From contig JAHJRN010000020.1 in the NCBI GenBank assembly GCA_018830865.1, positions 1-44,968 on the forward strand: DNA of 44,968 bases. The letters run 5' to 3'. Position 1 is the stretch's first letter; every line of letters begins with the position of its first letter. Of this stretch, positions 1 to 44,968 are shown one piece after another. Both the position numbers and the translations under genes were made by a program. The notes beneath the pieces were generated by a model. The model was given only the letters and a program-made list of their open reading frames with translations, was not told where the DNA came from and searched no databases. The DNA comes from Patescibacteria group bacterium (GTDB lineage Bacteria; Patescibacteriota; Patescibacteriia; 2-12-FULL-60-25).

Positions 1-150
1 AAATCAGCCGCAGCCTGTCTGATAGGGACGGTAGATTTGAAGATCCCTCGGATGACCTCGGGACGCGACTCTTCTATGCATGAGACGCGACTCTTGTATA
101 GACGCTGTTCGTTTCCTGAGCGAGTCCGACGAGTCGAAGGACCTTCAATC
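1..150. repeat. Intergenic dispersed repeat, copy 1
   Basis: This gene-free stretch carries blocks shared with about 26.48-26.59 kb. One block at about 30-72 contains GAAGATCCCTCGGATGACC, and another at about 115-147 contains CCTGAGCGA and GTCGAAGGACCTTCA. The blocks occur in opposite order in the two copies. The style (CTGAGCGA...TCGAAGGACC, CCTCGG.TGACCTCGGGA) is that of the short dispersed intergenic repeats common in environmental bacterial genomes. No ORF here looks coding. Confidence 0.6.
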
Positions 151-166
151 CAGCCGCAGCCTAGTT

Positions 167-988
167 CTATTTGACCGGAATCTCGTCCGCGGGGATCTGG
201 TCGAGGTCCGCATCCGTGATGCCGAGGCTGTAGAGGCGCATGAGACGATAGGCCTCGTCGCCGTTCTGGAGATAATGGACCGATAGGTCCTTCGGATGGA
301 TGTAGTATGCCTCGCCGTGTTCCTGGACGCGGAGGACGATACGGCCTCGGAGGCGGTTTTTGATAGACCAGTCGCCCCGCTCGATGGTCGCGTAGTCGGT
401 CTCGGAAACGCCGAGGCCGAAGCTGCGCATCATCTGATAGGCCGTGGGGCCGTCCTTCATGTAGAAGCGCGAGCCATCGGTCGGGTTCAAATACCAGGCC
501 TCTCCATGCTGTTGGACCTGCAGGAGGATGTAGCCGCGCAGACGGTCGACGAGCGCGGCGTTGACGCGGGCACGGACCTGTTCCTGATACAATGCGGGCA
601 CGGCCGTCGCGGCGCCGGGCTTCGCACTCGGCAGTTCGTCCATGTACGCGTCATAGGAGCCCCACATCGTGGCGGTCTTGGTCGCGGACGTGGAGACGAA
701 TTGCTGGCCGATCCATCCGCGGCCGCCATCCGTCTCGACGCGATACCAACCGTCCGTGAAGCCGATGACCTGCACGGACGTGCCGGCCGACAGGGTCGAG
801 AGGATGTTCGTGCCGTCCGTGCACGCGTCGTCCCGCAGGAAGACCGCGGAAGCGATGGTGCCGCTGCCGGCATACTGGTAGACCGGGTCCACATAGCATC
901 CCGAGCCGGCGTAGGCGGGCGTCGGGGAAGTCGAGGTCGCACCGAGGAGACATGAACAGGCTGTGAGGATGGTGAGGAGACGTGTCAT
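167..988 (-). CDS. Secreted SH3-domain protein with two HGEAWY-type repeats
   Basis: A 273-residue exported protein. Residues 1-27 look like a signal peptide with a likely cut after AYA. Residues about 55-100 form a bacterial SH3-like domain (NILSTLSAGTSVQVIGF, then GWYRVET and GWIGQQFV), a fold usually found on envelope and peptidoglycan-binding proteins. Two copies of a ~52-residue module follow at about 149-200 and 212-264, each with RLRG.I.L.VQ.HGEA.Y..P.D, a Tyr-rich stretch, and MR..LG(V/I)..D. From memory this module is common in secreted CPR proteins and its role is not established. An extracytoplasmic, wall-associated role is inferred. The gene ends in TAG. It is divergent from rlmN, and its own promoter (TTGGCG-N17-TAGCAT) overlaps the rlmN promoter. 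There is no obvious Shine-Dalgarno. Confidence 0.8.
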   Translation of the reverse strand: MTRLLTILTACSCLLGATSTSPTPAYAGSGCYVDPVYQYAGSGTIASAVFLRDDACTDGTNILSTLSAGTSVQVIGFTDGWYRVETDGGRGWIGQQFVSTSATKTATMWGSYDAYMDELPSAKPGAATAVPALYQEQVRARVNAALVDRLRGYILLQVQQHGEAWYLNPTDGSRFYMKDGPTAYQMMRSFGLGVSETDYATIERGDWSIKNRLRGRIVLRVQEHGEAYYIHPKDLSVHYLQNGDEAYRLMRLYSLGITDADLDQIPADEIPVK

Positions 989-1005
989 ATGGTGTGTTGG
1001 CTTTC

Positions 1006-1048
1006 ATGCTACAGGACCATTGATGTTTCGCCAAACGTCTGGTACCCT
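1006..1048. promoter_or_regulatory. Overlapping divergent promoters for the SH3 gene and rlmN
   Basis: For the minus strand, the -10 TAGCAT (1006-1011) and -35 TTGGCG (1029-1034) are separated by 17 bp. For the plus strand, the -35 TTGATG (1020-1025) and -10 TACCCT (1043-1048) are separated by 17 bp. The rlmN -10 ends 8 nt before the ATG at 1057, so that transcript would have almost no leader. Because the two promoters interlock, the two genes probably compete for polymerase (inference). Confidence 0.6.
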
Positions 1049-1056
1049 CGGCCGAT

Positions 1057-2073
1057 ATGGATCTCGTCCGCCTCGGCACGACGCTGCGCGACCGCAAGGA
1101 ACCCGCGTTTCGTTTCGGTCAGGCCAAGAAGGCGTTCACGGTCGACCTCGTCGACTCGTGGGAGGGGCTGACGACGTGGTCCAAGACGCTCCGTGCGGAC
1201 ATGGCGGAGGAGATGTCGTGGGACGAGTTGACGGTCCTCGAGACGCTCGAAGGTAAGGCAGGGGACGCGGTGAAGTTCCTGTTCGCGTGCGAAGATGGCG
1301 CGAAGATCGAGACGGTCGTGATGCGGCACGAGGACGACCGCAACACGGTCTGCGTGTCGTCGCAGGTCGGATGTCCGATGAAGTGCGCGTTCTGCGCGAC
1401 CGGCGCCATGGGATTCACGCGGAACCTGACGGCCGAGGAGATCTTCGACCAGGTCATCCATGCGGCGCGGTGGCTCGAGAAGCACGGAGGGAAGGTGACG
1501 AACGTCGTTTATATGGGGATGGGGGAGCCGATGCACAACTATGACGAGGTGATGCGGTCCGTCCGGCTCCTGAACGACGGCGAGGGCTTCAGCCTCGGTG
1601 CGCGGCACATCAGCATCTCCACATGCGGCATCGTGGCGGGCATCCTCAAGCTCGCGGAGGAACCGGAACAGGTGAATCTCGCCGTTTCCTTGCATTCGGC
1701 CGTTCCGGCCACGCGCACCCGGATTATGCCCGTGAACGAGGTCTATCCCATCGACAGTCTCATGAAGGCGGTCGCGACGTATGCGGAGAAGACGAACCGC
1801 AAGGTGTTCTTCGAATATCTCCTCCTCGACGGCATCAACGACACCAAGAAGGAAGCCGCGGCGCTCGTGAAGCTCATGATCAAGAACAAGCGCCTATATC
1901 ACGCTAACGTCATCAAGTACCACGACACGCACGTGTTCACGCCGACGCCTCGGGACCGGCGTCTCCAGTTCGTGACGTGGCTGCATGAAGGAGGTATCCC
2001 TGCCACGGCGCGCCGTTCGTTCGGCGAAGACATCCATGCGGCGTGCGGGCAGCTCGCGACGGAGAAGAGATGA
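1057..2073 (+). CDS. rlmN: 23S rRNA (adenine-2503-C2)-methyltransferase RlmN
   Basis: A 338-residue radical-SAM enzyme that in characterised homologues methylates C2 of A2503 in 23S rRNA and A37 of some tRNAs. The iron-sulfur cluster motif CPMKCAFC gives Cys106, Cys110 and Cys113. The second catalytic Cys, which carries the methyl intermediate, is Cys330 in HAACGQL near the C-terminus. MGMGEP and ISTCGI match the radical-SAM core. Length is slightly below the usual 350-380. The start at 1057 is preferred because a 17-bp-spaced promoter ends 8 nt upstream and the N-terminus fits the family. It is transcribed away from the SH3 gene and appears to be a single-gene unit. Confidence 0.95.
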   Translation: MDLVRLGTTLRDRKEPAFRFGQAKKAFTVDLVDSWEGLTTWSKTLRADMAEEMSWDELTVLETLEGKAGDAVKFLFACEDGAKIETVVMRHEDDRNTVCVSSQVGCPMKCAFCATGAMGFTRNLTAEEIFDQVIHAARWLEKHGGKVTNVVYMGMGEPMHNYDEVMRSVRLLNDGEGFSLGARHISISTCGIVAGILKLAEEPEQVNLAVSLHSAVPATRTRIMPVNEVYPIDSLMKAVATYAEKTNRKVFFEYLLLDGINDTKKEAAALVKLMIKNKRLYHANVIKYHDTHVFTPTPRDRRLQFVTWLHEGGIPATARRSFGEDIHAACGQLATEKR

Positions 2074-2088
2074 ACGGGACGCTCCGAA

Positions 2089-2119
2089 AATACCTACCCC
2101 ATCGGAAGGGGTCGGTATT
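2089..2119. terminator. Hairpin between convergent rlmN and DUF6629 genes
   Basis: Twelve-base arms AATACCTACCCC (2089-2100) and GGGGTCGGTATT (2108-2119) pair with one mismatch around a 7-nt loop. There is no strong T-run, so it is a possible terminator or transcript-stabilising hairpin 15 nt after the rlmN stop. Nothing else is recognised between 2074 and 2221. Confidence 0.4.
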
Positions 2120-2221
2120 CTGTCGTCGTTGCCTTCGTGCGGGATGAAATGGTCCTGGCATGCCGGCCGACGGTCTGCACATGCTTGGTGATTACGTCGG
2201 TCCGATGCACATCAACGCCGT

Positions 2222-2866
2222 CTAGCGGCTCTTCTTTTTCGATGAGGCCGTCCGTCGGCTCCGGACATGCATGAAGACCAAAGCGCTCAAGATGGCGGCG
2301 AAGAAACACCAGACCGAGGGACCTGCGTTCGTATACACGGTGAACGCGACGGCGCAGGACGCCACGAGGGCGAGGCCGAACGTGACGATCCAGCGGGAAC
2401 TCGATAGGAGGCATACCAACGTCCCAACGCCGACGTAGAACAGGCCGTAGAGGGGATTGATCATGGGCACGCCGTACACGAGATGGCTGCAGGAAAGGAT
2501 GACCGGCGTCGGCGACAGGATGACGGCCACGAGGCCTGTCGTGCCGATGACCCAGCCGGCGATGACCAGCGGGAGCATCATCCGTCTCCGCATCGGCGAA
2601 GTTTCGGACATGCGGACGGCCCACGGGATGTAGGCCGGCCAGAACGCGTACGCGAACACGAGATACGACTTCACGAGGACATCGTTGAGTACGGTCCTGC
2701 CGAGCGTGAGCCAGACGACGCCTTCGACCGCCTGCTGCGCGGCGAAGATGAACGGCACGGAGGCGTATGCCCGCTCGCGTCCGTTCGGCGCCTCGAGAAG
2801 GCTTGCGGCCCCGATGGTCCCGATGGCGCCGCTCGCGATGAAACTAGCCGTCGCGGAAAAACACAT
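2222..2866 (-). CDS. DUF6629-like integral membrane protein
   Basis: A 214-residue polytopic membrane protein. It begins MCFSATASF, a start I associate with the DUF6629 family, which has no established function. About six or seven hydrophobic helices fill the chain, with conserved-looking aromatic and small residues in QQAVEGVVWL and PLYGLFYVGVG. The C-terminus is strongly basic (SRRTASSKKKSR) and probably cytoplasmic. It ends in TAG and converges on rlmN. The start is fixed by the family-typical N-terminus. No clear Shine-Dalgarno is seen. No substrate can be proposed from sequence. Confidence 0.7.
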   Translation of the reverse strand: MCFSATASFIASGAIGTIGAASLLEAPNGRERAYASVPFIFAAQQAVEGVVWLTLGRTVLNDVLVKSYLVFAYAFWPAYIPWAVRMSETSPMRRRMMLPLVIAGWVIGTTGLVAVILSPTPVILSCSHLVYGVPMINPLYGLFYVGVGTLVCLLSSSRWIVTFGLALVASCAVAFTVYTNAGPSVWCFFAAILSALVFMHVRSRRTASSKKKSR

Positions 2867-3009
2867 GCGGTGGCGCGGTCATGGATATAAAAATCGGGCT
2901 TCCGTCGTGCCCGGTGTCGTCGTTCCCTTCATTCATGTCGATAGTAGCACGGTGTGTCGGCGTGACCGAATCCCGCATGGACGTGTCGACCTGATATACT
3001 CGGAGGGAC

Positions 3010-3942
3010 ATGGAGGCTTTTTGGGCGTTCCCGTACCTCGGCGTCATCGCGTACGCCGCCTTTGTCTTGTCGTTGCTTTTCGTCTCGCGTCCGGCCTATC
3101 TCGCGTTCCGGAGACGGCACAGCGGATTCGGCGTCGTGTTCAACAGCGTGACGGGCATCCCGGAACCGCTCGTCTCGGTCCGGCTCCGCGATCTGCACGG
3201 GCAGGTCGTGGGGTCCGCGGTGACCGATCGCGCCGGGCGCTACCGCCTGCTCGCGCATCGAGGCGAATACCTCGTGGACGTGACGAAGGAGGGGTTCACG
3301 TTTCCGTCCGCGTATCTCGGCACGGGGCGTCGCAGTACGGTCTACGGCAATCTCCTGCCGGCGAAGCACGTCATCATCAAGGACCACGGGGTCATCACCA
3401 AGAACATCCCCATCGACCCTATCGCGGGACGACGGAGGTCGCGTGCGTTCGCGTGGCGGCCGCACATCGATACGAACGTGCAGGTCGCGGCAGGGACGCT
3501 CGGTCCGCTCGCGGCCTTCGCGCTCCCGTGGTTCCTGATGCGCGATTCCGTCGCAGGGTGGGTCGTCTTCGTCGGGTATGTCGGACTGTCGGTCAAGCGC
3601 CTGCTCTCGTTCAAGCCCGCGGCGCCGCCGTTCGGGACCGTCCGCGACGCGGGACAGGGGACGCCGGTCAGTCGTGCGGTCGTGCGCATCTTCGACGCGA
3701 AGAACAACAAGGTGCTCGAGACGCAGGTCACGTCCGAGAAGGGGCGCTACGCGTTCATCGTGCGGAAGGGCGCGTACTACGTGCTCGTGCAGGCCGAAGG
3801 ATACCGGACGGTCCGTCTCAATTTCCCGAACGTGAAAAAAGACGGGCACCTGCTCGTCACGGACGTCCGCCTCCATCGCCTCGGCTCATCCGAGAAAGAT
3901 CCGCTTATCGAGAAGTACGGAGGGATGAGCGTGCCGGACTAA
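3010..3942 (+). CDS. Membrane protein with two carboxypeptidase-regulatory-like domains
   Basis: A 310-residue protein. An N-terminal helix (about residues 5-27) is followed by a beta-sandwich of the carboxypeptidase-regulatory type (about 36-110; PLVSVRLRDLHGQVVGSAVT, DRAGRYRLLA, GEYLVDVTKEGF). A central pair of hydrophobic segments (about 160-200) comes next, and a second copy of the sandwich follows (about 212-285; TPVSRAVVRIFD, EKGRYAFIVRKGAYYVLVQ, EGYRTVRLNF). Such domains are usually structural or ligand-binding modules. Here they may sit on one side of the membrane on either side of a helical hairpin (inference). A TATACT -10 lies at 2995-3000 and GGAGGG sits just before the ATG. No known operon partner. 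Confidence 0.7.
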   Translation: MEAFWAFPYLGVIAYAAFVLSLLFVSRPAYLAFRRRHSGFGVVFNSVTGIPEPLVSVRLRDLHGQVVGSAVTDRAGRYRLLAHRGEYLVDVTKEGFTFPSAYLGTGRRSTVYGNLLPAKHVIIKDHGVITKNIPIDPIAGRRRSRAFAWRPHIDTNVQVAAGTLGPLAAFALPWFLMRDSVAGWVVFVGYVGLSVKRLLSFKPAAPPFGTVRDAGQGTPVSRAVVRIFDAKNNKVLETQVTSEKGRYAFIVRKGAYYVLVQAEGYRTVRLNFPNVKKDGHLLVTDVRLHRLGSSEKDPLIEKYGGMSVPD

Positions 3943-3949
3943 AAATAAT

Positions 3950-4056
3950 CGTCGTTGCGAGGAGTCAGACGACGAAGCAATCTTACCGAAATCCTTCGAC
4001 CGAAGAAACAAGGTAAGATTGCTTTGTCACTCGCGGACTCGCTCCTCGCAACGACG
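3950..4056. repeat. 107-bp inverted-repeat element (MITE/REP-like)
   Basis: The outer arms CGTCGTTGCGAGGAG (3950-3964) and CTCCTCGCAACGACG (4042-4056) are perfect 15-bp inverted repeats. Inner arms AAGCAATCTTACC and GGTAAGATTGCTT form a second perfect 13-bp pair. The element fills the gap between two convergent genes. The sequence style (TTGCGAGGAG...AAGCAATCTTA) is a dispersed intergenic repeat type seen in many bacterial genomes. It could also act as a bidirectional terminator. Confidence 0.8.
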
Positions 4057-4067
4057 GAATCAACGTT

Positions 4068-4679
4068 TTAAGTATCCCACTCCTCTATCTGGAGGACGTC
4101 GCGTTCGATGGGATCGGCGAGGCGGAGCGCGGCGATTTGCGAACGCGTGAGGATGGGCACGTGCGGGATGTCGGCGAGATGTTCGGGGACCGCCCAGACA
4201 TCCTCTTCGGCCGTCATCCATCCGATATCATCGAACCGCGAGAGGTTCACGGGTCGGGAGAAGGAGCGGAGCGTTTTGCTGCCGTCCCCGATGATGTATT
4301 CGTGAAAATATGACATGACGAGCTCGCGGATGGTGCGGTAGACAGGCTCACGATAGCGGAGCACGGGATAATTCGTCTTGGAGATGGCGCCCCAGTAGCC
4401 GCCACGACGGAATACGGCGATGACATGGTCCAGGTCACGTCTTGAAGCGGTCAGGTCCACGACGAGGGGGCGATCGCCGTGGAAGCGGAGCGCGAGCGCT
4501 GCGAACATCGCGCCTTCGACGCAGTGCGCACGTTTCTCGCGGAGCATCATGCGCGGTGAGAGGCACGTGTCGCGGTCGTTACACGAGTTTTCCGGAATCT
4601 TTTCGAGGTAGTCTTGGATTTTTCGCGGCGTATCGAGCGGCTTGAGGATGGAGAGTTCACGGTCGGTGAGGCCAAACAT
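4068..4679 (-). CDS. Transglutaminase-like hypothetical protein
   Basis: A 203-residue protein starting MFGLTDREL. The open frame extends further upstream, but that part would run into uvrA and has unrelated composition, so the start at 4679 is chosen. Residues 47-100 hold LREKRAHCVEGAMFAALALR with Cys53, VVDLT, LDHVIAVF with His85, and GYWGAISKT. This order (Cys, then His, then Asp/Asn) resembles the transglutaminase-like cysteine-hydrolase fold. I recall similar uncharacterised proteins in other bacteria with LRYREPVYRTIRELVMSYFHEY, which is present here. Catalytic function is not demonstrated. The gene is divergent from uvrA and converges on the inverted-repeat element. Confidence 0.6.
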   Translation of the reverse strand: MFGLTDRELSILKPLDTPRKIQDYLEKIPENSCNDRDTCLSPRMMLREKRAHCVEGAMFAALALRFHGDRPLVVDLTASRRDLDHVIAVFRRGGYWGAISKTNYPVLRYREPVYRTIRELVMSYFHEYIIGDGSKTLRSFSRPVNLSRFDDIGWMTAEEDVWAVPEHLADIPHVPILTRSQIAALRLADPIERDVLQIEEWDT

Positions 4680-4821
4680 ATCCTCGACAGGATAGCATAA
4701 CGAAGAGGTTCCGATGACATCTGGACAATCCCGTTTTTTTCCGGCATGATCATCCCCATCCCACACCCGGCACCTCCCTTGGATGGGCGGTATTCCCGGG
4801 CGATTTGGGTTCGAGAATCCT

Positions 4822-7377
<2,556 letters not shown>

Positions 7378-7384
7378 ATAAACG

Positions 7385-7406
7385 GCCGACCAGAGGGGTC
7401 GGCTTT
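7385..7406 (+). terminator. Rho-independent terminator after uvrA
   Basis: Stem GCCGACC (7385-7391) and GGTCGGC (7397-7403) with a 5-nt loop, followed by TTT. It begins 8 nt after the uvrA stop and may also serve the convergent methyltransferase gene. Confidence 0.65.
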
Positions 7407-7431
7407 CGGTCGGGGGAAAGGGCTAGGCGAC

Positions 7432-8244
7432 TTAGTATCTGGCGACGAACAGCGTACAGCTGTTCGGGATGCGGAGGGGTCCGCTGTCCACGATGGTCTC
7501 GTCGATGTCGGAGACGATGCCGGAACGGATGTTGGCGTCCCAATACGTCTCCGCCGTGGCGTACGAGGCGACGAGATACTGGATGACGTCGTCACCGCTC
7601 GTGAAGACGAGTTCGTCCGGATAGAGATGGGCGATGACGTTCCCAAATTCCGTGAGGAGGAGATCCTTTGCGTTTTCTTGGCAGAAGGCGTTCTCCTTCG
7701 CGACGATGGCGGCGGCGAGCTTCGGTGCGTGGTCGTGCAGGATTCTCGCGAGATGACTCCCGCGTTGGCCTGTCCGACATGCCGCATAGAGCCTCGCGCG
7801 TGGTCGCATGACGCGGCGGATGTCCTTCAATGCGCTTCGGACGTCACGGACCTGCCGGAAGACATGCGTCGCGACGACGATGTCGAATGAGGCGTTTTCG
7901 CACGCGATGTATTCGGGGTCGAGGATGAGGCCCGAGACGCGGATATCCTGGTCGGTCATGGCCTTGAACGCCGCGACCACCGCATCGCGTGAGCGATCGG
8001 CGATGATGATGGCCCAGCTCTTCGGGATGCCCTTGGCGTTTTCCGACCAGAGCCTGCCCGTGCCGCATCCGAGGTGCAGGACGCTCGCTCCGCGCTTACG
8101 CTCGATGCGGTCGAACGCCTAGGTGTGCCATTCGATCGGGTTCGTCCCGATGAGGTCGTGGAGTCGGAATCGCGTTTCGAGACGCTCACGTTCGTTCCTG
8201 TGCCCGTTCCGTCCGTCTTCCGTGGTATGTGGAAGGTTCATCAT
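7432..8244 (-). pseudogene. Class I SAM methyltransferase interrupted by an in-frame amber codon
   Basis: Read from the ATG at 8244, the frame encodes 41 residues ending NPIEWHT, then TAG at 8121-8119. It then continues in the same frame AFDRIERKRGASVLHLGCGTGRLW to the natural stop. The downstream part has SAM motif I (HLGCGTG), an acidic post-motif strand (IIIADRS), FDIVVATHVFRQV and IRRVMRPRARLYAAC, typical of a methyltransferase domain. An ATG at 7980 exists but would remove motif I. The start is strongly marked: GAAGGAGCG directly precedes it, and TTGACG-N17-TACGCT lies upstream. In relatives as I recall them the interrupted position is usually Trp, and TGG to TAG is one substitution. This is either a recent nonsense mutation, stop-codon readthrough, or a sequencing/strain variant. 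The substrate is unknown. Confidence 0.75.
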
Positions 8245-8276
8245 CGCTCCTTCGTCATCTGGATGGATGAGGCTCC

Positions 8277-8337
8277 AGCGTAGGCGACGCCGTGGCATGC
8301 GTCAAGGATTGGCACGTCTCCCGTGTCGCGGTACGCT
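8277..8337. promoter_or_regulatory. Divergent promoters for the methyltransferase gene and uvrC
   Basis: On the minus strand, the -10 TACGCT (8277-8282) and -35 TTGACG (8300-8305) have 17-bp spacing. On the plus strand, the -35 TTGGCA (8309-8314) and -10 TACGCT (8332-8337) have 17-bp spacing. The uvrC -10 ends 7 nt before its ATG, which points to a leaderless transcript, whereas the methyltransferase mRNA has a ~30-nt leader with a Shine-Dalgarno. Confidence 0.65.
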
Positions 8338-8344
8338 ATCCCGC

Positions 8345-9601
8345 ATGGCGATTCCTGCCAGTATCAAGATCAAGAATGGCGTGCTTCCGGATGCTCCGGG
8401 GGTGTATTTGATGAAGGATGCGAAGGGGAAGGTCATCTATGTCGGAAAGGCATCCTCGCTCAAGCGGCGTGTCTCGTCGTATTTCCAGCGCCCGTCGGAT
8501 GATCGCATCAGCCAGATGGTCCGTGAGATTCGGCGCATCGATTACCTCGTGAAGCCGACGGCCATCGAGGCGCTTATCCTCGAGGCGAATCTCATCAAAC
8601 ACTACTTTCCGCCGTACAACATCAAGGATAAGGACAACAAGAGTTTCCTCTATCTCGTCATCACGAAGGAGGAATTCCCCAAGCCGCTCCTCGTCCGCGG
8701 TTCGGACCTCGGCGACGACGCGACGAATCGATATAAAGCCGTGTTCGGGCCGTATACTTCACCCCGGTCGCTCCGTGCGGCGCTCGACCTTATCCGCAAG
8801 GCGATTCCTTGGTCCATGTGCGAACCGGGCCAGCCGAAGCCCTGCTTCTACCGTCACCTGAACCTATGTCCCGGCGTGTGCGACGGCACCATCTCGAAGA
8901 AGGACTACGCCAAGATCATCCGCGACCTCATCCGGTTCTTCGACGGGAAGAAGGATGTCGTCATGAAAACATTCGTGCAGGAGATGCGGGTCGCGGCCAA
9001 GGAGAAGCGGTATGAAGATGCAGCGACGTTGCGCGACCGTATCCACGCACTCGAGCATATCCGCGACATCGCGGTTCTGAAGCGCGAGGACGACGACGTG
9101 GACCGTATCCGCGAGGGCGAGGCGCCAGTGGACCTGTACGGCCGCATCGAGGGGTACGACATCTCCAACATCTCCGGTACGTCATCTGTCGCGTCGATGG
9201 TCGTGTTCGAGGACGGCGCCCCGGTCAAACAGGAATACCGGACGTTCCGCATCCGGTCCGTCCCCGGCTCCAACGACGTCGCCTCCATCCGCGAGACACT
9301 GATGCGGCGGTTCCGCAACCCATGGCGCCATCCAGATCTTCTCCTCATCGACGGCGGGAAGCCGCAGGTCAACGCCGGCACGTCGGTCATCCGCGAGCTT
9401 GAGCTCGGCATCCCGGTCGTGGGCCTCGCGAAGGGACCGAAACGGAAGAAGGACGAGCTCGTCTGTGACAAGAACAACCTCGAGATCTGCATCGCGTGCG
9501 GGAAGAGCCTGCCGCTGCTCGTCGCCGTGCGCGACGAGGCGCACCGGTTCGCCGTCGCCTACCATCGTCGTCTGCGCGGACGGAAGATGCTTGAATCCTA
9601 A
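8345..9601 (+). CDS. uvrC: UvrABC excinuclease subunit C, short form lacking HhH domain
   Basis: The nuclease subunit of nucleotide excision repair, 418 residues where about 600 is usual. The N-terminal GIY-YIG nuclease that makes the 3' incision is present (GVYLMKDAKGKVIYVGKA, about 19-36). A UvrB-binding UVR motif lies at about 220-245 (KEKRYEDAATLRDRI). The RNase H-like nuclease for the 5' incision follows at once, with likely catalytic residues Asp272 (GYDISNISG), Asp336 (LIDGGK) and His400 (DEAHRF). The protein stops just after this, so the C-terminal double helix-hairpin-helix DNA-binding domain is absent, and the region between UVR and RNase H is also cut. Start 8345 follows a promoter by 7 nt. 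It is followed 12 nt later by glmS. Confidence 0.92.
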   Translation: MAIPASIKIKNGVLPDAPGVYLMKDAKGKVIYVGKASSLKRRVSSYFQRPSDDRISQMVREIRRIDYLVKPTAIEALILEANLIKHYFPPYNIKDKDNKSFLYLVITKEEFPKPLLVRGSDLGDDATNRYKAVFGPYTSPRSLRAALDLIRKAIPWSMCEPGQPKPCFYRHLNLCPGVCDGTISKKDYAKIIRDLIRFFDGKKDVVMKTFVQEMRVAAKEKRYEDAATLRDRIHALEHIRDIAVLKREDDDVDRIREGEAPVDLYGRIEGYDISNISGTSSVASMVVFEDGAPVKQEYRTFRIRSVPGSNDVASIRETLMRRFRNPWRHPDLLLIDGGKPQVNAGTSVIRELELGIPVVGLAKGPKRKKDELVCDKNNLEICIACGKSLPLLVAVRDEAHRFAVAYHRRLRGRKMLES

Positions 9602-9613
9602 TCGTTTCACGCT

Positions 9614-11443
9614 ATGTGCGGCATCGTCGGCTACATCGGGACCCGAAAAGCGCAACCCATCCTTCTGGACGGGCTGCATCGCCTCGAATATCGCGGCTAC
9701 GACTCGTCCGGCGTCGCGCTCGTGGACGCGACGCTCGCCGTCACGCACGCGTCCGGCCGCATCTCCGAACTCGAGACGAAGCTCGGCGGCACGGTCCCGG
9801 CGTCGACGTGCGGCATCGCGCACACGCGGTGGGCCACGCACGGGCCGCCGACCGAGGCGAACGCGCATCCGCACCGTGACTGCACCGGCCGCATCGCGGT
9901 CGTCCACAACGGCATCATCGAGAACTACGCGGAACTGCGGACGGAACTCGAGGCCCGCGGCCATACGTTCACGTCCGAGACGGACACGGAGACGCTCGCG
10001 CATCTCATCGAGGAGGCGATGAAGGCGGGGAAGGGGCTGACGTCCGCGGTCCAGACGGCGCTTCGACGCGTCCGGGGCACGTACGGCATCGCGGTCGTCT
10101 CCGCCGACCAGCCGGACAAGATCGTCATCGCGCGGCTCGGCAGTCCCATCGTGCTCGGCATCGGCGACGACGAGCTGTTCGTCGCGTCGGACGCGAGCGC
10201 CATCATCGGCCATACGCGGGACGTCATCTACCTCGACGACGGCGAGATGGCGGTCCTCGGACGCGAGGGGCATCGCGTGATGTCGCATGACGCCAAGGTC
10301 GTCACGAAGGAGACCACGGAGCTCGATTGGTCGGACGAGGACGCCCAGAAGGGCGGACATCCGCATTTCATGCTCAAGGAGATGCTCGAGCAGCCGGAGG
10401 TCATCCGCAACAGCATGCGTGGCCGTCTGAATGTCGAGGAGGGGACGGCCGTGCTCGGAGGGCTGCGGGACGTCGCGGGACGCCTGCGCGACATCGATCG
10501 GCTCGTCGTCGTCGCCTGCGGGAGCGCGTACTACGCCGGGCTCGTCGGCGAATACATGCTGGAGGAATACGCCGGGATCCCGGTGGAAGTCGAGCTCGCG
10601 AGCGAATTCCGCTATCGCAAGCCGCTCCTGACGAAGCGGACCGCGGTCCTCGCCGTGTCGCAGTCCGGGGAGACGGCCGACACCCTCGCGGCCGTGCGTG
10701 AGGCGAAGATGAAAGGCGCGCTGACGCTCGGCATCGTGAACGCGGTCGGCTCGACCATCGCGCGCGAGACGGACGCCGGCGTCTACAACCACGCGGGTCC
10801 GGAAATCGGTGTTGCGTCGACAAAAGCCTTCCTTTCGCAGTGCACGGTCTTCGCGCTCTTGTCCGTTTTCCTCGGACGCCAGCGCCAGATGTCGCTCTCG
10901 ATGGGAAAACGCATCGCCGAGGAGATGCGGCGCCTGCCGGATCTCGTCGCGGGCATCCTGGAGGGACGTGACGCCATCAGGGCCATCGCGGAACGATATG
11001 CCGCGACGACCGACGCGTTCTTCCTCGGGCGGAAGTACTGCGCGCCCATCGCGTTCGAAGGCGCGTTGAAGCTGAAGGAAATCAGCTACATCCACGCCGA
11101 AGGCTACGCGGCAGGGGAGATGAAGCACGGTCCCATCGCGCTCATCGATGCGACGTTCCCGACGGTCGTGCTGTGCCCGAAGGATTCGGTCTACGAGAAG
11201 ACGCGCTCGAACATCGAGGAGATCCGCGCGCGCGGCGGGAAGATCGTCGCGGTCACGACCGAGGGGAACGAGGAGGCGCAACGCTTCAGCGACGATGTCA
11301 TCTACATCCCGAAGACGCTCGAGATGCTGACGCCCATCCTCGCGGCCGTGCCGCTCCAACTCTTCGCCTACTACGTCTCGACGTCGAAAGGCATCGACCC
11401 GGATAAGCCGCGGAACCTCGCGAAGAGCGTGACGGTGGAATGA
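9614..11443 (+). CDS. glmS: Glutamine-fructose-6-phosphate aminotransferase (isomerizing)
   Basis: A 609-residue cytoplasmic enzyme that makes glucosamine-6-phosphate from fructose-6-phosphate and glutamine, the entry to UDP-GlcNAc and peptidoglycan. Cys2 after the initiator Met (MCGIVGYIG) is the glutaminase nucleophile. HTRWATHGPPTEANAHPH and HNGIIENY are glutaminase signatures. Two SIS sugar-phosphate-isomerase domains follow, with CGSAYYAG, SQSGETADT, ASTKAF and EGALKLKEISY. The C-terminus ends LAKSVTVE as in the family, and length is standard. It sits 12 nt behind uvrC and is probably co-transcribed with it. No glmS ribozyme-like leader is possible in that gap. Confidence 0.97.
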   Translation: MCGIVGYIGTRKAQPILLDGLHRLEYRGYDSSGVALVDATLAVTHASGRISELETKLGGTVPASTCGIAHTRWATHGPPTEANAHPHRDCTGRIAVVHNGIIENYAELRTELEARGHTFTSETDTETLAHLIEEAMKAGKGLTSAVQTALRRVRGTYGIAVVSADQPDKIVIARLGSPIVLGIGDDELFVASDASAIIGHTRDVIYLDDGEMAVLGREGHRVMSHDAKVVTKETTELDWSDEDAQKGGHPHFMLKEMLEQPEVIRNSMRGRLNVEEGTAVLGGLRDVAGRLRDIDRLVVVACGSAYYAGLVGEYMLEEYAGIPVEVELASEFRYRKPLLTKRTAVLAVSQSGETADTLAAVREAKMKGALTLGIVNAVGSTIARETDAGVYNHAGPEIGVASTKAFLSQCTVFALLSVFLGRQRQMSLSMGKRIAEEMRRLPDLVAGILEGRDAIRAIAERYAATTDAFFLGRKYCAPIAFEGALKLKEISYIHAEGYAAGEMKHGPIALIDATFPTVVLCPKDSVYEKTRSNIEEIRARGGKIVAVTTEGNEEAQRFSDDVIYIPKTLEMLTPILAAVPLQLFAYYVSTSKGIDPDKPRNLAKSVTVE

Positions 11444-11476
11444 ACGTGCGTTTTCCTAATATGTTATATTTCGGGC

Positions 11477-12088
11477 ATGATATATCTTATCGGCGGGTCG
11501 CCGCGTGTCGGGAAGAGCATCGTCGCGAGACATATCGCGAAAACGACGGACGCCACGCTCGTTTTGACGGACGATATCTGCGAATCGGTCGAGAAAAAAC
11601 TTCCAGAAGATGAACGTCAGTCAAAGTTTCCATTTCCGAGCTTTTCAGGCACGGCTTCGGAGAACGTCCATACGTCGGATGAGCTGGTCGACTTCCAATA
11701 CGCGACTGCAAAAGCCCTTAGGCCAGAACTCGACAGGATTGTTGAAGAGACTCTATCGAACGGTGAGTCCGCGGTCATCGAAGGCGTGCATCTTCTTCCA
11801 GAACAGGTTCGAGAACTCTCTGATAGGCATCCAAAAAATATCCGTGCGGTATTCGTCGGTTCGGAGGACATCGGACGCATCATCGACGGGATCATGAGGA
11901 ACACAAGCCCTGATAACTGGACAAGGGACAGCGATTCGGAAGTGGTCAGACAGATTGCCGAGTTCGCCTCCATATATAGCGGCCTGATCCGGAAAGAAGC
12001 GGAAGCGAATGATTTGCCGTATATTGAGCGGACCGATAATTTCGAGAAGGACATGAAATCCATCGTTGAAGCGATGACCAGTCATTGA
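11477..12088 (+). CDS. P-loop kinase-like protein
   Basis: A 203-residue protein starting with Walker A GGSPRVGKS (6-14), followed by RHIAK and an acidic TDDI. Later come VIEGVHLLPEQV, RAVFVGS, and an Asn/Asp-rich DNWTRDSDSEVV segment. The arrangement resembles small-molecule kinases of the 2-phosphoglycerate-kinase or adenylate-kinase-like type, in which EGVHL carries the Walker B role. The substrate cannot be read. A TATATT hexamer ends 6 nt before the ATG. GC is lower than in glmS, so it may have been acquired. The ParB-like gene starts 6 nt downstream, suggesting a two-gene unit. Confidence 0.6.
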   Translation: MIYLIGGSPRVGKSIVARHIAKTTDATLVLTDDICESVEKKLPEDERQSKFPFPSFSGTASENVHTSDELVDFQYATAKALRPELDRIVEETLSNGESAVIEGVHLLPEQVRELSDRHPKNIRAVFVGSEDIGRIIDGIMRNTSPDNWTRDSDSEVVRQIAEFASIYSGLIRKEAEANDLPYIERTDNFEKDMKSIVEAMTSH

Positions 12089-12094
12089 AGACGG

Positions 12095-12562
12095 ATGTCA
12101 ACTATGCAGAATAATCATGATCGGCCGCCGGAAGCGCCGCAAATTCGTGCAAAGGATATTTTTGTCGATCCGCGACATGTGGAGCACTCGTTCGATCTAC
12201 CGTTCTGGAGGGATGATCGGAAGCTTTGGGCATTGAAGATTCCGGCGGAAGACATGGATATCGATGATCTCCGATGGATACTCGATGTGCCGTTTTGGGA
12301 GGATACGGAAGGGAATATCGTAATTACCCCAAGCGACGTCATCCGTGATATGGACCGATTCCCGGACCATCGGGACAGGATTTTGCGTTGCGATACGTCG
12401 CATCCCATCGACATCATGAAGAACAGGAAAGGGGAGTGGTTGACGTTGGACGGTCTGCATCGACTTGTGAAACAGATTCTTGAGGGCAAGAAGACGATTC
12501 GTGTCAGAAAGATACCGCCCGAAATGGTCCATCTCACCGCGAAGGATGATATAGATACCTGA
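12095..12562 (+). CDS. ParB/sulfiredoxin-fold-like small protein
   Basis: A 155-residue soluble protein. The central part, KIPAEDMDIDDLRWILDVPFW with ITPSDVI, and the C-terminal LDGLHRLVKQILEGKKTIRVRKIPPEM resemble the ParB N-terminal/Srx-like nucleotide-binding fold, where a G-x-H/R-R-hxA-type motif binds a nucleotide; here it reads DGLHRLVK. I recall similar stand-alone proteins in diverse bacteria annotated as hypothetical. It lies 6 nt behind a P-loop kinase-like gene and shares its lower GC, so the pair may act together, for example in phosphotransfer (inference). No helix-turn-helix is evident. Confidence 0.5.
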   Translation: MSTMQNNHDRPPEAPQIRAKDIFVDPRHVEHSFDLPFWRDDRKLWALKIPAEDMDIDDLRWILDVPFWEDTEGNIVITPSDVIRDMDRFPDHRDRILRCDTSHPIDIMKNRKGEWLTLDGLHRLVKQILEGKKTIRVRKIPPEMVHLTAKDDIDT

Positions 12563-12642
12563 TAACCACTGGAGAGAACATTATAAAGAGAGTGTCAGTG
12601 GGAAATCGACATATCCCCATTGGAACAGAAAAAGAACAGAAC

Positions 12643-12668
12643 TATGGCTCAATCGAGCCGTATTTTTG
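12643..12668 (+). terminator. Rho-independent terminator before mraZ
   Basis: The stem TATGGCTC (12643-12650) pairs with GAGCCGTA (12655-12662), with one G-T pair and an AATC loop, followed by TTTTTGGTTTT. It separates the kinase/ParB-like pair from the mraZ promoter. Confidence 0.65.
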
Positions 12669-12682
12669 GTTTTCACCGACCA

Positions 12683-12734
12683 TTGACCATAGGGTGTTAG
12701 TGGCATAGAATGGGGATTAGTGGGACGGAGTGGG
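12683..12734 (+). promoter_or_regulatory. mraZ promoter with four 10-bp-phased MraZ boxes
   Basis: The -35 TTGACC (12683-12688) and -10 TAGAAT (12706-12711) are spaced 17 bp apart. Overlapping and following them are TGGC at 12701, TGGG at 12711, TGGG at 12721 and TGGG at 12731, each exactly 10 bp apart. MraZ is known in E. coli and Mycoplasma to bind direct repeats of this kind upstream of its own gene, so autorepression of the mraZ-rsmH-ftsL unit is expected. Confidence 0.8.
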
Positions 12735-12761
12735 AATAAGAAGCAAGAGCTTTCCGGTCTT

Positions 12762-13190
12762 ATGTTCATCGGCGAATTTCACCATACGCTAGATGAAAAA
12801 GGCCGGCTCGCAGTGCCGGTCAAGTTTCGTGCAGGACTCGCGGCAGGTGCCGTGGTCACGCGTGGATTGGACCGATCGCTGTTCCTGTACCCGAAGGACG
12901 TGTGGGAGACGCTAGCCCTCAAGCTCGCGTCATTGCCCATCGGTCAGGCCGATACCCGTGCATTCGCGCGCTTGATGCTCGCGGGCGCCATGGAAGTCGA
13001 CCTGGACAAGTCCGGGCGTGTGACCATTCCCGAGGTCCTCCGCACATATGCGGGGGTCGCCAAGGATGTGGTCGTGACCGGTCTCTATGACCGGCTCGAG
13101 ATCTGGGACGAAGCGTCCTGGAACGCATACGCCTCCAAGACGGAACAGGACAGCAATGCGATCGCGGAACGGCTCGGCTCCATCGTATGA
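12762..13190 (+). CDS. mraZ: Transcriptional regulator MraZ
   Basis: A 142-residue DNA-binding protein with two AbrB/SpoVT-like folds, starting MFIGEFHHTLDEKGRLAVPVKFR. The second copy has GAMEVDLDKSGRVTIPEVLR. It forms rings that bind TGGG repeats and regulates the division/cell-wall cluster. The start at 12762 matches the family N-terminus. An in-frame ATG at 12720 lies inside the operator and is rejected. The TGA overlaps the rsmH start (ATGA), indicating translational coupling. Length is typical. Confidence 0.96.
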   Translation: MFIGEFHHTLDEKGRLAVPVKFRAGLAAGAVVTRGLDRSLFLYPKDVWETLALKLASLPIGQADTRAFARLMLAGAMEVDLDKSGRVTIPEVLRTYAGVAKDVVVTGLYDRLEIWDEASWNAYASKTEQDSNAIAERLGSIV

Positions 13191-14080
13191 ACGAATCCGT
13201 CCATATCGCGGTCATGACCTCCGAGGTCATCGACGCGCTCGGGACGCGTCCAGGAGGACGCACTGTCGACGGCACCCTCGGTGCCGGGACGTATGCGGCA
13301 TCCTTGCTCGAGGCAACGGCACCTGACGGCAGTGTGCTGTCGCTGGACGTGGATCCCGGCGCACTTAAACGGGCGCGGGAACGGTTCGCGCCGTACGGGA
13401 AGCGCTGGGTCGGCGTCGAGGCGAATTTCCGTTCCCTCGACCGCATCGCGGAGGAGCGCGGCTTTCGTCCTTGTGAGGGCGTCGTCCTGGACCTTGGGGT
13501 CTCGTCCGACGAACTCGCTGACGCATCGAAGGGCCTTTCCTTCATGAAGGAAGGTCCTCTGGACATGCGTCTCGGACCCCGCGCGAACGAGGATGGGCTC
13601 ACGGCAGGCGATATCGTCAACTCCTGGAGCCGCGACGACCTCATTACGGTCATCCGCGACTACGGCGAGGAACGGTTCGCAGGCCGCATCGCGGACGGAA
13701 TTCTCCGGGCACGCAAGGCGGCACGCCTCGTGGGGACCTTGGATCTCGTCTCGGTCATCCGTTCGTCCGTCCCTCGGACGTACGAGCACGGCCGCATCCA
13801 TCCTGCGACACGTACGTTCCAGGCGCTCCGCATCGCCGTGAACGACGAGCTTGAAGCCTTGCGCGACGCCATCGCCGCCGCACGACGCATCCTGGCGCCC
13901 GGCGGACGCATCGCCGTCGTTTCGTTCCATTCGCTTGAGGACCGGATCGTGAAACATGCCTTCAAGGAGGCAGACGACCTGGTTCCCATCACAAAACGGC
14001 CCGCCATACCGTCAGAAGATGAGATGACGGCCAACCCCCGCAGCCGGAGCGCCAAGCTCCGCGTGGCGGAGAAACGTTAG
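13187..14080 (+). CDS. rsmH: 16S rRNA (cytosine-1402-N4)-methyltransferase RsmH
   Basis: A 297-residue SAM-dependent enzyme (formerly MraW) that N4-methylates C1402 in the ribosomal decoding centre. The start HIAVMTSEVIDAL and motif I DGTLGAGTYAASLLE are typical. LDLGVSSDELADASKGLSF and the C-terminal SFHSLEDRIVKHAFK are RsmH signatures, and the ending NPRSRSAKLRVAEK is characteristic. Length is a little below the usual 310. It overlaps mraZ by 4 nt and ends in TAG, showing that UAG is a normal stop in this genome. Confidence 0.97.
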   Translation: MNESVHIAVMTSEVIDALGTRPGGRTVDGTLGAGTYAASLLEATAPDGSVLSLDVDPGALKRARERFAPYGKRWVGVEANFRSLDRIAEERGFRPCEGVVLDLGVSSDELADASKGLSFMKEGPLDMRLGPRANEDGLTAGDIVNSWSRDDLITVIRDYGEERFAGRIADGILRARKAARLVGTLDLVSVIRSSVPRTYEHGRIHPATRTFQALRIAVNDELEALRDAIAAARRILAPGGRIAVVSFHSLEDRIVKHAFKEADDLVPITKRPAIPSEDEMTANPRSRSAKLRVAEKR

Positions 14081-14128
14081 TCCGGTCCGTCCACCTTAAG
14101 TCAAATCAAACACAAAATTCTTATTCAT

Positions 14129-14491
14129 ATGTCACGTGCGTTTGCATTCGCCATGACACGACCTCATGAACGCCTCGGCCTTCCGCAGCCGATCGGACGC
14201 CGCCTCCCGCAGGGGCTGGCCGGTTGGAATATGGTCATCGCGGTCATGATGTTCGCCTGCGTCTTCGGTTACGTCGTGCAGGTCAATAGCGCCGCTTCAA
14301 GGGGATTCGAGCTTCGGGACGTCGAGAAACGTGTCGAAACGCTCCGGTCTGACGTGATGGGTCTCGAGGATACGGTCGCGACGCTCTCGTCCGTCCAGGC
14401 GCTGAATGAACGGGCCATCGCGCTCGGATTCGTCCCTGTCCAGGGCATCGAGTACGTGAACCCTGCCGGCAAGACCACAGCGATGCGCTGA
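14129..14491 (+). CDS. FtsL-like divisome protein
   Basis: A 120-residue bitopic membrane protein with a cytoplasmic N-terminus of about 30 residues, one helix (about 33-52, NMVIAVMMFACVFGYVVQV), then a coiled-coil (about 60-95, RDVEKRVETLRSDVMGLED) and a short tail. Size, topology and position right after rsmH match FtsL, which bridges the divisome and activates septal peptidoglycan synthesis. FtsL sequences diverge strongly, so the call rests on context. The expected ftsI/pbp gene does not follow; a terminator does. Confidence 0.7.
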   Translation: MSRAFAFAMTRPHERLGLPQPIGRRLPQGLAGWNMVIAVMMFACVFGYVVQVNSAASRGFELRDVEKRVETLRSDVMGLEDTVATLSSVQALNERAIALGFVPVQGIEYVNPAGKTTAMR

Positions 14492-14562
14492 CGGTCGAGG
14501 ACTTGGATGAGCCGCAAGGCTTCTCCAAGGCTTCGACCATGAAGGGGCCTCGCGAACCGAAT

Positions 14563-14594
14563 ATCCTCCCGACGTGCGTGTCAGGAGGATTTTT
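14563..14594 (+). terminator. Rho-independent terminator ending the mraZ-rsmH-ftsL unit
   Basis: Arms ATCCTCC (14563-14569) and GGAGGAT (14584-14590), with a loop that can form a small inner stem, followed by TTTTT. It closes the short division cluster. The rest of 14492-14671 holds no gene. Confidence 0.7.
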
Positions 14595-14659
14595 CGTATC
14601 CCTTACCTCGGGACACGAAATGATGGGAGAGGGATGGCTCAGGATGACTGAAGACGTGT

Positions 14660-14665
14660 TATAAT
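14660..14665 (+). promoter_or_regulatory. Consensus -10 of the clp operon
   Basis: A perfect TATAAT ends 6 nt before the ATG at 14672. No convincing -35 lies 16-18 bp upstream. Its position implies a leaderless mRNA for the four-gene operon. Confidence 0.55.
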
Positions 14666-14671
14666 CACGCC

Positions 14672-15058
14672 ATGCATTCGCGGACAGGAGCCGTGGCGAA
14701 ACTTCTCATTGTCGATCTCTTCGGGAGCGTCGCGTGGTTTCCTGTCTGGTGGTACACGAAGGGGCTTGAGCGTGTGTTCGTGTGGGTACGACGTTCGTTG
14801 CAATACCGTGCAGCGTCGTACGCGTTCCGCATCTGGATCAAGAACATGCTCGTGCCGATGTACGGGCAATACGACTGGACCGGTCGTCTCGTCAGCGTGT
14901 TCATGCGCATCATCGTCCTCATCGGGCGTTCCGTCGCGTTCGTGGCCGAGGCGCTCGTGTATGGGATCGGCATCATCGCGTGGATCGCGGCGCCGATTAT
15001 TTTTGCTCTGCTTGCGGCGTGGAACATCACGTCAGGAGCCTTCCTCCGAAACGTATGA
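14672..15058 (+). CDS. Small membrane protein, first gene of the clp operon
   Basis: A 128-residue protein with a hydrophobic N-terminal segment (about 9-29) and a strong C-terminal hydrophobic region (about 84-120, with IGRSVAFVAEALVYGIGIIAW). Between them lies a basic, aromatic-rich stretch (RRSLQYRAASYAFRIWIKN). No family is recognised. Its stop overlaps the start of the membrane-tethered Clp ATPase (ATGA at 15055), so the two are probably translated together. A role as a membrane partner or adaptor of that ATPase is an inference from this coupling only. Confidence 0.65.
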   Translation: MHSRTGAVAKLLIVDLFGSVAWFPVWWYTKGLERVFVWVRRSLQYRAASYAFRIWIKNMLVPMYGQYDWTGRLVSVFMRIIVLIGRSVAFVAEALVYGIGIIAWIAAPIIFALLAAWNITSGAFLRNV

Positions 15059-17775
15059 GCGAACTTGCCCGACCTGTCGCCATCGTCTGCGCCCAATGCG
15101 GCGCGGATCCGCGTCTGACGGCATCGTGCAAGGCATGTGGCGGCGCTGGTATCGGCGTCGCGTCGCCGGATGGGTTCCTCGTCTGGTCCGACCCGGTCGA
15201 CGACTTCACCATCGCCCTGCGTGCCATCAAGAAGAACGCGACCGTCATCTTTCATCTTGCCATCATGATCGGCCTCGGCGTAGCCGTCGCGGCGATTCTG
15301 TGGAGTCTTACGCGCCTCGACGACGTGTCCGTCATCCGTGAGGCCTCGTTCTGGGTCTCGGGACGATGGGACGTCTCCCTCGCGTGGTTCGCGGCGTTCC
15401 TTGGCTGTTTCCTCATTTTTCGGCTGTCGGAGTATTCCAGCGATGTCCGGAGCATCCCCGGATGGGCCATGACCGAAGCGCAACTCGAAGCGCATGACGC
15501 CGCCGCTCCGACCCGCGCGGACCATCGGTTCGAGATAGCGCCGCATTTCTCCGAGGAAGCGCGCGACACGGTCGAGCGAGCGTACGGCATCGCACATGAC
15601 CTGAAGCGGACCGAGGTCCGGCCGGATATGCTGTTCGCCGCGGCGCTCACGGGTCCGTCGGGTGGCCTGTTCATGGCGCGGCTCGGCCTCTCGTTCGACC
15701 TCGTGAAGAGGCCACTCGCGACGCTGATGATTTCGGACGCGTCGGCCGGGAATCCGCCCATCGCGTTCTCGAAGGAGACCAAACGGTCGCTCGCGCTCGC
15801 CTATGCCGAAGCGCGCACCGCCCGGCGCAAGCACGTGAGCCCCATCGAGCTGTTCCTCCAGTCGTTCAAGGACAGTCCCAAGCTTCAGACGCTCCTCGAT
15901 CGTCTCGGGTTCCCGGCGGAACATGTGATGAAGGTCGCGGAATGGGTACGTCTTCAGGAACAGTTGCGCGAGGATTACCTGCGCTTTGTCGAACTTGCGG
16001 CGTTGAAACCGAAATCCGTGATGAACCGCGCCATGACGGCGCAACAGACTCCGCTCCTTGACCGGTTCAGCGAGGACCTGACCATCGCGGCACGCAACGG
16101 CTATCTCCAGCCCCTCATCGGACGCGAGCGTGAGATGGAGGAGCTCCTGCGCGCCATCGAGAGCGGCAACAGGTCCGTGGCGCTCGTCGGCGAGAGCGGA
16201 ACGGGCAAAGGCGCGATGATCGAGGAGCTTGCGCGACGGATGGTGGAGGAAGACGTGCCGCCGGAGCTGTTCGACAGGCGTCTCGTGTCGGTCAACGTCG
16301 CGCAAGTCGTCTCGGCAGGCGAATCCGGCCTTGCGGCCGAGCGTCTCATCACCATGTTGCGCGAAGTCGGCATGTCAGGGAACGTCATCCTTGCGGTGCA
16401 TGGCATCGAATCGCTTGTCGGCGGCGGCAGCGGACCCATGGACCTCGCGGAAGCGTTCGCGAGCGAGTTGGACCGCGGATATTTCATCGCCATCGCGACG
16501 ACGACGCCGGCTGCGTGGACGCAGTACATCGAACGGCGATCGCTCGGCACGAAGCTCGTCAAGGTCAATGTCACGCCGCTCGAGGCGGAAGACACGCTGC
16601 GTGTCCTCATGGCGAAGAGCGGGTCCATCGAATACGTGAACAAGGTTTTCCTGTCGTACGGCGCGCTCGAGAAGGCGACGACCTTGGCGATGCGCTATCT
16701 GCGCGACGTGGCCCCGCCCGAGAATGCGCTCGACGTGGTCCGCGAGGCCGCGGTGCTGGCGCGGAAAGCGCGGGGCGAGCGGACGTTCGTGACCGCGGAG
16801 GACGTGGCGAAGGTGGTCCATGACAAGACGAACATCCCGGTCGAAAGCGTCACCGGCGGCGAGACCGAGAAGCTGCTCGACATGGAGAACCGCCTGCATG
16901 GCCGCGTCATCGGTCAGGATGAGGCAGTGACGGCCGTCTCGCAGGCGTTTCGACGAGCACGCGCGGACCTGCGTGAAGGCAAGCGACCCATCGCGAACTT
17001 CCTGTTCCTCGGACCGACCGGCGTGGGGAAGACCGAGCTCGCCAAGGCGCTCGCGGCCGAGTATTTCGGCGACGAGAATCGCATGATCCGGCTCGATATG
17101 TCGGAGTACCAGGACGCGACGTCCATTCATCGGATGATCGGACAGGCAGGGGACCAGCGCGGCGGTCTGCTCACCGAGGCCGTGCGCCACGCGCCGTTTT
17201 CCATCGTCCTGCTGGATGAGGTCGAAAAGGCGCATCCGGATATCCTCAATTTGTTCCTCCAGGTCATGGACGACGGACGCCTCACCGACGGGGTCGGGCG
17301 CACCGTGGACTTCACGAATGCCGTCGTCATCATGACCTCCAACGCCGGGACGTCCTTCATCCAAGCGGAAGTCACGAACGGCACGCCGTTGGACGTCATA
17401 CGGACCGCCCTGCTCGAACGTGAGCTGAAAGGGATCTTCCGTCCGGAATTCCTCAATCGGTTCGACGGCACCATCGTGTTCAGGCCGTTGACCATGGACG
17501 ACATGACGCAGATCGCGCATCTGCAGATTCATGCGGTCGGTGCTCGGCTGGAGGCGAAAGGCTTCATGTTCCATGCGGAGGATGAGGCGGTCGAAGCGCT
17601 CGCGAAAGACGGGTACGACCCGATGTTCGGCGCGCGTCCGTTGCGACGTCTCATCCAGGAACGCGTGGATAACGCGCTCGCGGACGTGCTGTTGCGGCAT
17701 CAGGCGGAGCGCGGCGACACGATCGTGCTGAAGGCGGATATGACGGTGGAAATACGGAAAGCGGACGCGGTATGA
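15055..17775 (+). CDS. Membrane-tethered ClpC-like AAA+ ATPase with degenerate first ATPase site
   Basis: A 906-residue Hsp100-family protein. Residues 12-28 form a C-x2-C...C-x2-C zinc knuckle (Cys12, 15, 25, 28). Two transmembrane segments follow at about 62-84 and 103-123. A Clp-N-like helical region spans about 155-330. The first AAA+ module has Walker A GESGTGKG (379-386), with the final S/T changed to G, and the Walker B acidic pair replaced by His449-Gly450 (ILAVHGIESL), so it should not hydrolyse ATP. The second module is canonical: GPTGVGKT (653-660), LLDEVEKAH (Asp721, Glu722), TSNAG and a C-terminal D2-small domain. No clear ClpP-docking (I/L)GF loop is seen, so a disaggregase or peptidase-independent unfoldase is possible. 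Overlaps both neighbours with ATGA junctions. Confidence 0.9.
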   Translation: MSELARPVAIVCAQCGADPRLTASCKACGGAGIGVASPDGFLVWSDPVDDFTIALRAIKKNATVIFHLAIMIGLGVAVAAILWSLTRLDDVSVIREASFWVSGRWDVSLAWFAAFLGCFLIFRLSEYSSDVRSIPGWAMTEAQLEAHDAAAPTRADHRFEIAPHFSEEARDTVERAYGIAHDLKRTEVRPDMLFAAALTGPSGGLFMARLGLSFDLVKRPLATLMISDASAGNPPIAFSKETKRSLALAYAEARTARRKHVSPIELFLQSFKDSPKLQTLLDRLGFPAEHVMKVAEWVRLQEQLREDYLRFVELAALKPKSVMNRAMTAQQTPLLDRFSEDLTIAARNGYLQPLIGREREMEELLRAIESGNRSVALVGESGTGKGAMIEELARRMVEEDVPPELFDRRLVSVNVAQVVSAGESGLAAERLITMLREVGMSGNVILAVHGIESLVGGGSGPMDLAEAFASELDRGYFIAIATTTPAAWTQYIERRSLGTKLVKVNVTPLEAEDTLRVLMAKSGSIEYVNKVFLSYGALEKATTLAMRYLRDVAPPENALDVVREAAVLARKARGERTFVTAEDVAKVVHDKTNIPVESVTGGETEKLLDMENRLHGRVIGQDEAVTAVSQAFRRARADLREGKRPIANFLFLGPTGVGKTELAKALAAEYFGDENRMIRLDMSEYQDATSIHRMIGQAGDQRGGLLTEAVRHAPFSIVLLDEVEKAHPDILNLFLQVMDDGRLTDGVGRTVDFTNAVVIMTSNAGTSFIQAEVTNGTPLDVIRTALLERELKGIFRPEFLNRFDGTIVFRPLTMDDMTQIAHLQIHAVGARLEAKGFMFHAEDEAVEALAKDGYDPMFGARPLRRLIQERVDNALADVLLRHQAERGDTIVLKADMTVEIRKADAV

Positions 17776-18860
17776 TTACGGACCGAACCATCTTCCTGAC
17801 AGCGGCGCTTACGGGCGCCGTGTTCGCGATGGTCTGTTCCTATCTCCTGACGCACCTGACCGCGTTCGTGGCCGAACGCGTCGGCGCCGTGGACAAGCCG
17901 ACCGGCGGACGGAAGATCCACACGCGAAGCATCCCGCTGTTCGGTGGGGTCGGCATCGCCGTCACCATCCTCGTCGGGATGGGGCTTTTGGCAATGAACG
18001 AACTGCTACCCGGCATCTCCGGCGTCCAGCTCGCCGGATTCGCGGTCGCCATCGTCATCCTGACAGTCGGCGGCATGATCGACGACCGATATCCGCTCAC
18101 GGCCGGTATCCAGCTTGCGTTCCCACTCCTCGCGGCCGTCACAATCGTCGCATCAGGGACCGGGATCATCCAGGTGACGAATCTCGTAGGGCATGGCGCG
18201 TTTTCCCTTCGTTGGTGGTCGTTCGGACCGGACGGACTGTCGTTCCCCGCGGATATCCTGACCATTTTTTGGTTGCTCTTCGCGACGTATGCGACGAAAC
18301 TCATGGACGGGCTTGATGGGCTCGTCGCGGGCCTCGCGGCTATCGGAGCGAGCATGGTCGGCGCGCTGACCATCTCGCCGGCGTATTTTCAGCCGGGCGT
18401 CGTCTGCCTCGCGGCGACGGTGAGCGGCGCGTATCTCGGGTTTCTGCCGCGCAACATCCATCCGGCCAAGCAGTTCCTCGGCGAAGCCGGAAGTACGCTC
18501 GCCGGGTTCACGCTCGGGTTCCTCGCCATCGTCTCCAGCGCCAAGGTCGCCATAGCGCTCGCGGTGCTCGCCATCCCGCTCGTGGATGCGGGCCTCGTCG
18601 TGCTCGGACGTCTGCGTCGCGGCAAGAAGCCCTGGATCGGCGATGACACGCACCTGCATTTTCGTCTCCTGCGCGCCGGTGTCCCGTATCGTACGGCCGT
18701 CGCCCTGCTCTGGGCCGCGGCTTTCGCTGCCGGACTGCTCGCCCTCGGCCTGCAGACGCGCGGTAAGGTCTTCCTCGTCCTCGGTCTCGCGATGCTGACT
18801 GTGTTCGCGTCGTGGTTGTTGAATCGGCACGCACGAAAAAAGAAAAAGGCATCGAAATGA
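17772..18860 (+). CDS. Polyprenyl-phosphate sugar-1-phosphate transferase, WecA/TagO/MraY family
   Basis: A 362-residue membrane enzyme with about ten helices that would transfer a HexNAc-1-phosphate from UDP-sugar to a lipid phosphate at the inner membrane face, for glycan synthesis. Motifs seen: DKPTGGRKIHTRSIPLFGG, MIDDRY (Asp104, 105), TKLMDGLDGL (Asp179) and THLHFRLLRAG near the C-terminus. Two active-site positions depart from the usual pattern: Lys176 stands where NLxDGxDG has Asn, and FLGEAGS has Glu238 where the family normally has Asp. I recall the same variants in other CPR homologues. The His-rich motif argues for WecA/TagO rather than MraY. The start overlaps the clp stop (ATGA). 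Confidence 0.85.
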   Translation: MITDRTIFLTAALTGAVFAMVCSYLLTHLTAFVAERVGAVDKPTGGRKIHTRSIPLFGGVGIAVTILVGMGLLAMNELLPGISGVQLAGFAVAIVILTVGGMIDDRYPLTAGIQLAFPLLAAVTIVASGTGIIQVTNLVGHGAFSLRWWSFGPDGLSFPADILTIFWLLFATYATKLMDGLDGLVAGLAAIGASMVGALTISPAYFQPGVVCLAATVSGAYLGFLPRNIHPAKQFLGEAGSTLAGFTLGFLAIVSSAKVAIALAVLAIPLVDAGLVVLGRLRRGKKPWIGDDTHLHFRLLRAGVPYRTAVALLWAAAFAAGLLALGLQTRGKVFLVLGLAMLTVFASWLLNRHARKKKKASK

Positions 18861-19360
18861 CGACCCTCCGACGCACGCGGCGGCCTCGTACGCCCTCGAC
18901 GAATCCGATGACCGTGACCCGAGCACTGACGATGCTCCTCCTCGCGACCGCGTTCGCGGCCACCGTCCTTCTCGTTTCGCGAGTGAGACCATCCGCGTCG
19001 TCGAGCGGCATCGCGGACGTGACGTCGCTCCGGATGGAGATCGCGGATACGGACGCCTCGCGCATGCGCGGCCTGTCGGGCCGGACATCGCTCGCACCCG
19101 AGGCGGCCATGCTCTTCGTGTTCGGCGAGCGCGGCATCTATCCGTTCTGGATGAAGGAAATGCGGTTTCCCATCGATATCGTCTGGATCGACGGCGACAC
19201 GGTCGTGGACGTCACGACGCTTCAGCCGCCCGAGGAGGGGATGAACGTCCCGTCGAACCACATCCCGTTCGCGATGGCGGACCGCGTCCTCGAGGTGAAT
19301 GCCGGACTGGCCGAGAGCCTCGGTCTGACGAAAGGTGCGACGGTCGTACTGCCGAGATGA
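18857..19360 (+). CDS. DUF192 family protein, membrane-anchored
   Basis: A 167-residue protein. A basic N-terminus and one hydrophobic segment (about 18-42, ALTMLLLATAFAATVLLV) act as signal or anchor. The extracytoplasmic DUF192 domain follows: DTDASRMRGLSGR, EAAMLFVF, FWMKEMRFPIDIVWID and HIPFAMADRVLEVNAG. DUF192 proteins are widespread single-domain exported proteins of unsettled function. The start at 18857 overlaps the transferase stop (ATGA); an in-frame ATG at 18812 would sit inside that gene. It is the last gene of the operon. Confidence 0.9.
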   Translation: MTTLRRTRRPRTPSTNPMTVTRALTMLLLATAFAATVLLVSRVRPSASSSGIADVTSLRMEIADTDASRMRGLSGRTSLAPEAAMLFVFGERGIYPFWMKEMRFPIDIVWIDGDTVVDVTTLQPPEEGMNVPSNHIPFAMADRVLEVNAGLAESLGLTKGATVVLPR

Positions 19361-19383
19361 GGGACGCATCCGTCAACTGAAAA

Positions 19384-19401
19384 AGCCCCAGATGGGGCTT
19401 G
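19384..19401. terminator. Terminator between DUF192 and the convergent HAD gene
   Basis: Perfect stem AAGCCCC (19384-19390) and GGGGCTT (19395-19401) with loop AGAT. The flanking A-run at 19381-19385 gives a T-run on the minus strand, so it best terminates the HAD gene and may also end the clp operon. Confidence 0.7.
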
Positions 19402-19408
19402 AGGCGTC

Positions 19409-20179
19409 TCATGGCCGGATGGCCAGACGCGAGAGGTTATACGTCGACGTGACGGCGTCGGCGATATCGAGGAGGTTGCGGCACGGCGTGGAGCCGGGGA
19501 GCATCATGTCCGAGAACGTCCCCTGCGGGTCGTAGTGGATGGCGGACATGCCGACCGCGAGCGCGCCGCGGATGTCCACGTCCGGCTGGTCGCCGACGTG
19601 GAGGCAGTCTTCCGGCGCGACGCCGGCGCGTCGTGCGGCGAGTCGAAAAATTTCGGGGTCGGGCTTCGCGACGCCTTCGACACCGCTATCGATCACGAGC
19701 TCGAACGCGTCTCGGATGCCGAGCCCCGTCAGGAGCCGTCCGACCTTCCCTTCGCTGTTCGAGATGATGCCGAGACGTTGTCCCGCGACCGTGAGGCGAC
19801 GCAGGGTCTCAACGACCTCGGGGCCGAGGACCGTGAACCAATTGTCGGTCTTCTGGTGGTCCCACCAGGACATGATAGTGCGTCGGAACGCGTCGGAATT
19901 CGGGTCGATGCCCGGGATGCCGGCATGCATGAGCATCGTCGCGTAGTACGCATCGATGCTCGTCGGTGGAGCGTTTTCCGACGCCGGCATGGTCGACGTG
20001 TGGCCGTTCTCCTTCACGAACCGGTTGATCATGCGGCGTGCCTCGCGGTCGCCACGGGCAAGCTGGGCCTGCGTCACGGGCGTGCGAAGCTCTCGCATCG
20101 CCATGTTCGCTTTACCCTGTAGGTCGTCCCATGCGAGCGTGTGGCCCACATCCAGGAACATCATGCGGCACGTCGTCAT
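19409..20179 (-). CDS. HAD-superfamily hydrolase
   Basis: A 256-residue protein of the haloacid-dehalogenase phosphatase superfamily. Motif I is FLDVGHTL (nucleophile Asp10; the usual second Asp is Gly, as in some members), motif II IISNSEGKVG, motif III Lys in GVAKPDPEIF, and motif IV CLHVGDQPDVDIRGA. A helical cap lies between about 20 and 110. The substrate is not predictable; HADs of this layout act on sugar phosphates, nucleotides or haloacids. Start 20179 is chosen because AGGAGG lies 6 nt upstream. A longer frame to 20242 would run over the promoter. It is a single-gene unit. Confidence 0.85.
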   Translation of the reverse strand: MTTCRMMFLDVGHTLAWDDLQGKANMAMRELRTPVTQAQLARGDREARRMINRFVKENGHTSTMPASENAPPTSIDAYYATMLMHAGIPGIDPNSDAFRRTIMSWWDHQKTDNWFTVLGPEVVETLRRLTVAGQRLGIISNSEGKVGRLLTGLGIRDAFELVIDSGVEGVAKPDPEIFRLAARRAGVAPEDCLHVGDQPDVDIRGALAVGMSAIHYDPQGTFSDMMLPGSTPCRNLLDIADAVTSTYNLSRLAIRP

Positions 20180-20213
20180 CTTCGACCTCCTGTGTTGGAA
20201 GGGACGTAATCGC

Positions 20214-20242
20214 GTTGTAGGGGAAAACGCCTGTCGTGTCAA
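20214..20242 (-). promoter_or_regulatory. Promoter of the HAD hydrolase gene
   Basis: On the minus strand, the -35 TTGACA (20237-20242) and -10 TACAAC (20214-20219) have 17-bp spacing. The ~28-nt leader contains the Shine-Dalgarno AGGAGG. Confidence 0.7.
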
Positions 20243-20252
20243 CCTTGCAGTA

Positions 20253-20294
20253 TAAAAAAACCGAGCGGAGGGAGGAGGAATCCGTCCGTTCGGT
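20253..20294 (-). terminator. Rho-independent terminator of the 20300 gene
   Basis: On the minus strand, arms ACCGAACGGA (20294-20285) and TCCGCTCGGT (20269-20260) pair with one mismatch and are followed by a run of seven T. It begins just after the stop of the gene at 20300. Confidence 0.75.
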
Positions 20295-20299
20295 TCAGT

Positions 20300-21127
20300 T
20301 CAGTGCGTGCGCGTCGCGGCGTCGACCTGCGCAACGAGGACCTCGTCGTCGAGGAGGGCGTTGACTTCAGCCATCGCATCTTCCTGCTCAAGGAGCGCGC
20401 AAGGTTCGTCGAGGATGCGGACCCTCGGTGCCGAGATGGGTTCGTCGAGGCGGTCGAGGAGCTCGGTCAGGGCCGTGCTTTCCGCTTCCGTCTCGAGGTG
20501 TCGGTGCCTCGCCTTGAACGCATCTTGGCCTTCCTTGAGCCTGATCGTGGCCTTGAGATTCTCGGTGGCTTTTGCGATGCCGTCATGAGCCTTGACGATG
20601 AACGCGTAGTATCGTTCGGCGAGCTCTTCGTCGGGTTCGCGCAGGCCCTCGTCGACGGCATCGTACCAGGCGACGTACCGGTTGCAGTGCTTCCGATAGT
20701 CTTGGAGCGCTTCTTCGATGAGCTGGGTCCGCCGGTACAACGGGTCAGTCTCGAGCTTCGCTGTCTGATTACGTTTCGCTTCGTTGTCGCGGTTCACTTC
20801 ACGGATGCTTGTGACGATTCCGGTGAGGATGAGGCAAGCGGCGATGAGGAAAGGGATGCTGAGCGGTCCCCACGGAATAGGTTCCAGCGCCGGGCCAGGT
20901 CCCCGATAGAGACCTTCCAGCTGTTCACGTTTATCCAACATGCCCCGCAGAACCCCGACCCACGCGACGCTGATAATCAGACCAGTGAAGAGGTATACGG
21001 CACTCCACGAGGTGGATTCTGATTCGACGGTGGAGTTTTTCGTTTCATTCGATTGTTTCGTCTTCCATCGTTTCACCTCGCTTACCTCGTACTCGAGGTC
21101 GAGCAGTCGTTTGGAAAAGTGCTTCAT
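20300..21127 (-). CDS. Two-helix membrane protein with coiled-coil C-terminus, unknown function
   Basis: A 275-residue protein with no family recognised. A charged N-terminus of about 40 residues precedes two hydrophobic helices (about 43-62, WSAVYLFTGLIISVAWVGVL, and about 88-110, GPLSIPFLIAACLILTGIV). A ~160-residue acidic, helix-forming cytoplasmic tail with coiled-coil character follows (EALQDYRKHCNRY, ATENLKATIRLKEGQ, ETEAESTALTELLDRL). The start is well fixed by GGGAGGAATCC before the ATG and a near-perfect promoter. Monocistronic, between HAD and another unknown gene on the same strand, each with its own promoter. It could be a membrane scaffold or sensor, but nothing demonstrates this. 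Confidence 0.75.
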   Translation of the reverse strand: MKHFSKRLLDLEYEVSEVKRWKTKQSNETKNSTVESESTSWSAVYLFTGLIISVAWVGVLRGMLDKREQLEGLYRGPGPALEPIPWGPLSIPFLIAACLILTGIVTSIREVNRDNEAKRNQTAKLETDPLYRRTQLIEEALQDYRKHCNRYVAWYDAVDEGLREPDEELAERYYAFIVKAHDGIAKATENLKATIRLKEGQDAFKARHRHLETEAESTALTELLDRLDEPISAPRVRILDEPCALLEQEDAMAEVNALLDDEVLVAQVDAATRTH

Positions 21128-21170
21128 GGATTCCTCCCACGGTCGCTCATGGATGAGCGGACGTAGGGTC

Positions 21171-21199
21171 TATATAGCGGGAAACGGCTCTTCTGTCAA
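21171..21199 (-). promoter_or_regulatory. Strong promoter of the 20300 gene
   Basis: On the minus strand, the -35 is a perfect TTGACA (21194-21199), spacing is 17 bp, and the -10 is TATATA (21171-21176). This is one of the best sigma70-type promoters in the window. Confidence 0.8.
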
Positions 21200-21237
21200 G
21201 ACAAACGCCACGCCCGAGTGGAGGGCGTGAGATGGGG

Positions 21238-21786
21238 TCATCGTTTGAAGATCACGTCGGCGATGCCGCGTTTGTACGCGACGTAGTCATCGAAGCTGCC
21301 GGCGTTCCGCAGCATGCGCACGAAGGACAGATGTTCCTCGATGCCGCCGTTCGGATGGAAGGTCACGAGCGCGTCCCGGCCGTCCGACCCGTCGCGAAGG
21401 GGCTGCCAATGGAAATGGATAACGCGGCCCGTGAGACGGGCAAGGTGTGACCAGTGGAGGAACTGATGCCACGGAGTGCTTCGATAATGGAGTGCCCGGT
21501 ACGTGGGCGCATCTGATTCCTCTGGCGCCAGGAGCGGTGTACCGCGTGTCCCGCGGATCGAGGGGCGGACCTCTTCATTCGGGTAGATCCGCATCAGTTC
21601 GATAATGTCGAGCCCAAGGGCTTCGTAGACGAGCCAGGCCGTGACGCCCTCGGCGGCTCCGACGACACGAATGGCATCTTTCCTCGGTTCGCAGGTCGTG
21701 TTTCCGATGTAGACCCATTCTTGGGCATCAAGAATCGCTTGAAGACACGTGGGTGCTTCCAGCCGGACGAGAGGGTCGTTGTCCAT
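21238..21786 (-). CDS. Hypothetical soluble protein
   Basis: A 182-residue protein without recognised family or membrane segment. It is rich in aromatic and His residues in the centre (ALHYRSTPWHQFLHWSHLARL, VIHFHWQPL) and contains GAAEGVTAWLVYEALGLDIIELMRIYP and a C-terminal HLSFVRMLRNAGSFDDYVAYKRG. The start at 21786 (MDNDPLVRL) is preferred over longer frames because GAGGAAGGAACAGCC directly precedes it and a 17-bp-spaced promoter lies just upstream. It is divergent from rplU. No function is proposed. Confidence 0.7.
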   Translation of the reverse strand: MDNDPLVRLEAPTCLQAILDAQEWVYIGNTTCEPRKDAIRVVGAAEGVTAWLVYEALGLDIIELMRIYPNEEVRPSIRGTRGTPLLAPEESDAPTYRALHYRSTPWHQFLHWSHLARLTGRVIHFHWQPLRDGSDGRDALVTFHPNGGIEEHLSFVRMLRNAGSFDDYVAYKRGIADVIFKR

Positions 21787-21826
21787 GGGCTGTTCCTTCC
21801 TCTTAAAAAGGGCTGTCAGTGAGGCT

Positions 21827-21855
21827 GTGATAACACGGATTTCCACGACGGTCAA
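21827..21855 (-). promoter_or_regulatory. Promoter of the 21238 gene
   Basis: On the minus strand, the -35 TTGACC (21850-21855) and -10 TATCAC (21827-21832) have 17-bp spacing, with a ~35-nt leader carrying a Shine-Dalgarno. Confidence 0.65.
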
Positions 21856-21871
21856 CGGTCCGTCTGACGGG

Positions 21872-21900
21872 TTGACATGGCAAACGCTCCCGTGTATGCT
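21872..21900 (+). promoter_or_regulatory. Promoter of rplU (leaderless)
   Basis: The -35 TTGACA (21872-21877) and -10 TATGCT (21895-21900) have 17-bp spacing. The ATG at 21911 is 10 nt after the -10, which leaves room for only a few leader bases and no Shine-Dalgarno. Confidence 0.75.
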
Positions 21901-21910
21901 CATCCACATT

Positions 21911-22219
21911 ATGATTGCCGTCATCAAGACCGGAGGGAAGCAGTATGTCGTCAAGGAAGGCGACGAACTGAAGATCGAGAAGCTCACGGCGGGTAAGGGC
22001 GAGGATGTCTCGCTCGAGGTTCTTCTTGTCGCGGAATCGGACGGTTCCAAGGTGGATATCGGCGCGCCGTCGCTCGATCGAACGGTCACGGCCGAGGTGG
22101 TCGCTCATGGCCGCTCCAAGAAGGTCGAGGTCGTCAAATACAAGCCGAAGGTGCGTTACAAGAAGCGGACCGGCCACCGACAGGAGTTCACCAAGATCAA
22201 GGTCAAGAACATCGCATAA
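21911..22219 (+). CDS. rplU: 50S ribosomal protein L21
   Basis: A 102-residue ribosomal protein binding 23S rRNA domain I near L20. It starts MIAVIKTGGKQYVVKEGDELKIEKL and ends with the basic KYKPKVRYKKRTGHRQEFTKIKV, both diagnostic. In-frame ATGs upstream lie within the promoter and are rejected. L27 (rpmA) usually follows rplU in bacteria but is not here; a terminator closes the gene at once. Confidence 0.97.
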   Translation: MIAVIKTGGKQYVVKEGDELKIEKLTAGKGEDVSLEVLLVAESDGSKVDIGAPSLDRTVTAEVVAHGRSKKVEVVKYKPKVRYKKRTGHRQEFTKIKVKNIA

Positions 22220-22230
22220 CGCGACAGGAT

Positions 22231-22267
22231 ACGAGCCACGAGCTACCCGCTACGGGCTCGTTTTTTT
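22231..22267 (+). terminator. Rho-independent terminator of rplU
   Basis: Arms ACGAGCC (22231-22237) and GGCTCGT (22255-22261) followed by seven T. The T-run reaches the end of the convergent recR gene. Confidence 0.8.
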
Positions 22268-22871
22268 ATTGCTTCCGTCGGTTTGTGAAGGCGTCGGCGA
22301 CGGTCGTCTCGTCCGCGTATTCGATTTGTGCGCCGGTCGGTAGGCCGCGTGCGAGGCGCGAGATGCCGATGGACAGGTCTTGCATGCGTTTGGCGATGAA
22401 GAGCGCCGTCGCGTCGCCGCGTACGTCCGGGTCGAACGCGAGCACGACTTCTGTGATGTCGTTGTCCGTCGCCGAGACGCGGACGATGAGCGCGTCGATG
22501 GAGAGGACGTCGGGCGTCGTTCCTTCGATGGGATCGATGAGGCCGCCGAGGATGTGGTATCTGCCGCGGAACGCGCCGGAATTCTCCACGACGCGCATGT
22601 CCTGGTCCGTCGCGACGACGCACAGCTGCGTGACGTCGCGACCGGGATCGGCGCACACGATGCAGATCTCCGACGTCGACCATGCACCGCACATGCGGCA
22701 GTGCGTCACGCCCTCGGAGACGGCGAGCATGGCCTGTGCGAATCTGCGGATACGTTCCTTCGGAAGCGAGACGAGCCAAAACGCGTACCGCAACGCGGCC
22801 CGTGGGCCTACGCCGGGAATACCGTCGAATTCGGACGCGGCGTTCCCGATGACTTCCGGGATGCGGCTCAT
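22266..22871 (-). CDS. recR: Recombination mediator RecR
   Basis: A 201-residue DNA-binding protein that helps load RecA at gaps with RecO/RecF. Helix-hairpin-helix at about 14-24 (EFDGIPGVGPRAALRYA), C4 zinc finger (Cys58, 61, 70, 73), Toprim domain (VVATDQDMRVVENSGAFRG, YHILGGLIDP) and C-terminal helix motif (GISRLARGLPTGAQIEYAD) are all in the family order and length. It is translationally coupled to ybaB, its usual upstream neighbour, with a 4-nt overlap. Confidence 0.97.
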   Translation of the reverse strand: MSRIPEVIGNAASEFDGIPGVGPRAALRYAFWLVSLPKERIRRFAQAMLAVSEGVTHCRMCGAWSTSEICIVCADPGRDVTQLCVVATDQDMRVVENSGAFRGRYHILGGLIDPIEGTTPDVLSIDALIVRVSATDNDITEVVLAFDPDVRGDATALFIAKRMQDLSIGISRLARGLPTGAQIEYADETTVADAFTNRRKQ

Positions 22872-23182
22872 TTCTTCTTCATCAGGCTCTGCATGTCTTG
22901 CGCGAGGTCGAGGCCGCCGAGGTCCTTCATCTTCTCGGCGAGGATCTTTTGGATCTTCTCGATGCCGTCGTTCACGGCATCTTTGACGAGCCCCTCGAGC
23001 TTCGCCTTGTCCGACAGCAACTCGCCGTCGATGGCGACGGAGACGGCCTTCTGATTACCGTCCATCACGATCTTGACCTTTCCCCACCCGGCGCTCCCTT
23101 CGGCGCGTTCATCCGACAAGGCGGACTGGATGGTCTTGGCACGGTCGCGGATGTCCTTGAACTGCTTGAGCTTGTTGAACAT
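22868..23182 (-). CDS. YbaB/EbfC family nucleoid-associated protein
   Basis: A 104-residue protein of the YbaB family, which forms dimers that bind DNA. It starts MFNKLKQFKDIRDRAKTIQ and has VKIVMDGNQKAVSVAIDGELL, then helical NDGIEKIQKILAEKMKDLGG, as in the family. It lies directly upstream of recR with overlapping stop/start, the classic ybaB-recR pair. dnaX, often upstream of the pair elsewhere, is not here; dnaB is. Confidence 0.92.
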   Translation of the reverse strand: MFNKLKQFKDIRDRAKTIQSALSDERAEGSAGWGKVKIVMDGNQKAVSVAIDGELLSDKAKLEGLVKDAVNDGIEKIQKILAEKMKDLGGLDLAQDMQSLMKKK

Positions 23183-23249
23183 ATGATGGAATCGTGGAGC
23201 GTTATTCGTAGAGTGTGAAGCGTCGGATGTGACGGGTCTCTTATAGCAT

Positions 23250-23340
23250 TTCCGTCATTCCCACGAAAGCGGAAATCCATCCAGCCGGTTTCCCGCCGTC
23301 GCCATGTATGCTCTGCGGGAATGACAGGAAATTAGACTGG
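23250..23340. repeat. Degenerate dispersed inverted repeat
   Basis: GTCATTCCC (23254-23262) and GGGAATGAC (23317-23325) form an inverted pair, with ATCCATCCAG and CTGGATT as further opposed parts. The style (GTCATTCC..CGAAAGCGG.AATCCA) is that of a widespread intergenic repeat. It lies between dnaB and ybaB and may weakly terminate dnaB. Confidence 0.55.
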
Positions 23341-24810
23341 ATTTGACGTGACGATGGGGGCGTTCGGGTCGAACGACGACGATTCCGGGGCGGCGAGGGC
23401 CGGAGCCTGCGCACCGGGTCTGAGATTCTGTGTCGGCGGACGGCCTCCGCCCTGTTCGTGACGGGCGAGGTTGCGGAAACTCGCACGCGTGGCGTCGAAG
23501 AAGAGTCGCACCATGCCGGTCGGTCCGTTGCGGTGTTTGGCGACATGGATCTCCGCGATGTTCCGTTCGTCCGGCGAGAGGTCCTCGGTCCGATAGTTCT
23601 TGTCCACGGCCTTGCGGTAGATGAACAGCACGACGTCCGCGTCCTGTTCGATGGAGCCGGATTCGCGCAGGTGCGAGAGGCGGGGGATGGACGGCTTCAC
23701 CATTTCCACCTGGCGCGACAGCTGGGAGAGGGCGAGGACCGGGACGTCGAGTTCGCGTGCGATGGACTTGAGGCCGCGCGTGATTTCCGTGACTTCCTGC
23801 ACGCGGTTGTCCGACCTGGACGAGCGCGATTCCATGAGCTGCAGGTAGTCGATGACCACGAAGCCGAGGTTATATTCCATCTGGAGGCGCCGCGCTTTGG
23901 TGCGGATTTCCATGATGTTGGCGCTCGCGGAGTCGTCGATGTAGATGGGCGCCTCGGACAAGGTGCCGATGGCGTGGCCGATGCGCGAGAAGTCGTCGTG
24001 CGAGCCGTCGTCCTGAAGCCGTCCCGTGCGCATCTTCCAGAGGTCCACGCCGGCCTCGGCGCAGAGCATGCGGTCAACGAGCTGGTCCTTGCTCATCTCC
24101 AGCGAGAAGATGCCGACCGGGATCTTGTGCTTGACCGCGACCGTGCGCGCGATGTCGAGCGCGAGCGACGTCTTGCCGCATGAGGGGCGCGCCGCGAGGA
24201 CGACGAGGTCGCTCTTCTGCAGGCCACCGAGGATGCTGTCGAGATCGGCATAGCCGGTCGACAGGCCCCGGAGCTTTCCTTTCTCACGATGGACTTCGTC
24301 GATACGCTCGAAGGCGTTGTCGAGGACGTCGTGGATGTGCGTGAATCCGCTCTTCAGGAATTTGCGCGAGACGTTGAAGAGCTTCTGCTCGGCCTTGTCG
24401 AGCACGGTCGCGACGTCGTCCGCTTCCTGATAGCCGAGGCTCGAGATGTCTGACGCGGCCGAGAGCAGGCGCCGGAGCGTAGCCTTCTTCTGGACGATCT
24501 CCGCGTAGTGCACGACGTGGCTCGAGGTCGGTACGGCGTTCGTGAGCTGGATGAGCTCGGCGCGGCCGCCCACGCGTTCGAGCTCCTTCTTCTCCTCGAG
24601 GCGGTTCGCGACCGAGAGGAGGTCGATAGGCTCGTGTTTGCGGAACAGGTCGAGAATGGCCTCGAAGATCATCCGGTGCCTGTCGGAATAGAAATCCTCG
24701 GCCACGACGCGGTCGCCGACGCGGATGACCGCCTCCTTGTCCAGAAGGAGAGATCCGAGCAGGGATTGTTCGGCCTCAAGGTTCTGGGGCGTCACCTTGT
24801 CGGTCGTCAT
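23332..24810 (-). CDS. dnaB: Replicative DNA helicase DnaB
   Basis: The hexameric 5'-3' replication-fork helicase, 492 residues. The N-terminal primase-interacting domain covers about 1-110 (NLEAEQSLLGSLLLDKEAV). The RecA-like motor has Walker A ARPSCGKT (207-214), Walker B FVVIDYLQL (317-325), and SQLSR and ESGSIEQDADVVLFIYR further on. The C-terminal 45 residues form a Pro/Gln/Ala-rich flexible tail. No intein is present. The divergent amino-acid permease starts 55 nt beyond its start codon. Confidence 0.97.
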   Translation of the reverse strand: MTTDKVTPQNLEAEQSLLGSLLLDKEAVIRVGDRVVAEDFYSDRHRMIFEAILDLFRKHEPIDLLSVANRLEEKKELERVGGRAELIQLTNAVPTSSHVVHYAEIVQKKATLRRLLSAASDISSLGYQEADDVATVLDKAEQKLFNVSRKFLKSGFTHIHDVLDNAFERIDEVHREKGKLRGLSTGYADLDSILGGLQKSDLVVLAARPSCGKTSLALDIARTVAVKHKIPVGIFSLEMSKDQLVDRMLCAEAGVDLWKMRTGRLQDDGSHDDFSRIGHAIGTLSEAPIYIDDSASANIMEIRTKARRLQMEYNLGFVVIDYLQLMESRSSRSDNRVQEVTEITRGLKSIARELDVPVLALSQLSRQVEMVKPSIPRLSHLRESGSIEQDADVVLFIYRKAVDKNYRTEDLSPDERNIAEIHVAKHRNGPTGMVRLFFDATRASFRNLARHEQGGGRPPTQNLRPGAQAPALAAPESSSFDPNAPIVTSNPV

Positions 24811-24853
24811 ATCCCGCCGACCTTATCGCGGCGCGAGGAGGAGGGCAAGATGC

Positions 24854-24859
24854 TATACT
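24854..24859 (+). promoter_or_regulatory. -10 element of the permease gene
   Basis: TATACT ends 6 nt before the ATG at 24866. No good -35 is seen, and there is no Shine-Dalgarno, so leaderless initiation is likely. Confidence 0.45.
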
Positions 24860-24865
24860 GTCCCC

Positions 24866-26029
24866 ATGTTCAAAGGGAAGAAGACCCTGGTCCGCGCGAC
24901 GCTCACCTTGATCGGGACCATTATCGGCGCGGGAATCTTCGGAGTGCCGGCGATGATGGAGCGCGTCGGCGTCATCCCGGGTTCAGTCCTGTTCGCGGCT
25001 ATCTCGGTCGTGGTGCTGGCGACGCATCTCCTGTTACTCGACGTCGTGGCGCGGGATCCCGTGCGTCGGCGGTTCCCGGGATATCTTGGTGAGATCTTCG
25101 GACCATGGGCCAAGCGGCTCGGGACGGTGACGCATATCCTGCAGATTTCTGGGGCGAATTTCGCTTACATCGTCCTCGGCGGCATCTTCATCGCCGAGCT
25201 CGCGTCGGTCTGTGGCATCGACATCGGCGTCTTGACGTGGCAGATCGTGTTTTGGGGCGTCGGCGTCGTCACGGTCGTGTCCATGTTGCGTGTCGTCTCG
25301 CGCATCGAATCCCTCCTGACATGGTTGCTCGTGGCGCTTCTCGTCTTCCTGATCGGGTCTGCGGTCCCGCAGGCGGACATCGGTCGCATCGCCACGTCGT
25401 CATGGGGCTCGTTCTTCGCTCCGTTCGGCGTTTTCCTCTTCGCGATGTTCGGGATGACGGTCATTCCGGAGGTCTATGAGATCGCTGGAAGACGCATCGC
25501 ACGCTCTCGCCTCGCCGTCATCATCGGGACCCTCGTCGCCGCGGTCGTGACATGGTCGTTCGGCGTCTTCATCCATCTTGCGACCCCGCCCGGCATGGCC
25601 GGAGACCTCGGTGCCCTCGCGCACGTCATCAACATGCCGGCGCTCCGGCTTGCGGTGCCGTTGATAGGTTTCCTCGCCGTCATCACGTCGTTCATCACGA
25701 ACGCCTTCGACTTGCAGGCCATGATCAGGCTCGACCTGCGACAGCGGCCAATCGTCAGCAAGATCATCACCCTCGGTATCCCGTTCGTACTGCTCTTCAT
25801 CGTACAGCGGGACTTCCTCGCGGCCATCGATGTGGTCGGCGCGCTGTTCGCCGCCTCGAACGGCCTCCTCGTCGTCGTGGCGGCCTCGGCGGTCCTGCGA
25901 CGTCGGACTCGGCCTCGGACGGAAGCGGATACCGCGTCGCCGTTTTGGTGGCGTGTCATCGTTCCAACCGTCGCTGGGGGGGTGTTCGTGCTCGCTATCC
26001 TTCAACGAGTAGCCTCAATCGCGCTATAA
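24866..26029 (+). CDS. Amino-acid permease (aromatic amino acid/HAAAP-like)
   Basis: A 387-residue inner-membrane transporter with about eleven helices. The first helix carries TLTLIGTIIGAGIFGVPAMM, the GAGIFG-type glycine-rich motif in which substrate and ion bind in APC-fold transporters. FGMTVIPEVYEI and ITSFITNAFDLQAMIRLDL match the aromatic or hydroxy amino-acid permease type. A host-dependent CPR cell would use it to import amino acids (inference). Start 24866 follows a TATACT by 6 nt; longer frames run into dnaB. The next gene's promoter overlaps its stop. Confidence 0.8.
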   Translation: MFKGKKTLVRATLTLIGTIIGAGIFGVPAMMERVGVIPGSVLFAAISVVVLATHLLLLDVVARDPVRRRFPGYLGEIFGPWAKRLGTVTHILQISGANFAYIVLGGIFIAELASVCGIDIGVLTWQIVFWGVGVVTVVSMLRVVSRIESLLTWLLVALLVFLIGSAVPQADIGRIATSSWGSFFAPFGVFLFAMFGMTVIPEVYEIAGRRIARSRLAVIIGTLVAAVVTWSFGVFIHLATPPGMAGDLGALAHVINMPALRLAVPLIGFLAVITSFITNAFDLQAMIRLDLRQRPIVSKIITLGIPFVLLFIVQRDFLAAIDVVGALFAASNGLLVVVAASAVLRRRTRPRTEADTASPFWWRVIVPTVAGGVFVLAILQRVASIAL

Positions 26030-26030
26030 T
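26001..26030 (+). promoter_or_regulatory. Promoter of the 26040 membrane-protein gene
   Basis: The -35 TTCAAC (26001-26006) and consensus -10 TATAAT (26025-26030) have 18-bp spacing. It sits inside the end of the permease gene, and the ATG is 9 nt downstream. Confidence 0.55.
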
Positions 26031-26039
26031 GACCTCACT

Positions 26040-26444
26040 ATGTGGTTCCGTTTCCTCCTTATCTCGTTCCTCAAGTTCATCGCGACGATGGCGGCCATCG
26101 TCATGCTGGTGAAAATGTTGCCGGACGCCACGCCGAGCGCGGTCATCATCATCGTGAGCTGGGCCCTTGCCCTTATCTTCGCGTTCCTCTTCGCGTCATG
26201 GGCCTTCGGGACGCGGCTCCCGATACGCAAGGACGTCCTCTCGCTGGTCACGATATGGAGCCTGGTCTACGTGACGGGCTTCCTGATGTATGGCATCCTC
26301 CTGTCGGTCCGGGGTCCGCGCGTCCTCATCTCCATGGAAATCCTCGTGCAGCTCGCACTCGAGATCGGCGCCATCCTCTTCGCCGCCTACAGCATCCGAC
26401 GTCGTCGCTTCGCTGCCGTCCTCGGCGAGGGGATGACGGTATAG
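26040..26444 (+). CDS. Four-helix membrane protein, unknown
   Basis: A 134-residue very hydrophobic protein with four predicted helices at about 5-25, 33-52, 67-87 and 99-118. A positive loop (RLPIRKD) lies between helices 2 and 3, and a basic C-terminus (SIRRRRF) lies beyond the last. No family is recognised. It follows the permease by 10 nt but appears to have its own promoter. Confidence 0.65.
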   Translation: MWFRFLLISFLKFIATMAAIVMLVKMLPDATPSAVIIIVSWALALIFAFLFASWAFGTRLPIRKDVLSLVTIWSLVYVTGFLMYGILLSVRGPRVLISMEILVQLALEIGAILFAAYSIRRRRFAAVLGEGMTV

Positions 26445-26475
26445 ATCAGGTTCGCGTCACGAAAACAAGAATTTT

Positions 26476-26590
26476 GCATCCTGAGCGAAGGCCATCAGAT
26501 GGCCGCAGTCGAAGGACCTTCAAACGAGCCGTAGCTTGTCGGAGGGCTGCGGTAGATGTGAAGATCCCTCGGATGACCTCGGGACGCGCA
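26476..26590. repeat. Intergenic dispersed repeat, copy 2
   Basis: Contains CATCCTGAGCGAAGG, GTCGAAGGACCTTCAAACGA and GAAGATCCCTCGGATGACC, matching blocks at 1-150 in rearranged order. The element contains opposed GAAGGACCTTC-type segments and fills the gap between a plus-strand gene and the convergent folD. Confidence 0.65.
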
Positions 26591-26615
26591 TGTGTATATA
26601 GCCCGACGCGAAGTC

Positions 26616-27446
26616 TTATGTGCGGCGCTTTGCCAGCTCGAACGTATTCTTAAGCAGGAGCGCGACGGTCATGGGGCCGACGCCGCCCGGGACGGGCGAG
26701 AGCCATCCGTCGACGCTTTCGAACGAAGCGGCGTCCACGTCCCCGACGACCTTGCCGTCCGCGAGTCGGTTCGTACCCACATCGATGATGCAGACGCCCG
26801 CTTTGACCATCGTAGCTGTCAGGAAGTTCGCGTGGCCGATGGCGATGACGACGATGTCGGCATCTTTCAGTTTCGCTCGGTCGAGATCGGCCGGTCCGTA
26901 GATGTCGGTCGCGCATCCGGCGACGGTCAACAGGCGCTCGAGCGGTGCGGCGAACGTCTCGGAGTTGGCGATGATGACGGCGTTGGACGTCTTCAGGACG
27001 ACGTCGGTCGCGCCGATGAGCCGAAGGATGCCTTCGTGCACGGGCGGGAAGAGCGTGGCTTCGCCGGCCAAGAGTGCCGCTTCGTTCGTCGGATGGAACC
27101 CGTCGACGTCTTTCTTCGGGTCGATGGCGGCGATGACGGCGTCCTGATCATGCCCGGACGGGAGCGGAACCTGCACGAGGATGGCGTCGATATGCGCGTC
27201 TGCATTCCATGTTTCGATAAGGGCGACGAGATCCGCAGACGATGTATCGCCAGGTAGACGTCGGATATCCGTCACGATACCGGCCTCGGTGCAGGCTTTT
27301 TCCTTGAGGTTCACGTAGATGCGTGACGCCGGGTCGTCGCCCACGAGCAAGACCGCCAGCGTCGGAGCGATGCCGGATGTCGCGATGTCCGCCCGGACCT
27401 TTGCGCGGATGTCCGTCGCGAGGGCCTTCCCATCTATACGATTCAT
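26616..27446 (-). CDS. folD: Methylenetetrahydrofolate dehydrogenase/cyclohydrolase FolD
   Basis: A 276-residue bifunctional cytoplasmic enzyme that interconverts 5,10-methylene-, methenyl- and 10-formyl-THF. Active-site elements are present: SRIYVNLKEKACTEAGI with the catalytic Tyr and Lys, VQVPLP with Gln, PKKDVDGFHP with Asp, and the C-terminal PVPGGVGPMTVALLL. Start 27446 is set by the family N-terminus (MNRIDGKALA) and by a promoter 7 nt upstream; longer frames cross the promoter. Located near glyA, whose product supplies methylene-THF, so the two genes serve the same one-carbon pool. Confidence 0.96.
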   Translation of the reverse strand: MNRIDGKALATDIRAKVRADIATSGIAPTLAVLLVGDDPASRIYVNLKEKACTEAGIVTDIRRLPGDTSSADLVALIETWNADAHIDAILVQVPLPSGHDQDAVIAAIDPKKDVDGFHPTNEAALLAGEATLFPPVHEGILRLIGATDVVLKTSNAVIIANSETFAAPLERLLTVAGCATDIYGPADLDRAKLKDADIVVIAIGHANFLTATMVKAGVCIIDVGTNRLADGKVVGDVDAASFESVDGWLSPVPGGVGPMTVALLLKNTFELAKRRT

Positions 27447-27453
27447 GGCGCAG

Positions 27454-27482
27454 AGGATACGCGGAAACAGGGGAAATGTCCA
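27454..27482 (-). promoter_or_regulatory. folD promoter (leaderless)
   Basis: On the minus strand, the -35 TGGACA (27477-27482) and -10 TATCCT (27454-27459) have 17-bp spacing. The -10 ends 7 nt from the ATG. Confidence 0.65.
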
Positions 27483-27489
27483 CGAGGGA

Positions 27490-27518
27490 TTGACATGGCC
27501 ATTGGTCCGGCGTATGGT
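27490..27518 (+). promoter_or_regulatory. Orphan promoter facing away from folD
   Basis: A perfect -35 TTGACA (27490-27495) and -10 TATGGT (27513-27518) have 17-bp spacing. No protein gene follows on this strand; a strong terminator does, 213 bp downstream. Confidence 0.7.
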
Positions 27519-27524
27519 CCTATC

Positions 27525-27757
27525 GGCGAGTAGTTCCATTTCGTCATGTCTCCGGATCCGTAGGTAGCATCAGTTGCACCGCCGTAACGACAGGGCGGTC
27601 AGCATCGCTGGCCATGGACATCGCGGATCCTGTCCAGAGAGCGTCAGAACGGACCTTGCCGTATGGTTTTCCCCCCCAACCAGCGACTTCGTTCGTTCTC
27701 GCTCACCCTTTCGTCACGGTCCTTCTCCCACGGACGCCCCTCGGCGTCCGATTTTTT
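27525..27757 (+). ncRNA. Candidate structured non-coding RNA, ~233 nt
   Basis: Bounded by a sigma70-like promoter (27490-27518) and a perfect 8-bp GC-rich terminator with T-run (27731-27757), with no convincing ORF between; the first ATG at 27546 gives only MSPDP. Possible helices are GGATCCG with CGGATCC (about 27555 and 27629), ACCGCC with GGCGGT (about 27578 and 27594), and GTCC with GGAC further on. A C-run (CCCCCCC) and a pyrimidine-rich 3' part precede the terminator. I cannot match it to tmRNA, RNase P RNA, SRP RNA or 6S RNA by eye. Confidence 0.5.
27731..27757 (+). terminator. Plus-strand terminator between ncRNA candidate and glyA
   Basis: CGGACGCC (27731-27738), loop CCTC, GGCGTCCG (27743-27750), then ATTTTTT. 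The T-run is only on the plus strand, so it does not serve glyA, which lies on the minus strand. Confidence 0.85.
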
Positions 27758-29093
27758 ATGTCAGGGCCGGAACAGGGAACCCGGCGCAGAACGCTTCGAC
27801 GTCTTTCTTCATGTCAGCGTAGAACGTATCCGTCGAAAGTCGGTCGGAAAACGCCCTCATGACGGCTTTACGCTCCTCCTTGTCTTCTGGTACCTGGATG
27901 TCCGTGAGATGATCGCGGACCTTCGTGATCCACTCGGCGATGCGTTCCATTTCGTTCGGACCCATGCCACGTGTCGTCGCGGCCGGCGTCCCGAGACGCA
28001 AGCCCGACGGTCGAAGCGGATGCGGGTCCTGCGGGACCGTGTTCATGTTCGCGTAGAGACCGACGCGTTCGAGCGCGTCCTGCATCAGCTTGCCGCGACC
28101 CATGCCGGTCGGCCGCAGGTCCACGAGGAGGAGATGGTTGTCCGTGCCGCCGGAGATGAGGGTGAAGCCATGTGCGATGAGCGATGAGCTGAGCGCCTGC
28201 GCGTTCTCCACGACACGGCGCGCATACTCCTTGAATTCCGGCGCGGCCGCTTCGTGCAGCGCGACGCCGATACCGGAGATGGTGTTGAGATGCGGTCCGC
28301 CTTGGAGACCCGGGATGATGGCCTTGTCGATCTTGGACGCGAGGTCCGCATCTTTGGCGAGACCTTTTTCGGTCACGAGAATCATGGCGCCGCGCGGTCC
28401 GCGGAGGGTCTTGTGCGTGGTCGTCGTGATGAGATGCGCGTGTGCCACGGGGCTCTCATGCTGTCCACCGGCGACGAGACCCGCGATATGCGAGATGTCC
28501 GCGACGAGCAGGGCGCCGACCTCGTCCGCGATCGTGGCGAATTCGGCGAACGGGATGGCGCGCGGGACCGCCGTGCCGCCGCACCAGATGATCTTCGGTC
28601 GGTGTTCCTTCGCGAGACGGGCGATTTCGTCGAAGTCGAACGAACCGTCCGGCTTCAGGTGATAGGGGATGCTCGTCCAGAGCTTCGCTGTCGCGCTGAA
28701 CTTCCACCCATGCGTCAGATGGCCGCCGTCCGGCAGGTCGAGGCCCATGATGGGGTCGCCCGGTTCGCACGTCGCGACGTAGACGGCGAAGTTCGCGGGG
28801 CTTCCGCTGTACGGTTGGACATTCGCGTACGGAACGCCGAACAGCGCCTTCGCCCTGTCTTGGACGAGCGTCTCGAGTTTATCCGCGACCGCGTTGCCGC
28901 TGTAATAACGCCTACCCGGATATCCTTCGGCGTATTTGTCGCTGAAGGTCGTCGCGAGCGCTTCGAGGACGGCGGGCGACGTGTGGTTCTCGGACGGGAT
29001 AAGCTCTAACCCGGTACGCTGGCGTTCGTCCTCGGCGGAGATGAGGGCGCGGACATCCGGATCGGACGCCGCGAGACGGTCGTAATGCATCAT
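27756..29093 (-). CDS. glyA: Serine hydroxymethyltransferase
   Basis: A 445-residue PLP enzyme converting serine and THF to glycine and 5,10-methylene-THF. The PLP lysine is Lys228 in THKTLRGPRG. Asp199 and His202 in DISHIAGLV bind the cofactor, and ELIPSENHTSPAVLEA plus YAEGYPGRRYYSG are N-terminal family motifs. Two adjacent ATGs (29093 and 29090) are possible. The first is used because a 17-bp-spaced promoter ends 7 nt before it. Works with folD nearby in folate one-carbon metabolism. Confidence 0.97.
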   Translation of the reverse strand: MMHYDRLAASDPDVRALISAEDERQRTGLELIPSENHTSPAVLEALATTFSDKYAEGYPGRRYYSGNAVADKLETLVQDRAKALFGVPYANVQPYSGSPANFAVYVATCEPGDPIMGLDLPDGGHLTHGWKFSATAKLWTSIPYHLKPDGSFDFDEIARLAKEHRPKIIWCGGTAVPRAIPFAEFATIADEVGALLVADISHIAGLVAGGQHESPVAHAHLITTTTHKTLRGPRGAMILVTEKGLAKDADLASKIDKAIIPGLQGGPHLNTISGIGVALHEAAAPEFKEYARRVVENAQALSSSLIAHGFTLISGGTDNHLLLVDLRPTGMGRGKLMQDALERVGLYANMNTVPQDPHPLRPSGLRLGTPAATTRGMGPNEMERIAEWITKVRDHLTDIQVPEDKEERKAVMRAFSDRLSTDTFYADMKKDVEAFCAGFPVPALT

Positions 29094-29100
29094 GCGGAGG

Positions 29101-29129
29101 ATGGTAGGACGATTGGGACCGGAATGCAA
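29101..29129 (-). promoter_or_regulatory. glyA promoter (leaderless)
   Basis: On the minus strand, the -35 TTGCAT (29124-29129) and -10 TACCAT (29101-29106) have 17-bp spacing, 7 nt before the ATG. No Shine-Dalgarno is present. Confidence 0.55.
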
Positions 29130-29131
29130 AA

Positions 29132-29155
29132 CGAAACGCCCCGGAGTCGGGGCGT
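29132..29155 (-). terminator. Terminator of the 29180 gene
   Basis: On the minus strand, a perfect 8-bp stem (ACGCCCCG / CGGGGCGT, 29155-29136) with a 4-nt loop is followed by TTCGTTTTG. It lies just upstream of the glyA promoter. Confidence 0.7.
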
Positions 29156-29179
29156 ACATGGAGAGAGGGGGTAGGTGCG

Positions 29180-29650
29180 TCACGCGAACGATCTCAGCGC
29201 CGGGTAGATCCGATCGAGTGCGAGGTCGATCGCGGCCTGCACTTCGTCAGGCTCGTTCGACATGATCTCGTGGGCGAGAAGATCCGGATGGTACTTCAGG
29301 ATGACCGAGCGGACCGTCTTGCAGAAGGGCGTCTGGGATTGGAGCGTCTCCGATGTCGACTTCTTCGGGAAGAGTGTCCGGAGGCGTTCGGTGGCCCTCG
29401 TGAGGAAGACGGCTTCACCGTCCGGGATGCAGAGCGACGTGTCGAACCGGCGCTCGTCGTCGTGGCACTTCCTGCAGAATCCGTCGAGATGATCGATAAT
29501 GCCGAAGACCATGTCTTGGGTCTCCGGATTTTGTCCGATGACGGAAAGTCCGACCCGGTTATTCGCTTCTCTGGCAAGATATGCCGTGAGACGGTCGAGA
29601 CGTTTCAGATACATCTTGTGCCCACTTCGCTTCTGTCCTCCCTGAGACAT
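29180..29650 (-). CDS. Hypothetical protein with a Cys-rich segment
   Basis: A 156-residue soluble protein, no family recognised. A basic N-terminus (KRSGHKMYLKRLDRL) precedes a mostly helical body. FCRKCHDDERRFDTSLC could bind a metal through Cys and His, though the spacing matches no finger I know. The C-terminal half is helical and acidic (NEPDEVQAAIDLALDRI). Start at 29650 is supported by AAGGAGGGAAG right before the ATG and by a good promoter. It diverges from the 29821 gene; the facing promoters lie 38 bp apart. Confidence 0.7.
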   Translation of the reverse strand: MSQGGQKRSGHKMYLKRLDRLTAYLAREANNRVGLSVIGQNPETQDMVFGIIDHLDGFCRKCHDDERRFDTSLCIPDGEAVFLTRATERLRTLFPKKSTSETLQSQTPFCKTVRSVILKYHPDLLAHEIMSNEPDEVQAAIDLALDRIYPALRSFA

Positions 29651-29675
29651 CTTCCCTCCTTGCGGCGCGCGCGCC

Positions 29676-29704
29676 TATATAAAGTGCATGCCGAGGATGG
29701 ACAA
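29676..29704 (-). promoter_or_regulatory. Promoter of the 29180 gene
   Basis: On the minus strand, the -35 TTGTCC (29699-29704) and -10 TATATA (29676-29681) have 17-bp spacing. Confidence 0.65.
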
Positions 29705-29741
29705 AAACCGCCGTTTTGTCAAGCGGGATGTCCTGTCACGG

Positions 29742-29770
29742 TTGACGAAAACGTCTTTTTCGCCTATGGT
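29742..29770 (+). promoter_or_regulatory. Promoter of the 29821 gene
   Basis: The -35 TTGACG (29742-29747) and -10 TATGGT (29765-29770) have 17-bp spacing, with a ~44-nt leader ending in AGGAGG at 29811-29816. Confidence 0.7.
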
Positions 29771-29820
29771 GGTGTGCACGGACATTTGACAGACGGCTCA
29801 CGCCGGAGACAGGAGGGATG

Positions 29821-30822
29821 ATGCCGAAGAAGAAGGATACGTGTTTCGGAAGGACGAGGGCGACGGACAAGCGACCGCTCTCATGGGTCGTGATCGACAT
29901 CGATGCGTTCTATCGCGCTGTGGAAAAGGAATCGCCCGTCGACCATCAGGGTAGATTCCTCGCCCGCATCCTTCGGAACGAGAAGGGGGTATCGGGACAA
30001 AGAACCAGGCCTACGGTCGGCGTCGCGCGTGCGACGGAGGCGTACAGCTCGCCTCAAGCGCGATACTGTGCATCGAACGGCGGCAGTCCCCATGAGATGG
30101 GGGAGCGGAAGAAGAGGGGGGAGTTGCGTCGAAATATCTACAGGGACGCGCGGACGTATGCGGTCGTCGAGATGCGCGTACTGCAAGAGCTCTTCCAGAT
30201 GCGGGAGATCCGATGGGGTCTTGACGAGATTCGTCGTGACCTCGTCGCGTGTGAAGGCAGGGACGTCCTCGTGCACCTATGCGCGCGGTTCCATCCGAAT
30301 CGCGACCCGACCAGTGAGGAAGCCCTCTCCGAATCCCTACGACGCAAATGCGGAAAGGTATTCCGCATCGTGGATATGGACGCGTTCCGTTCGACCCTGG
30401 CGAAGGAGCGGGAGGTACTCCGGAAGCGGCATGGCGCGCGGTCCGGACTCGCCATACACGAAGGAAATCTCCTCAAGCGCGCGACCATGCGGGCCAAAAT
30501 CACGGCCAAGCAGGAATACCGCGCGCTGGAGATCTACCGCCATCGCGTCCAGGGCGGCATGAACGTCCTGCCCCACGGCATGTTCATGGCCATCGACGAC
30601 AGGACGTGGTCGGAGCTCATCGACCGCGAGATCCTTCCGACGAACTACACGCATCCCTCGTGGGACGAGACGTCGCAGGGCGCGAACCGCGAACCGTTCA
30701 TGCTCGTGCCTGTCGAACCAGGGTTGGCGCCTGTCCCGCGCAAGAGCGCCACGCGCGTCAAGAAGTCGACACCGGAAGCGCCCGCTTCCGATCGCCAGCT
30801 CCTTCTCTGGCTCGGAACGTGA
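29821..30822 (+). CDS. Hypothetical basic protein with a DinB-like N-terminal motif
   Basis: A 333-residue Arg/Lys-rich protein, no confident family. Near the N-terminus WVVIDIDAFYRAVE resembles the first catalytic strand of Y-family DNA polymerases (DMDAFYASVE). A second, similar FRIVDMDAFRSTLA occurs about 170 residues later. The C-terminus ends RQLLLWLGT after a flexible Pro/Lys tail, resembling a sliding-clamp-binding peptide. However, the other polymerase motifs (the later catalytic acidic pair and the helix-hairpin-helix) are not seen, so this is not called a polymerase. Two ATGs are adjacent (29818 and 29821); the second has the better distance to AGGAGG. Monocistronic, ending at two hairpins. 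Confidence 0.6.
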   Translation: MPKKKDTCFGRTRATDKRPLSWVVIDIDAFYRAVEKESPVDHQGRFLARILRNEKGVSGQRTRPTVGVARATEAYSSPQARYCASNGGSPHEMGERKKRGELRRNIYRDARTYAVVEMRVLQELFQMREIRWGLDEIRRDLVACEGRDVLVHLCARFHPNRDPTSEEALSESLRRKCGKVFRIVDMDAFRSTLAKEREVLRKRHGARSGLAIHEGNLLKRATMRAKITAKQEYRALEIYRHRVQGGMNVLPHGMFMAIDDRTWSELIDREILPTNYTHPSWDETSQGANREPFMLVPVEPGLAPVPRKSATRVKKSTPEAPASDRQLLLWLGT

Positions 30823-30854
30823 GTGTTATCGACCCGTCTGTCGGGTCATCCCTC

Positions 30855-30892
30855 GCCGCCCCCCGCTTCCACGCAGGTCGGGCGGCTTTTTT
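30855..30892 (+). terminator. Rho-independent terminator before murC
   Basis: GCCGCCC (30855-30861) and GGGCGGC (30880-30886) followed by six T. A smaller hairpin, GACCCG / CGGGTC, precedes it at 30831-30847. The murC -35 starts 2 nt after the T-run. Confidence 0.8.
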
Positions 30893-30893
30893 C

Positions 30894-30922
30894 TTGCCTG
30901 GCCTCGTCCGTTCGCGTAGGCT
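30894..30922 (+). promoter_or_regulatory. murC promoter (leaderless)
   Basis: The -35 TTGCCT (30894-30899) and -10 TAGGCT (30917-30922) have 17-bp spacing. The ATG at 30930 is 7 nt after the -10 and there is no Shine-Dalgarno. Confidence 0.6.
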
Positions 30923-30929
30923 ATATGCC

Positions 30930-32342
30930 ATGAATCGCACAACCTTGAAGGCCGTTCACCTCATCGGTGCCGGCGGCATCAACATGAGCGCGGACGGGAA
31001 ACTGCTGCTCGCGTCAGGCATCACGGTCACGGGATCGGACATGGAGGAGAACGAACAGACGAAGCTCCTCGCGGAACGCGGTGCTCGGATCATGATCGGC
31101 GAGGCGGCAGACAATATCCCGGAGAAGACCGATCTGGTCGTCTATACGTCGGCCGCCCCCGCCACGAACCTCGAACGCATCGAGGCGACCAAGCGGGATA
31201 TCCCGCAGATGACGAATTTCGCGTTCCTTGGCCAGTGGTTCGAGGACGCCAAGACCATCGTCATCTCCGGCACGCACGGCAAGAGCACGACGACCGCGAT
31301 GCTCGGACTCATCCTCGAAAAAGCTGGGCTCGACCCGACCGTCGTGGTCGGGAGCAAGGTTCCGGCGTTCGTGGACGGGAATCTCCGGATGGGACGGGAG
31401 GACCTGTTCGTGGTCGAAGGCGACGAGTACGCGCGGCACTTCCTCGAGTTCCATCCGTTCGGTCTCATCATCAATAATCTCGAGCTCGACCACACGGACG
31501 TGTTCCGCGACATCGAAGCGCTTCTCCAGTCGTTCCACGAGCTCGTCGGGCAAGTGAAGGAGAGGGGTTTTGTGGTCGTGAACGTGTCGGACCCGCGCCT
31601 TAGCCGTCTCATCGAGACGGAGCGTCCTTCGCTTGAGGCACGCGGCGTGACCATCGTCCCGTTCGGGTCGGAGGAGGGGAAGGGTGTTTGGCACGTCACG
31701 AGCCGTCAGGACGGGGATTATCGCGTCGTGATGCTCGCGAAGGATGCGATGACCGCGCGGTTCAACCTTCAGGTCCCTGGGCATTTCAATGCCATGAACG
31801 CGTCCGGTGCCGCCTTGATGGCCAAGTCTCTTGGCGTCGCCTATCAGGACATGGGGCATGCGCTCGAGTCCTTCAAGGGCATCTGGCGTCGGTTCGAGTT
31901 CCTTGGGGAACAGGAGGAATCCCGCATCTACTCCGACTACGGCCATCATCCGACGGCGGTCTGCGAGACCCTGAAGGCCGCGCACGAATCGTTCCCAGGT
32001 CGGAAGGTCCTGCTCTGTTTCCAGCCGCATCACCGCAATCGCACAAAAGCGCTGTATCAGGAATTCATCCCGTGCTTCGATGCGACGGACGGTCTCGTGA
32101 TCTGCGAGATCTACGAGGTCGCGGGACGCGACGCCACGGAAGACGCTGACGTCTCATCGCGGAAGCTCGTCGAGGACGTGACGAAACATGACGCGGAGCG
32201 TAGCGTGACGCGGATCGTCGCTTACGCACCCGACCCGCCGAGTGCCGTCAAGAAGATCCTCGAGATGGCCGGCGCCGACGACATCGTCATCGTGATGGGA
32301 GCAGGGGATATCGACGCGGCTATCCGCGCAGTCATCGTATGA
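30930..32342 (+). CDS. murC: UDP-N-acetylmuramate--L-alanine ligase
   Basis: A 470-residue cytoplasmic Mur ligase that adds L-Ala to UDP-MurNAc using ATP. The N-terminal Rossmann part has VHLIGAGGINMS; the P-loop is GTHGKST (114-120); EGDEYARHFLEF, NLELDHTDVF and YGHHPTAVCETL are Mur-ligase centre and C-terminal motifs. Mpl, a related ligase, is an alternative but is unlikely next to murB. The start at 30930 follows a promoter by 7 nt; longer frames cross the upstream gene. murB overlaps its stop (ATGA). Confidence 0.93.
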   Translation: MNRTTLKAVHLIGAGGINMSADGKLLLASGITVTGSDMEENEQTKLLAERGARIMIGEAADNIPEKTDLVVYTSAAPATNLERIEATKRDIPQMTNFAFLGQWFEDAKTIVISGTHGKSTTTAMLGLILEKAGLDPTVVVGSKVPAFVDGNLRMGREDLFVVEGDEYARHFLEFHPFGLIINNLELDHTDVFRDIEALLQSFHELVGQVKERGFVVVNVSDPRLSRLIETERPSLEARGVTIVPFGSEEGKGVWHVTSRQDGDYRVVMLAKDAMTARFNLQVPGHFNAMNASGAALMAKSLGVAYQDMGHALESFKGIWRRFEFLGEQEESRIYSDYGHHPTAVCETLKAAHESFPGRKVLLCFQPHHRNRTKALYQEFIPCFDATDGLVICEIYEVAGRDATEDADVSSRKLVEDVTKHDAERSVTRIVAYAPDPPSAVKKILEMAGADDIVIVMGAGDIDAAIRAVIV

Positions 32343-33322
32343 AGACCCTCCAACCGAAGCCCGTAGCCTCCTATCTCGCGGCTGTGCCGGACGCGATGAA
32401 GGATGAACCGCTGTCCGGCCATACAACGCTTCGCATCGGTGGGCTTGCCAAGCTCTTCGTCGTCGCCGGGACGAACGACGAGCTGATCGCGGCCGTCGAG
32501 GCGGCGAAGCGGCTCGATATCCCGTGGGTCATCCTTGGAGGCGGTTCGAATACGCTCGTGTCGGATGACGGGTTCGAGGGGGTCGTCATCATGGCCGGGA
32601 ACCGGAAGATCGTCATCGACGGGACGTGTATCGTCGCTGATGCCGGCGCGTTTACCGTGACTGTGGCACGGCAGGCGGCAGAAGCAGGTCTCCTCGGGTT
32701 CGCCTGGGGCGCGACCGTCCCAGGCACCATCGGTGGCGCGACCGTCGGAAACGCAGGATGTTTTGGAGGTGAGATGAAGGATATCCTCACCACGGTCGAG
32801 GCCTATGACGTCACCGCGTCGAAACGCCTGACGCTCGCGAACGATGCCTGCGGATTCGCGTATCGGGAAAGCCGCTTCAAGCGTGAGCCGCTTCTCGTCC
32901 TGTCCGTCACGTTGGCGCTGAAGGCGGGGAACGCGGAAGCTGCGCAGAAGGAGATCGAGACGATGGTGTCCAAACGGAAATCCTCCCAACCGCTCGGTGA
33001 GGCAAGCGCCGGATGCATGTTCAAGAATTTCGAATACACGGACGCGTCCGCGCTCGACATCCTCAAACGGCACGTGGACGAGGTCCCGTCGGACATGCTC
33101 GCGAAAAAACGCATCCCTGCCGGATGGCTCATCGACCGGCTCGGATTGAAGGGGATGTCCGTCGGAAAAACCGCCGTGAGCGGTACGCACGCGAACTTTA
33201 TCGTGGTCCAGAACGGCGCCCGGGCGCAAGATGTCATCGCCCTCACGAGCATGGTCAAGATGAAGGTCCGTGACGATCTCGGCATCCTTCTGGAGGACGA
33301 ACTGCGGCTGATTGGATTTTAG
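32339..33322 (+). CDS. murB: UDP-N-acetylenolpyruvoylglucosamine reductase
   Basis: A 327-residue FAD/NADPH enzyme that reduces UDP-GlcNAc-enolpyruvate to UDP-MurNAc, the substrate of MurC. FAD-binding motifs ILGGGSNTLVSDDGFEG and GFAWGATVPGTIGGATVGNAG are present. Catalytic Arg lies in YRESRF (about 175-180). The proton-donor position is Cys226 in SAGCMFKN where E. coli has Ser; Cys at this site is known in other MurB proteins. AGWLIDRLGLKG and SGTHANFIV complete the C-terminal domain. Ends in TAG; translationally coupled to murC. Confidence 0.96.
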   Translation: MKTLQPKPVASYLAAVPDAMKDEPLSGHTTLRIGGLAKLFVVAGTNDELIAAVEAAKRLDIPWVILGGGSNTLVSDDGFEGVVIMAGNRKIVIDGTCIVADAGAFTVTVARQAAEAGLLGFAWGATVPGTIGGATVGNAGCFGGEMKDILTTVEAYDVTASKRLTLANDACGFAYRESRFKREPLLVLSVTLALKAGNAEAAQKEIETMVSKRKSSQPLGEASAGCMFKNFEYTDASALDILKRHVDEVPSDMLAKKRIPAGWLIDRLGLKGMSVGKTAVSGTHANFIVVQNGARAQDVIALTSMVKMKVRDDLGILLEDELRLIGF

Positions 33323-33349
33323 GAGGTGCGTGCGCTACGATGAAACCAT

Positions 33350-33661
33350 ATGGTTATCAACATCCGCGCGGTGGGGATGGAGCTGACGCCAGCCATCCGC
33401 CAGTACGTCGAGGAGAAATTCGAAAGCCTCGAGAAGTTCGCGCCTAAGGCGTTGCAGGTCGACGTGTCGGTCGGGAAGGAGTCGGACCACCACAACAAGG
33501 GAGACGTGTATTCATGCATCGCCAACATGGAGATGCCGGGCGACCTGCTGCGGGTCGAACGGAACGCAAAGAACCTCTACAAGGCAATCGATAAAGTGAA
33601 GGATCACCTGCGAGAGACGCTTGCGCAGAAGAAGGAAAAGGAAAACGACCATCACGTATGA
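33350..33661 (+). CDS. Ribosome hibernation promoting factor, short form
   Basis: A 103-residue protein of the HPF/YfiA (RaiA) family, which binds the 30S decoding region and blocks tRNA and mRNA sites in slow growth. MVINIRAVGMELTPAIRQYVEEKFESLEKF and LLRVERNAKNLYKAIDKVKDHL fit the fold. The C-terminal dimerisation domain of long HPF is absent. A TTGGAT-N18-TACGAT promoter ends 8 nt before the ATG. Terminated at once downstream. Confidence 0.9.
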   Translation: MVINIRAVGMELTPAIRQYVEEKFESLEKFAPKALQVDVSVGKESDHHNKGDVYSCIANMEMPGDLLRVERNAKNLYKAIDKVKDHLRETLAQKKEKENDHHV

Positions 33662-33665
33662 ACTG

Positions 33666-33694
33666 CCACGGCCTTACGGCCGTGGTTTCGTTTT
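33666..33694 (+). terminator. Rho-independent terminator after the HPF gene
   Basis: Perfect stem CCACGGCC (33666-33673) and GGCCGTGG (33678-33685) with loop TTAC, then TTTCGTTTT. It marks the boundary between housekeeping genes and the tail-like region. Between here and 33834 only a TATAAT at 33809-33814 is seen. Confidence 0.85.
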
Positions 33695-33834
33695 GTCAGG
33701 ATACAAGTCGGACTTGTCCTCTGTCCTCCTCCGGAGTGGCTTCATCCCAGGCATGATGGCCGTGGGTTTGTAACGGGATTACGTAAAGTTATTCAGAGGT
33801 TCCTATGGTATAATCACGCGGAAGGTCTTGGGCC

Positions 33835-34260
33835 ATGTTTTTACCAAATCCGCATTCATTTATATTGGTAAAATCGAAACAGCTGGTTGTTCGATTTGGT
33901 ATCGGGGAATCCGCGACCGGCAGGGATGCGTTTTTACCGTCTTCGCATTCATTTACGTTGACGCGATCGAAAAGGACGGTCATCCAATCGAGCGTCGAAG
34001 AATCTGAAACGCTGTTGCCGTCAGACCCCGCCCTGTCGGATCCCGGCAGGGATGCGTTTTTACCGTCTTCGCATTCATTTACGTTGACGCGATCGAAAAG
34101 GACGGTCATCCAATCGAGCGTCGAAGAATCTGAAACGCTGTTGCCGTCAGATCCTGGCGGGAATGCGTTTTTACCGTCTTCGCATTCATTTACGTTGACG
34201 CGATCGAAAAGGACGGTCATCCAATCGAGCGTCGAAGAATCTGAAACGCTGTTGCCGTCA
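33835..34260 (+). repeat. In-frame tandem repeat, one degenerate plus three near-identical copies
   Basis: Equivalent ATG triplets start copies at 33835, 33926, 34052 and 34163, giving spacings of 91, 126 and 111 nt, all compatible with the reading frame through in-frame gaps. The last three copies share about 100 bp almost without change (CGTTTTTACCGTCTTCGCAT onward), which indicates recent expansion. The spacers between copies (SDPALSDPGR, SDPGG, SDPSLPDPDG) vary. Confidence 0.9.
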
Positions 34261-34896
34261 GACCCCTCCCTGCCGGATCCTGATGGTCCTATAGGCGCTG
34301 ATAAGAACAAAAGGAATTTTTTGAAAGTGGCTGGCATCGCAGGCGCTGGGATTGTCGGCTCCTTGCTTTTGCCTAAAAAAGCCGATGCGTTGATCATGGG
34401 CAGTTCGCCTACGACGGGAGTGGTCGGCGTCAAGGACGCGACCAACACGAGGATCAACCCCGCGACGGAAGAGACTCTCGACACGCTCGTCAAGACGTCG
34501 GATCTCTCGTTCAGCTCTGGGGCCTTGAACGTCAACGTCTCGTCGCTGTCCGGCGGAACCAGCAGTTTCAGCGACGCGACGGACGTCGCCAAGAGCGCGT
34601 TGGTCGACGCCGATCGGCATGTGCAGGTCGACGTCCTGTCGTCGACCTTGCCCACATCGGCTTCGACGGAAACCACCCTGCAGACGATTTCGTTCGGTGG
34701 TTTCAAATTCACCATCCGTCTTGATACGGTCGGCGCCATCGATTACGTGGGCGAAGCGGCCATCGGCACGGCCACGTCTGCCTTGTCATGGCGCATCAAA
34801 CGGCTCGACAACACCACGGGTATCGTCCTCCAATGGGCCGGTACGGGAGTGTTCGATCAGAGATGGGACGACCGCGCCACCTTGACATATACGTAA
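33835..34896 (+). CDS. Tail-like protein with tandem N-terminal repeats and internal Tat-like motif
   Basis: A 353-residue protein in three parts. Residues 1-150 are four copies of a unit containing FLPSSHSFTLTRSKRTVIQS, the first copy degenerate and three nearly identical. At 157-185 comes NKRNFLKVAGIAGAG with a hydrophobic core and PKKADAL, resembling a Tat signal (twin basic, FLK, AxA) but far from the N-terminus. The last ~165 residues (NTRINPATEETLDTLVKTSD, TETTLQTISFGGFKFTIR, SWRIKRLDNTTGIVLQWAG, FDQRWDDR) resemble proteins I associate with phage tails and CPR secreted proteins. TATAAT lies at 33809-33814 and GGAAGG 9 nt before the ATG. First gene of the tail-like region. Confidence 0.7.
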   Translation: MFLPNPHSFILVKSKQLVVRFGIGESATGRDAFLPSSHSFTLTRSKRTVIQSSVEESETLLPSDPALSDPGRDAFLPSSHSFTLTRSKRTVIQSSVEESETLLPSDPGGNAFLPSSHSFTLTRSKRTVIQSSVEESETLLPSDPSLPDPDGPIGADKNKRNFLKVAGIAGAGIVGSLLLPKKADALIMGSSPTTGVVGVKDATNTRINPATEETLDTLVKTSDLSFSSGALNVNVSSLSGGTSSFSDATDVAKSALVDADRHVQVDVLSSTLPTSASTETTLQTISFGGFKFTIRLDTVGAIDYVGEAAIGTATSALSWRIKRLDNTTGIVLQWAGTGVFDQRWDDRATLTYT

Positions 34897-34946
34897 CACC
34901 CCTATGGCAACAAAGGATATCCACATTACAATACGTACGTTTGGTG

Positions 34947-34952
34947 TATAAT
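34947..34952 (+). promoter_or_regulatory. -10 of the zinc-ribbon gene
   Basis: A perfect TATAAT ends 5 nt before the ATG at 34958, suggesting leaderless expression independent of the gene upstream. Confidence 0.5.
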
Positions 34953-34957
34953 CTTTC

Positions 34958-35212
34958 ATGAACCAAATATCGCGGGAATTAATTTATATGCTGAACAATA
35001 TGGATAAAGTCGTAAAATGCATGGCATGTGGGCAACATTTCATGCACTCGAAAATGGTCATAAAATGCCCGTTTTGTCGTACGGAATACGTCAAACCTGA
35101 AGGGAAAGCTTTTGAGGAAAAAACAAAAGACAAGAAAGAAGAGAAGGAGGAAGAGAAGAAAGACGCCGTAAGGACGCCCAAAAAATCTTTTCATATCTGG
35201 AAAGAAGAGTAG
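34958..35212 (+). CDS. Small zinc-ribbon protein with a Lys/Glu tail
   Basis: An 84-residue protein. CMACGQHFMHSKMVIKCPFC is a two-knuckle zinc ribbon, and the C-terminal half is almost entirely charged (EEKTKDKKEEKEEEKKD), then a basic aromatic end. The start could also be the ATG at 34988. The ribbon suggests nucleic-acid or protein binding; no family can be named. GC is well below the housekeeping genes. It sits between two tail-like genes and might be a regulator or chaperone of the cluster (inference only). Confidence 0.6.
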   Translation: MNQISRELIYMLNNMDKVVKCMACGQHFMHSKMVIKCPFCRTEYVKPEGKAFEEKTKDKKEEKEEEKKDAVRTPKKSFHIWKEE

Positions 35213-35249
35213 AAAGAAGAACATATTTAGCTTTTTTCAATAACCCTAT

Positions 35250-38129
35250 ATGGCAGCCGTAAACACTTCAGATTACAGTATCGCCACAAACGGTGACATC
35301 CGTTATACCGGCACGGGAACGAACAACACCGTCATCGAATTCCACCGTTGGCTCGGTGATTTGATGGACGACGCCCTCGCTTCAGGCAATGATCTCTTGG
35401 ACATCACTGACGCGACCGCTTCACAGCGTTCAACAGACAACATCATCACGTTGAATGCGCCTTTCAATATCGACGACACGGTCGCCGAGCACCTGTATGA
35501 TGGTTCCATCATTCAGAGCGGCGGCGCCACGGTCTACGACGGCATCCTCGTGTTCGCCCCGGCAGGTACCCCGCTTCAGCTCCTTCAGGACGGCAAGCCC
35601 GCATCTCCGAATTTCTGGGGTACAGGCATCAATGCCGATGCATCGAACGGCATCAGTCATCGTTTCATGCTGAAGGTAAGAACCGGCGCAGCGGATATCG
35701 ACGGTCGACGTATTGTCGGACAGACCAGGGATGTCGGCAAAACGTACAGCGAATTCAAGATCAACGGAACGGCGAACGGCAACAACGTCCTTGCCCTCAC
35801 GTACGCGACCGACCTGAACAACCAAACGACTGAATCGACTATTCGCGGATGGACGACGATCACGAACGTCGAGGGGTATCAGCTCCTGGACGTGAACAAT
35901 GATGCGACGACTGAACCGTATTATTCGCAATGGAACAGAGCCGGTCTCACGATAAACCAATTATACGAAAGACTTAAGTGGATTACCCGTGAATCCACGG
36001 TAGAATCTTCATGCGCCGATTCCGGTTCGGATTTCCCGGTGGCGAATGCGACGATCATCGGACAGAGCCAGTCATTTGCTAATGGAGTCAACGCCCAATA
36101 CCTGACTCGCGTGCGAGTAAAGATGAAGAAGGTCGGTTCTCCGACCGGGAATCTTAACGCGAAACTCTACGCTCATAGTGGAACTTTTGGTACTTCATCT
36201 ATCCCTACGGGCGCGGTTTTGCAGACGAGCGTAAACGTCGATGTGGCAACTCTGACGGCTACGTATGTGGAATACGAGATTGCTTTCCCTATAACGGCTG
36301 CCACGACGCTCCTAGCGGTTTCCACGAATTATTGTATAGCGTTTGAACACGCAGTTATTAACGGTTCGAATTATGTACAGGTCCAGGGTCTGGCGACAAC
36401 GGGCACGCACGCAGGCAATCGCGCGCAATTAGTGGGAGTGACATGGACAGCGACCGGTGTTGATGACCTATACTTCAAAGTCTATACATCTCCTAAGCAA
36501 TACGGTATTCCCGGTGAAGTGTTCCGCGGTATCACACATGATGTTCCTGTCGGTCTTGGGGCGCAAAGCGCCGCAGACTTCTCGGCAGTCGAACTGCTGT
36601 CGTGGGGTACAGGTGCAACCCAAGGTACGGGACAGATGTTCGCTGTAGATGACGTGAATGCAGCTCGACGAATTTGGTTGCAGTTGCTGACAGGTGTCGC
36701 GCCATCTGCCACCGTGACCATCACCGGCGGTGCATCCACTGCAACCACTCCGGTGAACGCTTCAACAATCGCCACCACAGCGTTGAGTGGCACGGGAACA
36801 GTTATTACGATATCCTTTGCCGTGCAATCAGTCACACCGTATCCTGCCGGTACGTGGTTTACGGTGGCCGGATGCACGCCGACCGCGTATAACGGGACGT
36901 ATCAGTCCACAGGCGGCTCAACCTCCACCGCAACGGCCATCCATTCCGCAACTGGAGCTCAAACTGTTGCGGGAACGATTGTCGGTGTGGTCAAAGAACG
37001 AACGCTTTCACAACCGGCAGTCGGCGCCTCAACCGGCTCGGCACTCATCGGTTCGTATGGACTTGGAGTCGAAATCGCTGACCTGACCGCTTCTGATAAG
37101 CTCACCGACCTGAATAAGGAACTCCGAATCCCGCCAAACAACGTAACCTTTACGGTGAGCGGTTTGATCGTTGGCGAAGATCGAGTGCTTGTTGCCCCCC
37201 TCGGGCGTGAGTTCGCATGGGACAATGAGGGAGGCACACCTCCGTTCGTGCGTGGAGAAACACTCACCTTTTCAGGGGGCGGCACAGCATATCTCTCGAT
37301 GCTTCGCGATGACGGGACATCCGGACGGATGCAAATCAGAATGCTTACCGGTGCTGTTCCTGTAAACGACGAGACTTTTTCGGGAGGCACTTCATCAGCA
37401 ACGGGTGCTGTCAACGGCACGGTCGTGGCGAGCGAAGACCCGCGACAGATAAAATTAGCCACGACACTTAGCGCCGCCGCAGAAACGGCAGTGGTCTGTA
37501 CTGTGGCCATCCCCACTGATACTCCCACAACCAGTGCCTCAACACGCACGATCAGGGTCCAAACGAACAGTGGCATCTTCAGGATCCTTCCCTACTCTTC
37601 CTACACCGACTTGACATTCACTCTGGCGCTGCCTGACACGGGGGCCGACGAGGATATCGACGTGGTGGCAAGCGCTGGCACGTTCACCCGTACGACTGGG
37701 TCGTACATCACCGAAGGCTTCGTTGTAGGACACAGGATCACCACGTCCGGCTTCACGGTGGCCGGCAATAATACCACCAAGACGATTGCCAGCGTCACGG
37801 CTACCGTGATTACGGTCACGGATGTCAGCGGTCTAGTGGACGAATCGATCGGCGGCGGAAACGAGCGTGTCCTGGCCATCGGTGCGGACTTCTCCTCCGA
37901 CAACGCGACAGGTGGTGCTGCGGAAGCGGGTAACAGCATCTTTATCTCCTACATTGATAAACTTGCGACCGCTGATTCAGCCCCGTTCACCGGCGTGTAC
38001 TTAGCAGACCGCCAACTGTTCGTCCGCGTGCGAGACGGCGCGTCTACGCCAATCAAGACATTCGAAACGACCGGTTCACTTGGTAGCGCTGGCGGTTCAG
38101 CCACAGCCATCAGAACACCGGACGTATAA
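35250..38129 (+). CDS. Large phage-tail-like structural protein
   Basis: A 959-residue protein without signal peptide. The first ~250 residues (SDYSIATNGDIRYTGTGTN, HRWLGDLMDDALASGNDLLD, EHLYDGSIIQSGG, GISHRFMLKVRTGAADIDG) resemble proteins I recall from marine tailed-phage structural modules. The sequence typical of those relatives resumes at YGIPGEVFRGITHDVPVGLG after a ~160-residue inserted beta-rich domain (about 252-410). The rest is Thr/Ser/Gly-rich beta structure with repeated GT..V.G type strands, ending in a Ser/Gly-rich tail. Likely a tail, fibre or surface lattice component. Codon use and GC are lower than upstream. No clear Shine-Dalgarno is present. Confidence 0.7.
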   Translation: MAAVNTSDYSIATNGDIRYTGTGTNNTVIEFHRWLGDLMDDALASGNDLLDITDATASQRSTDNIITLNAPFNIDDTVAEHLYDGSIIQSGGATVYDGILVFAPAGTPLQLLQDGKPASPNFWGTGINADASNGISHRFMLKVRTGAADIDGRRIVGQTRDVGKTYSEFKINGTANGNNVLALTYATDLNNQTTESTIRGWTTITNVEGYQLLDVNNDATTEPYYSQWNRAGLTINQLYERLKWITRESTVESSCADSGSDFPVANATIIGQSQSFANGVNAQYLTRVRVKMKKVGSPTGNLNAKLYAHSGTFGTSSIPTGAVLQTSVNVDVATLTATYVEYEIAFPITAATTLLAVSTNYCIAFEHAVINGSNYVQVQGLATTGTHAGNRAQLVGVTWTATGVDDLYFKVYTSPKQYGIPGEVFRGITHDVPVGLGAQSAADFSAVELLSWGTGATQGTGQMFAVDDVNAARRIWLQLLTGVAPSATVTITGGASTATTPVNASTIATTALSGTGTVITISFAVQSVTPYPAGTWFTVAGCTPTAYNGTYQSTGGSTSTATAIHSATGAQTVAGTIVGVVKERTLSQPAVGASTGSALIGSYGLGVEIADLTASDKLTDLNKELRIPPNNVTFTVSGLIVGEDRVLVAPLGREFAWDNEGGTPPFVRGETLTFSGGGTAYLSMLRDDGTSGRMQIRMLTGAVPVNDETFSGGTSSATGAVNGTVVASEDPRQIKLATTLSAAAETAVVCTVAIPTDTPTTSASTRTIRVQTNSGIFRILPYSSYTDLTFTLALPDTGADEDIDVVASAGTFTRTTGSYITEGFVVGHRITTSGFTVAGNNTTKTIASVTATVITVTDVSGLVDESIGGGNERVLAIGADFSSDNATGGAAEAGNSIFISYIDKLATADSAPFTGVYLADRQLFVRVRDGASTPIKTFETTGSLGSAGGSATAIRTPDV

Positions 38130-38163
38130 ACAAATCATCCATAACTACGTAGCAAAATAACAT

Positions 38164-38191
38164 GATACCTCGAGCTTGTGCTCGGGGTATC
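38164..38191 (+). terminator. Hairpin after the large tail-like gene
   Basis: GATACCTCGAG (38164-38174) pairs with CTCGGGGTATC (38181-38191), 11 bp with one G-T, around CTTGTG. It lacks a T-run directly after, so termination efficiency is uncertain. Confidence 0.55.
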
Positions 38192-38219
38192 TTAGGGCAG
38201 TTTCGTCACATGGATGTTT

Positions 38220-38248
38220 TTGCATGGCATTGGAGGTTCTGCTAGACT
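38220..38248 (+). promoter_or_regulatory. Promoter of the YkgJ-like gene
   Basis: The -35 TTGCAT (38220-38225) and -10 TAGACT (38243-38248) with upstream TGC have 17-bp spacing. It supports a start at 38262 rather than 38214. Confidence 0.55.
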
Positions 38249-38261
38249 ATTGGGTGAATTC

Positions 38262-38681
38262 ATGATGTCTCGTATGAGAATTTGCGGCAGTTGTAAATTG
38301 TGTTGCACGTTGCTGAAGGTGCCTGAATTGGAAAAAACAGAAGGAGTTCCTTGTCCGTTTCTTTGTGATAAGGGATGTGGAATATATACATCTCGCCCCG
38401 CAGCTTGTCGCAATTTTAGATGCGCTTGGCTCAATGGAGAATTATCTGAGAATATGCGTCCGGATAAGGTGGGAGTGATCATTGAAAAACTTCCTACCGG
38501 GAAAACCGTGCTGGCAGATTCAGCAGAACAAGACACCCCAATACCAAAAGAAATTATCGATTTTTATACCAGCAATGGGCTGGCGATAGCTGCCCGCGGA
38601 CAAAGGGTCTACCTGCCGAAAAACATGACAAGAAAGGATGTATATCATGATCTGCGAGATGCAGTATCATTCTTGAAATGA
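38262..38681 (+). CDS. YkgJ-type CxxCxxCC metal-binding protein
   Basis: A 139-residue protein starting MMSRMRICGSC. CGSCKLCC, CPFLCDKGCGIYTSRPAACRNFRCAW is the pattern of the YkgJ (UPF0153) zinc/iron-chelating family, eight or more Cys with CRxF. The rest is a mixed domain ending RKDVYHDLRDAVSFLK. The family is linked by annotation to metal binding and protein modification but has no settled function. The frame is open to 38214, but the promoter lies inside that extension. Embedded between two structural genes of the tail-like block and 1 nt from the next gene, it may act on them (inference). Confidence 0.75.
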   Translation: MMSRMRICGSCKLCCTLLKVPELEKTEGVPCPFLCDKGCGIYTSRPAACRNFRCAWLNGELSENMRPDKVGVIIEKLPTGKTVLADSAEQDTPIPKEIIDFYTSNGLAIAARGQRVYLPKNMTRKDVYHDLRDAVSFLK

Positions 38682-38682
38682 C

Positions 38683-40542
38683 ATGGCCACATATACAACA
38701 GATTTGACACTATTTAAGGATTTCGAGACCACTACCACTGTTGGTGAGATGTTGAATTACACGGCACCCGGCACTCCTGTAGCCAATGATGCGGACTTCC
38801 CCATCCAAAGCGTAACACACGCTTCCGGCCGCATGACCAAAACAGGCTTAGGATCGATTGTGGCGGATTATGGTTCAAATGTATCGTGGACTTCCGGAAA
38901 TTACTTCTTTGTTTGGGGGGTGTTTTTGCCTGCCGGAGCGGTAGACACTCTTGTAAACGGAGGGTTAAGAACGATCGTCGGTTCGGATATTACGACTAAT
39001 TACAAGGCCTTTTATGTCGGTGGTAACGACTTTGGTCGATATCCATATGGTGGATGGATGAATTTCGTCTTCAATCCAGAAGGTACTGCGGATGATTCTG
39101 CCGGTTCTGTGCCTAATACGGCGTACCGCTGGGTTGGCCTGGGAATCAAATGTATCTCCCCAATCTCCAAAGGTTCCCCAATAGGGTTGGATGTCATCAG
39201 GTATGGCAGAGGGGATCTACGGGTCGTAGGAACAGATGCTACTTTTACAGGCATGGCCTCGGCCAACGATGCCTCTGCGGCTCGTTGGGGATTATTCCAA
39301 GAGCAGGCTGGTTCATATCTCTGGAAGGGTCTCATTACTCTCGGTTACGGTGGCTCAACGACCTTCAGCGATTCAAACAAAAGTATCGTCATTGACGACA
39401 CAAGAAAAGTCTCAAGCACCTTCAATAAGATCGAAATTAGGAACACCTCAAGCAGTATTACCTGGGCGAATATCTCATTCGTCGCCCTCGGAACCGTCAG
39501 CAGGGGAAGTGTGGAGTGTGTCGATAACGCGACAGTCAGCATGACGAGTTGCATCTTTACGAACATGGATGCGTTCACGTTCCAGGCCGCTACTTCAGCT
39601 CTCGACTGCACGTTCCGCCGCACGAACGCCGTGACGGCACCCGGCTCTAACCTATCCGGTTCGATCTTCGAAACGCCGACTGTAGCGGCAGACGCCTCTG
39701 CTGTCATTTGGAACACGACCACGAATACGGATGGGTACTTGGACAACACGACCTTCTCCATGGGAGCGAACGCGCACCACGCCATCCAGCTCGGCGCGAC
39801 GGGCGCCATCCCCGGCACCGACGGCAACATAACGCTGCGTGGGATCACCTTCACAGACTTTAGTACCTCGGACCAGGTGGACGGCTCGGTGATATTGCTC
39901 GCCGATACCGGCGAGGACGTCGCTTGGGTCATCAACGTCGTGAGCTGTTCCGGAATCGTGAGTATCAAGAAGACGCGCACGGGCGACAGCTACACAGTCG
40001 TGGTTAACCCGAGGACTGTTACGGTTACGACAAAAGATATCGATGGAAACGCTGTAGGAAGCGCGAACGTCTTTCTCAAGGCGGCAAGTGGAGGTTCGGG
40101 AATTTTACCGGTAAGCGCCACGGTAAATACTATTACTCGAGTGAGTACAACCGCCACCGCAACACACGCCGCCGCGCATAATATGCTTTCAGGGGATAAG
40201 GTGTTTATCCAAGGTGCGAATCAAGAGGAGTATAATGGAGTGTTCACTATCATCAGGACCGGTGATACTACGTACACCTATACAATAGTTGACCCTGGGA
40301 CAGATGCCACTGGCACCTTAACCGCAACCTTCGTCTTTCTCAAAGGCACGACCCACGCCACTACCGGCATACTGTCCATGAGCCGTGTCATTACCGCAGA
40401 CCAAAACGTCACCGGCTGGGCCAGGAAACATTCAACGCCCCCAAGCTACACTCCACCAAATTACAAAACATCGAATATTACCGGCACGGTGTTGAGTTCG
40501 CAAAACTTCGATACCACCGTTCTTCTCATTTCGGATGACTAG
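38683..40542 (+). CDS. Phage-like structural or receptor-binding protein
   Basis: A 619-residue protein. The N-terminal ~200 residues (YFFVWGVFLPAGAVDTL, AFYVGGNDFGRYPYGGW, NTAYRWVGLGIKCISPISKG, DVIRYGRGDLRV) and the following beta-helix-like stretch (SNKSIVIDDTRKVSSTFNKI, SFVALGTVSRGSVECVDNAT, FRRTNAVTAPGSNLSG) match my memory of tailed-phage proteins from aquatic viruses. The C-terminal part (about 440-610) has carboxypeptidase-regulatory-like or Ig-like beta strands (VTVTTKDIDGNAVGSANVFL), often found in receptor-binding tips. No signal peptide. It starts 1 nt after the YkgJ-like stop, so the two are likely co-translated. Confidence 0.7.
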   Translation: MATYTTDLTLFKDFETTTTVGEMLNYTAPGTPVANDADFPIQSVTHASGRMTKTGLGSIVADYGSNVSWTSGNYFFVWGVFLPAGAVDTLVNGGLRTIVGSDITTNYKAFYVGGNDFGRYPYGGWMNFVFNPEGTADDSAGSVPNTAYRWVGLGIKCISPISKGSPIGLDVIRYGRGDLRVVGTDATFTGMASANDASAARWGLFQEQAGSYLWKGLITLGYGGSTTFSDSNKSIVIDDTRKVSSTFNKIEIRNTSSSITWANISFVALGTVSRGSVECVDNATVSMTSCIFTNMDAFTFQAATSALDCTFRRTNAVTAPGSNLSGSIFETPTVAADASAVIWNTTTNTDGYLDNTTFSMGANAHHAIQLGATGAIPGTDGNITLRGITFTDFSTSDQVDGSVILLADTGEDVAWVINVVSCSGIVSIKKTRTGDSYTVVVNPRTVTVTTKDIDGNAVGSANVFLKAASGGSGILPVSATVNTITRVSTTATATHAAAHNMLSGDKVFIQGANQEEYNGVFTIIRTGDTTYTYTIVDPGTDATGTLTATFVFLKGTTHATTGILSMSRVITADQNVTGWARKHSTPPSYTPPNYKTSNITGTVLSSQNFDTTVLLISDD

Positions 40543-40580
40543 AGACAAACAGTTTTCAGTATAGCTTACATTCGTTTACT

Positions 40581-42059
40581 ATGAACATCATGAATACGTC
40601 AATCCATCAACTAAAACTGCAGAAGAAACACGGTCTTAAATTATTTCTGTTCGTTCTATTTTTTACGACCAGTATTCTTTCGGTTTGGATCATCGGCAAA
40701 AAAGAGCCATGGAATATCGAGGCATTAGCTGCGCCGTCTATGGTGTATGGAACGCCGATCGCCATAAACAACCCTACGCCGACTGTAAGCGATGAATTCG
40801 GAAACTCAATATCCATATCCGGCGACAAGGTGTTGATTGGGGCAAAACTTGACGACATTGGCGCCACCAACGCCGGCTCCGCTTATCTCTACGATGCGAC
40901 GACCGGCGCGTTGCTCCAGACTTTTAATAACCCCACACCGGCTGAACAAGACGGCTTCGGCTACTCCGTATCCATATCCGGCGACAAGGTGTTGATTGGG
41001 GCGATTTACGACGACACTGTATTTTCCGACTCAGGCGCCGCGTATCTTTTTGACGCCACAACCGGTGCTTTACTTCATACCTTCAACAACCCCACACCAA
41101 ACCACAGTGACGTTTTCGGCATCTCCGTATCCATATCAGGCGACAAGGTGTTGATTGGAGCGCAAGGCGACAACACGGGGGGTAACCACGCCGGTTCAGC
41201 GTACCTCTTCGATGCGACAACAGGCGCATTGCTCCAGACCATCAACAACACGACAGCATATGAGATCTTCGGCCACTCCGTATCCATATCTGGTGATAAC
41301 ATATTGATTGGAGCACCTGATACCTATGGAATAATTGGCGAGGGAGGCACCGCGTACCTCTTCGATGCGACAACAGGCGCATTACTCCAGACATTCAACA
41401 ATCCTACGCCGGCAATTGTTGACCTATTTGGCTCCTCCGTATCCATATCAGGCGACAAGGTGTTGATTGGAGCGCAAGGCGACAACACGGGGGGTAACCA
41501 CGCCGGTTCAGCGTACCTCTTCGATGCGACAACAGGTGCACTACTCCAGACATTCAACAATCCTACGCCGGTGGCAGATGACGTCTTCGGCTTATCCGTA
41601 TCTATTTCAGACACTACTGTATTGATTGGAACACCTCGAAAAAGCACCGGCGCTTTCCAAGACGGTACTGTGTACATGTACCTTCCTCTTCCCGACACCG
41701 ATACCGATAGTGATGGAATATTTGATAGCGTCGATAACTGTCCTGCGGACGTCAACGTGGACCAGGCCGATACCGATAGCGACGGTCAAGGGAACGTTTG
41801 TGATTTCACCCCGAACGGAGACATGGATGGTGACGGCGTGGACGAGCTCGCGGATAATTGCCCGGGTATAGCGAACCCAGGTCAGGAGGATGCTGATGCC
41901 GATGGGATAGGAAACGTCTGCGATCCCACGCCGAACGGCGATCCAGATCCCGACCCGACCGATATCGATCAATGCAAGAACGTGGGTTGGATGGACTACG
42001 CCTTCAGCAACCAAGGTCAGTGCGTTTCCTTCGTCAATACCGGACACGATAGCCGTTAA
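40581..42059 (+). CDS. FG-GAP repeat surface protein with thrombospondin type 3 calcium repeats
   Basis: A 492-residue exported protein. A hydrophobic signal or anchor lies at about 20-38. Six FG-GAP/beta-propeller blades follow at about 65-360, each with FG.SVSISGDKVLIGA, AYLFDATTGALLQTFNNPTP. Next come Asp-rich thrombospondin type 3 repeats (DTDSDGIFDSVDNCPADVN, DMDGDGVDELADNCPGIANP, DADADGIGNVCDPTPNGD) that bind calcium. A short Cys-containing end follows. Such proteins act as adhesins at cell surfaces. Two blades (about 41118-41240 and 41430-41560) are almost identical at the DNA level. It is the only gene in the tail-like block with a clear N-terminal export signal. Confidence 0.85.
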   Translation: MNIMNTSIHQLKLQKKHGLKLFLFVLFFTTSILSVWIIGKKEPWNIEALAAPSMVYGTPIAINNPTPTVSDEFGNSISISGDKVLIGAKLDDIGATNAGSAYLYDATTGALLQTFNNPTPAEQDGFGYSVSISGDKVLIGAIYDDTVFSDSGAAYLFDATTGALLHTFNNPTPNHSDVFGISVSISGDKVLIGAQGDNTGGNHAGSAYLFDATTGALLQTINNTTAYEIFGHSVSISGDNILIGAPDTYGIIGEGGTAYLFDATTGALLQTFNNPTPAIVDLFGSSVSISGDKVLIGAQGDNTGGNHAGSAYLFDATTGALLQTFNNPTPVADDVFGLSVSISDTTVLIGTPRKSTGAFQDGTVYMYLPLPDTDTDSDGIFDSVDNCPADVNVDQADTDSDGQGNVCDFTPNGDMDGDGVDELADNCPGIANPGQEDADADGIGNVCDPTPNGDPDPDPTDIDQCKNVGWMDYAFSNQGQCVSFVNTGHDSR

Positions 42060-42096
42060 AGAATTGATCAATAATTCTACATATAATCATAATTCT

Positions 42097-42342
42097 ATGG
42101 ATGAATTCACGGCAAAAAAAGAAGCGAAAGATAAGGCGATCGCGCAGCTGAATAGAAGAAATACCGAAACCGTGGAGGTTGTATTACGCGAGATGCAGAA
42201 GGAAATTACCGAAATTAAGATCGTCATCGCCAGCTTGAATAATGGCATAGGAGGACTCATTGAAAGACAGAACCTTATAGAGCAGAAAATCAACATTCAG
42301 AAGGTCCAGCTCATGGGGCTAGGTCCAAGTGTCAGAGAATAA
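42097..42342 (+). CDS. Small coiled-coil protein
   Basis: An 81-residue helical protein, MDEFTAKKEAKDKAIAQLNR then heptad-like ETVEVVLREMQKEITEIKIVI and GGLIERQNLIEQKINIQKV. It is probably an oligomerising coiled coil. A TTG at 42064 would lengthen it by 11 residues, but TATAAT at 42082-42087 ends 9 nt before the ATG at 42097, so the shorter form is chosen. It lies just ahead of the fibre-like gene and could be a trimerisation partner or chaperone (inference). Confidence 0.6.
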   Translation: MDEFTAKKEAKDKAIAQLNRRNTETVEVVLREMQKEITEIKIVIASLNNGIGGLIERQNLIEQKINIQKVQLMGLGPSVRE

Positions 42343-42375
42343 TGGCGTAAAGGGTAACTGTGTTAATGGATAGCT

Positions 42376-43653
42376 GTGGCAATCTCGATAAACTGGCTGA
42401 CCCGAGTGATCACCGTACCGAAGGCGGATATGGTGCTTATTCAGTTGACTCCCACGGAAGTCAGGGAGCTGCCGATAAACTGGTTTCGTCTTGCGCTCAA
42501 GGATATTGAGGACGGCGACGGCATGCCCTTTCAAACAACGCACTATCACTACCCTGAAGTCAACATTGGGGGCCTGGTTCTGGCGAGGGTGGTGGAAATC
42601 CTACCTCCCTACACCATTACCTTTGAAGACGGCCAATACTCTGTGAACCTGACTGGCGCCAACAGTAATATCGCCGACAGGGTGAACGCCAACCAAGTGT
42701 CAGTACGCTCATTCAACTCCGCAGGCATGACCTCGTCACCGCTTATCGAACATGCCTCATTTGGTGGAGGGGTTTCGATCGATGTTGTCAATGGTACGTC
42801 GGGGACCGTTTTTCCCGCAGGAACAACCAGATACCCTGTTAATAATTTGGCTCAGGCAAAGGAAATCGCTTCTTTTAGAGGCTTCAATACCTTCTTCGTC
42901 ACCGGCTCCTTGACGATAGGGGCGACAGACGTCATTTCCGGTTATGAATTTGTAGGTCAAGGAGCAAGCTTCACCGCCGCCTATACGACGATCGTGTTGA
43001 CGGATGGCTGCACGACCGCCAATACGACGTTCAGGGATCTCAAGATATCCGGTCGACAAAACGGTGAGTGCAATTATCACGACTGCGTCATACATGAATT
43101 GACGAACACGCATTGTAAATACGATAATTGCGGTCTCGTCGGCCCGATAGGTAAAAACAACGCGGGCTGGACAGTGAACCATTCGGCCGATTACGTGGCG
43201 TGTAGGACGAACAGCGCTTGGTTCATCTTGGATTGCAATGCCTCTCCGATGACGCAGGTGTTTTCGCGCCTATCCGGAAAAATCAAGATCATCAATCAAA
43301 CGAATGCAAGCGCCCGGACGTATGTGCAGCTGCATGCCGGTCAAGTCTGGGTAGACGCTTCGTGCACGAGCGGAGCCGTCACCGTCGTCGGCGTCGGCCT
43401 TCTGCAGAACGATTCCGTGATCGTGGTCAACTCCGACGGCCTGGTCAACGGGCCCACCATCGCCGATTCGGTCTGGGATGAACCGACGGCAGGTCATGTG
43501 ACCGCCGGAACGACCGGCAAAGCCCTTATCGATGCAGGAGCAGCGGGTAACCCGTGGGGTGCTCCGGTCGTGGGCAATACGGATGCCGGAACCTTCGGCG
43601 AACTGGTCGGAAAGAAGCTGTTGACGATAGCGAAATTCCTGGGCCTAAAATAG
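42376..43653 (+). CDS. Phage tail-fibre-like protein
   Basis: A 425-residue protein starting with GTG. The N-terminal ~120 residues (VITVPKADMVLIQLTPTEVR, ELPINWFRLALKDIEDGDGM, VLARVVEILPPYTITFEDGQ, NLTGANSNIADRVNANQVSV) match the N-terminal module I associate with fibre proteins of many tailed phages. A middle beta-helix-like part with internal Cys/His (NYHDCVIHELTNTHCKYDNC) follows. The C-terminal ADSVWDEPTAGHVTAGTTGK, ALIDAGAAGNPWGAPV motif is another common phage tail ending, then a short helix. Likely an attachment fibre. Starts 33 nt after the coiled-coil gene. Confidence 0.8.
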   Translation: MAISINWLTRVITVPKADMVLIQLTPTEVRELPINWFRLALKDIEDGDGMPFQTTHYHYPEVNIGGLVLARVVEILPPYTITFEDGQYSVNLTGANSNIADRVNANQVSVRSFNSAGMTSSPLIEHASFGGGVSIDVVNGTSGTVFPAGTTRYPVNNLAQAKEIASFRGFNTFFVTGSLTIGATDVISGYEFVGQGASFTAAYTTIVLTDGCTTANTTFRDLKISGRQNGECNYHDCVIHELTNTHCKYDNCGLVGPIGKNNAGWTVNHSADYVACRTNSAWFILDCNASPMTQVFSRLSGKIKIINQTNASARTYVQLHAGQVWVDASCTSGAVTVVGVGLLQNDSVIVVNSDGLVNGPTIADSVWDEPTAGHVTAGTTGKALIDAGAAGNPWGAPVVGNTDAGTFGELVGKKLLTIAKFLGLK

Positions 43654-43699
43654 ACGCTCGTGATATGATACCAGTGGCGCTCTGTCATGATCGCCCGTT

Positions 43700-43930
43700 C
43701 CTGAAATACCCGTCCCCCTGTCATTCCGACCGAGGAGGCTCAATCTTTGCCCCTGTCATTCCGACCGACCGAGTCCGACGAGGGAGCGGAGGAAACCCTC
43801 CATGCATGATCCTGAAGGGTTCCCTCGGCTCCGTCGGACTCCGCTCGGGATGACAAGGGGGTTGTGGCCTCGCTCGGGATGACAGAAGAGAAGATGGACT
43901 CCGCTCGGGATGACACACAGCAAAAAGGCT
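43700..43930. repeat. Clustered dispersed inverted repeats
   Basis: Two copies of CTGTCATTCCGACCGA face three copies of CTCGCTCGGGATGACA or ACTCCGCTCGGGATGACA, so arms around a central CCTCCATGCATGATCCTGAAGG can fold into a long hairpin. The element fills the gap between the fibre-like gene and the lysozyme-like gene. No coding potential is seen in 43654-43955. Confidence 0.75.
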
Positions 43931-43955
43931 CCGTAATACCAAACACTACGTCCGT

Positions 43956-44968
43956 ATGAAAGTGGAGGATCTCGTCCTGATACTCAATAACCGATTACGC
44001 GAGTTCAAGCTCTCGAAGGATTACGCGTCCATGAGCGGTGATTTGAAGCGGATGAACGATGCGGACAAGGAAATCATCGATCTGGAGGATACGTTGTTCA
44101 AATTGAACCTCTTGGTCGACACGTCCAAATCCGACAAGGTCAAAAAGGTCACGCTGGCGGAGATGATCACTGACGGTTCCGTCGCGGTCCTGGGGGAATA
44201 CGACATCACCTCCTACGCGACCGACCCGCTGCACGAACGGAAGATCATGACCATCTTGAGCAAGATGGGGGTGATGGACAGCGCGGAAAAGATCGACGAA
44301 TATATCGACAGCAAATATCCGCGCAGTCCGGTCACGGGAGAGATGATCATGCTTGCCGGTTCTGCGTATAGCGTGGATGTCAGGCTGATGATGGCCATCA
44401 TGGAACAAGATTCGAGCTTTGGTACTGCGGGCAAAGCGGTGAGGACCGTGAATCCAGGTAATGTCGGTAATGATGACAGCGGTAATCTTCGCACGTACGA
44501 CTCTTGGCAAGAGGGCGTGACGGCGGTGGCGGCATGGCTCAGCAGACACCGTGGATCGACGATTATTTCCGGCGTTCCCGACATGTCGACAACCCAACCT
44601 CCTGCGGTCACTTCGACCCAGCCGATCATCATATCGACGACCACCACGACCGCCATCGCGACACCGGAGACACCCACCTCGACGCCAGCGGTACCCCCAG
44701 CCCCGCCCGAGGATCCCTTTCCGGTGACCACGTCGACGCCTCCAGTCATCACATCGACGTCAACGACCTCCACCTCGACCCCCACGTCGACACCGGCCAC
44801 GACCACGACGACCTCGACCCCCACGTCGACGCCAGCGGTACCCCCGCCTCCCGAGGACCCCTTTCCGGTGACCACGTCGACGCCTCCAGTCATCACATCG
44901 ACGTCAACGACCTCCACCTCGACCCCCACGTCGACACCGGCCACGACCACGACGACCTCGACCCCCAC
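43956..44968 (+). CDS. Lytic-transglycosylase-like protein with Thr/Pro/Ser repeat tail (runs off window)
   Basis: At least 337 residues, open at the right edge. Residues 1-60 are helical (LILNNRLREFKLSKDYASM). About 130-212 form a lysozyme-like/lytic-transglycosylase domain: MLAGSAYSVDVRLMMAIMEQ with likely catalytic Glu150, DSSFGTAGKAVRTVNPGNVG, and TYDSWQEGVTAVAAWLSRH. From about 218 on the chain is a low-complexity linker (TTSTPPVITSTSTTSTSTPT, PPPEDPFPVTTSTP) built of a 49-residue repeat. A C-terminal domain presumably lies outside the window. No signal peptide, as expected if delivered by a tail-like structure or via holin-type release. Phages carry such enzymes to pierce peptidoglycan; that role here is inferred from its neighbours. 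Confidence 0.75.
   Translation, partial: MKVEDLVLILNNRLREFKLSKDYASMSGDLKRMNDADKEIIDLEDTLFKLNLLVDTSKSDKVKKVTLAEMITDGSVAVLGEYDITSYATDPLHERKIMTILSKMGVMDSAEKIDEYIDSKYPRSPVTGEMIMLAGSAYSVDVRLMMAIMEQDSSFGTAGKAVRTVNPGNVGNDDSGNLRTYDSWQEGVTAVAAWLSRHRGSTIISGVPDMSTTQPPAVTSTQPIIISTTTTTAIATPETPTSTPAVPPAPPEDPFPVTTSTPPVITSTSTTSTSTPTSTPATTTTTSTPTSTPAVPPPPEDPFPVTTSTPPVITSTSTTSTSTPTSTPATTTTTSTP
44684..44968 (+). repeat. 147-bp in-frame tandem repeat coding Thr/Pro/Ser linker
   Basis: GCCAGCGGTACCCCC recurs at 44684 and 44831 (147 bp, 49 codons), with the intervening GTGACCACGTCGACGCC and CCTCCACCTCGACCCCCACG blocks also repeated. The second copy is cut by the window edge. Confidence 0.85.

Follow-up and report, generated by a model that had tools for sequence, protein, structure and literature searches.

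In the pyrrolysine methyltransferases MtmB, MtbB and MttB, an in-frame UAG codon is conserved at one position. Reassignment of UGA (to Gly), CGA and CGG has been described in the Absconditabacteria, and the passages of that work available here do not mention reassignment of UAG in this group (PMC8629427). In-frame stop codons have been reported as widespread in bacteria and mostly short-lived; in the sections consulted, their sources are given as annotation artefacts, sequencing errors, pseudogenes and premature stops in functional genes, and many of them are argued not to be pseudogenes, a view that counts against the reading preferred below (PMC7918605). A literature search judged by titles and the beginnings of abstracts retrieved no paper on in-frame UAG genes in Patescibacteria.

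The gene described here lies between uvrA and uvrC in the window (the whole stretch of DNA analysed, 44,968 nucleotides) and is interrupted by a single in-frame TAG. The best-supported explanation (probability of roughly 0.77) is that an accessory gene for a class I SAM-dependent methyltransferase lost its function recently, when a Trp codon was hit by one nonsense substitution.

The interrupted frame and its product

The frame at 8244-7432 of the minus strand consists of 271 codons, terminated by TAA at 7434-7432, and its sole internal stop is the TAG at 8121-8119 (Table 1). An original prediction, made from the letters of the window, had placed this codon inside an otherwise intact gene: the coordinates were right, one internal stop was found in 270 codons and no second disablement was detected within them, in line with its claim that no further decay was visible. 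The ribosome-binding site that it described was also present, but the “good promoter” was not recovered, a sigma-70 consensus scan (which covers one promoter type only) giving 0 promoter-like sites in 7300-8500. Tandem ATG codons at 8244 and 8241 are spaced 2 and 5 nt from GAAGGAG, respectively; because the latter spacing is better, ATG 8241 may be the true start rather than 8244. Two terminator-like sites were found in the region, versus 0.8 expected.

Table 1. Features of the interrupted methyltransferase gene and its flanks (positions in the window).
Feature	Position	Strand	Remarks
uvrA, flanking	4783..7377	+	
Terminator-like hairpin, then T-rich stretch, just 3' of the methyltransferase gene	7385..7403	-	
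Class I SAM-dependent methyltransferase, interrupted frame	7432..8244	-	270 codons + TAA; from homologue alignments and Pfam
First common-start ORF after the TAG	7432..7980	-	GTG start, 182 aa, without motif I
Downstream coding part, 228 codons	7435..8118	-	SAM motif I (HLGCGTG) and remaining methyltransferase fold
In-frame TAG, codon 42 of 270	8119..8121	-	Column is Trp in 9/9 core homologues
Upstream coding part, 41 codons	8122..8244	-	R25, L28 and W39 conserved
Ribosome-binding site GAAGGAG	8247..8253	-	
uvrC, flanking, divergent to the methyltransferase	8345..9601	+	

Of 5000 single-base shuffles of the part of the frame 3' of the TAG, 7 stayed open, and the codon-usage score of this part was 0.44, higher than in 123 of the 135 ORFs of 200-400 aa chosen for comparison. 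When the same 135 ORFs were read in wrong frames, the scores had a 95th percentile of 0.26 and a maximum of 0.57; codon usage by itself is therefore no proof of coding.

With the TAG read as one residue, the joined frame matched PF13649 (E 8.7e-12), together with PF08241, PF08242, PF01209 and other Pfam families. A structure model was built from a three-sequence alignment (pLDDT of 84.3 for the best of five models, 78.6 to 43.8 for the others) and was placed by Foldseek among class I methyltransferases (best match 5w7k, E 1.3e-13, 15% identity). The Rossmann-like fold and motif I (GxGxG) of class I SAM-dependent methyltransferases were recognized through Pfam, the model and Foldseek, and the identity proposed originally was upheld. 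Sequence alone matched no solved structure at E <= 1e-4. In the model, codon 42 belongs to a short helix spanning residues 39-44, which comes just before the first strand, beta-1 (54-59), and the SAM motif. Nothing useful was obtained from a motif-pattern search of the own genome, a single-protein search of the genome contigs, Rfam on the window or a search of viral contigs.

The proposed course of events would be a single substitution converting Trp codon 42 into TAG, after which ribosomes would stop and release a peptide of 41 residues; no ordinary restart codon occurs until past the SAM-binding motif, and no working enzyme would be expected. Restart 3' of the stop, giving a shortened protein, is very unlikely. 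Suitable codons are available in frame (GTG 7980 and ATG 7959, as well as CTG 8079 with GGAG 8 nt upstream), but the product from the GTG would lack motif I and strand beta-1 and, since this codon lies past motif I, would not be expected to bind SAM. Any restart, moreover, loses R25, L28, W39 and W42, and the CTG 8079 product would likewise be without the conserved N-terminal block.

Homologues and distribution of the gene

Full-length or near-full-length homologues came from a Patescibacteria MAG (G055), a Chloroflexi MAG and a genome of the same family (G025); from plasmids of Niallia, Lactobacillus johnsonii, Agrobacterium, Rhizobium and Microvirga; and from a faecal contig labelled as phage. 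The annotation of the Niallia homologue is MerR regulator, and MerR-type models match the N-terminal part of this protein; the N-terminal parts of the L. johnsonii and faecal proteins align with that of the Niallia protein.

In the core alignment (ten rows), the column of the TAG was occupied by Trp in all nine homologues, which answers the question, raised with the original prediction, of what relatives carry at codon 42; the stop accordingly lies inside the homology, at a position where relatives have a sense codon, as in a nonsense pseudogene. R25, L28, W39 and W42 were conserved in at least 90% of the ten core rows. The homologues do not start after the TAG and the block before it is conserved, so the upstream part is coding, as predicted; together with the Trp column, this block indicates that both sides of the TAG are coding. 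Trp also occupied the column in 11 of 14 homologues of a wider alignment, two of these 11 rows being near-identical Agrobacterium copies; of the other three, a Streptomyces protein had Ile there and two distant Patescibacteria proteins had a gap. Alignment rows were picked by similarity search: six of the six records from the first plasmid search were used, two of the five new records among the 11 from the second, and one of two phage records, the other spanning half of the query.

A single-protein search of 95 relatives gave matches in 28 at E <= 0.001, mostly to the SAM-binding half alone, and only G055 (E 8.4e-21) and G025 (E 5.5e-11) went beyond 1e-10. None of the 40 other genomes of the same family carried a close copy, the best match being that of G025 (27% identity, E 5.5e-11), and no second genome of the genus was present among the 95 relatives searched. 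Of 379 genomes from across the phylum, 3 (one of them the own genome) matched the family profile at E <= 1e-25. A class-wide search of 380 genomes with a two-row profile gave matches in 88 at E <= 1e-9, the best one beyond the own genome, G055 and G025 reaching 71 bits; these weaker matches are read as probable generic methyltransferases. One partial match from the class-wide search (G356) contained an internal TAA. A search of the 43 genomes around G386 at E <= 1e-50 gave nothing useful.

As for the locus, uvrA was located within about 1.5 kb upstream of uvrC at 12 of 29 other loci in the family, and was found in 8 of ten larger regions. Only one of these ten regions, that of G025, had a member of the methyltransferase family in the interval, likewise on the minus strand, and in the other nine the family profile gave nothing better than E 0.4. 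The own and G025 copies may be orthologues; they are about 26% identical, and the tree gives neither of them a firm place. On these comparisons, the methyltransferase gene is accessory and sporadic, and most relatives lack it. The length of the uvrA-uvrC interval varied between genomes of the same family (the G025 region is L225 4546-9407).

Elsewhere in the window, between 34001 and 44000, GC content dropped from about 0.6 to 0.51-0.56 and the long ORFs had low codon scores; four of them were tested and had no Pfam match. This segment is possibly an island of recent origin.

Decoding of UAG and isolation of the stop

UAG functions as an ordinary stop in this genome. Release factor 1 was present (451 bits vs. 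a curated cut-off of 423), and of the 282 ORFs in a 403-kb sample that were 150 aa or longer, 67 ended in TAG; UAG, UGA and UAA all terminated long ORFs there. This sample was made up of the window and a further 358,193 bases, together 35% of the 1,143,612-base assembly, and its ORFs were taken longest first, without overlap, some of them being false to judge by their low codon scores. A CUA anticodon was found in none of the 44 tRNAs detected over the Rfam cut-off, an incomplete set in which, for instance, no tRNA-Ser GCT was named; an amber suppressor, the search for which had been suggested, was thus absent from the detected set. Within the window, the genes for an SH3 protein, rsmH and murB end in TAG, which confirms three of the four examples pointed out originally, the fourth being a DUF6629 gene. 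The hallmarks of a UAG-reassigned code (a CUA tRNA with loss or weakening of RF1, and many genes with an in-frame UAG) were not observed, the 403-kb sample holding one TAG case under the relaxed screen described below. Global recoding, which the original prediction had already excluded, is ruled out by RF1, the TAG-ended ORFs and the tRNA set.

One apparent “tRNA-Pyl (cta)” with a 60-nt intron, called by ARAGORN in intron mode (L115), was rejected as a merger of two tandem tRNA-Arg genes: run without introns, the program called tRNA-Arg tct and cct separately at L115 8476-8628 (minus strand, contig C30). Intron mode applied to reversed and complemented sequences, as a control, gave 2 calls in 38 sequences. 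The tandem tRNA-Arg pair was low-scoring and both anticodons, tct and cct, are repeated elsewhere in the own genome.

Low-level readthrough of the amber codon, which would yield some full-length enzyme, is unlikely. The coding signal is kept on both sides of the TAG, as would be expected of a codon that is read through, and many bacterial in-frame stops have been argued to be tolerated, in the part of that study considered here (PMC7918605). Against this stand the presence of RF1 and the lack of a CUA tRNA among the 44 detected, a set from which such a tRNA might have been missed, as well as the alignments, in which none of the 14 homologues had a stop at this column; programmed readthrough, which implies a stop kept at one position across relatives, does not agree with the Trp of the core homologues. 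Near-cognate decoding of UAG is, in addition, expected to insert Gln or Tyr, not Trp.

The search for further in-frame stops was based on codon signal. A first screen passed 147 stops, 62 of them TAG, and was unspecific in this GC-rich genome; a stricter one passed 12 stops (1 TAG), and the methyltransferase site failed it on the upstream margin, a weak test in this case, the upstream side having 41 codons only and the codon-signal margin being 0.01 (strict) or 0.05 (relaxed). To pass the relaxed screen, a stop needed coding signal both before and after it, with the next 20 codons free of start codons. Two stops passed: the methyltransferase TAG, and a TGA that immediately precedes a distinct, pseudouridine-synthase-like gene (identified by eye from its translation). 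As this screen was loosened after the methyltransferase site had failed, it ranks the site and is no independent test of it. No second TAG case was found in the 403-kb sample under these relaxed conditions, and the methyltransferase TAG is isolated within that sample.

This isolation bears on the main rival, a sequencing or assembly error that put a wrong base into the assembly of an organism whose gene is intact. The assembly comprises 76 contigs (97.65% complete, 3.32% contamination) and the frame is otherwise open, both of which would agree with an error; the lack of a second case in 403 kb under the relaxed screen argues against it, and a deep consensus seldom contains isolated substitution errors. 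An error is accordingly considered improbable, though less so than readthrough or restart.

Interrupted relatives, age of the allele and known systems

Three of the 15 gathered rows contained an in-frame stop, in all cases TAG and in three different columns. The copy of G055 (L002 1375-2172, minus strand, JAHIRY010000024.1) has one in-frame TAG 32 codons further on, in a column that is Pro in 7 of 9 other rows, and its Trp in the column of codon 42 is intact. A conserved amber codon shared with G055 was therefore ruled out, by the different position, the intact Trp and the tRNAs of that genome (CUA anticodon in 0 of 44 detected). On 40 kb of its contig, 4 of 44 ORFs of at least 100 aa end in TAG, and the methyltransferase adjoins a RhuM-like gene (named by eye). 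The third case is a copy at 2465-3259 of the Microvirga lotononidis plasmid NZ_CP141049.1 (L110), whose TAG is codon 191 of the stretch used and corresponds to Gln in two close siblings. NZ_CP141049.1 is a complete plasmid record, for which PLSDB lists two features in all, none of them at 2465-3259.

Three TAGs at differing places fit repeated, independent loss of a dispensable gene; with three events, the count is too small to single out TAG. That the family tolerates or uses amber codons, its alleles being weakly expressed or phase-variable (off by nonsense, on by reversion), is highly improbable. If TAG-interrupted copies were truly in excess, this would suggest that an accessory gene is lost or switched repeatedly as selection changes.

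No branch of the family tree was longer than that of the window protein (2.77 changes per column vs. a median of 0.6), and this protein kept 18 of the 30 best-conserved positions; among the ten remaining core rows, the fraction kept was 0.77 to 1.00 in eight, 0.65 in Sphingomonas and 0.46 in G025. With the loosest threshold, the window protein was the lowest of all (33 of 70). The changed residues include a PGG motif that has become PRA. This fast protein change may be long-standing and not just recent, and the long branch could be explained by relaxed selection before the stop appeared or by fast evolution of the lineage.

The stop itself is judged recent because the 270 codons carry one disablement, the frame is open beyond what shuffling gives and codon usage is coding-like. 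The best reading remains a recent, isolated nonsense mutation whose allele is fixed or a strain polymorphism; we infer that this allele arose recently, no longer functions and has become fixed or common in the population that was sampled. The original prediction had offered a recent pseudogene, a strain polymorphism or a readthrough codon, and the analyses favour the first two; the three are ranked here on indirect evidence. For annotation, the case advises caution: where a gene of an assembled genome has a lone in-frame stop in place of a conserved residue, recoding is less likely than an error or a null allele of recent origin.

Compared with the pyrrolysine methyltransferases and their one conserved UAG site, this family has three TAGs in three columns. 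The locus shares a phylum-level group with the Absconditabacteria but differs in the codon affected, UAG, UGA and UAA all being stops here (PMC8629427, as far as its available passages go). It resembles the in-frame stop alleles surveyed previously in having a single stop with an open frame on both sides, although, by the portion of that survey consulted, only stops common to at least two genomes were kept, whereas the methyltransferase TAG comes from one genome (PMC7918605). In sequence, the gene resembles the class I family of Methyltransf_25 and Methyltransf_11, which has stand-alone and MerR-fused forms: homology is full-length to open frames of Niallia, Lactobacillus johnsonii and rhizobia, of the Chloroflexi MAG and of the phage-labelled faecal contig. 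Unlike these open-frame relatives, the window gene is cut by a TAG at a Trp that is invariant in the core alignment, and several of its other conserved residues are changed.
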